This document shows, one piece after another, positions 1 through 64,000 of a DNA stretch of 64,000 bases. A program made the position numbers and the translations under genes. The notes under the pieces were generated by a model, which searched no databases, was not told the origin of the DNA, and saw nothing but the letters and a program-made list of their open reading frames with translations. Position 1 is the first letter of the stretch, and every line of letters begins with the position of its first letter. The stretch is from an uncultured Schlesneria sp. (GTDB taxonomy: Bacteria > Planctomycetota > Planctomycetia > Planctomycetales > Planctomycetaceae), in contig CAILLA010000304.1 of assembly GCA_903834925.1 (NCBI GenBank), positions 1 to 64,000 on the forward strand. Direction: 5' to 3'.

Positions 1-2
1 CA

Positions 3-923
3 GTGGTTCAGATTCGTCAGGAAATGGATACGAATTCGACGAAGCTTTCGAACCTGGACGTAGCGATCTCCAGTCGCCTGGCAACGACTGCATACGCGGC
101 GCCGCCAACCGTGTCATCAATTCAATCTGGCCTGGCGACACGTACCGATGTCACGACGATCGAAGCGTCGATCACGGCCTTGGGGAGTCCATTGCAGGCG
201 ACGGCATACGTTGCACCGAGTACACCTCCGACAGTGGTTCAAATCCGTCAGGAAATGGACGCAAATTCAACGAAGCTGGCTGCCGGAGCGACCTTTGCTG
301 GTGTCACTACAGCAGCTAATGCCGTTTTGGCTGCCATAGGATCACCACTTCAGTCCGGCAACTATGTGATACCGCCATCAGCGGCTGCGGTTGCCGCGAC
401 AACGGCAGCGGTCCTGTTTGTCGATGGTGCTACTAATCCACTCAAAGTGAACTCCGATCATTCCGTAAGCTCAAATTCTGCATCGGCGTCCCCGATTAGT
501 ATTGTCGTTCCGGCCGCCGTTGCAATCGCAACACAAACCCCGTCGGTCATGACGTGTCTGCGAGGTGACACGTTAAGATTCACGTTGCAAATGATGGGGG
601 ATCTCAGCAGTCGTAGCAAACTGGCCTTCACCGCGAAGGCAAACGTGAATGACTCGGATTCGATGGCCGTACTTCAAATTCTTGAGGGCGCCGGGCTGGT
701 TCGTCTGAATGGAAGCAGTCAAGTGACATCCAGTTGTGCGAGTCTCACTGTAGCCAATATCTCGACCGGAACAGTGAATCTGGAGATTGATGCAATTGTC
801 ACTGCTGCACTTGCCGTTCAGGATCTCGTTTGGGATGTGCAGGCAATTTTATCCACGGGGGTGACGACGCCTGTTAGTGGAACGTTAACCGTCGTCGCCG
901 ATGTGACTCAGTCGGTGACGTGA
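3..923 (+). CDS. Phage-like repeat-rich structural (fibre-like) protein, 5' partial
   Basis: The reading frame is open at the window edge, so the true start probably lies upstream; the GTG at position 3 is only the first possible start in view. The N-terminal part is built from repeats: a segment with QIRQEMD and NSTKL occurs at about residues 3-15 and again at about 80-92, and the DNA copies near positions 1-50 and 233-283 are nearly identical. Ala/Thr/Pro-rich linkers join the repeats. The C-terminal half (about residues 180-306) is non-repetitive and beta-rich in appearance. Terminase and portal genes follow on the same strand, which suggests a virion or tail-fibre-like part. No specific family is recognised, so the function is inferred from context. 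Confidence 0.5.
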   Translation: MVQIRQEMDTNSTKLSNLDVAISSRLATTAYAAPPTVSSIQSGLATRTDVTTIEASITALGSPLQATAYVAPSTPPTVVQIRQEMDANSTKLAAGATFAGVTTAANAVLAAIGSPLQSGNYVIPPSAAAVAATTAAVLFVDGATNPLKVNSDHSVSSNSASASPISIVVPAAVAIATQTPSVMTCLRGDTLRFTLQMMGDLSSRSKLAFTAKANVNDSDSMAVLQILEGAGLVRLNGSSQVTSSCASLTVANISTGTVNLEIDAIVTAALAVQDLVWDVQAILSTGVTTPVSGTLTVVADVTQSVT

Positions 924-1061
924 AGACAACAAATGACTCAAGACGTCGCGGATTCGCGTTTATGACATCTTGAACAGACTTCGGCGAAACGACGTAACAC
1001 GTTCTTCGGATGTTGCGATCTGTCGTTATTGTCCCGTGGGCCTTAATTCAGTGCGAATTGA

Positions 1062-2468
1062 ATGAAAATCTCCTCACCACTTCCCGCGATGCTTCGACCG
1101 CATTCTGGTCCGCAACAGCAGTTCATCGATACCGATGCTCAGATTGCGATTTATGGCGGTCAGGCAGGGGGTGGAAAGACTTGGGCACTACTGGCCGAAG
1201 CGGCTCGATATATCCATGTCCCCGGTTATGGAGCCGTGATTTTTCGTCGTACTTCGCCTCAGATCACCAACGAAGGTGGACTTTGGGACGAATCGATGGC
1301 AATCTATCCTCAGTTAGACGGAGTTCCCCTGCATACGCTGGATTGGGTCTTTTCAAAAACGGCGGGTTGCCCTGCAAACATCGGGTTCCGGCATTTGCAG
1401 TACGAGACCGACAAATTGGCATGGCAGGGAACGCAGATTGCCATGCTGGGCTTCGACGAGTTGACTCATTTCACCGAGTCACAGTTTTTCTACCTATTGT
1501 CACGCAATCGAACGACCTGCGGGGTCACTCCGTATGTCCGCGCGACGACGAATCCGACTTGTGCCGACGATCCGATTGGTGGCTGGGTGAATCGCCTGAT
1601 CGCATGGTGGATCGATCAAGAGACGGGGCTAGCGATTCCCAATCGATCCGGAAAGGTTCGTTACTTCATCCGACGTCAGGGTGAATTGATCTGGGGCGAT
1701 ACTCAGGATGAGCTACTTTCTCGTTACGGGCGCGCCGATTTGGGAATTCATCACAAGGACCAGACTGTTCAGCCGAAATCCCTGACGTTTATCCCGGCCG
1801 CACTTTCCGACAATCCAACTTTGATCGAGAAAGATCCAACATACCGAGCCAATCTGGAGGCACTTCCCGAAATCGATCGACAGCGGCTGGCAGAAGGGAA
1901 CTGGAACGCGAAGGTTCAATCGGGGCTGTTTTTCAAAGTGGCTCAACTGGAGATCGTTCAAGCTCTTCCTGCAGTGCTGGGATGTTGCCGGGCGTGGGAT
2001 CTGGCTGCGACCGAGGGTGCGGGAGATTGGACGGTCGGTGTGAAGCTATGTCGCGATCGCCAAAAGAATTTTTACATCGCCGATATTCAGCGAGGTCAAT
2101 GGGAATGCGGCTATCGGGACAAGGTCATCCGACTAACGTCGGATCTGGATGGTTCTTGTACAATTCGGATTCCGCAGGACCCGGGAGCGGCGGGTAAAAG
2201 CGAAACCCAGCGACTGATCAAGATGCTGGCGGGTCATGACGTGAAGGCATTGTCCATCAGTAAAAGCAAAGAGGCGCGAGCCCGTGGCTTTGCCTCACAG
2301 GTCAACGTCGGCAACGTGAAACTTCTGGCTGCTGATTGGAACAACGGTCTAATCCAGCGTCTGAACGCATTTCCAACGAGAGGGATTCCTGATGACGAGG
2401 TTGATGCGCTGGCCGACGCGTTTCAGGCACTGGCTGAGCTGAAAGAATTGGTGGTGGCAATCGGGTAA
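1062..2468 (+). CDS. Phage terminase large subunit
   Basis: DNA-packaging motor of tailed phages: an N-terminal ATPase drives DNA into the capsid and a C-terminal RNase H-fold nuclease cuts the concatemer. A Walker A-like GGQAGGGKT is at residues 32-40 and a Walker B-like MLGFDELTHF near 127-136. The nuclease part shows an acidic residue in RAWDLAATEGAGDWT near 310 and the terminal acidic motif PDDEVDALADAF. The length of 468 residues is normal for the family. It lies between the repeat-rich structural gene and the portal gene, as expected for a packaging module, although no small subunit is visible. The start is the ATG that gives a complete N-terminus; no strong ribosome binding site is seen. 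Confidence 0.9.
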   Translation: MKISSPLPAMLRPHSGPQQQFIDTDAQIAIYGGQAGGGKTWALLAEAARYIHVPGYGAVIFRRTSPQITNEGGLWDESMAIYPQLDGVPLHTLDWVFSKTAGCPANIGFRHLQYETDKLAWQGTQIAMLGFDELTHFTESQFFYLLSRNRTTCGVTPYVRATTNPTCADDPIGGWVNRLIAWWIDQETGLAIPNRSGKVRYFIRRQGELIWGDTQDELLSRYGRADLGIHHKDQTVQPKSLTFIPAALSDNPTLIEKDPTYRANLEALPEIDRQRLAEGNWNAKVQSGLFFKVAQLEIVQALPAVLGCCRAWDLAATEGAGDWTVGVKLCRDRQKNFYIADIQRGQWECGYRDKVIRLTSDLDGSCTIRIPQDPGAAGKSETQRLIKMLAGHDVKALSISKSKEARARGFASQVNVGNVKLLAADWNNGLIQRLNAFPTRGIPDDEVDALADAFQALAELKELVVAIG

Positions 2469-2663
2469 GTGTCTGAGAAGTCATCGAAGTTCTATGTGAA
2501 AACGAGTGTGAGGCTCCCGCCGAGTCGCGAAATCGGTAAACGCATCGACTTGCTGGTTCGGCAGGAGTCTCACTTTCCCGATGCCGTAGCACATTCATGT
2601 TGTTGTTTTGGCGTGATTTGATCGCCTCATTGAAAACATAGGTTCTGGGATAGGTGTCTTGTC

Positions 2664-5648
2664 ATGAAGTGGATGCAATGGATCGCAGGGTGGTTTGGGA
2701 GTGCGACAAAGTCCATCGGTTCGCTCGGTGTCGGCCTGCGAGCAGCACTCGGCAGTGGTTCGCCGGGTGGTTGGGCTTCGGACCATCGCGAAGAAACCTT
2801 TCACAATACGGGTTTCAATTATATCGCGATCCATGCGATCGCCTCACAGGTGGCAGGCGCGACAGTGACTGTCTTTGCTGATGCGGACCAGCAGGCGCTG
2901 CGACAATCCAAGCGGAAGTCGCTGGCGGTTCGAGCTGGTTCCTTTACAAGATGGAAATCAATTTATGGAGCGGATGATCGCGAGACTGATCCGTTGCCGA
3001 CGACTCATCCGTTGGTTCGCCTGTTAAAGCGTCCGAACCCGTACGAAAGTGGTGCCAGTTTTCGATATCGGCAGGCTCAACAGATACGGCTGACCGGGAC
3101 GTGCCTGATCTGGAACGTCCCGAGCGTATCAGGGCCAGCGTGTGAACGGTACGTGATTCCCACTGCGATGGCCTCGCCAGTCGCTCCGACGGAGGAGCTT
3201 CCCCGAGGGGGCTGGCGGATCAACCCGGTCGCCTCGCGTTACACACCGATTGTCGACGATGGGTTTATTGATTGTCCCAGTTGGTATCGCATTCTCGGTC
3301 AGATTGTCGATGCGCGACAGGTGCAGGTGATTCGGCTTCCTCATGCCTGGTACCTGGATGATGGGCAAAGTCCGTTGTCGGCGGGAGCCAAATGGGTCGA
3401 TGCAGGTGAAGCGGTGGATGAGGCTCGGTATCACCAGTTGAGAAACGGCGTTGATCCATCAATCGTCTGGAACCTTCCGCCGGATGTTTCGCCCGATCAG
3501 AACGAGATCGACCGGATGCAGGCGAAGATCAGTGCCAAGTATGGCGGACCTGAAAATGTGGGCCGGGTGATGCTGGCTCAAAGCGGTACATCGATCACGC
3601 CACTCAGCACTAGTCCCAAGGAGATGTGTTACACGGAAGGTTTTCACGATTTCAAAGCGGCGGTACTGGCGCTGCATCAGACGCCCCCTGTGGCCGTTGG
3701 TTTGCAGGAGCCGGGGGCTTATGCGGCTTACAACGCGAGCATGAAAGCCTGGCGTCATGCGGCTGTTCAACCACTTTGTGATCTGTTGGCAGAGTCGGAT
3801 ACCGAGCATCTAGCACCGCAGTTTGGCGCTGGCCTGACGGTCGAGATAGAGTCTGACACAATTGATGACACCGAATTGATAGAGAAGCAGTTACAGAATG
3901 ATCTGGCAGCGAAGGTTCGGACTAGGAACGAATGGCGAGCGGTTCGCGGCATGCCTCCGTTGCCCGGCAAGTTAGGTGATGAGCTGGTGGGAAGCGACAG
4001 TGGATCTTCGACCGGCAATCCGACTGCGAACGGTCCGGTGCCTGATCCCGCGAACGAGAATGCTAATCCCCGCCACATGCAAAGCGGCGGGTCGAATGAA
4101 CCCGCAGATTCAAGTAGCAAAGCGGACTTTGGGCTGTTGGATGTCATTCAGCAAAACACAGGTGACGAAAGGCGATCGGTCGATCAGCGGTTCGAAAGTC
4201 GGGCTTATCCAGATCGCGATTCTGAAAATCAAAACCCAACATGGCATACGAACAAAAACTACGAGGATGTAGTTCGTGCCAGACTGATCGGCGAGATGCT
4301 TTACGGCTGGTTTGGAAAAACTTCGCCGTCGCGGCTCGATCCAGATGGCACGTCGGTCAAGAAAACGTTTGATGAGGATAAGCATAAGCGTGACGAGAGG
4401 GGGCGATTTGCGAGGGAAGCCGTTGCCAGGATTTTGAAAAGCCCACCGGGTACTGATACACCCGAAAAAGTCGCCGAGCATCTTTCGTATCTTTCGACGC
4501 AGGACCTCGAAGAACTGCATCGCGAACACGGAATCACTTCGATCCCAAGTACTCGCGAACATTTGGAACGAAGCGTCTTGGCGAGGGTCATTACTTTTCC
4601 TCATTCCAAGAATCGCACATTTTTGAGTCCCACGGGATCACACGAGATTTCGGTACACGTCCAGAATCAAGAGGAATGCAATCGGCGATTGCCACCACCG
4701 CCCAACGGTGAAACGCGGCCGCTATTGACCCAGAAACAGTGGGCGAATCTTGTGGGTGCTCAACCAGGTGCGGTGGTACATGTCTTTCCAACAGGCTTGA
4801 AGGGGATTGAAATTTTCGTCGATCACCCTGACTACTTGGGCAGACGCAAGCTGAGGTCTGACCTTACAATTTCCAACGATTTCATGATTGTTGAGCCCAG
4901 TAAGCAGAAGCAGGGGATTGCAGCGCGGGCCATTTCACAGCAAGTCGAAACGGCGACAGATCTGGGATACAAATTCATTGAAGCAGGGGCGGCGGGCAAG
5001 GGAACTAAAGTTCGTGCGGATGAAGAGAACTGGGAGATTCAGGGGCTGACTGATCCCGCCGGGTACTACACGTGGGCACGTCTTGGATTTAATGCGCCGC
5101 TCGATCAACTGATGAACGAGCGAGCCGATTCTCATTTACCTGAACTGCAAAAGATCGCGGCCAACTTTAAAAAGAAATTCGGTCGCAAGGAGAACGGCGT
5201 TGATGTGACGGTCACCGTCGCGGATTTGATGGAGACAGTAGAGGGTCGGGACTGGTGGAAGAAATTCGGTGGTTACTTCGAGGGCAAATTCGATCTGAGC
5301 GAAAATAGTTTGTCTCGTCGAGTTCTTACGAAATACCTGGCCGAAAAGGGGATCGAAATCCGCAAGAAGTCGCTGGCGGTTTCGGAACATGATCAATGGA
5401 GCATTTTCAAAGATTCATCTGCTGGGCTTGAAAACGGTCTACCGCTCAATGACGACAGTGAAGGCGATCGTTCAGAATTTGACTGGCAGCATGATAAAAA
5501 CATTCATTGCGAAAACTTCGATGTCCTCACGGCGGAAGACGAAGCGATTTTGGATCGGATCTGGGATGCCATTGGCCGTGAAAAGGGCGAGAACGACGAC
5601 GACGTTAATGATCAAGATGAACACGCAGGTGCCGACACTCAGCCCTGA
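2664..5648 (+). CDS. Phage portal protein with GNAT-like C-terminal extension
   Basis: Residues about 30-430 look like a tailed-phage portal protein (PF04860-like), with the typical early HPLVRLLKRPNPYESG and an RLTGTCLIWNV segment; portals form the ring through which DNA enters the capsid. At 994 residues it is about twice the usual size. After a low-complexity linker (about 430-480) comes a motif EDKHKRDERGRF (about 573-584), of a type often seen in extended phage head proteins, then a region whose QGIAARAISQQVETA helix and GYYTWARLGF motif resemble a GNAT acetyltransferase fold. The tail is acidic. An upstream AGGTG about 7 nt before ATG supports the start. Portal identity is fairly sure; the GNAT call is inference from motif similarity. 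Confidence 0.8.
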   Translation: MKWMQWIAGWFGSATKSIGSLGVGLRAALGSGSPGGWASDHREETFHNTGFNYIAIHAIASQVAGATVTVFADADQQALRQSKRKSLAVRAGSFTRWKSIYGADDRETDPLPTTHPLVRLLKRPNPYESGASFRYRQAQQIRLTGTCLIWNVPSVSGPACERYVIPTAMASPVAPTEELPRGGWRINPVASRYTPIVDDGFIDCPSWYRILGQIVDARQVQVIRLPHAWYLDDGQSPLSAGAKWVDAGEAVDEARYHQLRNGVDPSIVWNLPPDVSPDQNEIDRMQAKISAKYGGPENVGRVMLAQSGTSITPLSTSPKEMCYTEGFHDFKAAVLALHQTPPVAVGLQEPGAYAAYNASMKAWRHAAVQPLCDLLAESDTEHLAPQFGAGLTVEIESDTIDDTELIEKQLQNDLAAKVRTRNEWRAVRGMPPLPGKLGDELVGSDSGSSTGNPTANGPVPDPANENANPRHMQSGGSNEPADSSSKADFGLLDVIQQNTGDERRSVDQRFESRAYPDRDSENQNPTWHTNKNYEDVVRARLIGEMLYGWFGKTSPSRLDPDGTSVKKTFDEDKHKRDERGRFAREAVARILKSPPGTDTPEKVAEHLSYLSTQDLEELHREHGITSIPSTREHLERSVLARVITFPHSKNRTFLSPTGSHEISVHVQNQEECNRRLPPPPNGETRPLLTQKQWANLVGAQPGAVVHVFPTGLKGIEIFVDHPDYLGRRKLRSDLTISNDFMIVEPSKQKQGIAARAISQQVETATDLGYKFIEAGAAGKGTKVRADEENWEIQGLTDPAGYYTWARLGFNAPLDQLMNERADSHLPELQKIAANFKKKFGRKENGVDVTVTVADLMETVEGRDWWKKFGGYFEGKFDLSENSLSRRVLTKYLAEKGIEIRKKSLAVSEHDQWSIFKDSSAGLENGLPLNDDSEGDRSEFDWQHDKNIHCENFDVLTAEDEAILDRIWDAIGREKGENDDDVNDQDEHAGADTQP

Positions 5649-5662
5649 TTCCAGACAGTAAT

Positions 5663-5692
5663 ACTGTTCCAACAAATGCCGCCGGGAACAGT
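5663..5692 (+). terminator. Possible terminator after the portal gene
   Basis: An 8-bp perfect stem (ACTGTTCC with GGAACAGT) begins about 15 nt after the portal stop codon. The following T-content is weak, so termination efficiency is uncertain. Confidence 0.35.
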
Positions 5693-5739
5693 CTCGTTCG
5701 TTTTGGCGGTACAAACTCGACAATAGAAAAGAGAAAAAC

Positions 5740-5988
5740 ATGAAAACCAAACCTCGACAAAAACGTGCCTGGAAACCCTGGTATCTGTTGCCGGAACGTC
5801 CGATTTGTACCGATTGCCAGGTCGTCTGCCTCGTGAGGCACTCAAGTATCGCCGAAGACGGCAAACGAGTTCAGCACCGGTACTGCCCAAAGTGTCGTAA
5901 GCCGTTCAAGACCAGTTACCGCGTTGATGACACGCCGCCGCCGGTTCCTGCTAAAGTGGCTAGCGTCAATGATTTTCCAGCTGACTAG
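5740..5988 (+). CDS. Small zinc-ribbon protein
   Basis: An 82-residue basic protein with two CxxC knuckles (C23/C26 and C49/C52) separated by 22 residues, which should bind one zinc ion. Such small zinc-ribbon proteins occur next to phage structural genes and can act as nucleic-acid-binding regulators, but no named family is recognised. It follows the portal gene by about 90 nt and precedes the PfpI-like gene on the same strand. An AAGAGAAAAAC sequence ahead of the ATG is a weak ribosome binding site. Function is unknown. Confidence 0.55.
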   Translation: MKTKPRQKRAWKPWYLLPERPICTDCQVVCLVRHSSIAEDGKRVQHRYCPKCRKPFKTSYRVDDTPPPVPAKVASVNDFPAD

Positions 5989-6036
5989 CGACGCGATAGA
6001 ATGTTGGACGAGCCGATTTTCAGAAAAGGAAATGAA

Positions 6037-6585
6037 ATGACGATGTCCACACTGCTCGCTGGTCAACGGATTTTGATCTTTGTTGGCGACGATTATGAAG
6101 ATCTTGAACTCTGGTATCCCAAGCTGAGGCTGATTGAAGCCGGGGCCAGTGTCACGGTTGCCGGCCACAAGTCGGGTGCGATTTACCACGGCAAGCATGG
6201 GTATCCTTGTCTGGCGGATGAGTCGATCGATGCGATGGATGCGGGGGATTTTCATGGAGTGATTTGTCCGGGTGGCTGGATGCCCGACAAACTGCGTCGT
6301 GATCCAAAAGTCTTGAATCTGACTCGCGAGTTTGCTGCGACTGGGAAACTGGTCGCCGCCATTTGCCATGGAGGCTGGATTCCGATTTCAGCCAACGTCT
6401 ATCGCGGCGTTCGCGTGACAGGATCGCCAGGAATCAAAGACGACTTGATCAATGCAGGGGGATTGTTTGAAGATTCTCCCGTGACGGTTGACGGCCATTT
6501 CGTCAGCAGCCGTCGACCGGATGATCTTCCCGCATTCTGCCAGGGAATCCTGGAAGTGCTGGTCCCTTCGCTTCGGCGGAAATAG
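6037..6585 (+). CDS. DJ-1/PfpI family protein
   Basis: Class I glutamine-amidotransferase-like protein of the DJ-1/PfpI superfamily, whose members act as peptidases, glyoxalases, deglycases or stress chaperones. Visible features are the N-terminal ILIFVGDDYEDLEL strand and acidic residue, the VICPGGWMPD loop, and the nucleophile elbow AAICHGGW with the catalytic Cys followed by His. The C-terminal GSPGIKDDLINAGG and FVSSRRPDDLPAF segments match the PfpI subgroup. The frame opens at 6001, but the ATG at 6037 is preceded by AAAAGGAAA at good spacing and gives the normal 182-residue length. Its substrate cannot be predicted. Confidence 0.85.
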   Translation: MTMSTLLAGQRILIFVGDDYEDLELWYPKLRLIEAGASVTVAGHKSGAIYHGKHGYPCLADESIDAMDAGDFHGVICPGGWMPDKLRRDPKVLNLTREFAATGKLVAAICHGGWIPISANVYRGVRVTGSPGIKDDLINAGGLFEDSPVTVDGHFVSSRRPDDLPAFCQGILEVLVPSLRRK

Positions 6586-6673
6586 CCGGTTGGCATGGGT
6601 TTTCAGATCATCTGCGAAGGTCGATTGCAGTCACTGGTCAAACTGCCGCTGCGAAGCAGAGCTTCGAAGAGTT

Positions 6674-6701
6674 TCGCTTCCAAGCTGGAGCTTGGAAGCG
6701 A
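6674..6701. repeat. REP-like perfect palindrome in a gene-free stretch
   Basis: Two 13-bp arms (TCGCTTCCAAGCT and its exact complement) are separated by GG, forming a near loopless hairpin. It sits in the 340-bp gap between the PfpI gene and the next gene (6586-6925). Three short GCGAGGTA- or GTGAGGTA-type direct repeats follow at about 6698-6755. Nothing else is seen in this gap. The structure resembles dispersed repetitive palindromic elements. Confidence 0.55.
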
Positions 6702-6925
6702 GGTATACCGAGGGCTTAGGAGCGAGGTACGGCGGGGGTTTGGGAGTGAGGTAATATCCGGTTATACCGATTAGGTAATCCGGGGAGGTCGGTTGACAGC
6801 GTTGAGTTCTGATCATCGTCGAGTCGTGATGTCTCCGATGAATGACGAAAGCTGGACTGAGCCGTTGTTGGTATGCGCTCCTTTCGCGCTCGGTCTTTCA
6901 GTTGCTGGGTAAAAGAATCAGGACC

Positions 6926-8488
6926 ATGCCCATACAGTTTGCCGGGTCAAGTTCGACAGGCGACCGTCGGCGACGAAGGCTCGTCGTCAACGGTGATGGT
7001 TCGGACGTTGATTCGTCACTTCTCGAAGGTGAGGCGGGCGAGTTCGAATCGCAACTCGTCGCTTCAGCCGCTGCCGCCCCGTGGGTTCCCGTTTCGGAAC
7101 TCCGCATCTGGATTTATGCATCCATCATGGGATTGTTGCTCGCCGGGCTGGCGTTTGTACTCGCTCGACCGGTTCCGTTTCGACCAGGGCTGACTCCGCT
7201 TGCCGATCACCTGTTGGGGGGGTCGCGCCCCTTATTAGTTGTCGTGGTTCAGTCCGCTTTTCTCGCGCTCTCGACTCAATTGGGGATGTTGATCAGCTGG
7301 TATCGGTCACAATGCAAGCTGGATTTTGCTGGTCGCTATCGGGTCTGGCCGTGGGCCGTGGGACTGTTCAGTCTCGCGGCATTCTGCGAAGCGACGAATA
7401 TTCACCAGATCTTTGGCCAGCTCATCGCAAAACGAGAGTTATTATCCTGGCGGAGTGAAACAGTTGCCTGGCTGCTTCCGTTCTGCGTGGCGGGTTTACC
7501 GATCGCGATCTTGCTGGATCGGGACGTCCGCAACAATCGCTCAAGCTTGTTGACACTTCGATTTTCCGGTCTGCTTTGGCTGACCGCTGTCTGTCTTGAA
7601 ATTTACCAGACCGAATTCAGCTCCTTTGCCTGGTTTGGGCTAGTCCGGCAATTGGTGCCGATGTTCGCGAGTTCGACGTTATTTCTTGGGTTGTGGTTGC
7701 ACGCCAGGATCGTGGCATACGTCTGCCCTGATCCACCGGAACTTGAAGAACGAAGCGCTGGCGCAATGGTCTTCGCTGCAGCTGTCTGGTTAGTCGGTCG
7801 CATGCCCTCCTTCTGGAAACGAACGGCTCCCCCAGCATTGGAAGAGGAAGAGGACACTAAGCCAAAACGACGTCGGAAAAAGGCCGAAGAAACTGCCGAC
7901 GACGAGGAACCCGTCCCCGTTAAACGGAAACGCAAGACGCCGGCAAAGAAGGCGACGACGACTCGCACACGAACTCGAATGAAACCGGTGGAGATCGAAG
8001 AAGCAGAAGAGTCCGAAGAGGTTACCGAGGAATCGGTGGAAGAAGGATCAGCCTACGAAGAGGCGGAATCGGTCAACGAATACGCCGAAGATTCATCAGC
8101 AGAATTGATGGAAGAAACGGCATCCGTCGAAGAGCCCGCTGAAGAACAAGATCAATACGATCAGTCAAACTGGGAAGAAGAGCCTGTCGAACCGGTGAAC
8201 CGACGCGCTTCGAACTCAAAATCCAACGGGAACGGCCAATTTACTCAGGTTCATCAACCTCAACAATTCAAGGTTCCCGCTCCTCATTCGAAGCCGTCAC
8301 AACCAGAACGGCAGCAGGAACCTGAGGAACTACCTTCCAATCAATATGAAGGTTCAAACGAAGAGTCTGATGAAGACCGGCAGTTCCAGCTCGATTCCGG
8401 CATGTCTCCGGACCAGATGAAAGGCCTCAGCAAACGCCAGAAACGCGAACTCAAAAAACAACTCCGCGACCAACAACGTCTTCGTTAA
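6926..8488 (+). CDS. Polytopic membrane protein with charged C-terminal tail
   Basis: No family is recognised. The N-terminus is soluble and contains a basic RRRRR patch. About six hydrophobic segments follow between roughly residues 59 and 280, including IWIYASIMGLLLAGLAFVLA and PLLVVVVQSAFLALSTQL. The last 200 residues are strongly charged, first Glu/Asp with Lys/Arg blocks (KPKRRRKKAEE), then an acidic run, ending in a basic helix KRQKRELKKQLRDQQRLR. The frame opens at 6842, but the ATG at 6926 has a TCAGGA ribosome binding site immediately upstream. The charged tail suggests a cytoplasmic docking region for protein or nucleic acid; this is inference. Confidence 0.6.
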   Translation: MPIQFAGSSSTGDRRRRRLVVNGDGSDVDSSLLEGEAGEFESQLVASAAAAPWVPVSELRIWIYASIMGLLLAGLAFVLARPVPFRPGLTPLADHLLGGSRPLLVVVVQSAFLALSTQLGMLISWYRSQCKLDFAGRYRVWPWAVGLFSLAAFCEATNIHQIFGQLIAKRELLSWRSETVAWLLPFCVAGLPIAILLDRDVRNNRSSLLTLRFSGLLWLTAVCLEIYQTEFSSFAWFGLVRQLVPMFASSTLFLGLWLHARIVAYVCPDPPELEERSAGAMVFAAAVWLVGRMPSFWKRTAPPALEEEEDTKPKRRRKKAEETADDEEPVPVKRKRKTPAKKATTTRTRTRMKPVEIEEAEESEEVTEESVEEGSAYEEAESVNEYAEDSSAELMEETASVEEPAEEQDQYDQSNWEEEPVEPVNRRASNSKSNGNGQFTQVHQPQQFKVPAPHSKPSQPERQQEPEELPSNQYEGSNEESDEDRQFQLDSGMSPDQMKGLSKRQKRELKKQLRDQQRLR

Positions 8489-8602
8489 CGCTCGTGACTT
8501 TTCGTGCTCGCATTCGGGAATGAGGTAACGTTCGTTAGCGCGTTTCCGCGGATCACGTCGTAACGATCTTTTTTTTGCCGCTGCTTTTGGTGATTCGTTT
8601 TC

Positions 8603-8637
8603 GTGGTTCGCGATAATTTCGGTATATAATCCCGATC
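8603..8637 (+). promoter_or_regulatory. Putative promoter giving a leaderless or near-leaderless mRNA
   Basis: A consensus -10 TATAAT lies at 8625-8630, so transcription would start close to the A of the ATG at 8638. The -35 region is weak. No ribosome binding site lies between the -10 box and the start codon. Confidence 0.4.
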
Positions 8638-9375
8638 ATGATGCGAATTCCTGAATTACGAGTGATCATTGAGACGGAAGCTCATTCTGGCGTCTGGAAT
8701 ATGGCCGTGGATGAGGCATTATTGGAAACGGCGATTGCCGAAGGCGTGGCGACTTTGCGGTGGTATCAGTGGAGTGAACCGACCGTTTCGCTGGGGTATT
8801 TCCAGAAGTCGGCCGAGTTGGCAAGTGACAACCTGCTTTCACGATTGCCTTCTGTGCGGCGGCTTACCGGGGGCGGGGCGATTCTACACCACGACGAGCT
8901 GACCTATAGCGTGGTGTTACCGGCGAATCAAGAACTGTTCGAACGGCCGGAACAGCTGTATGACATTGTCCATGAATCGATTGTTGGCAGTCTTCGCGAG
9001 ATAGGTTTTCCCGTTTCGTTTCGAGGGGAGACAGTGAAGTGTTTGGACGAACCGTTGCTGTGCTTTCTCCGGCAGGATTCTCATGACCTGACATTGAGTG
9101 GGAGCAAGGTTTTGGGAAGTGCTCAGCGACGTCGGCGTGGTTCAATTTTGCAACACGGCAGTCTGATTCTTCGGGCGTCCCCCTTGGCGTCTCATTTGCG
9201 GGGTCTGACAGACCTTTTTTCGGCGAACCTGCCGGAAGATCTGGCGAATAGGCTCAATTTGTGCCTTGTCGAATCACTGGCAGAATCATGGAAGCTTGGT
9301 ACTTTGACGGAACAGGAAATTGAAATGATCTACCGATTGTGTGAACAAAACCATATGGATGTTCGATCCCGTTAA
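8638..9375 (+). CDS. Lipoate-protein ligase A / LipM-type octanoyltransferase family protein
   Basis: Member of the biotin/lipoate A/B protein ligase fold, which transfers octanoyl or lipoyl groups to the lipoyl domains of 2-oxoacid dehydrogenases and GcvH. Visible motifs are NMAVDEALLE near the N-terminus, the substrate-binding RRLTGGGAILHHDELTYS, and the conserved lysine loop SGSKVLGSAQRRRRG followed by LQHGSL. A Cys in the LLCF segment before this loop is in the region used as nucleophile by LipM-type octanoyltransferases, which favours transferase over ATP-dependent ligase activity. The 245-residue length lacks the C-terminal domain of E. coli LplA. The start at 8638 places the family N-terminus correctly, but there is no ribosome binding site. 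Confidence 0.85.
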   Translation: MMRIPELRVIIETEAHSGVWNMAVDEALLETAIAEGVATLRWYQWSEPTVSLGYFQKSAELASDNLLSRLPSVRRLTGGGAILHHDELTYSVVLPANQELFERPEQLYDIVHESIVGSLREIGFPVSFRGETVKCLDEPLLCFLRQDSHDLTLSGSKVLGSAQRRRRGSILQHGSLILRASPLASHLRGLTDLFSANLPEDLANRLNLCLVESLAESWKLGTLTEQEIEMIYRLCEQNHMDVRSR

Positions 9376-9642
9376 TTTTGGCACGGGTTCCAGGTACGTT
9401 AACTGGTTTACTCGTTGACAGACCATTGTCGGAGCGTTAGCGTAGATTGTGCAAACTTCATTGAAGTATTGTGACGAATGGGTCAGCATCTTTCACATCA
9501 GTGCCCGGCGTCTTCGGTACTTTTATTTTTTCTGGTTGTCTCCGTCAGTGGCGTGTACAATAAGTTAGCAATGCATTTTTCCCGAAGCGCGTGTATTCGC
9601 CTCTGTCGAAGTAGGCCTCTGGGATTAGGGAGTGTCTGATTC

Positions 9643-10575
9643 ATGTTGCAGGCCGAATTAAAAATCCTTGGTGGAAAGCACCAGGGAAAGATGATCCCGC
9701 TAAACACCAAGAAATTTCTTGTTGGTCGGGAGCAGGATTGCCACTTGCGGCCAAACAGTGATCTCGTAAGTCGCCATCACTGCGTCTTTTCGATCGACGA
9801 TTACGCGATTCGGCTGCGAGACTTAGGCAGCACGAACGGCACTCGCGTCAACGGCACGAATCTTCGTGGGGAAGCCATTCTCAAGTCGGGTGATCGAGTT
9901 TCCATTGGGAAACTGGACTTGGAAGTCGTGATCCGACAGGCGCCGGCGAAGTCTGTTGCGACCCCTTCCACAGCGCCACAGGCGGCACTAACTTTGCCAT
10001 CGGTCACTCCGCCAGATGAAATGCCCGTCGCTGCTGAAGAAACCGAAACCAGCTACGAATTGGCATCGTACTCAGATCCACAGCCAGAAGAAAATGACAC
10101 TCCTGTGGTTCCGGCTGATACGGCGATTATCGGGCTTGCGGCACAGCAACAATACCTGCAGCAGCAACCGATGATGCCTGGTTATCCGCAAGGGTATCCA
10201 GGGTATCCAGGAATGGTTCCACAAGGGTATCCAATGCCCGGTGCCTATATGCCTCAACAATACCCTCAATATCCGCCGGGTTATCCACAGCAGCCTGGAT
10301 ATATGCCCCAGATGGGTTATCCGATGGGATATCCCCAAATGATGCCAATGCAGCAAGGTTATCCTGGTATGGCTGCTGCGGTCCCTGTAGCCGAGCCTGA
10401 ACCTGAGCCCGAAAGCCCCGCAGGGGTCGACTTATCGGTGAAGTTGCCAAATCCGGAAGAGACCGGTGCGAAAGTCGTCACTCCGCCGCAGGCCGGCGCG
10501 GGAGCAAAAAAGGAAGAAAAACCTTCTAATACCGCTGCCGACATCATCAAGCAATATATGAATCGTCGTACATGA
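9643..10575 (+). CDS. FHA domain protein with Pro/Gly/Tyr-rich repeats
   Basis: Residues about 20-92 form a forkhead-associated domain, which binds phosphothreonine peptides. It carries the expected GRE, SRHHCVF and LGSTNGTRVNG motifs. A Pro/Ala linker is followed by a Gln/Tyr/Pro/Gly-rich stretch (about 165-245) made of imperfect GYP and YPGY repeats, likely disordered. The C-terminus ends with a short Lys/Glu-rich segment and ADIIKQYMNRR. Planctomycetes carry many Ser/Thr kinases, so this protein may be a reader of their phosphorylation; its partner is unknown. The ATG at 9643 follows AGGGAG at about 10 nt. The 267-bp gap upstream shows only a possible weak promoter. Confidence 0.8.
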   Translation: MLQAELKILGGKHQGKMIPLNTKKFLVGREQDCHLRPNSDLVSRHHCVFSIDDYAIRLRDLGSTNGTRVNGTNLRGEAILKSGDRVSIGKLDLEVVIRQAPAKSVATPSTAPQAALTLPSVTPPDEMPVAAEETETSYELASYSDPQPEENDTPVVPADTAIIGLAAQQQYLQQQPMMPGYPQGYPGYPGMVPQGYPMPGAYMPQQYPQYPPGYPQQPGYMPQMGYPMGYPQMMPMQQGYPGMAAAVPVAEPEPEPESPAGVDLSVKLPNPEETGAKVVTPPQAGAGAKKEEKPSNTAADIIKQYMNRRT

Positions 10576-10694
10576 GTCTTTGTGATTGAGCTGACGATGA
10601 AGCGGGCTTTCGAGGGCGCTTAACAGAATCGATCTCACGCTTCGTCGCCTTTCATTCGAAGTCAATTTCACTGAAATCGTTCAGGAGTCTCATC

Positions 10695-10904
10695 ATGTCG
10701 AGTGCCGACACCACAGCCGCCGATCAACAACGTCGGTATCGTGAATTTCTGGATCTGATGCCATTGACGATTACTATAGCAGGTTTGCCGACTAGCGATA
10801 TCGGGAAGTATTACACGGAAGAGCAGATGGAGACTCGAATCTTTGCTCTCCGGCATGCCTTCAAGATGGCTCGCCAATTCGCTCGTGAGCAAGTCTTACG
10901 CTAG
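10695..10904 (+). CDS. Small conserved-looking hypothetical protein
   Basis: A 69-residue soluble protein, probably helical, with a C-terminal helix RIFALRHAFKMARQFAREQV. The ATG is preceded by CAGGAGTCT at good spacing, and the stop lies 8 nt before the rhodanese start, so the two are probably co-transcribed and translationally linked. No family or function is recognised. Confidence 0.65.
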   Translation: MSSADTTAADQQRRYREFLDLMPLTITIAGLPTSDIGKYYTEEQMETRIFALRHAFKMARQFAREQVLR

Positions 10905-10912
10905 GGGATGTG

Positions 10913-11245
10913 ATGACGAGTCCGTTGGAGATGGATTGTCGCGCGGTCAAAGTCTGGCGCGATCAAGGTAAGTCGTTTCTGTTTCTCGATTGTCGCGAGT
11001 CTGACGAGCGGGTCACCGCTTGGATTGATGGGACGACATTGATCCCGATGAGTCAGCTTGGTGCCCGGGTCGGTGAATTAGAGCCACATCGCAACGAAGC
11101 GATTGTCGTTCACTGTCACCACGGCGGACGAAGCATGCGCGTGACAAACTGGCTGAGGCAGCAAGGCTTCGCTCATGTCACGAATATGGCGGGTGGCATC
11201 GACGAATGGTCTCAACAGATTGATCCTTCTGTTCCACGATATTGA
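10913..11245 (+). CDS. Rhodanese-like protein
   Basis: Single-domain rhodanese (sulfurtransferase) of 110 residues. The catalytic Cys lies in the loop VHCHHGGRS, followed by the usual helix and a final GGIDEW motif. The N-terminal LDCRESDE motif is also typical. Such proteins carry a persulfide on the active Cys and hand sulfur to acceptors; the acceptor here is unknown. AGGGGAT just upstream supports the ATG at 10913 over the GTG three bases earlier. It forms a short operon with the preceding 69-residue gene and faces the convergent galT-like gene. Confidence 0.85.
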   Translation: MTSPLEMDCRAVKVWRDQGKSFLFLDCRESDERVTAWIDGTTLIPMSQLGARVGELEPHRNEAIVVHCHHGGRSMRVTNWLRQQGFAHVTNMAGGIDEWSQQIDPSVPRY

Positions 11246-11402
11246 TTCCATCTCCATGCCGATCACCTCATGGCACATGACCCCTTTTAATCGCCACAGG
11301 GTGACCTGGACGCGGGGCTGAACGATGTCAGAAGCAGGCCGCGCGTTTCTGACTGCCCAATGGCGATATCTGGTGATGTTGAATTTCGAGATCGATCTAA
11401 GT

Positions 11403-12401
11403 TCAAACGGTTACGTCACGTAGTCGCTTTGCAGCATCTTCGGGGTAGACGGGATTGATGTAGAACCCACTTCCCCATTCAAATCCGGCAACTCGGGTGA
11501 GTCGCGGGAAGATTTCAAAGTGCCAACGGAAGTGAGGCAGTTCGGGCTGGTCGTACGGTGCCGAGTGAAGGACATAATTATACGGTGGATCGTCGAGAGC
11601 TCGTTCCTGTTGACCCAGCACCGTTTTCATGACGTGACTCAATTCGTCGATTGATTCAGAACTGATGTTTTCGAAGTGGCTGCTTTGATCTTTTGGAAGA
11701 ATCCATGTCTCGTAGGGAAATCGGCTGGCATACGGACAGAAGGCGACGAAACCCGGTGTATTGAGGACAATTCGTGAGCCTGTGGCCAGTTCCTGCTGGA
11801 TCATCTCGTCGAAAATCGACCGATGCTGAATGTTGAAGAAATCCAGGGCACCCTGGATTTCTTCCCAGATTGCGATGGGGACGACTGGGCTGGCGATCAA
11901 TTGCGAATGCGAGTGTGGCAACGATGCTCCCGCAAGGATTCCATTGTTTTTGAAGATCAAGGCGTGGGCCAGTCGACGATCCTGTTTGAGAGCGATCATT
12001 CGGTCGCGATAGGCCGTCATGACGTCACAAACATTGTCGACGCTCAGGCGTGAGAGATTGGTTTCGTTGTGCGGGCATTCAATGATGACTTCGTGAGTTC
12101 CCAAGCCGTTCATCATCTCGTAGATCCCGTCACGACCTGATTCGAGCGAGGGTTCGATCTGTAATGCGGGATACTTGTTAGGAACCACACGGACTCGCCA
12201 ACCGGGCCCATTGGCGATCGAACCGGGGTTTCGATAGGCGAGAATTTCCGGTGGCGTTGACGCTTCGTTTCCTTCGGCGAATGGATCAAAATCGGTTCCA
12301 ACGACGAAAGGCGGTGCAACGGATTGCATCGGCCGCTTGGCGCGATCGGGAGCCATCACAACCCAGCGTCGCATCATCGGATCTTTGCGCAATTCAGGCA
12401 T
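11403..12401 (-). CDS. galT: Galactose-1-phosphate uridylyltransferase-like nucleotidyltransferase
   Basis: HIT-superfamily nucleotidyltransferase of the GalT type, which moves a nucleotidyl group between sugar-1-phosphates through a histidine intermediate. Visible are the N-terminal [14 protein letters not shown], the VVPNKYPAL strand and the active-site motif [10 protein letters not shown] (H163, H165). The C-terminal [12 protein letters not shown] segment matches the family. No CxxC zinc pair is present in the N-terminal half, so the zinc site of E. coli GalT is absent or altered. It lies 57 nt downstream of glgA on the same strand, so a role in ADP-glucose or glycogen metabolism is as plausible as galactose use. 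Confidence 0.85.
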
Positions 12402-12458
12402 GTCGAAACCTTGTGAGGCAACGCGGCAACCGATGGTCCCTCGGTCACGATCAGGCGA

Positions 12459-13967
12459 TCACGTCGTCGTACTCTGCGATTGTTGAGGTCGCTTGTTGAT
12501 CGCTCGTTCGTAAACATGCAGGTATTCGTCGGCACTGCGCTTCCACGACCAGTCCCGTTTCATGCCTGTCTGTTGCAGTTGATTCCATTTTTGTTTGACG
12601 GCATACATGGCTCGGGCACGGCAGATGTTCCAGAACAGGACGTCACTGCGAAACTCGCGAAATGAAAATCCATTGGCGGTGCGGTTGGCCAGATTTTCGT
12701 CGGTCGCATCAACCACGGAATCCGCCAGTCCGCCGACCCCTCGGACGATCGGAACCGTTCCGTAGATCAGGCTGTACATCTGGTTGAGACCACACGGCTC
12801 GAATTCACTTGGCATCAGGAAGGCATCCGAACCCGCTTCGATCTGATGCGAGAGCGATTCGTCATACCCTATGACGGTAGCGACTTTTGTCGGATGGTCA
12901 TTCGCCATCTTTAATAGCATTGCTTCGAAGCGAGGCTCGCCGGAGCCAAGAAAGACAAATTGGACGTCCTGATCGAGCAGCATGCTTGAGCACCCTTCAA
13001 TCAATTGATAACCCTTCTGATGGGTCATCCGCGAGATGCTTCCGAGCAGCATGACGTTGGGACGTTCGGGCAGCCCAAGTCGTTTTTGCAGAGCCGCTTT
13101 GCATTCGGATTTGCCATCGTTAAGTGTCGCAACGGAATAAGTTTCGGCAAGATGTGAATCCGTCGACGGGTTCCAGACTTCCGTATCAACGCCATTTAAG
13201 ATCCCGAACAGATCGTCGTGTCGTGACGACAAGGCTCCATTCAGCCCGCAGCCAAATTCGGGTGTTTGAATCTCGCGCGAGTAGGTCGGGCTGACGGTGG
13301 TCACCAGATCGGCAAACGAAATGCCCGTTTTCAGCAGATTCAAATGGCCATAACATTCCATCTGACGCCAGTTGAAATACTTCCAATCGAGTCCTGTCAG
13401 AAGCATATCCCAGTGCCAGAACTGACCCTGAAACGCCATGTTGTGGATCGTAAAGATCGACGCAGTGTGCTCGAAACCAGGTTTGCCCCGGTATTCGATA
13501 TCGAACAAAGCGGGAATAAGTCCGGTTTGCCAATCATTCGCGTGGACAATATCGGGATTCAGTCCCAGAACCCGAGTGGCTTCCATTACAGCTCGGCTGA
13601 AGAAAATGAACCGTTCGCTATTATCGCGATAGTCCTGATCGTGTTCGACGTACAACCCTGATCGATCGAAGTAGATCGGCTGATCGATCAGGTAAACGGT
13701 GACGCGCGAGCCTGGCAATGTCGACTTTAGAATCCGACCTTCGACATGTTTCGGACCAACTGGAACATGAACCGATAACCCGGTCGGCTCGATTGTGGGG
13801 TGATCCTCTCCACCGTTCTTTTTTAAGACTTGAGGATAGTAGGGGGTCATCAGGAAAACGTCGTGGTCAACATGAGCCAGCGCCTTCGGCAGCGCTGATG
13901 CGACATCTGCGAGTCCACCCGTTTTCGAAAACGGGACTGCTTCGGAACTGGCGAGTACGATACGCAT
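12459..13967 (-). CDS. glgA: Glycogen synthase (ADP-glucose type)
   Basis: GT5-family glycosyltransferase that extends alpha-1,4-glucan from ADP-glucose. The N-terminal nucleotide-sugar motif KTGGLADV starts at K15. The C-terminal donor-binding block SEFEPCGLNQMYSLIYGTVPIVRGVGG is complete but is described here only by its ends, SEFEPCG and GTVPIVR. The 502-residue length is typical. It is the first gene of a two-gene operon with the GalT-like gene. An AGAGG upstream of the ATG is a weak ribosome binding site. Upstream (13968-14251) no further gene is supported. Confidence 0.93.
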   Translation of the reverse strand: MRIVLASSEAVPFSKTGGLADVASALPKALAHVDHDVFLMTPYYPQVLKKNGGEDHPTIEPTGLSVHVPVGPKHVEGRILKSTLPGSRVTVYLIDQPIYFDRSGLYVEHDQDYRDNSERFIFFSRAVMEATRVLGLNPDIVHANDWQTGLIPALFDIEYRGKPGFEHTASIFTIHNMAFQGQFWHWDMLLTGLDWKYFNWRQMECYGHLNLLKTGISFADLVTTVSPTYSREIQTPEFGCGLNGALSSRHDDLFGILNGVDTEVWNPSTDSHLAETYSVATLNDGKSECKAALQKRLGLPERPNVMLLGSISRMTHQKGYQLIEGCSSMLLDQDVQFVFLGSGEPRFEAMLLKMANDHPTKVATVIGYDESLSHQIEAGSDAFLMPSEFEPCGLNQMYSLIYGTVPIVRGVGGLADSVVDATDENLANRTANGFSFREFRSDVLFWNICRARAMYAVKQKWNQLQQTGMKRDWSWKRSADEYLHVYERAINKRPQQSQSTTT

Positions 13968-14251
13968 AAGTCGGTTGCCTCTAAATGTCGAACGATCGGC
14001 GAGTTTTGCCGATGATTATCAGTCCCGAGCGGATTTGGTGGCGAGTCGGCCGGTTTTGGCTTTCCAACCATCCGCCTATCGGCACACCTGTTACGGTTGC
14101 TTCAGATTGACATCCTGAGGCGTTCGAGTCGAGGGAAACAAGCCTATGAGCGAGAGAAAACCGGCTGAAAAGTTGATTTGCCAGTAAAACCCGTAGAACG
14201 CGAAATCGCCATCAATCGGTTCGGTGACCGCTTTGGAATGCATTTTCGACG

Positions 14252-14287
14252 AAAAAACGGGCAGGGGATTCAAAAATCCTCTGCCCG
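14252..14287 (-). terminator. Rho-independent terminator of the CsrA-receiver gene
   Basis: On the minus strand a 13-bp stem with one G-U pair is followed directly by six T residues. It starts about 64 nt after the stop codon of the CsrA-receiver gene. Confidence 0.8.
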
Positions 14288-14350
14288 AATCGGCGTCATT
14301 GCCTGACTAAGTTGCCATCCTGGCATTCGACAAAAAAACGGTTGAAACGG

Positions 14351-15091
14351 CTACAAAGCCACGGTTGATGGCGTCTGGTGTTGATGGATCGCTTCGACAA
14401 GTCGGTTTGGATTGAGTGGTTTTTCGAACCAGGCGTTAATTCCATCCCGTCCACCAACGGTGACACCGACATCGTCCGCTCGATGTCCGCTCATCCCGAA
14501 GATGGTCAGGTCGTTCAGTTTTGAGCTTTTGCGGATCATCGACAGCATCTGAGGACCGTCAATCTTCGGCATCATCATGTCGAGCAGCACCACATCCGGC
14601 CGTGGTTCGGATGACGACAGTCTGACGAGTGCCTGTTCTCCATCGGGTACGGTATCGACGACACAACCATCCATTCGTAACAAACCAGCAAGTAACTCTC
14701 GCTCGTTGTCATCGTCTTCCACGATCAGCACTCGAGCCAGCGGATGCGGATCTGTTGGGACCAATTCGATCGGCGCATGGTTACGATCAATTTCTTTCAG
14801 TCTGGTCAGCATCTGCAAATAGGTCTGGTGAGCCCGATCAAGATCACCCCGGCGGATCAGTCGTTCGTACATTTCGATAAACAGAGTAATCGCGTTCAGA
14901 TCATTCCTCAGTTTGTGATTCGAGGGTGGCGGGTCTGTCGAAGTCAGAAGTTCGCCACGAATAATTTGAATGTTGGCCGGGGCCTGAATCCCCAGTCGAG
15001 TGCGATTGCCGTTCGCCTGCAGAATTTTAACAGTGACGCCGATCGTCGGAAATACGATCTCTTCGTCACATCGCCGAGAAACGACGAGCAT
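14351..15091 (-). CDS. CsrA-like / helical / response-regulator receiver fusion
   Basis: Residues 1-48 are a CsrA/RsmA RNA-binding domain: MLVVSRRCDEEIVF, VKIL and TRLGIQAPANIQIIRGE match the family, including Arg45 at the position used for RNA contact. Residues about 57-105 form a helical hairpin starting HKLRNDLNAI, which resembles a histidine-kinase dimerisation helix with H59. Residues about 118-240 are a receiver domain with acidic E125/D126, phospho-acceptor D171 in VVLLDMMMPKIDG, and the FEKPLN lysine. The protein could couple phosphorylation to translational control of mRNAs. AAAGGA sits 8 nt before the ATG. It is divergent from a giant hybrid kinase gene, a likely partner. Confidence 0.88.
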   Translation of the reverse strand: MLVVSRRCDEEIVFPTIGVTVKILQANGNRTRLGIQAPANIQIIRGELLTSTDPPPSNHKLRNDLNAITLFIEMYERLIRRGDLDRAHQTYLQMLTRLKEIDRNHAPIELVPTDPHPLARVLIVEDDDNERELLAGLLRMDGCVVDTVPDGEQALVRLSSSEPRPDVVLLDMMMPKIDGPQMLSMIRKSSKLNDLTIFGMSGHRADDVGVTVGGRDGINAWFEKPLNPNRLVEAIHQHQTPSTVAL

Positions 15092-15409
15092 GATGGAATT
15101 CCTTTTCTAGAGATGGAACATTTCCATCCCGTGCCTGAATCCTTGGCGGAATCGTTCAACGATTCCTAACCGTCCTTGACGGGCCCCCCCGACATCTTGC
15201 CGGCTACGGCAGTCTCTTCACTGCTTTAACCCTGCCAATACAATGCCAGATCAAATTAAAATGTCAAGACGAAAGTGGATAAGCTTGTCTGGACCACTTG
15301 CTCTGGCCGTTCGAATTGTAAAAATGACACGATGAATTCGGCATGAGGCGTTTCTCGGGGCCGTCATTCGGGACGATCTGTCGTCACGCTCGATACGGAG
15401 ATTTGGCGT
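15092..15409. other. Divergent intergenic region between two signalling genes
   Basis: This 318-bp region separates the divergently transcribed CsrA-receiver and hybrid kinase genes and must hold both promoters. A C7 run occurs near 15184. No clear -35/-10 pair, operator or RNA gene is recognised. Confidence 0.5.
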
Positions 15410-18400
15410 ATGTCCACAAGTGAAATACTGGCCATTAAATCACCCGCAGTCGAATCGGTTCCAACGTATATTGTCGGGATCGGGGCTTCTGCGGGGGGAC
15501 TGGAAGCGCTCGAACGACTGTTCGATAAGATGCCAACCAGGACGGGAATGGCATTTGTCGTTGTCCAGCATCTTTCGCCCGACTTCAAAAGTCTGATGGA
15601 TGAACTGCTGTCTCGCCGGACAACTCTACCGGTTCATCGGGTCGAGAACGGGATGGTCGTCGAGCCGAATTCGATCTATCTGATTCCCCCCAGACGTGAA
15701 ATGATCTTTTCGGATGGAAAGCTGTTGCTGACCGAAGTCGACCCGCATCAGGGACTGACGCTGCCAATCGATTACTTCTTCCGTTCCTTGGCACAAAGTT
15801 GTGGTCGTAATGCGATTGCGATCGTCCTGTCGGGAACCGGCAGCGACGGTTCACGCGGTATCCAGGATGTTCATCGTGCCGGTGGGCTCGTCATTGCCCA
15901 GACCGGGCGTTCCGCGAAGTTCGACGGCATGCCTGGCGCGGCTCGTGAAACGGGTGTCGTCGATCTGTCACTTGATCCGGAAGACATTCCGACGGCACTG
16001 GTGCAGTATGGAGTCCGCCACGATATCGGCGATCTGTCGGCCCAGTTCGAAACGGTCCCCGCCGACGAAGAAGGGCTGGCGGCGATCCTGAGACTGCTGC
16101 GAGATCAATACGGCATCGACTTTTCGTTTTACAAGCTGAATACCGTCGTCAGGCGAACGGAACGGCGGCTGCAACTGACTCGCATCGATTCGGTCAAAGA
16201 TTATCTTCAACGACTTGATCGTGACCCGGTTGAGCTGAATGCGTTGTATCATGACCTTTTGGTCGGAGTCACACGATTCTTTCGTGATGAAGAAGCCTTC
16301 GATCGACTTGGCGAAGAAATTGATCAGTCGCTGAAGAATCACGAACCAAATACAGAGTTTCGAGCGTGGGTCGCGGGATGTGCGACAGGCGAAGAAGCGT
16401 ATTCAATCGCCATTCTGCTTGACGAACGAATTCTTGCCAGCGGCAAAGACATCACGGCTCGTGTTTTTGCCACGGATGTGCATCGAGTGTCGTTGGATCA
16501 GGCCGGGCACGGCGTCTACAGTCAGGAAAGCATCGGAAATATCTCGCCCGATCGACTGGTGACGTATTTCACCCAAAATGAACGTGGCTTCACTGTCAAT
16601 CAGCGAATCCGGCAGATGGTCGTGTTTGCGCCGCACAATATCATCAAGGACGCACCATTCACCCGGATGGAACTGGTGACCTGTCGTAATCTGCTGATTT
16701 ATCTGCAGCCCGGCGCACAAAAGAAGGCGCTGTCGTTGTTTCATTTCGGATTGAAGGCCAACGGAATTCTGTTTCTTGGTCCGAGCGAAAGCACTGGCGA
16801 ACTGGAGGACGAGTTCGAGCCAATCGACCGGCATTGGAATATCTATCGCAAGCGACGTGACGTCCGGCTCAATTTCGAATTGCGACCAACAATGGCGACG
16901 TCAGGTCGATCATTAAGAGCGTCGGGCTTGCCGGAATACATCACACCTGCAGGACGCGGAATCGACTCTCATATTGCCGGTGCTTACGACACGTTGCTGG
17001 CCGAGTTCATGCCGCCCGGTCTGTTGATCGACAGTTCCAATCGATTGCTGCATGTTTTTGGTGACGCGGGCAAGTACCTTCGCCATCCTTCGGGCCGTAC
17101 CAGCAACGATGTTTTGGACTGCATGGAATCGACGCTCAAACTGGCGGTCGTGGGTGCGATCCGACGCACTCAGACGACACAGCAACCCGTTCATCTGAGC
17201 GGTTTGACTGTTGGAAATGAAATCATAGATCTGGGGGTTCGGCCCGTCAACAATTCCAAAGTCGACGTCACCGATTATCTGATCACGTTCATTCCGAATG
17301 ACGTCAAGAAGATGCAGGCGCTACCCGAGTCTGAAACCTGGATCGACATGCAGCATGTTTCCGGCCGCGAAATCCAGGAACTGGAAGGGGAACTTCGTCG
17401 CGCCAAAGAAAATACTCAGGCACTGATCGAAGAGTTAGAAACCAGTAACGAAGAGCTTCAGGCGACGAATGAGGAACTCGTCGCGTCAAACGAGGAATTG
17501 CAAAGCACCAACGAAGAACTTCATTCAGTCAATGAAGAACTTTATACGGTGAACGCGGAACATCAACGCAAGATCCAGCAGTTGACTGTGCTGACCGACG
17601 ACATGGAAAACCTGCTGCACAGCACCCAGGTTCATACCCTGTTTCTCGATCGTCAACTTCGGATTCGTCGGTTCACCCCTCGGATTGGTGAGATCTTCAG
17701 TCTCGTGCTGCACGATATCGGTCGATCGATTGAAGCGTTTCACAATCGACTTCAATACGCTCATCTGCTGGGCGACCTTCGACTGGTCCTGGAAACGGGC
17801 CGGCTTCAAGAATCCGAAATTCAGGATGCCGGTGGGCGCTGGTTCCTGATGCGGATTCTCCCTTATATGACCGATAAGGGGAGCGAAGGTGTTGTGCTGA
17901 CGTTGACCGATATCGATGTGACGCGTCGAGCGCAGATGAACCTGAACTGCGTCATCGATTTCTTTCCGCATGCCGTTGTCGCCACGAACGAGCAGGGGCT
18001 GATTCAGATCGTCAATCAACGGACTCAGTCGATCTTTGGTTATGAAGCGGCGGAAATGATTGGTCAACCGGTCGAAATCCTCTTGCCGGAACGAAGGCGA
18101 GCAAAGCACCAGCTGGATCGTGAAGAATACGCCAAGCATCCAAAGCCGCGCGTGATGGAACTGCTGGGCGAGTTATACGCAATCCGCAAAAACGGCGAAG
18201 AATTCCCGGTGGAAGTCGGCCTGAACTCGATCAACACCGAGAAGGGCCTGCTGATGATCGCGTCAATCAACGACATCACGGTCAGGCAGGCGACGCAACT
18301 CGAACTCGCTCGACGCGAACAGCAGTTGCGGCTGGTGATCAATGGTGTTCCGATGTTGATCGCTTATATCGACACCGATCGCGTCTATCGTTACGTCAAC

Positions 18401-19819
18401 AATTTCTACTGTGAAAAGCTGGGGCTGACTCCGAACGAGGTTTGTAACAAGCGAGTCCAGAGCGTTGTTGGTGAAGCGGTTTATGCTCAAAAGAAACCAC
18501 TTCTCGACCGGGTCTTCGCAGGAGAATCCGTCACCGCCGAATTATGCAGGCACTTCCCGACAGATTCACCCGATCATGAGCACTGGATTCTCGCGCATTA
18601 CGTCCCTGATCGAGATGAGAAGGGGGTCGTCCGCGGCAGCTTCGTGGCGATGAACGATATCACCGAACTGAAAGACCTGGTCACTTCTAAACAGAAACAA
18701 GTCGAACAGCGAGACCTGTTTTTGGCGACGCTATCGCATGAATTACGGAATCCGCTAGGAGCGGTAACTTCGGCGCTGCGGTTGCTTCAGTCGGGTCGCG
18801 ACAATTCCGAACTTCTGCAGAAGACCCTCGCTGCGATCGATCGCCAGACCAGCCAGATGACGGCGCTGCTTGATGATCTGCTGGATGTTTCCCGCGTCAC
18901 CAAAGGGAAAATTGAACTGCGTCGATCCCCCGTCGAATTGGAGCATATCGTTCGTGAATCGGTTGAATCGGCCATGCCGATGTTCGAAAGGCGCAACCAG
19001 CAGGTTCAAGTCTTGATCGTCGGCGAACCCGCCTGGGTCGATGGAGACGCGGTCCGGTTGCGTCAGATCGTCATTAATCTTCTGACAAATGCCTCCCGTT
19101 ACAGTCCGCCGGGTGAATCTGTTGTCGTCTCGCTGGAATCTCAATCGAATTCGTCAGGGTTCATCCGCGTTAAAGATCACGGGATCGGGATTCCTCGCGA
19201 AATGCAGGAACGGATCTTTGAGCCATTCGAGCAACTTCGGCGGACTCATAACGAGGCCTCAGAAGGACTTGGTCTGGGTCTGTCGCTCTCGCGTCGACTG
19301 GCCGAACTGCATGGCGGCAACGTCACGGTTTTCAGTCAGGGCGAAGGTCAGGGAAGTGAGTTCACCGTTCAATTGCCACTGATTGAACCGCCGCATGATG
19401 ACGGCGACTTCCAGCATTCAATCCCCGAACAGACGGCTGAGCGACCCCGGTCGATCGTTCTTGTGGAAGACAACGAAGACGCCCGTGATCTATTGCGGCA
19501 GTTGTTGGAGTTCGAAGATTTTGAAGTGGAAGTGGCTGCCGATGGCCTGAGCGGACTGGAACTGATCCGCCAGAAGCGACCGCAAGTGGCGATGATCGAT
19601 ATCGGTCTGCCCCGAATGAACGGCCACGAGATTGCCCGGACACTACGTGGCGAAGGCGTAACGAGCGTTCTGATTGCCTTAACCGGTTACGGCCAGGATT
19701 CAGATCGAGCGGCAGCACTCGTCGCCGGTTTCGACGAACACGTTACAAAACCCGTGGATTTTGACGCGTTGGTACGATTGCTTGAACGAGTCGTTGCGGC
19801 GAAGTTGAAACAGAAATAG
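15410..19819 (+). CDS. CheB-CheR-PAS-histidine kinase-receiver signalling protein
   Basis: A 1469-residue fusion. Residues about 18-200 are a CheB methylesterase with the triad S27 (GASAGG), H54 (VVQHLSPD) and D146 (SGTGSDGSRG). Residues about 215-480 are a CheR methyltransferase with the SAM motif AWVAGCATGEEAYSIA. A coiled coil of repeated SNEELQ/TNEEL units lies near 655-705. Two or three PAS domains follow (about 725-1090), then a HisKA domain with SHELRNPLGA, a HATPase domain ending in GLGLGLSLSRRLAELHGG, and a C-terminal receiver with MIDIGLPRMNGHE. No chemotaxis genes are nearby, so it probably senses signals outside flagellar chemotaxis. GGAGATTT precedes the ATG. The divergent CsrA-receiver gene is a candidate output. 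Confidence 0.93.
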   Translation: MSTSEILAIKSPAVESVPTYIVGIGASAGGLEALERLFDKMPTRTGMAFVVVQHLSPDFKSLMDELLSRRTTLPVHRVENGMVVEPNSIYLIPPRREMIFSDGKLLLTEVDPHQGLTLPIDYFFRSLAQSCGRNAIAIVLSGTGSDGSRGIQDVHRAGGLVIAQTGRSAKFDGMPGAARETGVVDLSLDPEDIPTALVQYGVRHDIGDLSAQFETVPADEEGLAAILRLLRDQYGIDFSFYKLNTVVRRTERRLQLTRIDSVKDYLQRLDRDPVELNALYHDLLVGVTRFFRDEEAFDRLGEEIDQSLKNHEPNTEFRAWVAGCATGEEAYSIAILLDERILASGKDITARVFATDVHRVSLDQAGHGVYSQESIGNISPDRLVTYFTQNERGFTVNQRIRQMVVFAPHNIIKDAPFTRMELVTCRNLLIYLQPGAQKKALSLFHFGLKANGILFLGPSESTGELEDEFEPIDRHWNIYRKRRDVRLNFELRPTMATSGRSLRASGLPEYITPAGRGIDSHIAGAYDTLLAEFMPPGLLIDSSNRLLHVFGDAGKYLRHPSGRTSNDVLDCMESTLKLAVVGAIRRTQTTQQPVHLSGLTVGNEIIDLGVRPVNNSKVDVTDYLITFIPNDVKKMQALPESETWIDMQHVSGREIQELEGELRRAKENTQALIEELETSNEELQATNEELVASNEELQSTNEELHSVNEELYTVNAEHQRKIQQLTVLTDDMENLLHSTQVHTLFLDRQLRIRRFTPRIGEIFSLVLHDIGRSIEAFHNRLQYAHLLGDLRLVLETGRLQESEIQDAGGRWFLMRILPYMTDKGSEGVVLTLTDIDVTRRAQMNLNCVIDFFPHAVVATNEQGLIQIVNQRTQSIFGYEAAEMIGQPVEILLPERRRAKHQLDREEYAKHPKPRVMELLGELYAIRKNGEEFPVEVGLNSINTEKGLLMIASINDITVRQATQLELARREQQLRLVINGVPMLIAYIDTDRVYRYVNNFYCEKLGLTPNEVCNKRVQSVVGEAVYAQKKPLLDRVFAGESVTAELCRHFPTDSPDHEHWILAHYVPDRDEKGVVRGSFVAMNDITELKDLVTSKQKQVEQRDLFLATLSHELRNPLGAVTSALRLLQSGRDNSELLQKTLAAIDRQTSQMTALLDDLLDVSRVTKGKIELRRSPVELEHIVRESVESAMPMFERRNQQVQVLIVGEPAWVDGDAVRLRQIVINLLTNASRYSPPGESVVVSLESQSNSSGFIRVKDHGIGIPREMQERIFEPFEQLRRTHNEASEGLGLGLSLSRRLAELHGGNVTVFSQGEGQGSEFTVQLPLIEPPHDDGDFQHSIPEQTAERPRSIVLVEDNEDARDLLRQLLEFEDFEVEVAADGLSGLELIRQKRPQVAMIDIGLPRMNGHEIARTLRGEGVTSVLIALTGYGQDSDRAAALVAGFDEHVTKPVDFDALVRLLERVVAAKLKQK

Positions 19820-19940
19820 TCCACTGGTCACGGTGAAACCCTCGGGTACCACTGGATCACCGTCTTCGGTTAGCCAGTGTTCTTCCAGAGTAGCCATCAT
19901 CGTTCCGCGTGATGAGCATTTCTCGAGAACGAGTCAATCG
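19820..19940. repeat. Composite intergenic palindromic repeat, partial copy
   Basis: Contains a ccactgg...cagtg module and, at 19889-19919, the module AGTAGCCATCATCG plus TCCGCGTGATGAGCAT, followed by CTCGAGAACGAG. The same modules recur at 27403, 27541, 32147 and 32284. This copy is oriented opposite to the right half of the larger copies. Confidence 0.6.
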
Positions 19941-20041
19941 TTGCTGAGGGACCATTTCCTATTGGCATTCCCCGAATTAATGCTTAAGACTTCGGCCAAG
20001 CGCAGTGTTGAGTTCACTCGTTCCACATCTCAAACTCTCGA

Positions 20042-20563
20042 ATGAAGAAAAGCGAGCTGATGTCGTCGCCAACTATTTCAAAGTCAAATCACCCAAGTCT
20101 GCACCCACTGCGCTGGGTCGCTCTTCTCGGGATCTTGATGTTTGCCATCGCACCGTGGCTTCCCGCACTTGATCTGACTCGAAAGGACGGTGCCCTCGAC
20201 CATTATCCCGGCTGGCCGCTTCTCTTCTTCGGCTGGCTCGGCGTATTTGGCGTTTTGGATTTGAAGTTTTACGCTATCGGCTGGCTGGCAAATCCGTTGT
20301 TTGCAATCGGATCATTGGTGCTGTTGTTTGATCGTTTTGACAAACGAAGAATTGCGACAATCGTTCTGTTCGCAGCAGCGGTCTTCTCACTCGGCGGCTT
20401 CCTGCTGACCGAGGTCCTGATGGACGAAGCAGGGCATACTGCTGCGGTCACGAGTCACAATATCGGCTACTGGTTATGGCTGGCAGCGATCTGGTTCAAC
20501 TTCCTCGTCGCACTAGTTGTTCAATCATTGCCCGTTCCAGTCCGTGCCGAGACAAAACCATGA
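20042..20563 (+). CDS. Four-TM membrane protein of unknown function
   Basis: A 173-residue protein with about four hydrophobic segments, beginning with WVALLGILMFAIAPWLPAL. The others are near residues 60-100, 105-125 and 140-162. The loop after the first segment contains several charged residues (DLTRKDGALDHYPGWP). No family is recognised. No ribosome binding site is visible ahead of the ATG, so the start is uncertain. The following 250 bp up to the nuclease gene hold no recognisable feature. Confidence 0.55.
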   Translation: MKKSELMSSPTISKSNHPSLHPLRWVALLGILMFAIAPWLPALDLTRKDGALDHYPGWPLLFFGWLGVFGVLDLKFYAIGWLANPLFAIGSLVLLFDRFDKRRIATIVLFAAAVFSLGGFLLTEVLMDEAGHTAAVTSHNIGYWLWLAAIWFNFLVALVVQSLPVPVRAETKP

Positions 20564-20815
20564 GTGTCGCCATTCGTCGGTTTTGTGCGTCCGTCATCGC
20601 CGAATGGCAATGAATGACCAATGTGTTATGTTAATTGTGTTGATCAAGGAGTTGGCCCTTGAAATGTTTGGTTGGTTCAAAGGGTATCAGTGCGCCGTCT
20701 TCGTTTCATAGCGTCCCTCAGGCGGTTTAAGCGGATTTCTAAATCTCTTTGTCTCGGGCAACTGACAAGATTCTTGACGCAGTTCTCTCACACATTTCTT
20801 TTGGTGGAAACTACA

Positions 20816-21997
20816 GTGACCGGACGAATTTATATGTTGGACGACAAATCGAATCTGACGCCGATGGAACAGGCGCCCTATGATTCAGAACGTCTTTTAC
20901 AAGAGTTGCTGGCAAACCACCCAGATATACTTGCTGGAGAGCAAATCAATAGCAAAAATCCGCGTCGCTGGTTGCTGGTGACCCGTGAAATGTCCGTGCC
21001 CGACGAAGTCGATGGTACCGGGCGATGGTCCCTTGACCATCTATTTCTCGATCAGGAAGGCATCCCCACGCTCGTTGAAGTTAAGCGGAGCAGTGATACC
21101 CGCATCCGGCGTGAAGTCGTCGGCCAGATGCTTGACTACGCTGCAAACGCAGTTGCGTACTGGCCAGTGGAACAAATCCGCGCCGTTTTTGAATCTCGCT
21201 GTGAATCCGAAGGACTTATCCCAGCCAAAGAACTCTCCAACCTTCTCAGTGAAGATCACGACCCCAACGCCTTCTGGCAGCAAGTGAAGACAAACCTTCA
21301 AGCGGGACGCATTCGACTAGTCTTTGTCGCGGATGAGATTCCCAATGAACTGCGACGAATCGTCGAATTTCTCAACAAACATCTTGATCCAGTGGAAGTG
21401 CTTGCCGTTGAAATCAAACAATTTATCGGCGGCGGCATGAAGACGTTGGTGCCTCGTGTCATCGGCTTCGTCGATAAAGATCCGAGTGGCGGCCGTAAGG
21501 CCTTCCCCAAAACTATCTCGGAGTCCGAATTTTTACGTGAGTTGAATTCCAAACTCTCTCCTTTGGAATCGCGGGTAGCGATCTCAATTCTTGATTGGTC
21601 ACGTCGGCACGGAATGGTTGATAATTTCACGATGTATCAACGTGGGGCGGCATTCATGCCAGAAGCGCGTCGCGGAGATGGCGTTTACCCCTTCTACGTG
21701 CAAACTTGGGGAATGCTGATGGTCTCAATTAGTTCACTGAGACGACTCCCGCCATTCGACGATGAGTGCCGTCGCGACGAACTTCTCGCGAAGCTACAGC
21801 AGTTACCTGGTTTGATCGCGACGGAAAAGGCGCGAGACGGCTTCCCGATGATTCCACTGAAGCAACTCGCAGAAAAGCCGATCCTCGATAAGTTGCTAGA
21901 GATCTTAAATTGGATTCTGACTTCACTCAGGGGAGCAGCAGATAAGGAAGCTCGTGAATCAACCTTTACTTCAAATGCAGGAACGGTGATGGATTGA
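20816..21997 (+). CDS. PD-(D/E)XK nuclease-like protein
   Basis: The N-terminal 130 residues carry a PD-(D/E)XK nuclease core: an acidic residue in WSLDHLFLDQEG, then PTLVEVKRSSD, the E-x-K catalytic strand, then the helix RREVVGQMLDYAAN with the Gln typical of RecB/NucS-type folds. The C-terminal two thirds form an unrecognised domain that may bind DNA or regulate activity. The frame opens at 20672, but GGTGGA lies 8 nt before a GTG at 20816, giving 393 residues. It is a stand-alone gene convergent with the hydrolase gene. Repair, restriction or anti-phage defence are all possible; the sequence does not decide. Confidence 0.65.
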   Translation: MTGRIYMLDDKSNLTPMEQAPYDSERLLQELLANHPDILAGEQINSKNPRRWLLVTREMSVPDEVDGTGRWSLDHLFLDQEGIPTLVEVKRSSDTRIRREVVGQMLDYAANAVAYWPVEQIRAVFESRCESEGLIPAKELSNLLSEDHDPNAFWQQVKTNLQAGRIRLVFVADEIPNELRRIVEFLNKHLDPVEVLAVEIKQFIGGGMKTLVPRVIGFVDKDPSGGRKAFPKTISESEFLRELNSKLSPLESRVAISILDWSRRHGMVDNFTMYQRGAAFMPEARRGDGVYPFYVQTWGMLMVSISSLRRLPPFDDECRRDELLAKLQQLPGLIATEKARDGFPMIPLKQLAEKPILDKLLEILNWILTSLRGAADKEARESTFTSNAGTVMD

Positions 21998-22042
21998 AAC
22001 GCAGGAGAACAGATCGATCAGCAATATATCGTAAGGCAAACC

Positions 22043-24007
22043 CTACCTTTCAAGAATGGGCTTCTGCCAGGCTTCGTCGAAGTAGCCTGCGCGAATGACC
22101 TTTTCCGGAAAGTCGGTTACCGAGGGCTGCCACTGATCTGCGCCGGGTTCCACCTTCATGATTCCCCAGTCACCCAGACGCGGGAAGAGCAGATAGTTGA
22201 AAGCTGAGAACTCCTTCTCGTGGAACGTGTGGCCGCTGTTGATGACGATGTAGCGATCCTTGTTCAACGGGCTGGCGCAGATGAAGGCGGGTGCATGATC
22301 GACTGCGGCATGGACTGTGTTGCCAATCGACAGACTTTCAGGGGTCCACTTCAACGGCAGGGTGGGTAATGCTTTGGCAATCCACGAATTGCTGCCGGGG
22401 TCGCCGAAAAGAATCAGATGTTTTTCGTTCAAATCGGTTGCGGTGATTTCGGTGTCGTTCTTAATTGGCAGATCGCCACGCATGTAGCGAGCCCATTCAT
22501 ATTCGAAGCGTCGTAGATTGGCTGAAGCCCAGGCGTGGATTTCGGGATTCCAGGGCTTTCCGGTGCCGCGTACACACACGAACGGAGCGCTGAAGGCGTC
22601 ATCAATCGGACCCTGTAACCCCGGTCGCTTTCCGCTAAGCACGACATCGCTGCGCGAGCCGAGGGACTGCCACTGTCCGTCGCGAAGAGCGAACACGAGC
22701 GCCGTATCCGACTTCGGCAGCGTGATTTCGACCCCTGCAATTTTCAGCTTCGCTCCGTCGTTTTGCAGCATCGGAGGATGAATCGCGAACTGCGTGATAT
22801 TCTCGATCTTCGAGATTTCAATGCTGCCGTCGTCGGCAACACTCGCGTTGAACTCGGCGCGAGCGTAGTGTCGCTTCAGTCCGAGCAGCTCGACCCAATG
22901 ACAACGATTGTACTTCAATGTCCAGGTGACGAATCTCAACTGCCGTGGGGCATGGTTAAGTCCCTTCACGGCATATTCGCCAATCCGACGCATCTGCTCA
23001 GCGTGAGTGACCGGATCGATCACATGTCCGGTTCCGGGCGAGATGAGGTTCACCATCTGCAAACCTTCTTTTGCGAACGCCTCACCCATAATGACGTGTG
23101 CCTGAAAAAAGACGTCCTGGTCACCGATGGCCGCGATGGCAGGTACGACACCGGCATTCGCTGCATAGTCGACCGAGTCGAGCATGTGCAGTCCCAATTC
23201 CTGATGTGGAGGAAGCGGGCCGACTTTGATGAACGACGGGATCGGTGTCTCGGAAAAACGATGAGTATCGACGTAACCACAATAAGGCCCAAGAGCGACA
23301 AAGCGGTCCGGATGCTTCAGGCCAAGATGCCAAGTCCCCGAAGCCCCCATCGACATTCCACGGAGAACAATCCGATTGCGATCGATGTTGTAACTGCGGC
23401 AGACCGCGTCAATCGCTTCAAACACGTCGGTTTCACCCGCCCAACGATAACAGTTCTCGACACGACCCAGTGGATGCAACTCGATGTAGTCGACATCAGG
23501 TGCGGGCGTTCCCTTTTCGTCCCCTTGATCAAAGCGGGCACCGAATCGAAGTTCGCTCATCCCCACCGGTTTGGAGCTGCCATGCAGCACAACATCCAGT
23601 CGCATCGGATGCGTTCCGTCGTAGCTCTGTGGGATAATGACGCCATAAGGTTGAGTAGATCCATCGACGGCAGAGACAAATCCGCGCAGCACGCTTCCTT
23701 TCTTTGTAGTCCAGGGGGTCTTGTTCGCCGCGATGGATTCCGCACGTTGTAAACCGCGATCCAATGCTCTATTCAATAGCTCGATATCTTTCGTATTGAG
23801 CGGCTGATCATACCGCGAAGCCCAGACGGCACCTTTGTGAAAGATTTCTGTATCAGCGATCAAATCCGTGTTTGCTGATTTCAATTGCGAGAGCCGGGCC
23901 TCCAATTGTCGCACTGCATGTTGCGGCTCTTCTGCCGAGACAGCTGCCGCCAGAAGGAAAACACCGCAGACCGCGAAACAGAAACTGATGTCAGAGAAGA
24001 CCCACAT
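22043..24007 (-). CDS. Secreted alpha/beta hydrolase (prolyl oligopeptidase-like)
   Basis: A secreted serine hydrolase with a nucleophile elbow GMSMGASGTWHLGLKHPD, an upstream oxyanion-type VVLHGSSKP strand, and candidate acid and His residues in AIGDQDVFF and SPGTGHVIDP. It resembles PHB-depolymerase or prolyl-oligopeptidase type catalytic domains, followed by an unrecognised beta-rich C-terminal half (about residues 390-655). The frame opens with a GTG at 24121, but the ATG at 24007 directly begins a signal-peptide-like sequence ending in AAAVSAEE, so it is preferred. No ribosome binding site decides the start. The substrate is unknown, probably an ester or peptide. Confidence 0.75.
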   Translation of the reverse strand: MWVFSDISFCFAVCGVFLLAAAVSAEEPQHAVRQLEARLSQLKSANTDLIADTEIFHKGAVWASRYDQPLNTKDIELLNRALDRGLQRAESIAANKTPWTTKKGSVLRGFVSAVDGSTQPYGVIIPQSYDGTHPMRLDVVLHGSSKPVGMSELRFGARFDQGDEKGTPAPDVDYIELHPLGRVENCYRWAGETDVFEAIDAVCRSYNIDRNRIVLRGMSMGASGTWHLGLKHPDRFVALGPYCGYVDTHRFSETPIPSFIKVGPLPPHQELGLHMLDSVDYAANAGVVPAIAAIGDQDVFFQAHVIMGEAFAKEGLQMVNLISPGTGHVIDPVTHAEQMRRIGEYAVKGLNHAPRQLRFVTWTLKYNRCHWVELLGLKRHYARAEFNASVADDGSIEISKIENITQFAIHPPMLQNDGAKLKIAGVEITLPKSDTALVFALRDGQWQSLGSRSDVVLSGKRPGLQGPIDDAFSAPFVCVRGTGKPWNPEIHAWASANLRRFEYEWARYMRGDLPIKNDTEITATDLNEKHLILFGDPGSNSWIAKALPTLPLKWTPESLSIGNTVHAAVDHAPAFICASPLNKDRYIVINSGHTFHEKEFSAFNYLLFPRLGDWGIMKVEPGADQWQPSVTDFPEKVIRAGYFDEAWQKPILER

Positions 24008-24154
24008 GGACGACAGTAAGCGACGTCTCGATCTCTGGAATGTAGGTTGATTGTGAGGGGCGCAATGCACGGCCGTGTCCTTCCTTCTTGTGTGTGCATT
24101 CAGCCTATCGGACGTCACCACAAGTTACCACGCGGGCAACGCCAGGAGTTGTCA

Positions 24155-24215
24155 CGTGCCACTGCTTCGGAGTCCTTTCCAGAAATCCCCAAACTCGACT
24201 CAATGAGTCAAGTTT
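24155..24215. repeat. Intergenic repeat fragment with TGACTCAATGAGTCA palindrome
   Basis: Includes gtgccactgcttcggag and a 25-bp near-palindrome at 24191-24215 centred on TGACTCAATGAGTCA. The same palindrome occurs perfectly at 32103-32135 and in degenerate form near 27365. Confidence 0.55.
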
Positions 24216-24319
24216 TAAACCTGAAGAAGTCCGATGCCGTGGCACGTCACATCCGTACGGGTCCCCCGCAGCCCTGATAACGATTGGAATCGGCAATCTC
24301 GTCGATCACCGCTTTACTG

Positions 24320-25969
24320 TCATCCGACAGGGTAAAAGAGTTTATAGGTCTTGTAACCGCCGCCGATGTTTGCCGGTACGAATCCCTTTTGCATGAGGAT
24401 TCTGGTGGCCAGATAGCCTCGCTGGCCGACCTGACAATAGACGGCAATCTTCCGATCTTGTGGAAGCTCTTTCAACCGGGATCGCAGGTCATCGACAGGG
24501 ATATTCACGGCTCCGGGAATGTGGCCGTTGGCAAATTCCTGCGCCGTTCGAACGTCTAATAAAAACGACTTGTCCGCCCCTTCGGCTGCCAATACTGTTT
24601 CAACGTCGATTTGGGGATGCTCACCTCGCAACAATCCACCCGCGACAAACCCTAACATGTTGATCGGATCTTTGGCCGATCCATATTGCGGTGCGTAGGC
24701 CAGTTCCATTTCTTCCAGATCGAACACGGTCATTTTCGCTTGAATGGCGACTGCGAGCACATCAATTCGCTTGTCGACACCAGCACCGCCTGCTCCTTGA
24801 GCACCGAGAATCAGGCCTGTTGTCGGATCGAAGAGAAGCTTCAGTACCATGCCTTCCGCGCCGGGGTAGTAACCGGCGTGGTGTGCGGGATGAATGTAGA
24901 CCTTTCGGAAGGGACGGTTTGCTCGACGCAATACTTTTTCCGAAGCGCCGGTCATGGCGGCGGTACGGTCGAAGAAACCGAGAATCGCAGTCCCCTGAGT
25001 TCCACGGTACTTTATCGAACGACCAAACACGTTATCGGCGGCGATCCGTCCCTGGCGGTTTGCTGGTCCCGCTAGCGGCACTTGCGTCTTGTCGCCAGAA
25101 ATGACGTCATTCACCTCAATCACGTCGCCAACCGCGTAAATGTCGGGGTCACTGGTTTGCAGGTAATCGTTCACCCAAATGCCACCACGCGGCCCAACTT
25201 CCAGACCCGCATCAACGGCAAGTTTGTTTTCGGGACGCACGCCGATGCCGAAGATGACCAGTTGGGCTGTCAGCCGTTGACCGGAATTCAAGCAAACAGT
25301 CAATCCGTCGGAACTCTGCTCGATCGACTCGGCGGTCTGACCGAGCACCAACGTGACTCCCTTGGCTGCGAGTGCCTCAACGATGGGCCTTGTCATTTCC
25401 TTGTCGAACGGCGTCAAAACCTGGTCGTTCTTCTCGACAACAGTTGTCGAAATTCCACGTCGAACGAGATTCTCGGCCAATTCCAGACTGATGAAGCCGC
25501 CCCCCAGAAGAACGGCCTGTTTCACATCACTGGTCACCCGCGCCTTGATCTGGTCGGTGTCTTGCAGGTTCCTTAATGTGAAAACGCCAGGAAGATCGAT
25601 ACCGGGCATCGGCGGACGAAAGGGAGCCGCACCGGTGGCGAGAATCAGTTTATCGAACGATTCCTCATAAACCTGACCCGAAGCCAGATTTCGGACACGA
25701 ACCGTTCTGGAGGCGCGGTCAATCGCTTCGACCGATGATTGCGTGCGGACGTCGAGCTTAAAACGAGAACGCAATCGCTCGGGCGTTGTGACGAGTAGCT
25801 TATCACGATCGGCAATCTCGCCCCCGATGTAATAGGGAAGGCCGCAGTTGGCGAACGAAACATCCGGTCCTCGTTCAAACACCACAATTTCAGCGTCTTC
25901 CGAAAGACGACGTGATCGAGCCGCTGCCGATGCGCCACCAGCCACTCCACCGACGATCAGAAGTTTCAT
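24320..25969 (-). CDS. CoA-disulfide reductase-like flavoprotein with C-terminal rhodanese domain
   Basis: FAD/NAD(P)H-dependent class III disulfide reductase fused to a rhodanese. The N-terminal FAD motif is VGGVAGGASAAA and the redox Cys is C42 in SFANCGLPYYIGG, as in CoA-disulfide and CoA-persulfide reductases. The second nucleotide site VLLGGGFISLELAE and the FAD motif YAVGDVIEV are present. Residues about 460-549 are a rhodanese with active Cys512 in VYCQVGQRGY. Known fusions of this type reduce CoA-persulfide or polysulfide. It is downstream of an ArsR regulator and a membrane rhodanese, which fits persulfide detoxification. The start has an AGGA about 8 nt upstream. Confidence 0.9.
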   Translation of the reverse strand: MKLLIVGGVAGGASAAARSRRLSEDAEIVVFERGPDVSFANCGLPYYIGGEIADRDKLLVTTPERLRSRFKLDVRTQSSVEAIDRASRTVRVRNLASGQVYEESFDKLILATGAAPFRPPMPGIDLPGVFTLRNLQDTDQIKARVTSDVKQAVLLGGGFISLELAENLVRRGISTTVVEKNDQVLTPFDKEMTRPIVEALAAKGVTLVLGQTAESIEQSSDGLTVCLNSGQRLTAQLVIFGIGVRPENKLAVDAGLEVGPRGGIWVNDYLQTSDPDIYAVGDVIEVNDVISGDKTQVPLAGPANRQGRIAADNVFGRSIKYRGTQGTAILGFFDRTAAMTGASEKVLRRANRPFRKVYIHPAHHAGYYPGAEGMVLKLLFDPTTGLILGAQGAGGAGVDKRIDVLAVAIQAKMTVFDLEEMELAYAPQYGSAKDPINMLGFVAGGLLRGEHPQIDVETVLAAEGADKSFLLDVRTAQEFANGHIPGAVNIPVDDLRSRLKELPQDRKIAVYCQVGQRGYLATRILMQKGFVPANIGGGYKTYKLFYPVG

Positions 25970-26030
25970 CTTAATAGTTCCTATGTAGAGGTTGGCGAGG
26001 GCTTTCGTCCAACTTGGAAAAGAGAATTCT

Positions 26031-26123
26031 GTGCCACTGCATCGGAGTCTTCGGAGACGCAGTGTCTTCGCCTTCTACCAGTCAAAGAGCACTGCATGAC
26101 CGAAGACGGTCATACAGTGGCAC
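26031..26123. repeat. 93-bp palindromic intergenic repeat
   Basis: Outer arms GTGCCACTG and CAGTGGCAC enclose inner arms GCAGTG and CACTGC, and a small TGACC...GGTCA hairpin. A closely similar copy is at about 32328-32418 and diverged copies are at 27570-27656 and 24155. It lies between the CoA-disulfide reductase and YgaP-like genes and would be transcribed with them. Confidence 0.65.
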
Positions 26124-26156
26124 CCAAATTGAGAAGATCGAAAAAGCACCAGGGGT

Positions 26157-26717
26157 TCAGCGTGTGCTACAGGCTGCCGAATCCTGGCTGCACTGGTTCC
26201 ACGGCATGCGAGCCAGCATCATCCCCATCCCGCAGGTGTCCGAGATCCCAGCGAAAACAAGACCCGCGCCGATAAACGCCGAAAGTCCGACAAATCCAGG
26301 GTGGACAAACCAGGCAAGAATTGCCCCGATCAGCACGAGTGATCCCGCTGTAATGCGGACCTGTCGTTCCAGAGACATCGCCTTCTTGCCACGCACGACG
26401 GGAAGTCCCGCAGCGACGCATGCCGTCGTTCCCCCTTCGACATTCACGACGTTCGAGAATCCCGCTTTCACGAACTTCTCGCATGCTTGTTGACCTCGAC
26501 CACCGGATTTACAGATAACGTAAAGTGGATCATTGGATGACCCGTTCCGGGCTTGCATCAACGAGTTGACGTCGAGCTGGTCAAGCGGAACGTTCCGGGC
26601 GACATCAACATGAACTTCCCTATACTCGACCGGCGTCCGGACGTCGATGAGTTCGATCTTCTTTCCGTCCTTGCAGAGGCTGGCAAGTTCTTGGGGCTTG
26701 ATGGTGGTGACGCTCAT
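26157..26717 (-). CDS. YgaP-like membrane rhodanese
   Basis: An N-terminal rhodanese (about residues 1-110, active Cys69 in YVICKSGGRG) is followed by a two-helix membrane part (about 125-172, SLVLIGAILAWFVH and LSAFIGAGLVFAGISDTCG). This is the architecture of YgaP-type inner-membrane sulfurtransferases (rhodanese plus DUF2892), in which the cytoplasmic domain carries persulfide. Several Cys in the C-terminal tail (about residues 165-183) could take part in sulfur relay. AAGGAGAA precedes the ATG at ideal spacing. It lies between the ArsR regulator and the CoA-disulfide reductase fusion and is probably co-transcribed with them. Confidence 0.88.
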   Translation of the reverse strand: MSVTTIKPQELASLCKDGKKIELIDVRTPVEYREVHVDVARNVPLDQLDVNSLMQARNGSSNDPLYVICKSGGRGQQACEKFVKAGFSNVVNVEGGTTACVAAGLPVVRGKKAMSLERQVRITAGSLVLIGAILAWFVHPGFVGLSAFIGAGLVFAGISDTCGMGMMLARMPWNQCSQDSAACSTR

Positions 26718-26814
26718 GAGTTTCTCCTTAAATTCAATCTTTGGTTATTGGAAGGCATTTTTCTAATAAAACATCGACACATTTTAATGTGATCACCTGC
26801 TTTGCGAAAAAACA

Positions 26815-27138
26815 TCAATTGCATTTGGCGCCGAATCGGGCCTCGATGCAGGTCATGATGCTCGCCAGATGAGTTTCAATAATCTGGTAGTACGCGTTCC
26901 GGCCTTCTTTCTCATTGACCAGAAACCCGCACCGCTGCATCAGCCGCAAATGTTCTGAGGCCATGTGGCTGGGAATTCCACAGGAATCAGCCAATTCCCC
27001 GACGGTGTACCGTCCCTGGAGCAGCATCTGAACCATACGCAGCCGATGCGGATGAGCCAATATTTTCAGGCATTCAGCCGCTTGTGCCATGGCCTCTAAT
27101 GGCGTGAGTTTCGGTAATGTTTTGACCTTGGTCGTCAT
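26815..27138 (-). CDS. ArsR/SmtB family transcriptional repressor
   Basis: A 107-residue winged-helix repressor. The helix-turn-helix lies in YTVGELADSCGIPSHMASEHLRLM, followed by the wing GFLVNEKEGRNAYY. Five Cys (23, 53, 70, 97, 106) are present; C53 opens the recognition-helix region and C97/C106 are in the last helix, which allows thiol or persulfide sensing as in SqrR/BigR relatives or metal binding. The frame opens earlier at 27186, but GGAGAA lies 7 nt before the ATG at 27138, and the longer form would run into the promoter. It probably represses itself and the two downstream sulfur genes through the palindrome between its -35 and -10 boxes. Confidence 0.9.
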   Translation of the reverse strand: MTTKVKTLPKLTPLEAMAQAAECLKILAHPHRLRMVQMLLQGRYTVGELADSCGIPSHMASEHLRLMQRCGFLVNEKEGRNAYYQIIETHLASIMTCIEARFGAKCN

Positions 27139-27158
27139 TCGTCGTTCTCCAGTACTCA

Positions 27159-27186
27159 AATATATCGGAATATTCCGACATGTCAA
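27159..27186 (-). promoter_or_regulatory. arsR promoter with embedded operator
   Basis: On the minus strand TTGACA (27186-27181) and TATATT (27164-27159) are separated by 16 nt. The perfect 14-bp palindrome TCGGAATATTCCGA at 27165-27178 fills the spacer, so repressor binding would block RNA polymerase. Confidence 0.85.
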
Positions 27187-27362
27187 TGAATATTTTTGGA
27201 GATGACGAAGGGATATCGGACGACGCTTCCCGTGCCAGTGCTTGGCCGCTTTGAGGCAAGCAGTGCTCTTCGTCCGTCGGAAAGAGCCGTCTATGCCTGG
27301 TACTTTTGTCTATTCTTCAGATTCAGAATCTTGTGCCACGGGATCGGGCTTCATCGAATTAG

Positions 27363-27656
27363 AAACGTGACTAAGTGAGTCAAGTTTGAGGATTTCTTCC
27401 AAAGTAGCCATCATCGCTCCGCGTGATGAGCATGTGTCGGAAAGGTTTCATGCGTTGCCTTATTGTCGTAACAAAATCTCCATTTAGATTTCTGTTTTAA
27501 AGATTGTGCGGATTTGTGTTTGCTTGGTTCTCGAACAAGGCTCATCACGCGGAGCGATGATGGCTACTTTGGTCAGAAGCAAAGCCTCGCTGGTGTCTTC
27601 GGAGCCGTGTCTTATCCTAAGAACACTGCTTCTTCGAAGACTCCAAAGCAGTGGCA
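27363..27656. repeat. Composite intergenic repeat, full copy 1
   Basis: Order of modules: degenerate GACTAAGTGAGTCAAG palindrome; AGTAGCCATCATCG unit at 27403-27433; about 107 bp spacer; the inverted unit at 27541-27568; then a TGTCTTCGGAG...CAGTGGCAC hairpin region. The same order and a related spacer occur at 32103-32418. A further hairpin module lies near 27231-27345. No gene is supported in 27187-27730. Confidence 0.7.
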
Positions 27657-27730
27657 CAAAATGAATCCAGATTGTGATCTTTTGCAGAGTCACAGGTTAT
27701 CGAGAATGCTCGTCGTCATTGCCAGGCCGC

Positions 27731-28921
27731 TTACCCTCGCTTCAAATTCACTTTGTGCCAGCCATTGAATTGATAACCCTTGTAATTCCACGGGTTTTTC
27801 TCGGGCTGGGATTCGCCGCTAGTATCGGTCGCTCGAACATGCAGGCTGGTTGTTCTTTCGGTGAGCGGGATCTCTGCTGACCAGAGAACCCAGCAGTAAT
27901 CGCTGACGGGCGACGTCACTTTTGCGAGTTTCCAGGATTGACCTCCGTCGGCAGAAACTTCGACCTTCTGCACGCTGCGACCTGTCGTTCCGTTCGTCAG
28001 TGCGAAACCCTTGACGTTGATCTGATTGCCACTGACGGATCCGGCCTTTGCGGGAACACAGATGACCGAATTCAATGTGAATTCATAGATTGGGGTCGTC
28101 TTGGCAATCAATTCCGCGTCGTCTTCGGGAACCAGTTTATAAACATCAGCAACGAAATGGTTGGGGGAAGGGCGGTCCGCGACGGTGATCTTGTGCAACC
28201 ACTTCACGCTGCGGGCACCGATGAAGCCCGGTACAATGTTCCGCAATGGAAAACCGTGCGACGGCGTCAAGGGCTTCCCGTTCATCTCGGTCGCGAGCAG
28301 GCTTGATCCTGTCGCCGTGGTGACTAATGCCTTTTCAATGGGGATCGAACCGCCGAAGGGAAACGTGATGTTTTTCTCAACGACATCATCACGTCCTTCG
28401 AACCACACGTGTTTGGCTTCTGGTTTGGCGCCAACAAATTTCAATACGTCGGCCAGACGGATACCCTGCCATTCCGCATTGCCGATCGCACCGGCATCCC
28501 ATTGGACTCCACCGACTTTCTTGATGGCGGCAAACTCGCTGCGCCGGTTCCCTGCACAGGTCAGTGTTGCGGTGGTTTTCGCCTTAGGAAATCGCTCTAT
28601 CAGTTCGGCGACCGTAAACGTCATCGGCTTATCGACCATGCCATCAATGGTCAGCTTCAAATCTTTTGCGGCAATTTCCGGCACGTTTCCGTGGCTGCGA
28701 ACAAAAAACGAATCGACAGGAGTGATCCAGTTCTCGACCAACTTATTCAGCGGTGGTTCGCCGTTAAACGGCACGACTTGACGTGCAATCAGATCCGCAG
28801 ATCCGACAGGATTCGGCGGTGCTTCCTGTGACCTGGCAATGCGTGGTCCAATGGAAAACGCCAGAACGCCAACAGCACTATGGCGGAGCAGATCGCGCCG
28901 GGAAAGCTGATCGAGCGACAT
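27731..28921 (-). CDS. Tat-exported sulfite oxidase-like molybdoenzyme
   Basis: Molybdopterin-dependent sulfite oxidase family protein of 396 residues. The N-terminus has a twin-arginine motif SRRDLL and a hydrophobic stretch ending near PRIARS, so the folded enzyme is likely exported. The Mo-ligand Cys lies in TLTCAGNRR (about residue 129); cofactor contacts follow in GAIGNAEWQGIRLADVL and SHGFPLRNIVPGFIGARSVKW. The C-terminal third (about 285-385) is the Ig-like dimerisation domain with VQKVEVSADGGQSW. No heme domain is present, so electrons must go to a separate acceptor. It sits upstream of the rhodanese/ArsR block and may oxidise the sulfite produced there. Confidence 0.9.
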   Translation of the reverse strand: MSLDQLSRRDLLRHSAVGVLAFSIGPRIARSQEAPPNPVGSADLIARQVVPFNGEPPLNKLVENWITPVDSFFVRSHGNVPEIAAKDLKLTIDGMVDKPMTFTVAELIERFPKAKTTATLTCAGNRRSEFAAIKKVGGVQWDAGAIGNAEWQGIRLADVLKFVGAKPEAKHVWFEGRDDVVEKNITFPFGGSIPIEKALVTTATGSSLLATEMNGKPLTPSHGFPLRNIVPGFIGARSVKWLHKITVADRPSPNHFVADVYKLVPEDDAELIAKTTPIYEFTLNSVICVPAKAGSVSGNQINVKGFALTNGTTGRSVQKVEVSADGGQSWKLAKVTSPVSDYCWVLWSAEIPLTERTTSLHVRATDTSGESQPEKNPWNYKGYQFNGWHKVNLKRG

Positions 28922-29113
28922 GAGAATGCCTTCAATGAATGCGATTCATGTTAATTGGAATTTGGAGAGTCAGAGCGATTTCAATCCTATCAAACGGACC
29001 GAAATCTTCCAAATGGAGAAAGATCAAGGCGTTTGCACGAACGCGTTACCCAATTCGGGTTTCAATCCGAAGAAACAACGCGATATTACTGCGTCACCGC
29101 TAAAAAATTGGGT

Positions 29114-29145
29114 GCCACTGGCGGCAGCTTTGTGCCGCCGGTGGC
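29114..29145. repeat. Long-stem intergenic hairpin
   Basis: A 13-bp stem (GCCACTGGCGGCA with TGCCGCCGGTGGC, one G-T pair) around a 6-nt loop. The GTGCCACTGG start links it to the composite repeats at 26031 and 32328. No T-run follows. Confidence 0.5.
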
Positions 29146-29414
29146 TGCTCTCAAAACTACTTTCTCGCCGCTTCGGTGCCCCGAGCCGACTTGTCATCCT
29201 GTCGTATGTTCATCGGGTGCGGACAAGTCTTCGAAGTCCCACCGAAAGATCGAAAAAAGTTGGCAAAGTTGGCGAAGTTCCCTTTTTTATAGACTTTGCG
29301 AAGAGTTGATGTTGGCCAACTTCAAGCGTTCTCGCCTTTTCTTCACTTCGTTACCATCTGTTCAAAAATCTTTTCATCCGTTCTGCCGTCATCACGTCGC
29401 CACGAAATTTGGTG

Positions 29415-29790
29415 TGAAAGTTCGATCAAGTTCGACCGACTTCGACCATTTCCCGTAATTCATAGCGATTTGGCGAATGTTTCCCCGGTTTTTGGGGGTG
29501 TTCGAATTCGATCGAGTTCGACGCGGTTCGATCGAGTTCGAATCCCATCATTCCTCCCAGGCGAGCCGAGGATGTTAATCCTCGGATTCTTCTCTTGATT
29601 CCGCTGCAAACTTGCCTTCAAGAAATTTGATCGAAAAGTTCGCGCGACTTCGACTATTTCTCATAATTCATAGGCTTTTGGTGTCCGTTCTCCGCTTTTC
29701 CGTCGTCAAAAAGTTCACCAGACTTCGCGCGACTTCACCCGAGTTCGCGCGACTTCGATTAAGTTCGATCATTTCGTCGTGCTTTCCAAC
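29415..29790. repeat. Degenerate TTCGA-rich repeat field in a 1.1-kb gene-free region
   Basis: The stretch 28922-30020 has no credible gene. Within it, short units such as AGTTCGATC, GTTCGCGCGACTTCG and ACTTCGA recur irregularly. Two longer direct repeats, CGACTTCGACYATTT followed by ATAATTCATAGnnnTTTTGG-like sequence, are seen near 29435 and 29650. The units are partly palindromic. Origin is unknown. Confidence 0.5.
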
Positions 29791-30020
29791 GTTCGCATTT
29801 TCGTGATCAAGCTTCATTTTCAATTCCCGTACTGCGAAATCCCAAGCGAACAAGATTGACAAACTCGAAGCGATGCTGGCTTCCTTGGTTTCACGTGAGT
29901 CCTCGCGAGTTATGTCGTCTTTGTCAAGTAAAAACTACATAAACATACAAGATCTGTTGTCGCTCGTCAATCCGAAAGCCGAGATGTTTTCTTTAGTTTT
30001 GGAAGGTGCTCATGAGATCG

Positions 30021-30083
30021 TTTGGGAGTGCGGTAGCTTGACACCGCTTTCTTTGGGAGTGCGGTGGCTTGACACCGCTTTGG
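30021..30083 (+). repeat. Two tandem REP sequences
   Basis: Two head-to-tail 31-bp copies of TTTGGGAGTGCGGT-R-GCTTGACACCGCTTT. Each can fold a GCGGT/ACCGC stem with a GCTTGA loop core. They lie downstream of the RAYT gene and share flanks and loop, but not stem sequence, with the REPs at 30741 and 30971. Confidence 0.8.
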
Positions 30084-30124
30084 TACTTTGGGCGCAGCCC
30101 TTTCTCTTCGAAACTCAGCGCACA

Positions 30125-30191
30125 GAAAATTCGCTCCGCGACAATTCCAAAGCTTCGTCAAGCCGGAGCACTCCCAAAGGCACTCCCAAAG
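30125..30191 (-). repeat. REP with extended flank at the 3' end of the RAYT gene
   Basis: A roughly 53-bp unit (GAAAATTCGCTCCGCGAC, then the REP core at 30147-30179 in reverse orientation) followed by a partial CACTCCCAAAG. The same extended unit is directly repeated at 30950-31003, so the two flank the transposase gene. The gene's stop codon is inside this REP. Confidence 0.85.
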
Positions 30192-30925
30192 TCAGAGTCG
30201 AAGTCGTCGTAGACTTTCACGTGGTCGATTTTGAAGCTGTAGATCGTGGCGACCTGCGCAGGAGTTGCGGTTTCTTCGAACCACGCTGCCGAACACCAAC
30301 GATATTGGTTTGCAACGGTCACCAACCCATGATGCACGGCGTTTTGATGCACATAGTTCAGTCGTGCGAAGTACGACTTCTCGAAACTCAGTCGAGTTTC
30401 CCAGAAGTTGTGCCATACTTGTCGTCCCGGCTGATCGTCACGCCCGTTGATCTCCGCCGCTGTCGCCGTGTGCAGATGACTCTGAAACACGTTCACCGAG
30501 CTTGATCCCTCGCGCGAATGGCCGACGAAGTGATAGTGGTTCGAAAACACGGCCCACGCTTCCAAGTCCCAGCCATATTCCTCCGCCAGTTCCAGCAACG
30601 TCGCTTCAAGAAAATTCAGCCGTTCCTCGCCACGAAAAAGATGACACTTGTTCAAAGTCGCCGCCGTGACGATGTACGTACCGTGCTCGCTAACCCGATG
30701 CACAGGAGCATGCGGCCAGCACCTTTGGGAGCTTTGGACCCTTTGGGAGTGCTCCGGCTTGACGGAGCTTTGGAAGATTTCCTTTTTGATTTCTTCCTTT
30801 TCAATTTCGTTTCTGCCGAGCTGCAACGCGTCGATCATTCGTTCCAAATCGGCAAGCCGGTCATCCGGCAACTCCAAGAAACGCCGAATCAATTCGAGCC
30901 TAACTTCTGAAGAATCACGAGCCAT
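30158..30925 (-). CDS. REP-associated tyrosine transposase (RAYT, Y1 family)
   Basis: Y1_Tnp single-strand DNA transposase of the RAYT group, domesticated relatives of IS200/IS605 enzymes that act on REP sequences. The HUH motif is SNHYHFVG (H130, H132) and the probable catalytic Tyr is Y191 in LNYVHQNAVHHGLV. An N-terminal helical region (about 1-45) carries LELPDDRLADLERMIDAL. Residues 52-62 (QSSVKPEHSQR) are encoded by an in-frame REP at 30741-30773, and the last residues plus the TGA come from another REP. The ATG at 30925 is chosen; one in-frame start lies 9 nt upstream. The intact motifs suggest it is functional. Confidence 0.9.
   Translation of the reverse strand: MARDSSEVRLELIRRFLELPDDRLADLERMIDALQLGRNEIEKEEIKKEIFQSSVKPEHSQRVQSSQRCWPHAPVHRVSEHGTYIVTAATLNKCHLFRGEERLNFLEATLLELAEEYGWDLEAWAVFSNHYHFVGHSREGSSSVNVFQSHLHTATAAEINGRDDQPGRQVWHNFWETRLSFEKSYFARLNYVHQNAVHHGLVTVANQYRWCSAAWFEETATPAQVATIYSFKIDHVKVYDDFDSDFGSAFGSAPA
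30741..30773 (+). repeat. REP copy inside the RAYT coding sequence
   Basis: CTTTGGGAGTGCTCCG plus GCTTGACGGAGCTTTGG, with a perfect 6-bp GCTCCG/CGGAGC stem and GCTTGA loop. It is read in frame by the minus-strand transposase gene as residues 52-62. A partial repeat TTTGGGAGCTTTGG lies just before it. Confidence 0.85.
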
Positions 30926-30949
30926 CACAGTCAACCAATTTTTCCAAAA

Positions 30950-31003
30950 GAAAAGTCGCTCCGCGACGATCCCAAAGCTCCGTCAAGCCGGAGCACTCCC
31001 AAA
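30950..31003 (-). repeat. REP with extended flank upstream of the RAYT gene
   Basis: Direct repeat of the 30125 unit: GAAAAGTCGCTCCGCGAC followed by the REP core at 30971-31003. The stem GCTCCG/CGGAGC is perfect. It lies 25 bp before the transposase start codon. Confidence 0.85.
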
Positions 31004-31102
31004 AATTTGGAATATGTTGTGCGACCTCCTTGTAAAATTGAAAGAATCACATAGCATTAATGTTGTGGCGGCGCCGAGCGCAATCTCGTTTCTCGGCCAC
31101 AC

Positions 31103-31209
31103 CGGAAAACTCAATAAATAGCAAATCGGCACACGCCGGGGGGCTGGTTAGTAAGTAAGCCGACGCAATGGTATACCTCAAGGTGTTCTGATGCGTCGGC
31201 TTTTTTTTT
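31103..31209 (+). promoter_or_regulatory. Attenuator-like leader RNA element, copy 1
   Basis: Begins CGGAAAACT, then AATAGCAAA, a CGGC/GCCG hairpin, then GGCTGGTTAGTAAGTAAGCC, in which GGC could pair with the GCC of the terminator 5' arm. The terminator stem AAGCCGACGC/GCGTCGGCTT (31157-31166 with 31193-31202) is followed by nine T. The gene upstream is on the opposite strand, so this is a 5' leader of the gene at 31289, not a gene-end terminator. The ligand or signal is unknown. Confidence 0.75.
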
Positions 31210-31288
31210 CGCCATGTGTTGGCGAACAGCAGTCAGAAGCGGATTTTCCGCTCTGTGTGTTTCGGACTTTTGAATGGAGATGATTACG

Positions 31289-32047
31289 ATGCGTAGTTTA
31301 ATGACAGGCTTCTGCAAGTTGCAGAACAAGGTTGCTGTGGCGCTAGCCAGCGTGAATATCAGAAGGGCGACAGGTTTGCTGGCGGTTGGCGGCATCATGG
31401 CGATGGCTCCAGTGTTTGCCAAAGATTCGGACGAGAAGGAGGGAAAGGCGAACGGTAAGGAATCAGCGGTCAAAGTCCCAAATCATGAGATCGTTGCGAT
31501 TCCGGAATGCCTGGAAAAACTGAAACTTTCTGCGCAACAGGAAGAACAGATCAAGGGAATCATCGGTAATTACGATCATTCGATCGCGATGGTTTGGAAG
31601 CAATTCGGCAGCCGGTATATGCAGACAATTGATTTGGAATCGCAATTGCTGGCATCGATTGAGGACAATCTGACAGAACCTCAACGTCAACAAATCAGAA
31701 GCCAACGGCTTAAGACGGCCAAATATGAAAAGGCAGTGCAGGCCACAAACACAGCTCCCAATCAGGCCGCAGACAAGCCCGTCAACGCGCTCGACGAAGC
31801 GCATGAAGGGGGCGGAGTGACACTCACCTCGGAACAGGAAGAGGCGGCCGATAAAGTCGAAGCGAAATACCGTTCACAATTACGCTCGATGAATCGCGAC
31901 ATTGAAGGGATGCATGCGCGCATGCTTTCTCTTTCAGCTTCCAAGATGGTGGAGATCGAAAAGGTGCTTACCAAAGACCAGCTGACGGAACTGCGAGCCC
32001 ATCGAAAGAGCGCACCGGTCGCAAAGCTGGTGGTCAACAAAGACTAG
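31289..32047 (+). CDS. Spy/LTXXQ-like periplasmic protein with two helical repeats
   Basis: Secreted protein with an N-terminal hydrophobic segment ending AMAPVFAKD. Two related helical regions follow: KLKLSAQQEEQIKGII with LTEPQRQQIRSQR (about residues 77-150) and VTLTSEQEEAADKVEAKY with LTKDQLTELRAHR (about 178-240). Both resemble the LTxxQ motifs of Spy/CpxP envelope-stress chaperones, though similarity is weak. An Ala/Asn/Pro-rich linker joins them. GGAGA lies 9 nt before the ATG at 31289, whereas the earlier ATG at 31274 has none. It is preceded by an attenuator-like leader, as are other stress genes here. Confidence 0.65.
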   Translation: MRSLMTGFCKLQNKVAVALASVNIRRATGLLAVGGIMAMAPVFAKDSDEKEGKANGKESAVKVPNHEIVAIPECLEKLKLSAQQEEQIKGIIGNYDHSIAMVWKQFGSRYMQTIDLESQLLASIEDNLTEPQRQQIRSQRLKTAKYEKAVQATNTAPNQAADKPVNALDEAHEGGGVTLTSEQEEAADKVEAKYRSQLRSMNRDIEGMHARMLSLSASKMVEIEKVLTKDQLTELRAHRKSAPVAKLVVNKD

Positions 32048-32102
32048 TGCTTTGTCAAGATTTCAAGATCGGGTTATGGCCAATGCATCGGATATCTTCG
32101 AG

Positions 32103-32418
32103 CTTGAAACTTGACTCAATGAGTCAAGTTTCAAGATTTCTTCCAAAGTAGCCATCATCGCTCCGCGTGATGAGCATATGTCGGAAACGATTCAAGCGTT
32201 GCCGTGGCATCGGAACAAATACTTCGTTTGATTTCCTTTTTTGAAAAAAAGCGGCTTGTAATTTGACGCGTTCTCGAACGAGGCTCATCACGCAGAGCGA
32301 TGACAGCTACATTGGTTTGACGCAAAGCGTCACTGAAGTCTTCGGAGACGCAGTGTCTTCCCTTTTTTCCAGGCAATCGAAGAGCACTGGGTGACCGAAG
32401 ACGGTCATCCAGTGGCAC
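32103..32418. repeat. Composite intergenic repeat, full copy 2
   Basis: Starts with a perfect 16-bp-arm palindrome (CTTGAAACTTGACTCA, A, complement) at 32103-32135. The AGTAGCCATCATCG unit at 32147-32177, a spacer related to that of copy 1, the diverged inverted unit at 32284-32310, and a GTCTTCGGAG...CAGTGGCAC palindrome to 32418 follow. No coding signal is seen in this stretch. Confidence 0.75.
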
Positions 32419-32466
32419 CCTGATTTTTCGCTTTGACAAGGGACTGGCTTAACGTTTTTTCGATTC

Positions 32467-32504
32467 TGAGGCACGGGACTGCACACGTTGCGTCCCGTGC
32501 CTCA
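32467..32504 (+). promoter_or_regulatory. 13-bp-stem hairpin upstream of the Gly/Tyr-rich gene
   Basis: Perfect stem TGAGGCACGGGAC / GTCCCGTGCCTCA with a 12-nt loop, 45 nt before the start codon at 32549. No T-run follows directly, so it may be a leader structure or part of a repeat rather than a terminator. Confidence 0.5.
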
Positions 32505-32548
32505 ATGGGTTGTTTCGATCAATTCAATCACTCATCCAAAAGGCACAA

Positions 32549-32899
32549 ATGATGAAACAACGACTTTGTTTAATGATGCTGTTCCTCGGCATGCTTGTCG
32601 TGACTGCAAGCGAGAGTCATGCGTACGGTCCGTATTACAACGGATATGGGCGAGTTGGCCCTGGCGTTCGCCGATATTACGGTTATGGAAATGGCCGGTA
32701 TGACAACGTTTACGGTCCAAGAAGGTTAAACGCATATGGCTATTCCAACTATGGAAACGGCCCGTACGGCAATGTTTATATCGGCAACGGCTATGGTAAT
32801 GGATACGGAAATGGCTACGTTGGCTATGGAAATGATTACAACTATGGAAATGGATTTGTCTACCAGGGCCCCTTAGGATTCGGGCTTTCCATATTCTAA
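32549..32899 (+). CDS. Small secreted Gly/Tyr/Asn-rich protein
   Basis: A signal peptide (MMKQRLCLMMLFLGMLVV, cleavage probably after SHA) precedes about 90 residues made almost entirely of Gly, Tyr and Asn in imperfect GYGNGYGN-type repeats, ending in a hydrophobic GFGLSIF. Such composition is typical of surface or matrix proteins, or of proteins that phase-separate or bind metal; no family is recognised. AAAAGG about 6 nt before the ATG at 32549 supports this start over the frame opening at 32510. The 3' end overlaps the proposed leader element of the Mg ATPase gene. Confidence 0.6.
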   Translation: MMKQRLCLMMLFLGMLVVTASESHAYGPYYNGYGRVGPGVRRYYGYGNGRYDNVYGPRRLNAYGYSNYGNGPYGNVYIGNGYGNGYGNGYVGYGNDYNYGNGFVYQGPLGFGLSIF

Positions 32900-32995
32900 A
32901 ATAAGCGAATACGCCTTGGCGACACGACAACGATACCATAAACGAAGCCGATGTGTCCGAATGCCCTCGAAGGTGTTCTGACATATCGGCTTTTT
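32881..32995 (+). promoter_or_regulatory. Attenuator-like leader RNA element, copy 2 (degenerate 5' part)
   Basis: The terminator hairpin AAGCCGATGTG...CATATCGGCTT plus T5 is almost identical over 50 nt to copy 3 at 37301-37365, including GAATGCCCTC and AAGGTGTTCTGACA. Upstream, AATAAGCGAA and a CGCC/GGCG hairpin match only weakly. Because it starts right at the 3' end of the preceding gene, a simple terminator role cannot be excluded. It ends 37 nt before the MgtA-type gene. Confidence 0.6.
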
Positions 32996-33032
32996 CCGTC
33001 GCAAGACCTTCCTTTCCGCCGTTTGGAACAAA

Positions 33033-35690
33033 ATGTCGCAAATAAAAGTGTCTACGGCGCCAACACAAAAAGTGACTACAGTACCCACGCAAGTATCAAA
33101 AACGTTGATTGATTCGGCGACGATGGAGATTGAATCCGTCCTGACGAAATTGTCGACGCGACGCGAAGGATTGACCAGCGAGGATGCTCGCTCCCGAAGT
33201 GCAAAGTATGGGCTGAATGAGTTGGCAAAAGATCAGCAAACGAGTCTTGTCATACTGCTCTGGCGCGCGGTTCTTAACCCGCTGGTGATCCTTCTGGCGG
33301 TGTTGGCGATCATCTCGTTCGCCACCGGTGACCCGCGGGCTGCCATCATGATTTCGCTGATGCTCGCGACGAGTGTCGGTCTGAAGCTGATCCAGGAAGC
33401 CAGGGCGGGACGTGCGGCGGCAAAGTTAAAAGCCATGATCTCGGTCACCGCCACCGTGACCCGTGACGGCAAATCTCAGGAAATCGCCGTCTCTCAACTG
33501 GTTCCCGGTGACATCATCCAGCTGGCGGCAGGGGATATGATCCCTGCCGATGTGCGCATTGTGACGGCAAAGGATCTGTTCGTCACGCAAAGCTCACTCA
33601 CGGGTGAGAGCCTGCCTGTCGAGAAGTTCGAGGTGGTGAAGGATGTAGCGACAACCGCGTCGATCGACCTGCCGAACATCGCCTTCCTCGGTACAAGCGT
33701 CGAAAGCGGATCGGCGACGGCAGTTGTCGTGACTACCGGTAAAGACACTTATCTGGGCGGCATGGCCCGTTCGCTGTCAGAGGTGCCTCAAGAAACAGCT
33801 TTTGACAAGGGGATTGCTCAATTCACCTGGTTGATGCTTCGATTTATTCTGATCATGGTCCCTCTGGTCTTCCTGATTAACGTCTTAACTAAGGGCAACT
33901 GGGTTGAAGCCTTTTTCTTCGCAGTTGCGGTGGCCGTGGGTCTGACGCCCGATATGTTGCCGATGATCGTGACGGTGTGTCTCTCAAAAGGGGCGCTGGA
34001 AATGAGCCGCAAGAAGGTGATCGTCAAAAGGATTAATGCGATTCAGAACCTGGGTGCGATGGATGTGCTCTGCACCGACAAGACCGGCACGTTAACGATG
34101 GATCGCGTGATCCTGGAAAGACACTGTGATGTTGAGTTGAAAGAGGACGATGGCGTGCTCGCGCTAGCCTATATGAACAGTCATTTCCAGACAGGCTTGA
34201 AGAACGTCCTGGATCGCGCGGTGCTCGCCCATACTGACGTCCACACTCATGCGAAGATCCCCGAATATGCAAAAGTGGACGAGATTCCTTTTGACTTCCA
34301 GCGTCGCATCATGTCTGTCGTCGTCCGTACGCCTGAAGGCAAAGACCGGATTATCAGCAAGGGAGCACCAGAAGAGATCTTCCCACGCTGTGCGAACTTC
34401 GCGCTCGCTGGCAAACTCAACCCGATGGATCACCCACATATCGAACAGCTGAAGAAAGAATACGAGACACTTTCCTCCGATGGCTTCCGCGTCCTGGCAA
34501 TTGCCAGTAAAGACGTTGAGCCGCGAGGTGCCGTCGTGGGGGACTCGACGCCGTATTCCAAGGAGGACGAGCGCGACCTGATTCTGAACGGCTATGTTGC
34601 CTTCCTGGACCCACCAAAGGAAACGGCTGCTGCGGCGATCAAAGCTCTGCAAAGCCACGGCGTGTCGGTCAAAGTTGTTACCGGTGATAACGATCTGGTG
34701 GCACGTAAGATCTGCAAAGAGGTCGGTCTCGACACTACGGTCATGTTGCTTGGCAGTGATGTTGAGAAGATGTCTGACACGCAACTTGCCGATGCCTCTG
34801 AACGCGCAACGCTTTTCGCGCGGGTCACTCCTGCTCACAAGCAACGGATCATCAAGGCCCTGCAGTCTCGTAAGCACACAGTGGGGTTCATGGGGGACGG
34901 TATCAATGACGCTCCCGCGCTACACGTGGCGGATGTCGGAATCAGCGTCGATACGGCCGTGGATGTTGCCAAAGAATCGGCCGATATGATTCTGCTGGAA
35001 AAATCGCTGATGGTGCTGGAAGCGGGCGTTGTCGAAGGGCGAAAGGTTTTTGCCAACATTCTCAAGTATGTTCGCATGGGTGCCAGCAGCAACTTCGGCA
35101 ACATGTTCAGCGTTCTCGGAGCAAGTGTTTTCGTCCCCTTTTTACCAATGGCCCCGATCCAGATCCTGGCCAATAACCTGCTGTATGATATCGGCCAGAC
35201 GACCATTCCGACCGATGATGTCGACCCCGAGCAAGTCGAAAAGCCACGCCCCTGGGACATCAAACAACTGACACGTTTCATTGTTTTCATTGGCCCGTGC
35301 TCCTCAATCTTCGACTACACGACATACTTTATGATGCTTTATGTCTTTCAGTGCTGGAACGTTTCCACTCCCGAGGCAGCGGCTCGCAGCGCGAGCCTCT
35401 TTCAGACCGGCTGGTTTGTTGAGAGTTTGCTGACACAGACACTGATCATTCACATTATCCGCACCAACAAAATTCCGTTTCTACAAAGTCGAGCATCCTT
35501 GCCAATGATGGTCATGTCCGTCGTGATCATGGTGACGGGTATCGCCATTCCCTTCACGTCTCTGGGAAGTTCGCTGGGTTTTATGCCCTTGCCGTCTTTG
35601 TATTGGCCGCTATTGGCGATCACGCTCGTGTGTTATGCAGTTCTGACGCAGTTGGTCAAAATGTGGCTGCTGAAGCGACGATGGATCTGA
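33033..35690 (+). CDS. mgtA: MgtA/MgtB-type magnesium-transporting P-type ATPase
   Basis: P3-type ATPase importing Mg2+ across the cytoplasmic membrane. The phosphorylated Asp is D349 in LCTDKTGTLT, preceded by the MgtA-typical NLGAMDV and followed by ALAYMNSHFQTGLKN, a family signature. The actuator loop LTGES (about residues 189-193), hinge GDGINDAPAL and the C-terminal SNFGNMFSVLGAS membrane block with DDVDPE are all present. The 885-residue length is normal. The ATG at 33033 has only a weak GGA upstream. The gene is preceded by one of the attenuator-like leaders, reminiscent of, but unrelated in sequence to, the known regulatory leaders of enteric mgtA. Confidence 0.93.
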   Translation: MSQIKVSTAPTQKVTTVPTQVSKTLIDSATMEIESVLTKLSTRREGLTSEDARSRSAKYGLNELAKDQQTSLVILLWRAVLNPLVILLAVLAIISFATGDPRAAIMISLMLATSVGLKLIQEARAGRAAAKLKAMISVTATVTRDGKSQEIAVSQLVPGDIIQLAAGDMIPADVRIVTAKDLFVTQSSLTGESLPVEKFEVVKDVATTASIDLPNIAFLGTSVESGSATAVVVTTGKDTYLGGMARSLSEVPQETAFDKGIAQFTWLMLRFILIMVPLVFLINVLTKGNWVEAFFFAVAVAVGLTPDMLPMIVTVCLSKGALEMSRKKVIVKRINAIQNLGAMDVLCTDKTGTLTMDRVILERHCDVELKEDDGVLALAYMNSHFQTGLKNVLDRAVLAHTDVHTHAKIPEYAKVDEIPFDFQRRIMSVVVRTPEGKDRIISKGAPEEIFPRCANFALAGKLNPMDHPHIEQLKKEYETLSSDGFRVLAIASKDVEPRGAVVGDSTPYSKEDERDLILNGYVAFLDPPKETAAAAIKALQSHGVSVKVVTGDNDLVARKICKEVGLDTTVMLLGSDVEKMSDTQLADASERATLFARVTPAHKQRIIKALQSRKHTVGFMGDGINDAPALHVADVGISVDTAVDVAKESADMILLEKSLMVLEAGVVEGRKVFANILKYVRMGASSNFGNMFSVLGASVFVPFLPMAPIQILANNLLYDIGQTTIPTDDVDPEQVEKPRPWDIKQLTRFIVFIGPCSSIFDYTTYFMMLYVFQCWNVSTPEAAARSASLFQTGWFVESLLTQTLIIHIIRTNKIPFLQSRASLPMMVMSVVIMVTGIAIPFTSLGSSLGFMPLPSLYWPLLAITLVCYAVLTQLVKMWLLKRRWI

Positions 35691-35937
35691 CAGGGCATAA
35701 ATCATGAAAGCGGCGATCCTTGATTGAGATGGATCATTCTTTCGAGGGGCGTCGAATTGACCACCTGGAAATCAATTGACTCCCTGCCCGTCGCCCGCAA
35801 GATCGTTAAAATGATTAAAGTCTAACAGGGTGGGCATCCGATAAAGTCGATGCAGGAATTTGTGTGCCTTTACGACAGAGAGTGCCCGGTGGCTCCAAGG
35901 TGATCGCCGCTGTCTCGGTGGTCTGCGGAAGGCGAGT

Positions 35938-37128
35938 ATGCGAACCCATGCGACGATAGTCCTCATGATCGCATTGCTCGGTGCTGGTTGCACGCACAAT
36001 TTCCTCAAAGAAAGCACATTGCGCTCATCAGGTACGCTCTCGACACTGCAAAGCCAGCAAGTCTTGAACAACCTTGCCTTACTCGCGTCTGACCCGGCAG
36101 CCAACGTGTGCCATGTCAATTTGATCTCGGGTACAGTTCAGGCGACAGACCAGGGTGCAGCCTCGATTCTAGGCCATCTGTTTTCTACCGGTCTTGCCAG
36201 TGACACCAGCCTGGCTCCATCGATTTCCGGTCAGCGGACGCTGGTCCAGCAATGGGTTGTGAATCCCGTGACCGACGGCGAGCAGTTGGAAACATTGAAA
36301 GTCGCCTATTCAAGGGCTTTGAACCCCTACAGCATGGAGGTTGAAAATGAGATTATCGACGAGATTATCGGCCTGTGCGTTCGCTTCAGTATTTTGCCCC
36401 AAAAAGAAACTATCACCAGGATTCTGAATCGCGAAGAGCGCGGTGAGTCCGACAAACCCAACACGAAGGTCCGGCAACTGATAAATTCGCTGGACGCAGA
36501 AATCGAGCAATTTAAAGAGCGTTTGGTCATCCTGCAGAAATACGAAACGGCCTGGGCTGAGGAAAAAACGAAAGCCAGTCTCGACTTGCAACTGCAGATT
36601 CTCGAGCTGAACGAGAGAATCGGGTACAAGACGAGCCAAAGGGATGAGCTGAGCTATTTATGGTTGGGGATCGGCAACGATACATCGATCCGCAAACCCG
36701 CCGTTCCGTCGCGCGACATTGGTTATGCCAAACAATCGGCAATGCAGTCAGACACGGTCCTTCTGATACTGACGGTCCTGCAAGCGGGCAACCATAACGG
36801 TTATTTGCCGAGCACAGACATGGTTGAAATGTCGCCACGCAATGCCGCGTTGGTCGATCAGGCCGAAGATCAACTCAAAAGGCTCGAAAGCCTGTTGTTC
36901 GACCCCATGTTCCAACAACAATGGATTTGCTGCGGCACTAAAAAAGACGTTCCGCGTGATGCGTGCTACGTGGGGCTCACTGGCCATTGCAACGGAACGT
37001 ACGTCTGGATCGATCGGCAATCTGCAGCGACGTTGCGTGAATTCACTCAAATCATCATGACGCTGGCTGCGCAGAATACCTTGTCGGAGACTCCTTCATT
37101 CGGTCCCGTATTCAGTCCTGCCAGATAG
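35938..37128 (+). CDS. Lipoprotein of unknown function
   Basis: Starts with a lipoprotein signal (MRTHATIVLMIALLGAGC, lipobox LGAGC at residues 14-18), so it is probably anchored in a membrane. Residues about 150-230 contain a long coiled coil (INSLDAEIEQFKERLVILQKYETAW and following residues). The C-terminal region has Cys-containing QWICCGTKKD and GLTGHCNGTYVW segments. No family is recognised. GGAAGG precedes the ATG at 35938; the frame opens earlier at 35860 but that start would destroy the signal peptide. It lies between the Mg ATPase and the universal stress protein. Confidence 0.65.
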   Translation: MRTHATIVLMIALLGAGCTHNFLKESTLRSSGTLSTLQSQQVLNNLALLASDPAANVCHVNLISGTVQATDQGAASILGHLFSTGLASDTSLAPSISGQRTLVQQWVVNPVTDGEQLETLKVAYSRALNPYSMEVENEIIDEIIGLCVRFSILPQKETITRILNREERGESDKPNTKVRQLINSLDAEIEQFKERLVILQKYETAWAEEKTKASLDLQLQILELNERIGYKTSQRDELSYLWLGIGNDTSIRKPAVPSRDIGYAKQSAMQSDTVLLILTVLQAGNHNGYLPSTDMVEMSPRNAALVDQAEDQLKRLESLLFDPMFQQQWICCGTKKDVPRDACYVGLTGHCNGTYVWIDRQSAATLREFTQIIMTLAAQNTLSETPSFGPVFSPAR

Positions 37129-37260
37129 TCGTGATCGGGGCCGGCTTTGGCGACGAACTAACGTCGGTTGCTGTCGTTGAATCCAAAAACAGACTATGAT
37201 CAGACGATTGCTTTTGTCACTGTCCATTTGTGGATTGACTTATGACGTGAGCAACTTTCC

Positions 37261-37365
37261 CGGATGACTATCTAAAGAGCAAGCTGGCTGTTCCAGCAGG
37301 CTCGTTAAAGAGTAAGCCGATGTGCCCGAATGCCCTCCAAGGTGTTCTGACACGTCGGCTTTTTT
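37261..37365 (+). promoter_or_regulatory. Attenuator-like leader RNA element, copy 3
   Basis: CGGATGACT, then AAAGAGCAA, a GCTGG/CCAGC hairpin, then GGCTCGTTAAAGAGTAAGCC, in which GGC/GCC and TTA/TAA can pair as an alternative to the terminator. The terminator stem AAGCCGATGTG/CACGTCGGCTT is followed by six T. It lies 30 nt before the tandem universal stress protein gene and about 130 nt after the previous gene. Confidence 0.75.
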
Positions 37366-37395
37366 CGTGCGCTTCGAGAACTTAGAGGATACCTC

Positions 37396-38415
37396 ATGAC
37401 GCTTTATGACAATTGCAAGACCGGTTACCGAGCGATTCTCGTTGCGACGGATTTTTCAAGGTATTCCAAAGCGGCTCTTCAGCAAGCCGTGTGGATGGCA
37501 CGTCGCGACGGAGCAAAGATCACCTTGGCACACACGTTGCCGAATCTGCGCAGCCTTGTGGAAACGGCTTCGTATCAAGGCAAAGCGGACTTCCTGTATG
37601 GCGAGGGAACGGCATTCCGTCGTGAAGTCCAACAGGAATCCGAAGCCAGGATGCGGCAATTGATTGCCGACGTGAATGCCACGAGCCGCGAAGTCGAAAT
37701 CGTGACAATGATCGGAATACCGTATTTGCAGCTGACGCGTCTGGTCCAGCAAAGCCGATTCGATCTCGTTCTGGCCGGAACGCGTGGAATGGCGAACTGG
37801 GAACAATTCTTTGTGGGTAGCACTTCAAAACGCCTGATCCGAGATTGCCCGGCATCTGTCTGGATCGTCAAGGGAGAAGATGTGAAACCGCCGAATGCAG
37901 TCCTTGCTGCAACGGACTTTTCCGACGCAAGCCGCAAAGCGGTGTTGGAGGGACTACGGATTGCCAACCAGGCTTCCGCAGATTTTCACCTTGTCCACGT
38001 CATCGATTCGATGGATGTGGCCGAAGAGATTTTCAGCAAGATTCCGGATGGAGGATCTCTTCGGCGCGAGATCAACGAAGAAGCCACGCGCCGATTGGAC
38101 ACGTTTGTTAAATCCCTGCATATCAATCGTGAAAGTATCAAACAGCATTTGACCTTTGGAACACCCTGGCAAGAAGTGGGTCGTCTCGCAAAGCATTTGA
38201 AGGTCGACCTGATCGTGATGGGGACGATCGGACGGAGCGGAATCAAGGGAATGCTGCTCGGCAACACAGCAGAAAAGATTTTGGACACCTGTGATTGCAG
38301 CATCCTGACGGTGAAGCCAGAGGATTTCGTATCACCGATCTTGCCGGGATTTGGGCCGCTTTATCCGGATCAGAATGGTGATGTTTCAAATGTGAAATCG
38401 ACGGAAGAGACGTGA
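37396..38415 (+). CDS. Tandem universal stress protein (UspA-like)
   Basis: Two Usp domains in one chain (about residues 10-155 and 165-315). Each begins with an ILVATDFS or VLAATDFS strand. The nucleotide-binding glycine motif is seen as GTRGMANWEQFFVGSTSKRL and, in the second half, GTIGRSGIKGMLLGNTAEKIL. ATP-binding Usp proteins help cells survive starvation, oxidative or membrane stress. GAGGATACCTC before the ATG is a good ribosome binding site. It is the closest gene to leader element 3 and is followed by a terminator-like hairpin and a P-type ATPase gene. Confidence 0.9.
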   Translation: MTLYDNCKTGYRAILVATDFSRYSKAALQQAVWMARRDGAKITLAHTLPNLRSLVETASYQGKADFLYGEGTAFRREVQQESEARMRQLIADVNATSREVEIVTMIGIPYLQLTRLVQQSRFDLVLAGTRGMANWEQFFVGSTSKRLIRDCPASVWIVKGEDVKPPNAVLAATDFSDASRKAVLEGLRIANQASADFHLVHVIDSMDVAEEIFSKIPDGGSLRREINEEATRRLDTFVKSLHINRESIKQHLTFGTPWQEVGRLAKHLKVDLIVMGTIGRSGIKGMLLGNTAEKILDTCDCSILTVKPEDFVSPILPGFGPLYPDQNGDVSNVKSTEET

Positions 38416-38434
38416 TTTGAAGTCACGTTTGCGA

Positions 38435-38475
38435 AAATGCCGTGCCGCTTCGGCATTTGCTACCCCTTTTTGCTT
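38435..38475 (+). terminator. Terminator after the universal stress protein gene
   Basis: An 8-bp stem AAATGCCG/CGGCATTT followed by GCTACCCCTTTTTG. Its presence argues that the next gene starts at 38506 rather than at the earlier ATG at 38437. Confidence 0.6.
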
Positions 38476-38505
38476 TTGGTCGACGGATGTCGAAGGCCCC
38501 GCCAG

Positions 38506-40947
38506 ATGATGACTGCCCAACCTTTTTTTGGACTGACCACGGAACAAGTCGAGATACGTCTCCGCCAGGGTCAGTCGAATCGCAAGTCCCGTCACGATCG
38601 ATTTCAATATGCGCAGATCGTCTTCGAAAACGTCTTCACGTTGTTCAACGCCTGCGTGGTGCCAGCTGCAATCGCACTTCTGATACTGCATGACGTGCGT
38701 GGCGCGATTGCTGTCAGTGGCATGGCAATCGTCAATACGTCGATCGGTCTGTTTCAAGAAATTGTGACGAAACGGCGACTGGAAAAGCTGATCATTCGGG
38801 GAGAGCCGAAAGTCCGTGTCGTGCGCAACGGACAAATTCAGGAAATCCCTTCCCGTGAGGTTGTGCTTGGCGACCATCTCGTCTTGGCGGCAGGCGAAAT
38901 GGTTGTCGCTGACGGATCGCTTCTCGATGCAAAATTTCTTGAGATGGACGAGGCGCTGCTTACGGGCGAATCTGACCCGGTCCGTCGAAACATCGGCGAC
39001 AACGTGCTTTCTGGCGGAATCTGTGTAACGGGCGAGGGAATTTATCAGGTGGATCGTGTCGGCGACGAGACATACACGAGCCGGACGGCCGTGGAAGCCC
39101 GACATTATCGATATGTGGCAAGTTCGATGACGCGAATGATCAATCGGCTGGTCAAGATTCTTTCCTTCACGGCGATCGGTCTTTCGTTATTGAGCGTCGG
39201 GCTCTGCTTCCTGCATGCCCTGACAAAGACCGAATCGGTTCAGATGATTGCTGCAACGATTACTTCGATTGTCCCTCAAGGAATGGTTTTGATGGCAACC
39301 ATCGCCTTTACGCTGAGTGCGGTACGAATGGCCAAACGCGGCGCATTATTTCAGAGATTGAGCGCCGTGGAATCGATGGCGTCTGTGGACGTTCTTTGCC
39401 TGGACAAGACCGGTACGCTCACGACAAATCGACTACGACTGGACCGCGTTCAGGTTCTTGCGAAAGATCTTTCGGAGGCGGAAGTGCGGCGGCGGCTTAG
39501 TCTTTTCGCCTGGGCTTCTGTCGACCAGCGGGATCGTGGATTGCGAGCACTCCGCGAAGCTCTCGGCAAAGAGGAGTCCAAGTTACTTGATCAAATCCAG
39601 TTTCAGTCACGGAATCGTTATAGCGCCGTGCGAGTCTGTGACGGAAGCGACGAACGGACGCTTGTGTTCGGCGCGTTTGAAGCGCTTTCCAGCCGATTCG
39701 AGGTGTCTGATGACGGACGTTGGGAAGCGGAATGGAAAGGACTTCTACCGTCCGGGCTGCGTATTCTGTTATTCGCCGAGTCGCAACTGAGTAGGCCGCT
39801 ATCAGATGTCCTTGAAGGTCACCGACTGCGTCCACTCGCATTTGTTTGCTTCAGTGATGAGATTCGCCCTGGAGTTGAGAACGTGCTGGAGAGTCTGTCG
39901 CGGCAAGGGATCGCCATCAAAGTGATCTCGGGCGATAACCCCGAGACAGTCAGAGCCACAGTCGGCAAAATCTGGCCCCGGATTGGAGCGGAGCCGGTCG
40001 TTTCAGGAAGCGAACTTGACGCCGAGTCAGACCCGACCGAGTTGATTCGGACTCGAAATGTGTTCGGACGTGTCTCGCCAAATCAGAAGGCACTTATTCT
40101 GCGGACGCTTCAAAAGTCAGGCCATCACGTGGCAATGATTGGTGATGGAATCAACGACGTGTTGTCGATCAAGCTCTCTGATTTGGGGATTGCACTCGGG
40201 GAGGGAAGTCAGGCGAGTAAGGCCGTCGCGGGATTGGTACTGGTGGAAAACGATTTTTCGCTTTTGACCGAAGTCTTGGGCGAAAGTCGTCTCGTCGTTG
40301 GTAACATCCGGTGTTCAAGCAAGTTATTCCTCGTCAAGAATGTTTATTCGCTGCTCATGATTGTGTTCCTGTTTCCGGGACTTCTCGGCCTGCATTACCC
40401 GTTTCTTCCGCAGCAGGTCACCCTGCTCAATTTGCTGAGTATCGGTCTTCCCGCATTCGCTGTGGCACTCAATCGCAGGCAGGCCTCCGGCGGCTCGAAA
40501 GCCACGTTTTTCTACGAAGTCGGATGGTTCGCGCTGCGGACCGGGGCTTTGTTTGGAATCGCCGGACTGATCATTCTTTGGCTTTCAGTACACCCGTGGC
40601 AGGAGACATTGGAGACACAGCGAACCCTGCTTCTATCGGCATTAATCATGCTGGGACTCGCCGGAGTAATCCGGGCATCAATTGACGGAGAGTCGGCACC
40701 GCGCATGCCGTTGCGCATCTACTATCTCTTGGCGCTAGTCTGTTTGTCTCTCTATTTAGGGGCGATGTACATGCCCCCATCAGCGAACTTTTTCCAATTA
40801 ACAGCCTTGTCATTCAGGCAGTGGTTGCGGGTCATAGGCGTTGTCGTCGTTGCGAACCTGTTTTGCACCGTCACCGACCGGCTTAGCATGGAACTCTGGC
40901 AAAAAACGTTAGGATTTTCTCAAAATGCAATCCAAGTCAACGGTTGA
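38506..40947 (+). CDS. Cation-transporting P-type ATPase
   Basis: P-type ATPase with the phosphorylation motif LCLDKTGTLT, actuator LTGES, hinge MIGDGINDVLSIK and about ten membrane segments. The hinge has Val-Leu in place of the usual Ala-Pro (GDGINDVLS), and the segment before the phosphorylation site reads SIVPQGMV, as in bacterial HAD-IC ATPases of the Ca2+-type or E1-E2 YfgQ/CtpE-like group. The ion is not clear; CtpE-like Ca2+ uptake is a possibility. The ATG pair at 38506/38509 is chosen because the earlier start lies in a terminator hairpin. It probably belongs to the stress and ion island with Usp and cardiolipin synthase. Confidence 0.85.
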   Translation: MMTAQPFFGLTTEQVEIRLRQGQSNRKSRHDRFQYAQIVFENVFTLFNACVVPAAIALLILHDVRGAIAVSGMAIVNTSIGLFQEIVTKRRLEKLIIRGEPKVRVVRNGQIQEIPSREVVLGDHLVLAAGEMVVADGSLLDAKFLEMDEALLTGESDPVRRNIGDNVLSGGICVTGEGIYQVDRVGDETYTSRTAVEARHYRYVASSMTRMINRLVKILSFTAIGLSLLSVGLCFLHALTKTESVQMIAATITSIVPQGMVLMATIAFTLSAVRMAKRGALFQRLSAVESMASVDVLCLDKTGTLTTNRLRLDRVQVLAKDLSEAEVRRRLSLFAWASVDQRDRGLRALREALGKEESKLLDQIQFQSRNRYSAVRVCDGSDERTLVFGAFEALSSRFEVSDDGRWEAEWKGLLPSGLRILLFAESQLSRPLSDVLEGHRLRPLAFVCFSDEIRPGVENVLESLSRQGIAIKVISGDNPETVRATVGKIWPRIGAEPVVSGSELDAESDPTELIRTRNVFGRVSPNQKALILRTLQKSGHHVAMIGDGINDVLSIKLSDLGIALGEGSQASKAVAGLVLVENDFSLLTEVLGESRLVVGNIRCSSKLFLVKNVYSLLMIVFLFPGLLGLHYPFLPQQVTLLNLLSIGLPAFAVALNRRQASGGSKATFFYEVGWFALRTGALFGIAGLIILWLSVHPWQETLETQRTLLLSALIMLGLAGVIRASIDGESAPRMPLRIYYLLALVCLSLYLGAMYMPPSANFFQLTALSFRQWLRVIGVVVVANLFCTVTDRLSMELWQKTLGFSQNAIQVNG

Positions 40948-40987
40948 AAAGACTTCGTAAACAATTCATCAAACTTACGGGTTTCCC

Positions 40988-42439
40988 TTGCTGCACCATC
41001 TCACTGATCACGGATTGTTTTTCACGGCGACGATTGACCTGGTGGTCGCAATTGTCGCTTCGGCGCATGTGATTTTGACTAAGCGCGATACGCGAGCCAC
41101 CATCGCCTGGGTAGGGCTGATTTGCTTAACCCCATTGATCGGCGCTGCCTTATACTTATTGCTCGGTGTGAATCGTATTCAGCGACTTGCTCGATTGTTG
41201 CGGAGTCGTCACCAGCATCCGGAATGTTCTGAACATCAAGTCGAGTGTCCTCAGAAAATCATTGATGACACGTTCGGCCCGAATGGTGTACATCTTCGTT
41301 CTCTGATCACTCTCGGGAACGAGATTTCGAAAAAGCCGCTGTTGCCGGGGAATCGTATTCGACCGCTTCTGGATGGTGACGAAGCTTTTCCTGCCATGCT
41401 TCAGGCGATCGATGGCGCGACAAAGAGTATTTCGCTCAGTACGTACATCTTTGACAACGACAGCGTTGGCCGACTTTTTCTCGACGCATTAAAGCGGGCT
41501 GTCACTCGGAACATTGAGGTACGTGTCCTGATCGACGATATGGGTTCCCGATACAGTTGGCCGACGATGGCCCATGCCTTGCGTCGAGCCGGGATTAACT
41601 GCGCGACGTTTATGCCACCGACATTACCCTGGAAGTTTCAGTACACGAACCTGAGAACTCATCGGAAGACACTGGTTGTGGATGGGAGCTTGGGTTCCAC
41701 GGGAGGAATTAACATTCGGGAGGGGCATTGTCTGGCCTCTCACCCACGCCATCCTGTTCGTGATCTTCACTTCCAAATTGAGGGACCCGTTGTTTCACAG
41801 ATTCAGGGGGTATTTGCCGACGACTGGTCGTTCTGTACGGGTGAGGTTTTGGAAGGGCCGGCCTGGTTTCCTCAAATTGAAGCGAGAGGAAATGTGCTGG
41901 CGAGAGGTGTGCCGGACGGTCCAGACGAACACCTTGAAAGTTTTCGTCATATTTTACTCGGCGCGATCGCCTGTGCGGAATCTTCGATCATGATCGTCAC
42001 CCCCTATTTTCTGCCGGATGCCTCGTTGATCGTCGCGTTGAATGTTGCCGCTTTACGAGGAATTTCTGTCGATATTATTTTGCCCGGTGAAAACAACATC
42101 CCTCTCGTCAATTGGGCCTCGACCTCGCAGCTGTGGCAGGTCGTCGATCGAGGCTGCCGTGTCTGGATATCTCCCCCTCCGTTTGACCATGCGAAGTTAG
42201 TGGTGGTGGATGACTTGTTGTCGATTATTGGCTCGTCAAACTGGGATCCACGCAGTCTACGGCTGAATTTCGAATTCAATCTGGACTGTTATGACAGCGC
42301 TTTAGCGGCCCAACTAAAAACGATCATCGGGGGCAGGATCAGTCGAGCACGTTGTTTGACGTTGGCAGAGCTTGACGGCCGCACGCTTGGTATCAAGTTG
42401 CGCGACGGGATCGCGTGCCTGGCATCCCCTTACCTTTGA
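40988..42439 (+). CDS. cls: Cardiolipin synthase-like phospholipase D protein
   Basis: Two phospholipase D motifs are present: HRKTLVVDGSLGSTGG and HAKLVVVDDLLSIIGSSNWD, each the HxKxxxxD active-site signature. The N-terminus has two membrane segments (about residues 10-30 and 42-60) with the typical DTRATIAWVGLICLTPLIG. Cls enzymes make cardiolipin by phosphatidyl transfer at the cytoplasmic membrane; cardiolipin often rises under osmotic or stationary-phase stress. The start is a TTG with a weak upstream ACGGG, the only one that keeps the first membrane helix. It lies 40 nt after the P-type ATPase and may be co-transcribed. Confidence 0.9.
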   Translation: MLHHLTDHGLFFTATIDLVVAIVASAHVILTKRDTRATIAWVGLICLTPLIGAALYLLLGVNRIQRLARLLRSRHQHPECSEHQVECPQKIIDDTFGPNGVHLRSLITLGNEISKKPLLPGNRIRPLLDGDEAFPAMLQAIDGATKSISLSTYIFDNDSVGRLFLDALKRAVTRNIEVRVLIDDMGSRYSWPTMAHALRRAGINCATFMPPTLPWKFQYTNLRTHRKTLVVDGSLGSTGGINIREGHCLASHPRHPVRDLHFQIEGPVVSQIQGVFADDWSFCTGEVLEGPAWFPQIEARGNVLARGVPDGPDEHLESFRHILLGAIACAESSIMIVTPYFLPDASLIVALNVAALRGISVDIILPGENNIPLVNWASTSQLWQVVDRGCRVWISPPPFDHAKLVVVDDLLSIIGSSNWDPRSLRLNFEFNLDCYDSALAAQLKTIIGGRISRARCLTLAELDGRTLGIKLRDGIACLASPYL

Positions 42440-42716
42440 AAACCGAATCTTTGAAACGCGATTCTGGCCTCTTTTGGCGAACTTAACCGAGTGCCAACTT
42501 GAAATCGTAAAGATTACGGGTATCGTACAAGAACATTTCGCGACGTGATGGGATCTAAAATGAGATTTTGCGGCCACAGGCGATATCGTCCCCAAACATT
42601 GTGGTCAAAAATTACCAGCATTCCGCAGTCTCGCCGGTGAAAATCTGATCCTTACTGGAAAAAAATGTGGCGGATCGTGAGCGAGAATTCGACTCTTATC
42701 GTTGTGGGAATGGCTC

Positions 42717-43328
42717 ATGGCCGATCATGCTTCTGAGACAGACCCACAGGCGGAACATGTTTCCGATCGGTCGTTGATCAGGAGACTTCGAACGGGAAGT
42801 CAGGATGCGGCAACGCAGCTTTATCTGAGATATGCCCGGCGGTTGCATGGACTCAGCGCGGCGAAATGTTCACCAGACTTGGCCGCACGGGTGGACTCAG
42901 ACGACATCGTTCAATCTGTGTTTCGCACATTTTTTCGACGAGTAGAAAAAGGAGACTATGACGTTCCAGATGGCGAGGATTTATGGAAGCTGTTCCTGGT
43001 GATTGGGCTGAACAAGATTCAAACGGCAGGTACGTTTCATCGTGCGTCGAAACGAGATGTGCGTGCATCCCAAGGTAGCGACCGACTTGATCAGGATTCT
43101 GAGGCCGTCGGAACGTCCGACGAAACCTCGATGAGTATTTTGCAGATGTCGATCGATGAAGTTCTTGAGGGGCTGTCGCAGACACACAAAGACATTGTTC
43201 ATTTGCGAGTCGAAGGGCATGAGGTTGCCGAAATTGCCGCGCGACTTGGGCGATCGAAGCGGTCCGTTGAACGTATCCTACAAGCCCTACGAAAGCAGAT
43301 GCAGCGATTGATTCACGAGGACGAATGA
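42717..43328 (+). CDS. ECF-type RNA polymerase sigma factor (planctomycete type)
   Basis: About 203 residues with region 2 (AATQLYLRYARRLHGLS, then DSDDIVQSVFRTFFRRV) and region 4 (LSQTHKDIVHLRVEGHEVAEIAARLGRSKRSVERIL), a sigma-70-like helix-turn-helix. It lies 1 nt before a Ser/Thr kinase gene; such sigma-kinase pairs are common in planctomycetes, where the kinase may replace a classical anti-sigma factor. The ATG at 42717 is preferred over a GTG at 42702. The 260 bp upstream contain no other recognisable feature. Confidence 0.9.
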   Translation: MADHASETDPQAEHVSDRSLIRRLRTGSQDAATQLYLRYARRLHGLSAAKCSPDLAARVDSDDIVQSVFRTFFRRVEKGDYDVPDGEDLWKLFLVIGLNKIQTAGTFHRASKRDVRASQGSDRLDQDSEAVGTSDETSMSILQMSIDEVLEGLSQTHKDIVHLRVEGHEVAEIAARLGRSKRSVERILQALRKQMQRLIHEDE

Positions 43329-43329
43329 C

Positions 43330-45894
43330 ATGCTGAGTGAGGTCATCGATCATGGATGGTTGCAGGTTGACGAATTGATCGAGGCATTTGAACGTGCCTG
43401 GGCGAACGATGCGGCTCCAGAGATTATGAATTTTCTTCCGGTGCCTGACCACCCTCAGCGGCGTGAGACGCTGCTCGAATTAATTCGAGTTGATCTTGAA
43501 TTACGTTGGCAACATGGATGTCCGATAACGCTCGACGACTATCGCATCAAGTTTCCCCAGTTACTCAGCAATTCCGAGTCATTCAGCCTGATTGCATTCG
43601 AGGAGTTTCGGGCGCGACGGAATTCGGGAGAGTCGGTCATGCCGGCTGAATACGAATGCCGCTTCGGCATTCGCACCGACAGATGGCCGATGATGTCAGT
43701 CAAGCGTAAACATCCCGAACCTTTTGCGTCGACGAAGTGTGTGGCCGTAAGTCCGCGCCCAAGCGGGCTCAATTCATCTGGCGGCAAGGCATTTCCGGAA
43801 GTCGGCACCGAATTGTTGAGTTTTTTATTGGAAAGTGAACTTGGTCGTGGCGCTTTCAGTCGCGTTTACTTAGCGAAGCAACGCGATCTTGCCAATCGAT
43901 TGGTCGTGCTGAAGATTTCTGCTGAATCGTTTGCCGAAGCGGACAAAATCGCTCAGCTTCAGCATGCAAATATTGTCCCGATTTACTCGGTTCATCGATT
44001 GGGAAACCTATCGGCTGTTTGCATACCCTATTTCGGAGCTGCAACCTTAGCCGATGTCGTCAGCGAGATTCACGGATTAAGTTGTTCTCCTCAATCAGGG
44101 CGCGCTATCGTCGAAACGCTAAAGGCTTGTGCTCGTCGGACACAGCTGAAGGACCGTCGAGTGGCATTGAATCAAGATGCCTTTCAGAAACACGCGTTAC
44201 TTGATGATTCCGATTGGGATCACACGAAGGGTTCGGGCTACGAGGGGCGACTGAAGTCCCTGTCTGACTTGAGCTATGTTGAAGCCGTTCTATGGATCGG
44301 CGCGAAACTGGCTGATGGACTCAGTCACGCTCACGAGAGAGGCATTCTTCATTGTGATTTGAAGCCGGCGAACGTCCTTCTGGCTGACGATGGCGAACCC
44401 ATGATTCTGGACTTCAATTTGTCAGAAGACTTGAAGCAAAGCATCAATGATCGCGAGATGCACGTTGGCGGCACAATTTCGTACATGGCTCCCGAACAGA
44501 TCTACGCGCTTCAACATCGGACTCGAAGCGGCGATGCTCGCAGCGATGTTTACTCGCTGGGAGTGATTTTGTTTGAGCTATTATCCGGCCGATACCCGTT
44601 CCCGATTCGCAAGGGTTCTTCACTCAACGAGACTCTTACGGCGATGCTTCATGATCGCAAGCAATCGCCGCAGAAGGTGCGCTCGATTAATCCCGAGGCG
44701 ACGCCAGCGGTCGAATCTATCATTCAGCGCTGCCTTTGCGCCGATCTATTACATCGTTATCAAAGCGCTGCTGAGCTTCACGAAGATCTTGAACGACACT
44801 TGAAACAACTTCCGCTTCGCTACGCTCGCGAGCCATCCCTGGTTGAGCGAGCCCGCAAATGGACGCGTCGACATTCGCGGTTGACGTCGATTATTGGCGT
44901 CCTGCTGTTGGTATTGATAATTTCGTTTGCCTTTCAGATTCATCAGAAGCGTTTACGCGTACGTGCCGCTGAAGCCGAAATCCGTGACTTGATGCAGGCC
45001 GGCCAACAGGCCCTTGACGATGACAACGCTGAAGTTGCACACGGACGGATTTTATCCGCATGGATGAAAGTCCAAGCGGAACCTTCACTGATCGACGACC
45101 AGCTTTACGTCGCTGGCTGGTTGGAACACAGCCGTAAGGCTGTGGTCCAAAGAAAATGGAGACAGCGCGTCCCGCCTCGTGAATTTGACGATCGGCGAGA
45201 CGAGGCATTGCTTCTCAGCCTGCTCCTTGAACAGCCTGCCGAGCAGCAGCTTTCGATTGCACGGGAAGCAATTCACGCAGCAACCAGTTTTACGATTCCT
45301 GGAGATCCTGGTTGGACGCACGAACGAGAACAACTCATGCTTGTCGAAGTCGACCTTATTGAACTCGAGTCAGGTCCAGAACAAGCACTAAAGCACCTGG
45401 ACGCTACGAGCGAGTTTTCATCACGACTGTTTTATCAGCGGCGGGCTGTGTTGCTTCAGCAATTGGGTCGCAGCAGTGAGTCCGAGCAAGTTTCGCACAA
45501 AGCCAACATGTTTCCGCCGGATGAAGCGGTAGACGAAATCTTGAATGGGATTGCCCGAGCACGTCGTCGAGAGTTTGACGCGGCACTCCAGAACTTTGAA
45601 CATGTTTTGGATCGACAGCCAGATTTGTTTATTGCGAGACTGTTTCAGGCCATCTGCTTTTTGAAACTAAACCGGCCACAGGAAGCCAAAGTGGCGTTAA
45701 CCGCGTGCATCGCTCAGCGGCCGTCCTTTATGTGGAGTCATTTTTTCCGGAGCCAAGTGAGTGCGGCGCTGGGGGACGAAAAAGCTGCTATCGTCGATCT
45801 TCAGCGCGTCCTCGGCATGAAACCATCGGCGCCGCTCGAGCGCGCGGCTCTCGATAAAATGCAATTGGTTCGCTCGCAATTGAAGTTCCCTTAA
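43330..45894 (+). CDS. Membrane Ser/Thr protein kinase with C-terminal TPR-like region
   Basis: Residues 1-150 are a planctomycete-type N-terminal region. The kinase domain (about 168-495) has the Gly loop ELGRGAFSRVYLAK, Lys195 in VVLKIS, the catalytic loop HCDLKPANVLL (D343) and APEQ activation-end motif. HRD is HCD and DFG is DFN (361-363); both are unusual. A long insertion (about 245-315) precedes the catalytic loop. One membrane helix lies near 515-535, and helical TPR-like repeats fill about 540-850. The start ATG is 1 nt after the sigma factor stop, with GAGGACGA as ribosome binding site. It probably regulates the sigma factor. Confidence 0.9.
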   Translation: MLSEVIDHGWLQVDELIEAFERAWANDAAPEIMNFLPVPDHPQRRETLLELIRVDLELRWQHGCPITLDDYRIKFPQLLSNSESFSLIAFEEFRARRNSGESVMPAEYECRFGIRTDRWPMMSVKRKHPEPFASTKCVAVSPRPSGLNSSGGKAFPEVGTELLSFLLESELGRGAFSRVYLAKQRDLANRLVVLKISAESFAEADKIAQLQHANIVPIYSVHRLGNLSAVCIPYFGAATLADVVSEIHGLSCSPQSGRAIVETLKACARRTQLKDRRVALNQDAFQKHALLDDSDWDHTKGSGYEGRLKSLSDLSYVEAVLWIGAKLADGLSHAHERGILHCDLKPANVLLADDGEPMILDFNLSEDLKQSINDREMHVGGTISYMAPEQIYALQHRTRSGDARSDVYSLGVILFELLSGRYPFPIRKGSSLNETLTAMLHDRKQSPQKVRSINPEATPAVESIIQRCLCADLLHRYQSAAELHEDLERHLKQLPLRYAREPSLVERARKWTRRHSRLTSIIGVLLLVLIISFAFQIHQKRLRVRAAEAEIRDLMQAGQQALDDDNAEVAHGRILSAWMKVQAEPSLIDDQLYVAGWLEHSRKAVVQRKWRQRVPPREFDDRRDEALLLSLLLEQPAEQQLSIAREAIHAATSFTIPGDPGWTHEREQLMLVEVDLIELESGPEQALKHLDATSEFSSRLFYQRRAVLLQQLGRSSESEQVSHKANMFPPDEAVDEILNGIARARRREFDAALQNFEHVLDRQPDLFIARLFQAICFLKLNRPQEAKVALTACIAQRPSFMWSHFFRSQVSAALGDEKAAIVDLQRVLGMKPSAPLERAALDKMQLVRSQLKFP
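43653..43673. repeat. Perfect 21-nt hairpin within the kinase gene
   Basis: CGAATGCCG and CGGCATTCG arms around CTT. The core ATGCCG/CGGCAT is shared with the terminator at 38435, and the 9+3+9 layout recurs at 57237. It may be a small mobile palindrome, or chance. Confidence 0.35.
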
Positions 45895-45944
45895 GGCAAG
45901 CTGTGTTCGAAACGGTTATGAACCTCTCAGCGAAATGATGCGAA

Positions 45945-46886
45945 ATGATCAACTCGAGCTCTTTCCGTCGGAACTCAAAAAACGCTGTTGTGACAGTGGA
46001 AATGCTATGCGTACCACGCGCTGGATTCACGTTGATTGAGGTTCTTGTCGTGATTGCGATTGTAGGGGCCCTGTTGGCGATCCTACTTCCCGCCGTGCAG
46101 CACTCTCGCGAGGCGTCTCGGAAAATTCAGTGCAAGAATAACATGCGAAATGTCGGGCTCGCATGTCTGACCTTTCATGAAAGCTACAGCTATTTTCCAA
46201 GAAATACGATTCGTCCCCGCGGGGTCACTCAAATCAATGGGCAGCCCCCCGGCAACCTTTGGGAATGGAAAAGCGGCACATTTGAATCGTGGTACCGTCA
46301 GATCATGCCTTTCATCGCACATCGAAATGTGATTGCACAAGATGCGGTTCTGGTGATGGGCTGTCCTTCCGATCCGCGCGGCCCAGGTTACAAGATCCCG
46401 ACATACGGCTTTGCCTGGTATGTTGGCGTATATTCCAATGAAACTTCGGAAAACAACGGGATTATTGTGGATGACTCCGATTTGAACGAACCGATCACCA
46501 TCCCAATTTCGTCCGTACGGGATGGGGCAAGTAATACCCTCATGCTTGCTGAGCGACCTCCACCGGCCAATGGACACTGGGGATGGTGGGACTCCAAATG
46601 TTGCACACAAGACACCATCTCACCGATTGTCGGCGGCAATGATAGTTACGGCTACGGGATTTTTGGGGAATGTCCAGAGCCGGCGTATTATCGACCTGGC
46701 AACGTACAGGATAATTGTGCCTTCAATTCACTATCGTCGTTCCACTCCGGGGGAGGCAATTTCTGTATGGCGGATGGAAGCGTACGAACAATTGCCTATG
46801 ACGTTGCCAATGTGATGTGTGGCAAAACGACGCTGCTGGAAGCGCTCACCTCTCGAAACGGTGCGGAAGTGATTTCCGACTTTTAG
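45945..46886 (+). CDS. DUF1559 pseudopilin-like protein
   Basis: Planctomycete DUF1559 protein with an N-terminal prepilin-type signal: basic leader, cleavage site RAG before FTLIEVLVVIAIVGALLAILLP with Glu at +5. The body contains the family hallmarks ASRKIQCKNNMRNVGLACLTFHES and, near the C-terminus, FHSGGGNFCMADGSVRTIA. These proteins are numerous in planctomycetes; processing by a prepilin peptidase and assembly into type II secretion- or pilus-like fibres is assumed. The ATG at 45945 has no clear ribosome binding site. Confidence 0.9.
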   Translation: MINSSSFRRNSKNAVVTVEMLCVPRAGFTLIEVLVVIAIVGALLAILLPAVQHSREASRKIQCKNNMRNVGLACLTFHESYSYFPRNTIRPRGVTQINGQPPGNLWEWKSGTFESWYRQIMPFIAHRNVIAQDAVLVMGCPSDPRGPGYKIPTYGFAWYVGVYSNETSENNGIIVDDSDLNEPITIPISSVRDGASNTLMLAERPPPANGHWGWWDSKCCTQDTISPIVGGNDSYGYGIFGECPEPAYYRPGNVQDNCAFNSLSSFHSGGGNFCMADGSVRTIAYDVANVMCGKTTLLEALTSRNGAEVISDF

Positions 46887-47127
46887 GCCCTCGAGTCTGA
46901 CACTCCCGTGCGTCGACTTCAATTAGTACTCGCAGTGGTTTGCGCGAGAATCAATATTGCGAACTACTTCGGTTGTTTTTCTTTGATTTCGCCGATTTCC
47001 TGGCGGTTCCTTGCGACGAATTCGACTCTTCATTGTGACGTTCGAATTCGAACTGCGTCAGCTCGAGTGAGCGAATTTACTCGTCTGTTTCTGTTTTCCG
47101 CACACCGCTATGAGAAAGAGTGAATTC

Positions 47128-48237
47128 ATGCACCAGAAAATATGGACAGTACTGCTCGGAGCTTGCGCGGCCATCGCGTCCGTTCCCGAAGTCGTTGTCG
47201 GCGGTACAGTGTTTGAACAGACAAACCTGATAACGAGCGCAACAGACCCCGATCTGATCAACCCATGGGGCGTGTCGTTCACTCCAACAAGTCCTTTCTG
47301 GGTCTCGGACAATGGAACCGGAAAGTCCACGTTATATAACTCGGTCGGCGCGAAGCAGGGGCTTGTCGTCTCCATGCCCACTGGAAGCTCGCCGATCACC
47401 GGGCAGGTCTTCAATTCATCAGCAAACTTTAACAGCGACAGGTTCATCTTCGCCAGCGAAAATGGCACAATCGCCGGATGGCGCAACTCGTTGGGAACAC
47501 AAGCAGAGCAATTGTTTTCCGTGACCGACGCGGTCTACAAAGGTCTCGCAATCTCAAACTCGAAAGGCAATCTTTTTGCCGCCAATTTCCACTCTGGAGC
47601 GATTGACGTTTTCGATTCCACGCACACCGCACCTGTTGGATCATTCTCCGATCCCAATACCCCCGCAGGGTATGCGCCGTTCAATATCCAGAACATTGGT
47701 GGGACGATTTATGTAACATTTGCATTGCAAGATGGAGCGAAGCATGACGATGTTTCCGGAGCGGGGCACGGCTTCGTCGACGTTTTCAACCCGAACACGG
47801 ATACCTTTACCCGCTTGGTAACCGGAACCGACGCCGGGGGGGCGGTTTCGGCGCTCGACTCTCCGTGGGGCATGGCCATTGCACCGAGTTCGTTCGGGAC
47901 CTTTGCCGGCGACCTGCTTGTTGGGAACTTCGGTGATGGCACGATCAATGCCTTTGACCCTGTGACGGGTGCGTTTCTCGGGACGCTCACCGATGTGAAT
48001 GGCAATCCAATCGTCAATCCGGGGCTGTGGGGACTGACGTTTGGTAATGGGGGAAGTGGCGGCCTGACGACATCACTTTACATCACCGCCGGTGGCGCGG
48101 GTGAGGACACCGGCGTGTTGGCCCAACTCACGGCCGTGCCAGAACCCTCGACTCTCATGATGTCATTGATCTTCCTGGGGATGTTCAGCACGTTTGCGAC
48201 GTATGTACGACCGTTACAGAAAGCAACGTCAGCCTGA
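47128..48237 (+). CDS. TIGR03118-like beta-propeller protein with PEP-CTERM sorting signal
   Basis: A signal peptide is followed by a six-bladed-propeller-like region starting FEQTNLITSATDPDLINPWG, with repeated WGMAIAPSSFGTFAG and NPGLWGLTFGNG segments, which matches the TIGR03118 family. The C-terminus has the PEP-CTERM signal VPEPSTLMM, a membrane helix and a basic end, so it is probably processed by an exosortase-type system and placed on the surface. The ATG at 47128 is preferred because AAAGAGTGA precedes it; another ATG lies 18 nt upstream. Function is unknown. Confidence 0.8.
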   Translation: MHQKIWTVLLGACAAIASVPEVVVGGTVFEQTNLITSATDPDLINPWGVSFTPTSPFWVSDNGTGKSTLYNSVGAKQGLVVSMPTGSSPITGQVFNSSANFNSDRFIFASENGTIAGWRNSLGTQAEQLFSVTDAVYKGLAISNSKGNLFAANFHSGAIDVFDSTHTAPVGSFSDPNTPAGYAPFNIQNIGGTIYVTFALQDGAKHDDVSGAGHGFVDVFNPNTDTFTRLVTGTDAGGAVSALDSPWGMAIAPSSFGTFAGDLLVGNFGDGTINAFDPVTGAFLGTLTDVNGNPIVNPGLWGLTFGNGGSGGLTTSLYITAGGAGEDTGVLAQLTAVPEPSTLMMSLIFLGMFSTFATYVRPLQKATSA

Positions 48238-48379
48238 AGTTCGACAGCAGGTAAAAAGCCTTCTGATTTTACCCGACTAAATGAAGATGTAACGAACACG
48301 TAATAAGGGCAACAACAAGCATACCCCTTTTGGCGTCCGATTTGTCGACTCTTCAATTTCAATGACCGAAAAGTGAACG

Positions 48380-49102
48380 ATGAAAGCGCCTTGGTATCTT
48401 GATGTTCGCATCAGGCAACTTCGACCCGAGTTAATCGATCAGCCAGGGTTGGACGTCAAAACACACAGAACCGCCTTATGTGCTATCGCAGGAATTCATT
48501 CGCTTGCATTCACTCACCGTTTTTATTGGAAAGCGATTCGTCCTTTCGCGGAACGTCCGGCGTCACGTCCTGTGCGAGTCTTGGATGTCGCCTGTGGAAG
48601 CGGTGATGTCGCAGTGAAATTGGCAAAGACTGCGCAGCGTGCAGGGTGGCCAATCATCGTTGATGGATGTGATCTCAGCTCAATCGCGGTTTCACTGGCG
48701 CAGGAACGGGCGGAGCTGGCTCAAGTCCCATCTCGATTTTTTTCGTTCGATGCCTTGAATGGCGTTTGGCCAGATGACTATGACGTGATCATAACATCGT
48801 TATTTATGCACCATCTCAGGAATGACGAGGCTGTTCACGTATTGCGACAGATGGCCAATTCCGCTCGGCGAATGGTTCTCGTCAATGATTTAATTCGTAG
48901 CCCCTTTGGATACCTGCTGGCACGTTTTGGCACACCTCTGTTAACAAGATCGCCCCTAGTGCATTACGACGCACCGACCTCTGTTGCTCGTGCATTCACT
49001 CCCATCGAGTTAATCGGGCTTGCTCACCGCGCTGGAATGCTCGGTGCGACTGTCTCCCGTTGTTGGATGTCCCGAATGCAGCTCCAGTGGAGTAGGACTT
49101 GA
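48380..49102 (+). CDS. Class I SAM-dependent methyltransferase
   Basis: A 240-residue methyltransferase with motif I VLDVACGSGDVAVKLA (about residues 68-83), motif II VDGCDLS and motif III-like DVIITSLFMHHLRND. The C-terminal region LLTRSPLVHYDAPTSVARAF and LAHRAGM is typical of small-molecule methyltransferases related to quinone or polyketide methylases. In other planctomycetes similar genes lie by a type III polyketide synthase and an oxidoreductase, but neither is present here. The substrate is unknown. Confidence 0.8.
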   Translation: MKAPWYLDVRIRQLRPELIDQPGLDVKTHRTALCAIAGIHSLAFTHRFYWKAIRPFAERPASRPVRVLDVACGSGDVAVKLAKTAQRAGWPIIVDGCDLSSIAVSLAQERAELAQVPSRFFSFDALNGVWPDDYDVIITSLFMHHLRNDEAVHVLRQMANSARRMVLVNDLIRSPFGYLLARFGTPLLTRSPLVHYDAPTSVARAFTPIELIGLAHRAGMLGATVSRCWMSRMQLQWSRT

Positions 49103-49268
49103 GGCTCGCTCGATACCCTGGTCCTTAATTCGTTCATTCAGTGGGTTGCGTGTAAAAAGAGTTTGAAGCTTTCTGGAGCTTAAATCGTGCAGGAACAGTT
49201 GGGGGGGAGCGTCTGTTGACTGCAATCAATTGGTCTTTGATCTGGACTTTTGAAGAAGTCGTTCTGCG

Positions 49269-51548
49269 TTATTGTTTTGGTGTTATGAATTCGACAAGGC
49301 CCGCATCAATGAATTGGCCGCCACCTGTCTGCCGACAGTGGATTGCCAGGACGTTTTTCCCGATTCGCAACGATTGTGCTGCGATCTGGCTGACTGGTAC
49401 CTCTTGATACCCGGTTGTCCAACCGTTGAGTCTTGCCGCTTCAATCCCATTGATATAGATGACAGCGTCTTCGTCGTGGTGGATACGTAACGCCATCGCG
49501 TGGTGCGACTCTGGAATATGCGATACCTCAAACTTTCTTCGTATCCAGATATTCTGTGAATCCCAATCCGTTCGAATGATGCCTCCTGGGGTCCCCATTG
49601 TTCCAAATCCAGACGGTCCCGTTTTCCATGACGAATCATCAAATTCCTTTGATTGCCATTCGGATGGAGGTGGTTCAGTTCGATATTGCCAAAGGACAGG
49701 AGCGGATTCGGCCGTCTCTGCAATAATACGAACCTTGCGAGGTGACAAATCCACCTTTTCAAAGTCGATATGAAAGATCGTTCCAGAATCGTAGCCAACG
49801 AGATACAACTCGCCGTCGATTCCTTCGGCGAATGAAACAATCCGCGAGGGAGCGCGACCAATCTCAACGATTTCCTGGAATTGTCGGTCCTTCTGTTTCA
49901 ACGCCCAGATTCGACGTGATTCAAAGTCACCGAAGATGTACGAACCGCGAAGATGCGGGGCGCGTTGTCCCCGGTACACGTACCCCCCTGTCACGGACAC
50001 ACCGAACCGACGAGGATAGGCAAATACAGGCGAGACGTACTTGCCATCCGCTGACCGGAATTGGCGAGAATGGTCTGCAAAACCTTCCATCACGTTCCAA
50101 CCGTGGTTCTCACCAGACCGAACGATCGCGACTTCTTCAAAGCGGTTTTGGCCGACATCGCCGACCCACAAATCACCGGTAAGTGAATCAAAGCTGAAAC
50201 GCCAAGGCTCCCTAAAGCCGTAGGCCCAGATTTCAGGAAGTGCTTTTAAGTTTCCAAGAAATGGATTGTCACGTGGAATTGCATATGCCAGTCCTTTGTC
50301 AACGCGATCAACATCGATTCTCAGGATTTTTCCCAGCATTGTTTGGAGATCTTGACCGTGTCCCTGTGGATCTTCCTGCGGTCCAGAATCACCCATACCA
50401 ACATACAAGAACCCATCAGGACCGAATGTCAGGCATCCACCGTTATGATCCTGAGTCGTTCCGACAATTTTCAGGATCTGTCTCGGTGGGTTGACGGCCG
50501 ATTCTGCTGAGTTTTCCGCTTTCCATTCACGTTCTTCAACAATCGTAGTAATCCTGCCAGTCTCGTTGATCTGGTACTTGAGAAAATACCTTCGGTTGTC
50601 GGCAAACTTCGGATGAAATGCCATACCCAGTAAACCTGTCGCGCCGCCTCCTCGAATGGTCTTCGACAAGTCGAGGAACAAGTGCTGTTGAGCATTTTCC
50701 GCGTCCTTATTGACTGTCCAGATTTTTCCGAAATGTTCGAGAATGACAAATCTTCTTGGTTCACCGGGGATTTGCCCAAACCAAACGGGTTTGTCGAGTT
50801 TGACAGAATTTGGCAGGAACGGAATAAGGGAGACTGGGGTGACACACCTCACAATTTCTTCAATGACTTCGTTTGAACCCGAAGTTGAACTTTTCGACTG
50901 CTTTTGCGATTCAAGGAACGCGATCAAGTCCGTGAACTCCTGAGTGCTGATTTGAGCTTCAAGGCCCTCCGGCATCAGGGATACTTCCGACGTGGATTGT
51001 TCATCGATGTCATCGTTTCGAATTTGGATGGTCTGATTATCTTTGTTTTTCAATTCAAGACTGGAATTGGTCACTCTCTGCAAAATCCCGTGGTGGACAA
51101 ACCCCGATGTCGTCGCAACGATCGTCACCCCGTAACCGACAGCAATCCCCTTCGACGGTTCAAGAACGGAAGCAATCAAATCGCGTCTTTCATATTTGTC
51201 TCCAATTGTCTTGAGATCCGGTCCAACTGACTTGCGTGTCGCGTCTATTGTATGGCACTTCTGACACGCGACCTTCTTTTCGTTTTGAAATACCTCCTTC
51301 CCTCTTGCGACGTCACCTTCGTGAGTTTCGGCAAATATCCGGTACGCAGATCGCCGTGCTGCGGAATCGGAATTTATAGTCGCTCCAGCAGTGATCTCTG
51401 CACAGGTCACCTCGAGTCTGGAACTTAATGTAAGGACGAGTATTGCGATCAAGGCAACGAGGTATCGGCAATTGGGCGGTTTTACGAAGCATCGAAAAGA
51501 CGAACCAAATTGATTCCTAAGTTCGAAAAGCGTTTCACGGACGTACAT
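49269..51548 (-). CDS. PVC-type secreted cytochrome c / sugar-dehydrogenase-like protein
   Basis: After an N-terminal hydrophobic anchor (YLVALIAILVLTLSS) comes a c-type cytochrome domain with one heme site ACQKCH and the following SVGPDLKTIG; a Met in LMPEGLEAQ may be the distal ligand. A six-bladed propeller resembling PQQ/soluble glucose dehydrogenase follows, with GPDGFLYVGMGDSG and GKILRIDVD. The last about 150 residues look like a galactose-binding-type beta-sandwich (EWQSKEFDDSSWKTGPSGFG). Likely a periplasmic oxidoreductase or carbohydrate-binding protein. The frame opens with a TTG at 51620; the ATG at 51548 is preferred but not proven. Confidence 0.8.
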   Translation of the reverse strand: MYVRETLFELRNQFGSSFRCFVKPPNCRYLVALIAILVLTLSSRLEVTCAEITAGATINSDSAARRSAYRIFAETHEGDVARGKEVFQNEKKVACQKCHTIDATRKSVGPDLKTIGDKYERRDLIASVLEPSKGIAVGYGVTIVATTSGFVHHGILQRVTNSSLELKNKDNQTIQIRNDDIDEQSTSEVSLMPEGLEAQISTQEFTDLIAFLESQKQSKSSTSGSNEVIEEIVRCVTPVSLIPFLPNSVKLDKPVWFGQIPGEPRRFVILEHFGKIWTVNKDAENAQQHLFLDLSKTIRGGGATGLLGMAFHPKFADNRRYFLKYQINETGRITTIVEEREWKAENSAESAVNPPRQILKIVGTTQDHNGGCLTFGPDGFLYVGMGDSGPQEDPQGHGQDLQTMLGKILRIDVDRVDKGLAYAIPRDNPFLGNLKALPEIWAYGFREPWRFSFDSLTGDLWVGDVGQNRFEEVAIVRSGENHGWNVMEGFADHSRQFRSADGKYVSPVFAYPRRFGVSVTGGYVYRGQRAPHLRGSYIFGDFESRRIWALKQKDRQFQEIVEIGRAPSRIVSFAEGIDGELYLVGYDSGTIFHIDFEKVDLSPRKVRIIAETAESAPVLWQYRTEPPPSEWQSKEFDDSSWKTGPSGFGTMGTPGGIIRTDWDSQNIWIRRKFEVSHIPESHHAMALRIHHDEDAVIYINGIEAARLNGWTTGYQEVPVSQIAAQSLRIGKNVLAIHCRQTGGGQFIDAGLVEFITPKQ

Positions 51549-51815
51549 GCCATTGGACCTTAGAGGAATTGATCTGCTCCTTGAAAGGGAGCAAAAACCG
51601 ATGTTCGAATCGTCAATCAATCAAACCAGAACAAGCGTAACGCGGGAAATCCCCAAATTGTTGACATTGGAAATCTATTGATTCACCAATTGCTTGTCGA
51701 ACCAAAACGCCATTGATCGGATGTGTCTTTGTTTTCTGGCGAATGCGTTGTTGGTCGTCGCTATCGGAGGTTGCCGCTGTGCTTTTCTGTCAGAAAGGAG
51801 TACCCTCAAGCGAGT

Positions 51816-51922
51816 CGGAAGACAAACGAACGGTCGCCATCATTTGACGGGGCCGGTCAGGCAGAAAAAGTAAGCCGACTACCTGGAGCTTTTCAAAAGA
51901 AATTCCAGGTGGTCGGCTTTTT
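51816..51922 (+). promoter_or_regulatory. Attenuator-like leader RNA element, copy 4
   Basis: Begins CGGAAGACAAACGAACGG and ends with a 16-bp terminator stem (AAGCCGAC, T-G pair, ACCTGGA) and T5. Upstream GTCAGGC can pair with GCCGAC of the terminator 5' arm, with one bulged A. The neighbouring upstream gene is divergent, so this is a 5' leader. It lies about 130 nt before the P-type ATPase gene at 52051. Confidence 0.75.
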
Positions 51923-52050
51923 GCATTGAATACAGTGATTCCGTACGTGAATTATCCATGATTGTTGAGCCGGCGATGTGGGTTGTTGTGAATAACTGTC
52001 GATCGATTAATTCGGTGACATGTGGCAAATGATTTCGGGGTGTGATTCGA

Positions 52051-54603
52051 ATGGCAGAGAACGTGATCAGTAACGATGACTTGAGCGGTCTTTCGGAACA
52101 AGATGTTTCACAGAGATTGCAGAAATACGGTTACAACGAGCTTCCCTCATCAAAAGGGCGCAGTGTTTTTGCAACAGCTTGGGATGTGGTTCGCGAGCCG
52201 ATGTTTCTATTACTGCTGGCCTGTGGCACGATCTACCTGATCCTGGGTGATGTGCAGGAAGCATTGATGCTGCTCGGTTTTGTCTTCGTCGTATTGGGGA
52301 TCACGCTTTACCAGGAGCGAAAGACCGAGCGAGCGCTGGAAGCGCTGCGTGATCTTTCCAGTCCGCGAGCGCTGGTGATCCGTGGTGGTGAAAGAAAACG
52401 TATTGCAGGCCGAGAAGTCGTTCCCGATGACCTGGTGGTTCTGGCGGAGGGAGACCGAGTCCCCGCCGATTCAGTCATTCTTTCGTGTACCAACCTTTCC
52501 ACCGACGAGTCGCTTCTCACGGGCGAATCCGTACCGGTTCGAAAGATCGTTTGGGATGGCGTTCGAGAGATGACTCGGCCCGGTGGCGAAGACCTTCCCT
52601 TCGTTTTTTCGGGTACGTTGATTGTCCAAGGTCAGGGAATTGCAAAAGTCCGTTCGACTGGCCTGCACACGGAAATGGGAAACATCGGCAAGGCCCTGCA
52701 AACCGTACCTGTCGAAGGAACCCGGCTTCAGAAAGAAGTCGGGCAACTGGTCCAGCGCATCGCCATCGTTGGTTTGACTTTGTGCCTCACCGTCATCGTT
52801 GTTTACGGCGTCACACGCGGTAACTGGTTACAAGGATTCCTCGCCGGGATCACTCTTGCGATGGCATTGTTGCCTGAAGAGTTTCCCGTCGTGCTGACCA
52901 TCTTCCTTGCCTTGGGGGCATGGCGATTGTCGAAAATGAATGTGTTAGCCCGCCGTGTGCCGGTGATCGAAACTCTCGGCTCGGCGACCGTTCTTTGCGT
53001 GGATAAGACGGGCACGCTTACCGTGAATCGGATGTCGATCCGCAAGCTGTCCGTTGATGGAATTGTTCATGATGTTGAACAACAGACTGGCGTGGTATTG
53101 CCGGAAACGCTGCATGAGATCGTTGAGTTCGGCATTCTGGCAAGCCAGCGTGACCCGTTCGACCCGATGGAGAAAGCGTTCCATGATCTCGGCAATTTGC
53201 GTCTTGCGGAAACGGAACATCTGCATGCGGATTGGACACTGGAGCGAGAGTATTCGCTATCGCCAGAACTTCTCGCCATGTCACACGTCTGGAAATCGCC
53301 GACCGGTAATGACTTCGTTCTGGCAACGAAAGGTGCTCCTGAAGCCATCGTTGACCTATGCCACTTAGATAAGGAACGGGCAAAAGCGGTGAGTGACCAA
53401 GTGGCCAAGATGGCCGAAGATGGACTTCGCGTCCTGGGAGTCGCCAAGGGGGTGTTCGGGAAACAGCCATTGCCGGGTGAGCAGCATGATTTCACGTTTG
53501 AGTTTCTTGGCCTTGTTGGTTTGGCTGATCCGGTACGTCCCACCGTTCCGGCTGCGGTTGAGGAGTGCTACACCGCTGGAATTCGTGTGGTGATGATTAC
53601 GGGGGATCACCCTACGACGGCACGAAGCATTGCCATGCAGGCGGGAATCAAACCGCTGGATCAGATCATCACCGGTGCTGAACTGGACAAGATTGACGAA
53701 GCTGAGTTGCAGCGACGAGTTCGAACCATCAATGTGTTTGCTCGCATGGTCCCGGAACAAAAGCTCCGTCTGGTGAACGCACTGAAAGCCAACGGCGAAG
53801 TCGTGGCGATGACCGGGGATGGAGTGAATGACGCACCCGCTTTGAAAGCGGCTCATATTGGAATCGCGATGGGCGGTCGAGGAACGGATGTGGCCCGTGA
53901 AGCCGCCTCGTTGGTCTTGCTCGACGATGATTTCGCATCGATCGTGAAGTCGGTTCGCATGGGAAGGCGAATTTTCGACCATCTTCAAAAAGCCATGACC
54001 TACATTGTGGCTGTGCATGTGCCCATTGCCGGGATGTCCCTTGTGCCGGTTCTGCTGGGTGGAGATCCCGTGCTTTTGCCCGTTCATATACTGTTTCTGG
54101 AACTGATTATTGACCCCGCTTGTTCGGTCGTATTTGAAGCCGAACCGGAAGAAGAAAATGTGATGCGCCGTCCGCCGCGAAATCCCGCCACACCGCTGTT
54201 CGGTCCCCGCATTCTTGGTATTGGATTACTCCAGGGTGCGAGTGCATTACTGGTTGTGCTGGCCATTTACCTGTCTTCATTGTGGGGCTGGCTCAATAAA
54301 TCGGACGCCATTGCATTGAGTTTTACGACGCTTGTCATTGCCAATCTCGGATTGATCTTCGCGAATCGTTCCTGGACACGTACCATCTGGTCAACAATTC
54401 GGACGCCAAATGCGGCACTCTGGTGGGTCATCGGCGGAACGACTTTCTTCCTCAGCCTTGCGCTTTATGTGCCATTCATACGTCACATGTTTCATTTCTC
54501 AACGCTTCATCCCAACGACTTGGCGCTTTGTCTGGCAGGAGGATTGTTAAGCATTCTCTGGTTTGAAAGTTTGAAGTTATTCAAGCAGAAGTGGTGGACA
54601 TGA
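52051..54603 (+). CDS. Ca2+-type cation-transporting P-type ATPase
   Basis: P2-type ATPase with a short N-terminal cation ATPase domain (LSEQDVSQRLQKYGYNELP), actuator LTGES, the membrane-4 motif LLPEEFPVVLTIF, phosphorylation site LCVDKTGTLTVNRMS, and hinge MTGDGVNDAPALKAAHIG with GGRGTDVAREAA. The PEEFPV motif and length fit Ca2+- or proton/cation-translocating bacterial ATPases. It lacks heavy-metal-binding CxxC domains. The ATG at 52051 is preceded by GGGGTG at 8 nt and is preferred to a GTG nine bases upstream. It is controlled by leader element 4 and followed by a terminator. Confidence 0.88.
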   Translation: MAENVISNDDLSGLSEQDVSQRLQKYGYNELPSSKGRSVFATAWDVVREPMFLLLLACGTIYLILGDVQEALMLLGFVFVVLGITLYQERKTERALEALRDLSSPRALVIRGGERKRIAGREVVPDDLVVLAEGDRVPADSVILSCTNLSTDESLLTGESVPVRKIVWDGVREMTRPGGEDLPFVFSGTLIVQGQGIAKVRSTGLHTEMGNIGKALQTVPVEGTRLQKEVGQLVQRIAIVGLTLCLTVIVVYGVTRGNWLQGFLAGITLAMALLPEEFPVVLTIFLALGAWRLSKMNVLARRVPVIETLGSATVLCVDKTGTLTVNRMSIRKLSVDGIVHDVEQQTGVVLPETLHEIVEFGILASQRDPFDPMEKAFHDLGNLRLAETEHLHADWTLEREYSLSPELLAMSHVWKSPTGNDFVLATKGAPEAIVDLCHLDKERAKAVSDQVAKMAEDGLRVLGVAKGVFGKQPLPGEQHDFTFEFLGLVGLADPVRPTVPAAVEECYTAGIRVVMITGDHPTTARSIAMQAGIKPLDQIITGAELDKIDEAELQRRVRTINVFARMVPEQKLRLVNALKANGEVVAMTGDGVNDAPALKAAHIGIAMGGRGTDVAREAASLVLLDDDFASIVKSVRMGRRIFDHLQKAMTYIVAVHVPIAGMSLVPVLLGGDPVLLPVHILFLELIIDPACSVVFEAEPEEENVMRRPPRNPATPLFGPRILGIGLLQGASALLVVLAIYLSSLWGWLNKSDAIALSFTTLVIANLGLIFANRSWTRTIWSTIRTPNAALWWVIGGTTFFLSLALYVPFIRHMFHFSTLHPNDLALCLAGGLLSILWFESLKLFKQKWWT

Positions 54604-54644
54604 ACGACAGGTTTTGGAATCGATCGTCAAACGTAAAAAGCTTG

Positions 54645-54667
54645 GAAAAAGCTCGCAGGGCTTTTTC
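54645..54667 (+). terminator. Terminator after the P-type ATPase gene
   Basis: An 8-bp stem GAAAAAGC/GCTTTTTC with a 7-nt loop; the 3' arm itself provides the T-run. It lies 42 nt after the ATPase stop codon. Confidence 0.65.
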
Positions 54668-54725
54668 ACAGCCATTCTGCTATCATCAGTCCATTAAGAA
54701 ACCGAATTCACAAAGGTGTACCCTC

Positions 54726-55043
54726 GTGCCAGACGTTAGAGAGACCGCTGACCTTCTCTTAAAGAGTTTTCTTGAAAAGGTTTCCGGCCCGCTGAAAAGT
54801 GCCAAAATCGAACTTGTGACTGACGGTCAGTTGCAGCCAGGGAACAACAATTCTTTCAGTTGTTCGGTCGAGTTGATGCAAGGTGCGAAAAAGCTTCCGA
54901 GCGAGAAGATTTACGTCAGCTTCAGTAATTTTCCTATGGTCAAATTCTTCGGAAGAACATGGACTGAGTTTGAAGGTGCCTCAGGAATCGCTCCCTTCGT
55001 GATTTGCATACAGGACCATTTTCGGCACTTGAAAGTGTCGTAA
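54726..55043 (+). CDS. Small hypothetical protein, possibly truncated by an in-frame stop
   Basis: About 105 residues starting from a GTG that has AAAGGTG 8 nt upstream (PDVRETADLLLKSFLEKV). The frame opens earlier at 54591, but that part crosses the ATPase 3' end and a terminator. Beta-rich central segment (ELVTDGQLQPGNNNSFSC). No family is recognised. The same frame continues after the TAA at 55041 for 52 protein-like codons to a TGA at 55201, so the gene may once have been longer. Confidence 0.5.
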   Translation: MPDVRETADLLLKSFLEKVSGPLKSAKIELVTDGQLQPGNNNSFSCSVELMQGAKKLPSEKIYVSFSNFPMVKFFGRTWTEFEGASGIAPFVICIQDHFRHLKVS

Positions 55044-55406
55044 CAGAAATCGACTGGCCGCAATGGTTTGCGAGGCGGTATTCCGCCTGACAAATTGCTT
55101 GCTGAGTATGCACAGCAACATGACGCAGTGAATGGTGACTCTGTCGTTTGCACGCTCGCGAAAAATGCGTTAAGCAAAAAGTTTGAGAGAAACGATTTTT
55201 GAATGAGAAAATACGTATAGGTTGTGTTTCGAAAAAGAGTCTTCCGGCGGCATTGCAGGCTTGTTAAGTGTCGTGTTTCATTGGTGGTCTGTGGCAGCGC
55301 ATTTCCGTTATTGTGCGTTAATGTGGATGTGTGCGTAAAAAAAAAACGCAGATATTGTTGACTTCTGTACTCAGTCAGGGTACCGTCTCGTGGTCGATTC
55401 TGTGAT
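55044..55406. other. Gap with in-frame protein-like continuation and an A10 run
   Basis: The first part (to 55201) continues the preceding frame as GRNGLRGGIPPDKLLAEYAQ and similar sequence, with no good start codon. The rest has a run of ten A near 55338 and a possible TTGACT -35 box near 55359, but no clear -10. No RNA gene is recognised. Confidence 0.35.
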
Positions 55407-56618
55407 GTGCCTCAACAGAATGGCTATCTCATGTCGCTTATTGCATTCGCATACTGTACTTTTCTTTCTGCGGCTTTGACGGATACTGACGCTGCTCAGT
55501 CGACCGACGAGACTGTGCTCAAGCAGATTCGGGCTGAGTACCGTGGTCGATTTAATTCCATCCGCACAATGCGAATTAAGTTTCGAGATATGCCGCCGCT
55601 CAACCGCGAGGGCAAGTACGACGAGACAATCTCGCCGAAGTCGTTTGAGTGGTTTGTTTCTGGAGACAAGCAGCTCCTTACGCAGGAGCCTTGGGAGTAT
55701 CCCCGGACGGACCCGGAATCTGCAAATTCTCCGATCTCCGAGTTTCAGGCAACTGGTGCCTGGGATAGCTTCGATGGGCGCACGGGATATCAGGTTCTGT
55801 ATTGGCCGAAATATCCAGACGAGGTTTGGAAAATCTTTCGCACGAAATCCTTGCCGGACGCCATTCGTAACAACTCGTTGCCCGTTTATCTGGGTCTCAG
55901 GCTTGTGCATTCGCAGATTTCGCTCGTTGACCAGCTAGACCAGCCGGGGACTGCTGTTACGGGTCGCGAACTTGTTGGTGATGCACCGTGTGTCAAAGTT
56001 CAGTTGGCCAGCTATGAACCCTGGCCAGGTCTCAAGCATGATTTCGTTGTGTGGCTTGATGCAGAGCACGGTTATGTCTTGAGAAAATTCAGGTTTCAGC
56101 CGTTGCGGTTGCGCGATCTCAAATTCAACAAGGACAGTAAACCGATTGAACTTGTCAACGGCGAATCGACCGATGGAGTTTGCACAACAGAGCTTCGCGC
56201 CGTGCTCGATCCCGTTACTGGCCAGCAAAGATGGTTTCCCGTCAGCTTCGCGGGATCTTTTGCGAAACCGCCGTACTATGTCATCGACGAGTTGGAGATC
56301 AATTTGAAGATCGACTCCAGTAAATTCACTCCCGCGTTTCCGCTCGGAGCCGAGATCGTTGATCTTTCAAAAGACTCAAAGGGGCAAGAATCTTACGCCG
56401 TCGGCGGTGAGGAGGGTCTTGCCTTACTGCGAAAGCGGATGAATGAGCACCGAATTGATGGGCCGCAAGATACCAATTCGGGCTCGGTTTTATATTCCAC
56501 GAGCGAATTTAACGCCCAACCGCCGACGGGCAGTCGGTTGCCGCAGTCGGCGTGGATCGTGTCGATTGTTTGTTTTGTGATCAGCATCGTGGCTGTGTAT
56601 CAGCAACGCGCATCTTGA
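55407..56618 (+). CDS. Secreted/membrane LolA-like protein of unknown function
   Basis: A signal-like N-terminus (LIAFAYCTFLSAAL) precedes a region (about residues 35-330) that resembles the LolA-type outer-membrane lipoprotein-sorting fold: an opening helix TVLKQIRAEYRGRFNSIRTM and strands such as GRTGYQVLYW, RELVGDAPCVKVQL and VVWLDAEHGYVLRKFRF. One hydrophobic helix near the C-terminus (WIVSIVCFVISIVAVY) would anchor it. The start is a GTG with no good ribosome binding site; an ATG at 55431 is an alternative. It opens a cassette with the Cys-rich, C39-pseudopilin and DUF1573 genes. Confidence 0.6.
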   Translation: MPQQNGYLMSLIAFAYCTFLSAALTDTDAAQSTDETVLKQIRAEYRGRFNSIRTMRIKFRDMPPLNREGKYDETISPKSFEWFVSGDKQLLTQEPWEYPRTDPESANSPISEFQATGAWDSFDGRTGYQVLYWPKYPDEVWKIFRTKSLPDAIRNNSLPVYLGLRLVHSQISLVDQLDQPGTAVTGRELVGDAPCVKVQLASYEPWPGLKHDFVVWLDAEHGYVLRKFRFQPLRLRDLKFNKDSKPIELVNGESTDGVCTTELRAVLDPVTGQQRWFPVSFAGSFAKPPYYVIDELEINLKIDSSKFTPAFPLGAEIVDLSKDSKGQESYAVGGEEGLALLRKRMNEHRIDGPQDTNSGSVLYSTSEFNAQPPTGSRLPQSAWIVSIVCFVISIVAVYQQRAS

Positions 56619-56682
56619 CGTCCGCTGCAAGGGCGCGCCGTTTATTTCTGTTCGGAAAACTCTGTCTTTGGAGGGATATCGA

Positions 56683-57201
56683 ATGTTACGTCTGGTCTCA
56701 ACATTGCTTTTCGGCGCGGGGATCGTTTCGCTGTTGCTTGGTTTCGCGGCCGGAGGTGACTCCCGCATATTAACCCAATTTGAAGCGGCATCGATCGATG
56801 GTGGGCAAACTTTTTATTGTTCCGCACCGACCACTAACATGACGTATAAAGGGTGCCAAGAATGCTATCTGAAAAAATCATTTTTTGTCTTCATAAACGA
56901 AAATAATATGCTTGACATGGCAAACATTTACTCCAGGTGTAATAATAATTCCATTGATCAGCAGTGTATGGATAATAATTACCAGACACAGCCAAATCCG
57001 ACATGCACTAAGACTAATCTGCTTTGCGGGACGGCCGCGACTGCCTATACAGACAACCTTTGCTCACAAAAGGCGACAAAGGAAATGATAAACGCACCTG
57101 GGTTCCCTACGATCAACTGTACAACATCGTATTACAGTGCGGCGCTAGGGAGCACCAAGGGCGTGAACTGCAAAATTGTCTCTCCCGGAACTTTGCATTG
57201 A
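56683..57201 (+). CDS. Secreted Cys-rich protein
   Basis: 172 residues with a signal peptide (LVSTLLFGAGIVSLLLGFAAGG) and ten Cys in the mature part, spaced irregularly (FYC, KGCQEC, SRC, QQC, TC, LLC, NLC, NC, NC), suggesting five disulfides. The sequence is rich in Asn, Thr and Ser, and the DNA is more AT-rich than its neighbours (for example a run AATAATAATTCC). No family is recognised. GGAGGGA lies 6-7 nt before the ATG at 56683, a strong ribosome binding site; the frame opens 15 nt earlier. It is followed by the C39-pseudopilin gene, for which it may be cargo or substrate. Confidence 0.65.
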   Translation: MLRLVSTLLFGAGIVSLLLGFAAGGDSRILTQFEAASIDGGQTFYCSAPTTNMTYKGCQECYLKKSFFVFINENNMLDMANIYSRCNNNSIDQQCMDNNYQTQPNPTCTKTNLLCGTAATAYTDNLCSQKATKEMINAPGFPTINCTTSYYSAALGSTKGVNCKIVSPGTLH

Positions 57202-57236
57202 AAATTGTAGGGGGAGCTCGCATTAGGCCATTGGAT

Positions 57237-57257
57237 GTCACGATGTGCCATCGTGAC
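57237..57257. repeat. Perfect 9-bp-stem hairpin in the cassette
   Basis: GTCACGATG and CATCGTGAC around TGC, 36 nt after the Cys-rich gene stop. It could weaken or stop transcription between that gene and the C39-pseudopilin gene; no T-run follows. Confidence 0.45.
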
Positions 57258-57357
57258 GTTATGCGAGAAATGGTGACTTGTCAGTGGCCGAAACCCGAGT
57301 CCGCTCAGCGGCTGTCATGGTGGTTGGCCAATTGGCAATCAACGGATAGGGACTTCA

Positions 57358-58938
57358 ATGCATTTGTTGCATTTGTCAATTTTGCTGACGGTCTTCGCGG
57401 ATGCGGACGTCCCGTTGGTCCGACTTAACCGTTGTGGTCCGGTAGCACTACGAGTTGCTACGGAGTCAATTGGCCGCCCTTTGCCTATTTCTGATATCGA
57501 AGCTGTGGGGCCAGACGATGATCGCAAGTGGACATTTGCGGATCTTCAGAAAGCCGCAAATCAATTCGGCTACCGTACACATGCTCGAAAGTACTCAAAT
57601 GAACCGACGCCATTCACGAGAGGGAAAGCTGCGGCGATTGCTCGGGTGTTTCTGTCAACGGGCGAGTCGCACTACGTCACAATCGTTGAAATGCGCGGAC
57701 CGCTGGCATTGGTCGATAACTTTCCTCAAGATCTCGTGACGATTTCAGTAGAGACTTTGCGAAAAAAATACGGATGGGACGGTAGTCTGCTTTTTGTGTT
57801 TACGGATCATTCGTTCGACGCCTGCATCACTCGCGATGGCAATGTTAAATACACGTATCTTTCCGCATCAATTTTATTTGTTTTCGCTGCGATGGTACTG
57901 GCCTTGCGCGGTCGTAATCCTGTGAAAAGGCCGACCAAAGTCGAGAGCTTTCGCCGAGGTTTGACATTGATTGAGGTGCTGGTTTCGCTCGGAATTATCG
58001 GAGCACTGATGGCACTTGTCTTGCCGAGCATATTGAGTAGTCGTGGTCGGGCGCTGCGGATGTCCTGCGGAAATAATTTGCATCAGGTTGGTCTCGCAAT
58101 GTCGAGTTTTGAGTCGGCCCAGAATTGTTATCCCAATCCAGACCAGCTGCCAAGAATTGCCCGTGATATTCCGCCGCAGAATCTGGCAATCTTTTCACCG
58201 CACGTCGGGCTGTTGCCATGGCTGGATCAGGCCAATATTGAAGCTCAGATTGATTTTCGCAATGATACCCAATCATTTACAGATCCCGCTTCGAGTTCGG
58301 TGAATGATGAGCTTTTGTTAACATCGATCCCTGTCTTCAAGTGTCCTGAAGACTCAATGGAAATTGGTGGTAACAGTTATCGGGCGTGTACAGGAACATC
58401 TCCCGGCTTACATACCACTCCCCAAATTGGCACCCAGATTGCATCGTTGATCGGATGGCACAGCGGTTCAAAGACAGGTTCCCGGGATGTTACAGACGGT
58501 TTGTCGAATACGGCATTCTTCGCGGAACGCGTTGTCGGTGATCGCGACCCAAAAGTATTCACACCATACCGTGACGTGGCATTGGGGGCTCGCGGCGATA
58601 TGCTCCTGCCAGAGAACGCGGTTGTTGCCTGTTCGTTGACAATTCCTGCGAAGCCGTTGCACGCATCATTCGCTGGCTCGACCTGGTTGTATTTTGGGTC
58701 GATGGAAACATCTTACAATCACGTGCTAGAGCCGAATTCGCGAATCGTTGATTGCACCATTGCATCCAGTCCATCGTTGGGTCCGCCTGGGGCATTTACT
58801 GCGCGAAGCCTTCATCCTGGCGGTGTGAACGTGCTCATGGGGGACGGTTCATTGAGATTCATTTCGTCGTCAATCGACCGAACGGTATGGCGATCATTGG
58901 GGTCGATTGCGGGGAATGAGCCGGTCAGCGAGTTCTAA
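57358..58938 (+). CDS. C39-peptidase-like / DUF1559 pseudopilin fusion
   Basis: Residues 1-16 look like a signal peptide. Residues about 20-150 resemble a C39 peptidase (double-glycine bacteriocin-processing family) with Cys26 in NRCGPVAL, His105 in GESHYVTIV and Asp120 in LALVDNFP. A membrane helix lies at about 166-185, then a basic loop, then a prepilin motif RRG before LTLIEVLVSLGIIGAL (cleavage after G201, Glu at +5). The rest is a DUF1559 pseudopilin body with FRNDTQSF, GLSNTAFFAE and NVLMGDGSLRFIS. The basic loop would be cytoplasmic, where prepilin peptidase acts. AGGGA precedes the ATG. Confidence 0.8.
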   Translation: MHLLHLSILLTVFADADVPLVRLNRCGPVALRVATESIGRPLPISDIEAVGPDDDRKWTFADLQKAANQFGYRTHARKYSNEPTPFTRGKAAAIARVFLSTGESHYVTIVEMRGPLALVDNFPQDLVTISVETLRKKYGWDGSLLFVFTDHSFDACITRDGNVKYTYLSASILFVFAAMVLALRGRNPVKRPTKVESFRRGLTLIEVLVSLGIIGALMALVLPSILSSRGRALRMSCGNNLHQVGLAMSSFESAQNCYPNPDQLPRIARDIPPQNLAIFSPHVGLLPWLDQANIEAQIDFRNDTQSFTDPASSSVNDELLLTSIPVFKCPEDSMEIGGNSYRACTGTSPGLHTTPQIGTQIASLIGWHSGSKTGSRDVTDGLSNTAFFAERVVGDRDPKVFTPYRDVALGARGDMLLPENAVVACSLTIPAKPLHASFAGSTWLYFGSMETSYNHVLEPNSRIVDCTIASSPSLGPPGAFTARSLHPGGVNVLMGDGSLRFISSSIDRTVWRSLGSIAGNEPVSEF

Positions 58939-58952
58939 ACAGGACGAGATTC

Positions 58953-60071
58953 ATGGAAGCTCGGCGGAAAAAATTCAGACTTTTGATATTGCACGTCGCA
59001 GTGTCAGCATTCGCGGTTGCTGAATTGATCGGCTGCGGATCACGAAATTCAAGCGAAAAAAAATCCTTCGGAATTGTCGTCGATCCACCACAGATCACTG
59101 TCCAGCGAGAGCCCTCGGATCATACTGACGAGAAACGAAACGTTACGTTTAAACTCCGAAATTCAACCGGGCGTACTGTGCAGATCGGGGAAATGACTTC
59201 CTCGTGCAGTTGCACGGTTGCGAAGCTTCCGCCAACAACGACGCTTCTTCCTGGCGGTGATGTCGAAATTGGTGTGTCGGTCTCTGTCCCAGTGTCGGGA
59301 GAACAAACAGCCACGCTCACAATTCAGACCGACTGCCCACAGTCACCCGTTATCGTGTTGCCTGTCGTAGCTCGTGGGAAATCGATGCAATCACCATTTT
59401 TAGCGTCCCAGACCAAATCCGTGCATGTTGTCGTTCAGTCGGCCGCCGATGCGAATGCAGAAATTTTTATCGACACGGTTGAGGGCTCAGAGGAAAAGGA
59501 ATGGCTTACCTGCTTTACGACATCCGACCCTCGGTTTTCGGTTGAATTACTTGGGGTCGAAATCCTACACCCGCTTGCGGAAGGGAATTTTGCCAAACGA
59601 TACCGGGCTCGCGTCAGCGCCTCGGCGTCGGATTCTGGCGAAAATAGTGTCTCGGGTTGGCTGAAGTTTACATCTTCTGGGCTGAACCCTGTTGATCTTC
59701 CTCAAATCCCTCTCTTTTTCCAGTTTGTGAAAGCTTTGACCTTCGTCCCTGACACGATCGTCTTCAATCGTTTGAATGCCGACGACGAGCGGCCGACTCA
59801 GAAATTGGTACTGATTTCCAATGGCGAGGAAGAATGGAACTGTCAGCCGGTCGATGTCCCGAGTTTCTTGACCGTTACCGCAGATGATGTTGATGGCGAC
59901 TTACCTCATTTTGCGAAACGATTTACGATCACCTTGGTTGATTCATCCGAAGCTCGGCCAATGAATGCGTTGCTGAGATTTTCCACGTCGCTTTCGTCAG
60001 CGCAAATCGTAGAAGTTCCATTGGAGATTCGGCACTCGGAACCGGTGAATCCGAGTGGCAGCGTGCCCTAG
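58953..60071 (+). CDS. DUF1573 lipoprotein
   Basis: A lipoprotein signal with lipobox ELIGC near residues 24-28, then a DUF1573 domain (about 60-150) with the hallmark VTFKLRNSTGRTVQIGEM followed by SSCSCT, a probable disulfide or CxC site. The remainder (about 160-360) holds further Ig-like beta-sandwich segments. DUF1573 proteins are common in Bacteroidetes and planctomycetes and are extracytoplasmic; their function is unknown. AGGACGAG precedes the ATG at 8 nt, and the gene starts 15 nt after the C39-pseudopilin stop, so the two are co-transcribed. Confidence 0.85.
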   Translation: MEARRKKFRLLILHVAVSAFAVAELIGCGSRNSSEKKSFGIVVDPPQITVQREPSDHTDEKRNVTFKLRNSTGRTVQIGEMTSSCSCTVAKLPPTTTLLPGGDVEIGVSVSVPVSGEQTATLTIQTDCPQSPVIVLPVVARGKSMQSPFLASQTKSVHVVVQSAADANAEIFIDTVEGSEEKEWLTCFTTSDPRFSVELLGVEILHPLAEGNFAKRYRARVSASASDSGENSVSGWLKFTSSGLNPVDLPQIPLFFQFVKALTFVPDTIVFNRLNADDERPTQKLVLISNGEEEWNCQPVDVPSFLTVTADDVDGDLPHFAKRFTITLVDSSEARPMNALLRFSTSLSSAQIVEVPLEIRHSEPVNPSGSVP

Positions 60072-60280
60072 TATCACAGTGAGTGAGGGCATCCAGACAC
60101 GCCGTTTTGTCGTAACCTGTTAAAGATGGGTGGGCAAGATTTTTTAATTCGATTTCTGATCGTTTCGCTGCGACAAAGTAATCACCACGATTCGCTTTTG
60201 AGATTGTTATTTCCGTGGAAACGGCGTACGCTAGTTGTTGTTGATGAGGTGTGAGTCATCACACGTCTTGCAACAGGGAT

Positions 60281-60383
60281 CGGAAAACTGGATAAAAAGC
60301 AGCCCGGCTCGGTTCGGGAGGCTGGTTAGTAAGTAAGCCGACGCGATGGAATACCTTTGGTATTCTGCTGCGTCGGCTTTTTT
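60281..60383 (+). promoter_or_regulatory. Attenuator-like leader RNA element, copy 6
   Basis: CGGAAAACT, then AAAAAGCAG, a CCCG/CGGG hairpin, then GGCTGGTTAGTAAGTAAGCC identical to copy 1, and a terminator stem AAGCCGACGC/GCGTCGGCTT with T6. The alternative pairing GGC/GCC plus TTA/TAA is conserved. It lies 125 nt before the DUF3309 gene and 210 nt after the DUF1573 gene. Confidence 0.78.
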
Positions 60384-60508
60384 CGTTTTTCCGGTCTCGT
60401 GCATCGCGTTGATAGTCACCGTTTCCGGTACTTCCACTCATTCTGGAAGGATACGGTCGTCTGTCTGGTTTCGTCATTCTCGGGAAAAAAGAAAAAAGGA
60501 AAACGGAA

Positions 60509-60664
60509 ATGCTCGGTACAATTCTGCTCGTGATTTTGATTCTGATGCTTCTTGGTTCAGTCCCTACGTGGAATCACAGCAGGAACTGGGGTTACGGCCC
60601 TAGCGGTGGGCTGGGGACAATTTTTGTGATCCTGCTCATTCTGGTACTGCTTGGCAAAGTCTGA
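60509..60664 (+). CDS. DUF3309 small hydrophobic protein
   Basis: A 51-residue protein, two hydrophobic helices around a conserved centre: MLGTILLVILILMLLGSVPT, then WNHSRNWGYGPSGGLG, then a second leucine/isoleucine-rich helix ending LGKV. This matches the DUF3309 family of tiny membrane proteins seen near general-stress genes in many bacteria. An AAAAGGAAAACGGA purine stretch precedes the ATG at good spacing. It is controlled by leader element 6. Confidence 0.88.
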   Translation: MLGTILLVILILMLLGSVPTWNHSRNWGYGPSGGLGTIFVILLILVLLGKV

Positions 60665-60751
60665 GGCCAGAAGCGAAGTTGACAGACAACCAGACGTCGC
60701 CCATCACTCGCCGATGTCGACACTCGTATCAATGAAATTCAAAAGAGTTCA

Positions 60752-60877
60752 GCCACAGATACACACAGAACCACACAGATAAAGAGCAGTAAATCCCATG
60801 GAAAACAGTTGAAAGGCTCCGTTGCCTGTGTTTTCCTGTTTTGCATTTATCCGTGTGGATCTGTGTTCATCTGTGGC
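60752..60877. repeat. 126-bp large inverted repeat (MITE-like)
   Basis: The left arm at 60752-60783 (GCCACAGAT, ACACAGA, CCACAC, GATAAA) is the reverse complement of the right arm at 60846-60877 with 4 mismatches in 32. The centre is 62 bp. It has no coding capacity and lies in the 495-bp stretch between the DUF3309 gene and the DUF3494 pseudogene, where no other gene is supported. Confidence 0.7.
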
Positions 60878-61159
60878 AAGTTTTCTTCTCTTTCGCGTTA
60901 CCCTCGGGGAATCGTTGACCGCTTTAATCGGTTATGGAAACGCTGCCAGTAAGACAACGGCGATGAAAATGCTCACCGGATTCGGTACCGAATGACGGAT
61001 GATGCGGGCGAGGCGGGCGCGACGCGCGATGAAAAAGCCTTGTCGAGCTTCATGTGTGGTTTTTTGAGATTTTGAATGAAACGGGGACAGATCAAAATCG
61101 ATTTGACCCATCCCCGTTTTCACTGGAACACGGAACTTGGATTCCCGCTGTCCGAAAAT

Positions 61160-62026
61160 CAAAGGACAATCGTCGTTTTTCGACTGGCGGAGACGTACTG
61201 GTTTCTCAGTAAAAATAGACCTGCGATCCCCGATGCGAGAAGTACGATGGAACTCGGTTCCGGGACTGGAGTCGAGCCTGTCGGGACGACATGGCCAAGA
61301 CTGTCATACGTCAGTCCGCCGCTCAGCGTGCCGTAGTCAGGGGGGGAGAAAACTGTGAGATTGTGTTGGAGTCCATTGTCACGGCGCCAGTTTCGGCCAA
61401 GGCTCTGCCGTTATCAATCGTGGCGCCCGTGTTGAGTGTGATGCTGTCGGCGGCCAGCAGATTTCCCTCAAACGCAGTGGTTGACCCGAGCGTTGCTGAA
61501 CTGCCAACCTTCCAGAATAATCCGTTATCGGTTCCTCCGTGCGAGCCGACATTGATCATATTGACCGATGCAGCACTTGCGGTCGTCAGAGTACTTCCGA
61601 TTTGAAACACCCAGAACGCATCGTTTTTACCCTGCGCATCCAGAGTGAGCGCCCCCGTCAACTGAGCCGAACTATCAAACGTATAGACGCCTGAAGTGAG
61701 TGTCAGACCGCCAGGTTTTGTCCGGTCAGGTTTTGACTCGAGGACATCGCCTGCAGGCCGTTGTAAGCCTTCGTGACGTCGCTTTGGGCCTGTAGTGCAG
61801 CGGCATCACTGTAGTGGTAAGTTCCTGTGAGCGAGATGGACCCAGTGCCCGTAATCGCACTGCCAGGCGAGACACCCACGTTGCCAGTGATTGAAGTTGG
61901 GCCGGTATTGGTCACCGTCGAACCTCCAAGAACCGAGAAGTTCTCGGCCGTGGAAAGGATTCCTGCTGTGGCGGGTGGGGCCAAGGCCGAGAACGCCACA
62001 AGTGGGATCAAGTACGCAAATCGCAT
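61160..62026 (-). pseudogene. Frameshifted DUF3494 (ice-binding-like) PEP-CTERM protein
   Basis: Three reading-frame pieces form one protein. Piece 1 (from ATG at 62026, AGGAGA upstream) has a signal peptide and ENFSVLGGSTVTNTGPTS to SQNLTGQNL, the DUF3494 start. It ends at a TGA at 61703; adding one base near 61707-61713 continues as GLTLTSGVYTFDSSAQLTGA. Piece 2 has FQIGSTLTTASAASV, SSATLGSTTAFEGNLLA and ITLNTGATI. It ends after a G7 run (plus strand 61340-61346); one more base restores the frame to TPVPEPSSIVLL, a PEP-CTERM signal, and the end at 61160. Two -1 shifts inactivate it, unless they are sequencing errors. Confidence 0.8.
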
Positions 62027-62060
62027 TTCGAAGTCTCCTGGAAAAGTCGTCAAACTCAAT

Positions 62061-62169
62061 AAAAAAACCGACGTGGCTTAACACCTTGAAAATGGTGTCT
62101 CGCCACGTCGGTTTACGCCTCACCAAGCAAGCCGGACAATCCGGGTTGCTCATTGAAAGTTGTCTTCCG
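62061..62169 (-). promoter_or_regulatory. Attenuator-like leader RNA element, copy 5 (minus strand)
   Basis: On the minus strand: CGGAAGACAA, then AATGAGCAA, a CCGG/CCGG hairpin, CTTGGTGAGGCGTAAACCG and a terminator AAACCGACGTGGC/GCCACGTCGGTTT with T7. The G of AAGCC is A here, the terminator partner changes to GGTTT, and the upstream partner becomes TTGGT, so all three strands covary. The gene on the other side is divergent, so the element is the leader of the DUF3494 gene. Confidence 0.75.
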
Positions 62170-62587
62170 AAGACCAATCAGACAAGAGGGTCTACCGTCC
62201 CAACTGTTCGATTAGACAAAAGGATCTATAGATCTCGTTCTGTTTAAGGCTACTGGTATTTTTCCCGAAATGCAAATTTTATCGTAGAAAGTCCAAATGC
62301 GATCGAATCGAATCTGTTGGGCCATTAGATCGATCGGAGGTTTCGACGTCTATTCGCAGCTGAGGGAACTCGCATTTGATAGTTCAAAGCCCTTACGTTC
62401 GGTGAAACACTGCCATGAAGACTGCAAACTCGCCTGGATGCAAAAAATGTCATCCAGTGCTATAAACGATGCGTTCTAAAACAGGTTATGGAATCGCTCA
62501 TCGAAGTCTGCTCGCCCCGTTGCTCGTTTTTTGTTCGCGCGACGTGTCAGTGATCGACGAGGAGTGCTTTGCTTCAGGACGCCGGAC
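62170..62587. other. Divergent intergenic region
   Basis: This 418-bp region separates the DUF3494 leader from the PQQ-repeat gene. It contains short ATCTATAGAT palindromic sequence near 62223. No gene, clear promoter or RNA is recognised. Confidence 0.4.
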
Positions 62588-63865
62588 ATGCATCACAGGC
62601 TACGTTTCTATTTGTTGTTTGCTTTGTCGATTCTCAGCGGAATCACACCGGCCTTTGCACAAGAGTGGACTCGATTTCGTGGTCCCAACGGAACCGGCGA
62701 AAGTGAAGTCACTTCGATTCCGTCTAGTTGGACGTCCAAAGATTACAACTGGCAAATCAAGTTACCGGGCGTCGGTCATTCCTCCCCGGTACTTTGGGGA
62801 GATCATCTGTTTTTGATGAGTGCCGATCCCGAGACAGCGACTCGCTATTTGCTCTGCTACAATTCGACGACGGGACGTCAGTTATGGGAAAGGAAATTCG
62901 AGTCCTCAACGTACAAACTTCACGCTCAGAGCAGTTACGGATCGAGTACCCCTGCCGTCGATTCTGAACGCGTCTATTTTGCCTGGGCCGCACCCAAGAA
63001 TACGATGTTGATTGCTCTGACTCACGAGGGTGACGTTGTCTGGAAGGCGGACTTGGGAACCTGGTCCAGTCAGCACGGGTTTGGCACTTCACCAATCATT
63101 GTGGATGACCTGGTCATTCTGTCGAGTTCACAAGAGACGCCCGACGGTCGAAGCGCTGAACAACTTCCTCAAAGTTTTGTGATGGCGTTTGACCGAAAGA
63201 CGGGCGAGGAACGCTGGCGGACTCCACGGAAGACCGCCGTTACCAGTTACTCCGTGCCGGCGATCTTCCAACCGTCAAACGGGCCGAAACAAGTCGTTTC
63301 GCTCAGCACGGGAGACGGAATGTATGCCCTTGATGCTCAGTCTGGAACGGAAATCTGGTCAAACCTCTTTTTTGACAAACGGACCGTCAGTTCGCCCGTT
63401 GTCAAAAAGGATTTCATACTTGGCAGCACCGGATCAGGAGGGGGTGGCACGTACCTGGTCGCGGCGCGAAGCGACGGGAAGCAAGCCACGCTGGCCTATA
63501 AAGTCGATACTCAAGCATCGTACGTTCCAACGGTCGTGTTACGTGGCGATCTTGTGTTTTGTGTGTCGGACGGCGGAATTGCCTCTTGCCTGGATCTTGA
63601 ATCGGGGACGGTTCACTGGCGAAAACGGATCGGCGGGAACTATTCCAGTTCCCCGGTTCGTGCCGGCGACAAGCTCTTTCTTACTGCGATGGACGGCGAA
63701 GTTGTCGTGCTTGCCGCAGAAAAGGAATTTCAGGAACTCGGTCGAGTTCCCCTTGGCGAAGGGAGCCGTTCGACTCCCGCGATCGCAAACGGCTGCTTGT
63801 ATCTGCGTACCTTTTCACAACTCATGTCGATCGGTGGTCCGAAGCGGGAATCGGTGCGGCCTTAA
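62588..63865 (+). CDS. Secreted PQQ-repeat beta-propeller protein (BamB-like)
   Basis: A signal peptide (RLRFYLLFALSILSGITPAFA) precedes about 400 residues of PQQ-like propeller repeats: EWTRFRGPNGTGES at the start, then LLCYNSTTGRQLWERKF, MAFDRKTGEERWRTPRKT, YALDAQSGTEIWSN and SCLDLESGTVHWRKRIGG. Proteins with this RFRGPNGTG start are numerous in planctomycetes and probably periplasmic; whether this one is a dehydrogenase or a scaffold like BamB is unknown. The frame opens at 62531, but the ATG at 62588 has AGGA about 8 nt upstream and begins the signal peptide. Confidence 0.85.
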   Translation: MHHRLRFYLLFALSILSGITPAFAQEWTRFRGPNGTGESEVTSIPSSWTSKDYNWQIKLPGVGHSSPVLWGDHLFLMSADPETATRYLLCYNSTTGRQLWERKFESSTYKLHAQSSYGSSTPAVDSERVYFAWAAPKNTMLIALTHEGDVVWKADLGTWSSQHGFGTSPIIVDDLVILSSSQETPDGRSAEQLPQSFVMAFDRKTGEERWRTPRKTAVTSYSVPAIFQPSNGPKQVVSLSTGDGMYALDAQSGTEIWSNLFFDKRTVSSPVVKKDFILGSTGSGGGGTYLVAARSDGKQATLAYKVDTQASYVPTVVLRGDLVFCVSDGGIASCLDLESGTVHWRKRIGGNYSSSPVRAGDKLFLTAMDGEVVVLAAEKEFQELGRVPLGEGSRSTPAIANGCLYLRTFSQLMSIGGPKRESVRP

Positions 63866-63943
63866 GAAGACGGAGATCCGGCCAAATCTTCACTGACGAA
63901 GTTCATTTATATCGTCTGACGGGAACCGCAAGTTCTAATTCGA

Positions 63944-63966
63944 AACCCGCGTGGAACGCGCGGGTT
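63944..63966 (+). terminator. Possible terminator after the PQQ-repeat gene
   Basis: A perfect 8-bp stem AACCCGCG/CGCGGGTT with a 7-nt loop, 78 nt after the stop codon. T-run is short. Confidence 0.45.
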
Positions 63967-64000
63967 ATATTCCAGAAGAGATTGCTTCCTGATTCGTCTG

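Follow-up and report, generated by a model that had tools for sequence, protein, structure and literature searches.

CsrA is a global regulator of mRNA, best known to be controlled by small RNAs that sequester it and by FliW, which acts at the protein level. It is a beta-strand dimer that acts on mRNA leaders, whereas ANTAR, another RNA-binding output, is a helical antiterminator domain found at the C-terminus. Spo0B and ChpT lack a functional kinase domain and use a DHp-type histidine hairpin to shuttle phosphate from one receiver to another; both are separate proteins with a degenerate ATPase-like domain. E. coli CsrA presumably consists of a single CsrA domain, which does not fit a classification as an orphan response regulator. 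Such a classification is nevertheless given in a list of these regulators (PMC12471899). In the BarA-UvrY/GacS-GacA pathway a kinase relay leads through CsrB to the control of CsrA, and BarA-UvrY is described as acting via transcription of the small RNAs that sequester CsrA (PMC10277598). CsrA is already known as a response-regulator output domain: a paper from 2007, with reference to Galperin 2006, includes both ANTAR and CsrA among the RNA-binding outputs (PMC2222644). No functional study of a CsrA-receiver protein was recognised among the top matches in the open-access literature.

The gene described here lies in a 64,000-nucleotide stretch of DNA from an uncultured Schlesneria sp. (the whole stretch analysed, hereafter the window). 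The preliminary description, which gave no strand, proposed a CsrA domain fused to a receiver domain through a kinase-like helical hairpin. The open reading frame is on the minus strand, and both the Pfam domains and the helices modelled by AlphaFold2 bear out the order CsrA-hairpin-receiver. The features of the gene are as follows.

14351–15091, minus strand: CsrA-hairpin-receiver gene, 246 aa (ORF list; coordinates fit exactly)
14942–15091, minus strand: CsrA domain, residues 1–50, with RNA-contact positions R6 and R45 present (Pfam PF02599)
14777–14926, minus strand: two-helix hairpin, residues 56–105 (AlphaFold2; pLDDT mostly high, dropping towards the two ends)
14888–14923, minus strand: H-box-like stretch, residues 57–68 (hhalign against the H-boxes of neighbouring kinases)
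14915–14917, minus strand: H59 codon, proposed second phospho-histidine of a relay (conservation; putative function)
14378–14734, minus strand: receiver domain, residues 120–238 (Pfam PF00072 and VIA-align)
14579–14581, minus strand: D171 codon, phospho-acceptor Asp position (conservation; putative phosphorylation)

The CsrA domain matches PF02599 over residues 1–50 (E 4.7e-12, 46.1 bits against a curated cut-off of 27). These residues align to E. coli CsrA (1y00; phmmer) with R45 at the position of E. coli R44, and we take the R6 and R44 positions of CsrA to be those that contact RNA. The receiver matches PF00072 over residues 121–235 (E 1.2e-20, above the cut-off) and has the catalytic set E125, D126, D171, S201 and K224. 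Its best solved-structure match is 3gl9_B (VIA-align, Z 19.8, rmsd 1.6 over 120 residues); the structure searches covered the receiver, their listed matches being filled by receiver domains, and a lengthy alignment to 9ckx_A was disregarded as poor (rmsd 15.4). AlphaFold2 models had a mean pLDDT of 79.9 with 22 aligned members and of 90.0 with 90 (pTM 0.65), the latter with a normal receiver fold and hairpin helices at residues 56–81 and 84–105. In the monomer model, the CsrA strands at either end of the domain lack a partner, as a domain-swapped dimer would require. HisKA matches residues 59–95 below threshold (E 0.043, 14.3 bits against a cut-off of 26.9) and HATPase_c is absent (Pfam, E up to 1), so the protein was rejected as a histidine kinase. 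Its predicted domains make it a response regulator. Its length of 246 aa, with hairpin and receiver, also rules out a stand-alone small CsrA.

Several differences set this protein apart from the described systems. The hairpin is fused to CsrA and a terminal receiver, whereas Spo0B and ChpT are separate proteins, and on our reading the protein would work like a Spo0B-type relay fused to its output. The phosphorelay proposed below would have the CsrA polypeptide as its direct target; BarA-UvrY, likewise a kinase relay ending in CsrA control, instead acts via small RNAs. Control of this CsrA protein by FliW was rejected, since the window's genome has no match to FliW. The CsrA output is N-terminal here, whereas ANTAR is C-terminal; the ANTAR regulators AmiR, NasT, EutV and PdtaR likewise place an RNA-binding output under receiver control (PMC12471899). 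The CsrA-output regulators of the Galperin 2006 census show the same joining of receiver and CsrA in one protein; their list entry, the basis of this comparison, describes no hairpin, no H59 or N63, no kinase pairing and no H59-lacking paralogues (PMC2222644).

CsrA-hairpin-receiver proteins are an established family of the class to which the source organism belongs. The preliminary description had called for a survey of the architecture in planctomycetes, and a profile search found CsrA-plus-hairpin genes in 101 of the 397 sampled genomes of the class (107 genomes match the CsrA-hairpin profile at 1e-17; six, with a match ending before the hairpin end, were dropped). Among the matches listed for a sample of the phylum (392 genomes), hairpin-length ones come from 16 genomes, each belonging to the class. 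In a second phylum (that of the genome holding a Syntrophus contig) they occur in 0 of 297 genomes, and one match is to CsrA only. Scanning genome contigs with a peptide pattern recovered eight full-length relatives, all planctomycete by title, which include uncultured Schlesneria (93–96% identical) and Blastopirellula marina DSM 3645 (38%). The B. marina member, L046, adjoins a gene for a DHp-HATPase-receiver kinase. A one-off fusion or sequencing artefact was rejected given the number of full-length relatives.

Conservation was assessed in 107 non-identical members, with 14 of 121 profile-matching ORFs left out that end before position 95. The RNA-contact positions R6 and R45 are kept in 107 and 106 members, respectively, and E47 in 102. 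In the hairpin, 94 members retain H59 and 94 retain N63. The residue after H59 is Asp or Glu in only 43 of the 107; an acidic residue is usual after the phospho-histidine of kinases. In the receiver, D126 is kept in 99 members, D171 in 101, Ser or Thr at position 201 in 100, W221 in 101 and K224 in 97, and the same number, 97, have D126, D171 and K224 together. D171 is the phospho-acceptor position, and the intact phospho-Asp noted earlier is confirmed. Pfam searches at E up to 0.1 of a 90-member subset picked at <75% identity identified CsrA in 90, Response_reg in 84 and HisKA in 12, with no HATPase among the 25 Pfam families listed. Receivers are degenerate or missing in 10 members, nine of which also lack H or N; L150 keeps both. 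Four CsrA-hairpin proteins of 140–151 aa (L144, L145, L150 and L169) have no receiver, and L144, L145 and L169 also lack the His. The CsrA domain of L019 has Asp at the position of the RNA-contact residue R45.

A large hybrid kinase gene is divergent from the window gene, and the two share an intergenic region in which a promoter scan gave no call above chance.

15410–19819, plus strand: CheB-CheR-PAS-HisKA-HATPase-receiver hybrid kinase, 1469 aa, divergent neighbour and proposed partner (Pfam)
19454–19783, plus strand: kinase C-terminal receiver, residues 1349–1458, proposed first relay aspartate (PF00072, E 3e-23)
15092–15409, no strand: intergenic region common to both divergent genes (ORF positions)

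The link to a neighbouring kinase, also suggested earlier, is conserved across the family. Neighbour kinases were found with profiles made from the adjacent CheB-CheR kinases, in a subset of the fetched loci: 14 of 87 loci that held no family gene after ORF picking and clustering were left out, and two duplicates among 79 genes were removed to give 77 (76 with an assigned H59 status). A histidine kinase is immediately adjacent to 42 of these 77 distinct family genes and within three genes of 56, and 21 have no kinase within three genes. Kinases of the window type, with CheB or CheR domains, adjoin 30 of the 77. HATPase carriers make up 44 of 154 genes at distance 1 compared with 4 of 185 genes more than three genes away (counts that include two duplicate loci). 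In the window's genome CheB was found at only four places, two of them in long ORFs, so the pairing with a CheB-CheR kinase is unlikely to be due to chance. The 9 Mb genome has 11 CsrA-domain places, most in small ORFs of their own, an unusual paralogue expansion for one genome. Kinase, Che and receiver domains are absent beside the 10 other places (up to 5 kb per side, shorter at contig ends). We consider it likely that this CsrA-output response regulator is served by the neighbouring kinase.

The presence of H59 goes with the type of kinase encoded nearby. Of the kinases immediately next to H59-bearing members, 39 of 39 are hybrids that end in a receiver, and the three next to H59-lacking members are all non-hybrids. 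Among kinases within three genes, hybrids and non-hybrids number 47 and 2 for H59-bearing members versus 1 and 5 for H59-lacking members (Fisher 3.5e-5). Across the window's genome, hybrids account for 13 of the 30 kinases compared (best 30 of 52 HATPase matches). The exceptions are L156 and L162, in which H59 is present and the nearest kinase has no C-terminal receiver, and L142, in which H59 is absent and the nearest kinase is apparently a hybrid broken into two ORFs. At L142:6209-10251, a CheB-CheR-PAS ORF and a HisKA-HATPase-receiver ORF stand in tandem with a short gap, like one split gene.

Both kinds of CsrA-receiver gene occur together in four tandem clusters, where an H59-lacking and an H59-bearing gene flank two or three CheB-CheR proteins.

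L130:4382-16500, tandem CheB-CheR cluster between two CsrA-receiver genes
L157:3572-15654, tandem CheB-CheR cluster between two CsrA-receiver genes
L141:3633-16399, tandem CheB-CheR cluster between two CsrA-receiver genes
L127:4891-15275, tandem CheB-CheR cluster between two CsrA-receiver genes

In each of the four, a kinase without a receiver stands closest to the H59-lacking gene and a kinase with a receiver closest to the H59-bearing gene, as confirmed by Pfam searches of the C-terminal 520 residues of the kinases. The middle protein of L130 (8663-11230) has CheR and PAS domains, and its C-terminal 520 residues contain no kinase domain. In a phylogenetic tree, the loss of H59 is clustered and the tandem H59-lacking genes form one clade, so that an independent-pairs test of H59 against kinase type has too few pairs to reach significance. 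The contrast represents roughly two independent losses, one in the tandem clade and one in the clade of L163, L164 and L169.

Hybrid kinases normally need a histidine phosphotransferase. The window's genome has eight HPt places, of which five lie within ORFs of hybrid kinases and one within an ORF of 141 aa; with HPt domains mostly in hybrid ORFs, a hybrid kinase that has none needs one from elsewhere. H59 would supply the phosphotransferase that the hybrid kinase needs, and a kinase without a receiver would need none, which is where H59 is gone. From the architecture, the conservation, the gene pairing and the fit of kinase type to H59 status, we infer, with a probability of about 50%, that the CsrA-output response regulator and the divergent kinase form a four-step phosphorelay (His-Asp-His-Asp). 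The CheB-CheR-PAS-DHp-HATPase-receiver kinase would phosphorylate its own His and then its own receiver, from which phosphate would pass to H59 in the CsrA protein's DHp-like hairpin. H59 would hand the phosphate to D171 in the receiver of the same protein, and the phosphorylated receiver would alter mRNA binding by a putative CsrA dimer, with a sign of control that is likewise putative. The preliminary description had pointed to a dimerisation/phosphotransfer helix. Since the kinases beside H59-bearing members have their own receiver, a role as second relay histidine suits H59 better than one in a generic dimerisation helix, and we consider the case for H59 as the relay histidine to be evenly balanced. 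More tentatively, and with the odds slightly against it, the two genes may constitute a complete relay that ends in CsrA, with the second His and Asp in one polypeptide, a sister class with a receiverless kinase in which the His was lost, and control without small RNAs or FliW.

The hairpin itself could be a TPR-like or other helical spacer with a coincidental H-box, the kinase adjacency reflecting the receiver alone. The preliminary description likened its HKLRNDLNAI stretch to a kinase helix, and this likeness is borne out for the H-box. A profile of 90 hairpins with both His and Asn matches the DHp region of the neighbouring kinases with a probability of 96, H59 being in register with the phospho-histidine (hhalign). 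Column-shuffled (5 of 5) and reversed hairpins gave no kinase match, and the hairpins of H59-lacking members gave no match to kinase H-boxes. The similarity found by hhalign is confined to residues 57–68, the hairpin half that holds them scoring 96.9 and the remainder nil, and the PDB sequences that the hairpin profile ranked were TPR-like and designed helical proteins, with no kinase. Both results are as expected of a spacer, and given them we call the element an H-box-bearing hairpin, which seems a better term than proven DHp domain. However, across 22 members no hairpin column other than H59 and N63 is invariant, and the sole match to the hairpin profile in the window's genome other than itself is a stretch of contig C148 that just precedes a HATPase (weak, E 0.0024), which makes a mere spacer quite unlikely.

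Potentially, this could also be a plain two-component system in which D171 receives phosphate straight from the kinase, the hairpin serves to dimerise the protein, and H59 and N63 act in cis on the receiver, by docking to it or dephosphorylating it. Loss of the H/N motif accompanies loss of R131 and E132 on receiver alpha1 (kept in 75 and 73 of 89 members with the motif, compared with 0 and 0 of 8 without it), and these are the top two of 225 columns scanned for association with H/N loss, a pattern that suggests contact of the motif with its own receiver. The receiver is also intact in H59-lacking members that adjoin non-hybrid kinases. Nevertheless, the co-variation is not significant when phylogeny is taken into account, independent pairs being too few, and direct transfer leaves unexplained why 39 of 39 immediate kinases of H59-bearing members are hybrids; we regard it as rather unlikely. 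Between the kinase receiver and the receiver of the CsrA protein, no significant co-variation was detected at alpha1 (p 0.07). Very unlikely, in our view, is a protein in which CsrA is kept as a dimerisation module or decoy and which serves as a phosphate sink or kinase scaffold, with a target other than mRNA. The four receiverless members and L019, without the RNA-contact Arg, indicate that parts of the protein can be lost, but the near-universal retention of R6 and R45 across the family argues against this role.

If the phosphorelay reading is correct, a CsrA switched by a dedicated phosphorelay would couple an environmental sensor to the fate of mRNAs in a single step, and planctomycetes would have post-transcriptional two-component signalling without a small RNA or FliW. 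The natural variants, with and without H59 and with and without a kinase receiver, make the relay testable with few mutants. Such wiring could help explain how the 11 CsrA copies of the genome stay apart. Elsewhere in the window, the ORF at 9643-10575, read by eye from the ORF list, has an FHA-like start and a repetitive middle rich in Pro, Gly, Tyr and Gln.

Follow-up and report, generated by a model that had tools for sequence, protein, structure and literature searches.

Background

The leaders of ANTAR regulators (AmiR, EutV, NasR) are built of two small adjacent hairpins with conserved hexanucleotide loops, and the ANTAR precedent extends to receiver-type regulators. RAT sites of the BglG/SacY/LicT type are about 30 nt in length, with asymmetric loops and a consensus of their own. 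In one published account, ANTAR proteins furnish the precedent for regulators with RNA-binding output domains (PMC3369931). The MpsC/YbcI proteins (DUF2294) of Staphylococcus and Bacillus, which belong to the same PF10057 family as the candidate regulator considered below, are known from a dispensable gene adjoining the bicarbonate transporter MpsAB (PMC6689103). Deleting mpsC leaves the growth of S. aureus unchanged, and MpsAB functions without it (PMC6689103); hence, the Pfam name MpsC does not settle the role of the family.

The element described here shares with the ANTAR leaders an antiterminator and a terminator that are mutually exclusive, as well as the use of several leaders per regulon, and its candidate regulator likewise joins an output domain to a receiver. 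It differs in that a single long hairpin is formed, whose internal loops are symmetric and purine-rich and whose terminal loop is variable, and the candidate regulator matches Response_reg and MpsC in Pfam, with no match to the ANTAR domain. As in RAT sites, the hairpin of the element is imperfect, contains internal loops and shares sequence with the 5' arm of the terminator; however, it is longer (about 60 nt), has a GGAWGAC/GUAAGCC core in place of the RAT consensus, occurs in 1-31 copies per genome and has no link to sugar uptake. BglG-type regulators, with their CAT and PRD domains, are not among the frequent neighbors of the elements. The targets (BON, Usp, KaiC, PAS kinases and ion pumps) are similar to those of the SigB, RpoS and EcfG general stress regulons, but control by the element would be exerted by leader RNA once transcription has started, instead of by an alternative sigma factor. 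No Rfam 15 family matched at or above the gathering threshold, with chance matches alone found over the elements (E near 1). An identity with a riboswitch, a T-box or any other leader listed in Rfam was therefore rejected, in agreement with the sequence-only reading, in which no known class had been recognized. A search of the literature on planctomycete attenuators and RNA motifs found no earlier description of the element in the papers covered.

Elements in the window and their distribution

The window, i.e. the whole stretch of 64,000 nucleotides that was analyzed, comes from an uncultured Schlesneria species. The sequence-only reading had described six elements of like build in it. Five of these are intact, scoring 61-106 bits with E-values of 1e-10 to 1e-22 in a covariance-model search of the 9-Mb genome, with a model (R1) that was built partly from the window elements themselves and that also recovered about 20 further copies from the same genome. 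The remaining one, placed at 32881-32995, looks like a degenerate copy, as it has neither CGGA box nor antiterminator hairpin and the terminator half alone matches (Table 1).

Table 1. Elements of the window, parts of the copy at 31103, and the genes that follow
Feature	Position	Strand	Evidence or remark
Intact attenuator element (antiterminator hairpin and intrinsic terminator)	31103-31207	+	105.7 bits, model R1
5' box CGGAAAAC, 5' strand of antiterminator base	31103-31110	+	pairs with 31155-31162
Upper hairpin P1 (AGC/GCU and C/G-rich stem, variable loop)	31119-31149	+	strongest covariation, l0-r1 z 19
Switch segment GUAAGCCG, 3' strand of antiterminator base and 5' arm of terminator	31155-31162	+	sequence, covariation, folding
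Intrinsic terminator hairpin AAGCCGACGC...GCGTCGGCTT and T-run	31157-31209	+	c10-c20 covary with t2-t12, z 6-16; folding
257-aa gene downstream of 31103 element	31274-32047	+	no Pfam match
Apparent degenerate copy, terminator half alone, no CGGA box	32881-32997	+	30 bits with R1; sequence
P-type cation ATPase downstream of degenerate copy	33033-35690	+	
Intact element	37261-37366	+	94.1 bits, R1
Tandem universal stress protein (Usp) gene after 37261 element	37396-38415	+	
Divergent yet intact element	51816-51924	+	61.2 bits, R1
P-type cation ATPase after 51816 element	52042-54603	+	
Intact element	60281-60384	+	105.3 bits, R1
Small ORF after 60281 element, DUF3309-like by the name given in the sequence-only reading	60509-60664	+	direct sequence reading
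Intact element	62060-62169	-	72.8 bits, R1
Ice-binding-like (DUF3494) gene, in two ORFs	61323-62059	-	downstream of 62060 element

The six window stretches were aligned and used as the seed for finding further copies. A DNA search matched 14 places in the same genome, and R1, with 105 positions from 16 copies, found about 28 sense copies there. The expectation that related genomes would hold further copies was borne out: the element was found in 14 of 40 relatives, at one to about 30 matches per genome and with several sister species lacking it, and in 12 of 392 genomes spread over Planctomycetota at an E-value of 1e-6 (R1). A second model, R2, which covers just the hairpin, recovered nearly the same twelve of the 392. 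A pattern scan of one genome per species, covering about 85,000 bacterial and archaeal species, gave at least 112 stretches; among the matches listed, the titles are planctomycete (Pirellulaceae, Schlesneria, Isosphaeraceae, Phycisphaerae, Kuenenia) except for one plain 'bacterium'. The element recurs patchily across Planctomycetota.

Just outside the window, at 82-95 kb of its own contig (L010, contig C304), six further elements lie within 13 kb, and this cluster suggests that the window is part of a stress-gene island.

Structure and covariation

Altogether 180 distinct copies were collected, 170 of which (about 85 effective) could be aligned by landmarks, and mutual information with APC background correction was computed on these 170. 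It recovers the upper hairpin P1 (z up to 19) and the terminator (z up to 16); in addition, an unforeseen outer helix emerges (M1-k9 5.6, M7-k3 4.7, M5-k5 4.2), along with a G.A/A.G swap at B6-c3 in the lowest internal loop. On this evidence the 5' 60 nt constitute one long imperfect hairpin, CGG[AWG]ACU[nnn]UAA..[AGC][AR]CCCGG...CCGGG[RG]GCU..GUU[nnn]AGU[AAG]CCG, in which symmetric internal loops are regularly spaced along the elongated stem and the terminal loop is variable. In the structure so named 93.9% of cells are paired, whereas shuffles reach 83.6% and slid versions no more than 44%; its covariation is 0.368 versus 0.170 (0/500), and CGG/CCG is paired in 99.7%.

The layout given by the sequence-only reading, namely box, AGCA, short hairpin, GUAAGCC segment and terminator, was correct. 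The short hairpin is indeed present, but it is longer than claimed, extending via UAA/GUU and ACU/AGU to CGG/CCG. For AGCCG two alternative pairings indeed exist, the upstream partner being the CGG of the 5' box, reached via the long hairpin, and not GGCU. The GGCU-AGCC pairing was rejected, since the covariation of GGCU is with the AGC box that precedes it (l0-r1, l1-r2, l2-r3); in copies such as L012:149 (AGUU...AAGCC) this pairing is impossible.

The last three pairs of the hairpin use the CCG of GUAAGCCGAC, which also serves as the 5' arm of the terminator, itself ending in GUCGGCUUUU. Because both structures need this CCG, the antiterminator and the terminator exclude each other, and the same dual use explains why AAGCCGAC and GUCGGCUU hardly vary. 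Within the main alignment there is little variation in the CGG/CCG helix, and some divergent copies (L218, L221) have lost its outermost pair. Three tandem copies from a low-GC planctomycete and the copy of the clostridium Acetoanaerobium show a joint shift of the three strands to UUGG/CCAA/UUGG, in which B1-c8 becomes U-A together with the terminator arm. Mutual exclusion of the two structures is thus strongly supported by sequence comparison. The median folding energies are -21.8 kcal/mol for the antiterminator and -32.9 kcal/mol for the terminator, and since these predicted values favor the terminator they suggest a default-off switch. Two mutually exclusive structures with one segment in common, the later of them being a terminator with a T-run, are what defines an attenuator, and we regard it as near certain from the aligned copies that this attenuator family is real.

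One subgroup of copies has an extra hairpin, about 38 nt long and of the GUUG...CAAC type, between the promoter and the CGGA box, for instance at 31055-31102 of the window and in L047, L048 and L060; it was kept out of the model as it is not universal, although present in many copies.

Leader position and the predicted regulon

The genes downstream of the elements are co-directional in 134 cases versus 24 convergent ones, and those upstream have the same direction in 93 cases versus 63 divergent ones. Promoter-like -10 hexamers concentrate 46-72 nt upstream, where the peak bins hold about 40 as compared with an expectation of 15. The promoter evidence is this enrichment pooled over copies, in place of a single-copy site; a strict sigma-70 site, sought in a promoter scan at the window copy 31103, was not found. 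Many divergent element pairs occur and tandem copies recur. Going by these features, the elements appear to lie between a promoter and a co-directional gene, i.e. in the position of a leader, and the transcription-attenuator layout proposed earlier is upheld by covariation, folding and the strong bias among the downstream genes. Tandem elements in series are found in L242 (1093-1419, three nearly identical), L111 (6195-6423) and L168 (7204-7426).

Among 119 downstream ORFs, Pfam domains include PAS (7), MpsC (6), BON (5), Response_reg (5), ice-binding (3), P-type ATPase (3), OmpA (3) and KaiC (2), besides others. The regulated set would comprise stress, signaling and transport genes, with 'stress' deduced from the gene families. 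That the copies define a regulon, as had been proposed, is supported by the many further ones standing ahead of stress, signaling and ion-transport families. Within the window, Pfam recovered the Usp, the two P-type ATPase and the ice-binding DUF3494 genes after the copies, and did not confirm the 'Spy-like' name given to the gene following the 31103 element. The two DUF3494 ORFs match profile positions 1-93 and 113-207, pointing to a frameshift or an assembly error.

Association with MpsC/DUF2294 proteins

An all-versus-all comparison of the ORFs near the elements showed MpsC/DUF2294 (PF10057) to be the commonest neighbor family, with at least 25 loci; PAS kinases are the sole other family approaching this frequency. 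In low-copy genomes the element typically has a divergent mpsC-A on one side and is followed by mpsC-B on the other (mpsC-A <- -> element - mpsC-B). MpsC is present in 10 of 12 element genomes versus 29 of 392 overall (Fisher p 6e-11, ignoring shared ancestry) and in 11 of 14 element-bearing relatives versus 13 of 40 relatives (p 1e-5, likewise ignoring it), these p-values being descriptive as relatives are not independent. As controls, the regulon families KaiC and BON are present in all 40 relatives.

MpsC is fused behind a CheY-type receiver domain in ten genomes checked. Such a fusion is encoded by 8 of 8 genomes with nine or more element copies, and none of the 14 genomes without it has more than four; two fusion genomes, one of them a fragmented assembly, carry just three copies. 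Genomes without MpsC hold 1-4 copies, and in five genomes with the element (G010, G011, G020, G071, G255) MpsC was not detected. Conversely, several MpsC genomes are without a confident element, and several of these have weak R1 matches just 3' of mpsC. As R1 includes a terminator, only those weak matches with a GGAAGAC box were counted (L218, L221, L242). At L181 (2227-3162) a ferritin-like domain is fused to an MpsC domain.

The candidate regulator scores above the Pfam cut-off for MpsC/DUF2294. Its AlphaFold2 model is a confident one of an alpha-beta type with the order H-E-E-H-H-E-E (pLDDT 90), a sequence search of the PDB found no relative, and a fold search of the PDB with the predicted model gave no clear match; no relative with a known function emerged clearly by either route. 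The pI is near neutral (median about 6.5), and nine K/R positions hardly vary among the MpsC proteins linked to elements. Given the lack of a PDB relative, of a clear fold match and of a basic pI, the protein itself does not show RNA binding, a capacity that we infer from genomic context. A literature search for an RNA element or a regulatory role of DUF2294/MpsC found no description in the papers covered.

Beyond Planctomycetota, Acetoanaerobium noterae has an mpsC gene, the element within a few bases of it, and then an MFS transporter. This element, detected with R2 at E 0.02 in 125 kb at the one expected place, is of the same design, with the UUGG/CCAA/UUGG changes, and lies 3' of the clostridial mpsC. 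The DUF2294 genes of Anoxybacillus, Alicyclobacillus and Priestia adjoin a bicarbonate permease (in Anoxybacillus) or fdhF, and the intervening gap contains a terminator; possible competing hairpins in these gaps were judged by eye, left out of the count and serve as leads only. This Bacillota sample comprises a handful of plasmid-collection records and one filed under a Staphylococcus phage. At L268 (2870-3021) and L269 (2122-2485), Bacillota DUF2294 genes beside the formate dehydrogenase gene fdhF come with terminators and possible competing hairpins.

A candidate antitermination mechanism and its alternatives

We consider it probable that the element is a cis-acting transcription attenuator of 5' leaders, with MpsC/DUF2294 as the best candidate for the antitermination factor. 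In an unaided leader the stronger terminator would win, leaving the gene off. The long hairpin would be stabilized by a factor recognizing its conserved internal loops (AWG/AAG, AR/RG), and the polymerase could then read through. MpsC is the best candidate for this factor because it is the commonest neighbor, co-occurs with the element, is fused to receivers where regulons are large and is paired with the element in a clostridium; as the trans-acting factor it is the best single hypothesis, with odds that we put at even or slightly better. The receiver fusion further suggests that receiver-MpsC may be a phosphorylation-controlled antiterminator that turns on the stress regulon, with a logic like that of receiver-ANTAR proteins.

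Alternatively, the hairpin might be the aptamer of a new riboswitch, with a small molecule or ion (a second messenger, bicarbonate or a cation) stabilizing the antiterminator and the MpsC genes being merely targets or responding to the same signal. Its purine-rich internal loops are compact and highly conserved, up to about 30 copies stand ahead of unrelated genes, as with second-messenger riboswitches, P-type ATPases and the Anoxybacillus bicarbonate permease beside DUF2294 would fit an ion or bicarbonate signal, and MpsC is absent from five element genomes. We nevertheless hold a riboswitch to be unlikely: the hairpin is simple and unbranched, with no junction or pseudoknot in the covariation map, and neither the receiver-MpsC fusions tracking large regulons nor the element 3' of the clostridial mpsC would be explained. 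The persistence of elements in genomes without detectable MpsC, and the lack of a recognizable RNA-binding fold in MpsC, are also consistent with another RNA-binding protein as the antiterminator and MpsC as just a conserved target or signaling partner. Yet apart from PAS kinases no neighbor family comes near the frequency of MpsC, and the few copies in genomes without MpsC speak against such a protein, which we judge quite improbable.

It is also conceivable that the elements just end upstream transcripts, or are independent small RNA genes, leaving the next gene uncontrolled, as every element ends in a strong intrinsic terminator and some upstream genes are co-directional. The 134:24 ratio of downstream genes, the divergent element pairs, the promoter-like hexamers that the elements have of their own, and the joint changes of 5' box, switch segment and terminator arm make this very improbable.

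Returning to MpsC as the antitermination factor, we give an even chance to the wider proposal that MpsC/DUF2294 proteins are unrecognized RNA-binding antiterminators, sometimes driven by receiver phosphorylation, which recognize the GGAWGAC...GUAAGCC hairpin and run a planctomycete general-stress regulon, with Bacillota relatives controlling carbon and transport genes. If true, Planctomycetota would own a dedicated RNA-based stress regulon of up to about 30 leaders, with a member list at hand; DUF2294/MpsC, a widespread protein whose Staphylococcus member has no known phenotype, would gain a function; and receiver-MpsC would be a further case, besides ANTAR, of two-component signaling through RNA. 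One protein and one 60-nt RNA would be enough for a direct test.

Possible mobility of the element-mpsC module

A contig of the IMG/VR viral collection (L263) has the element at 2759-2819, followed by its own mpsC gene at 3007-3387; given this contig, the element-mpsC module may travel on planctomycete phage or prophage.
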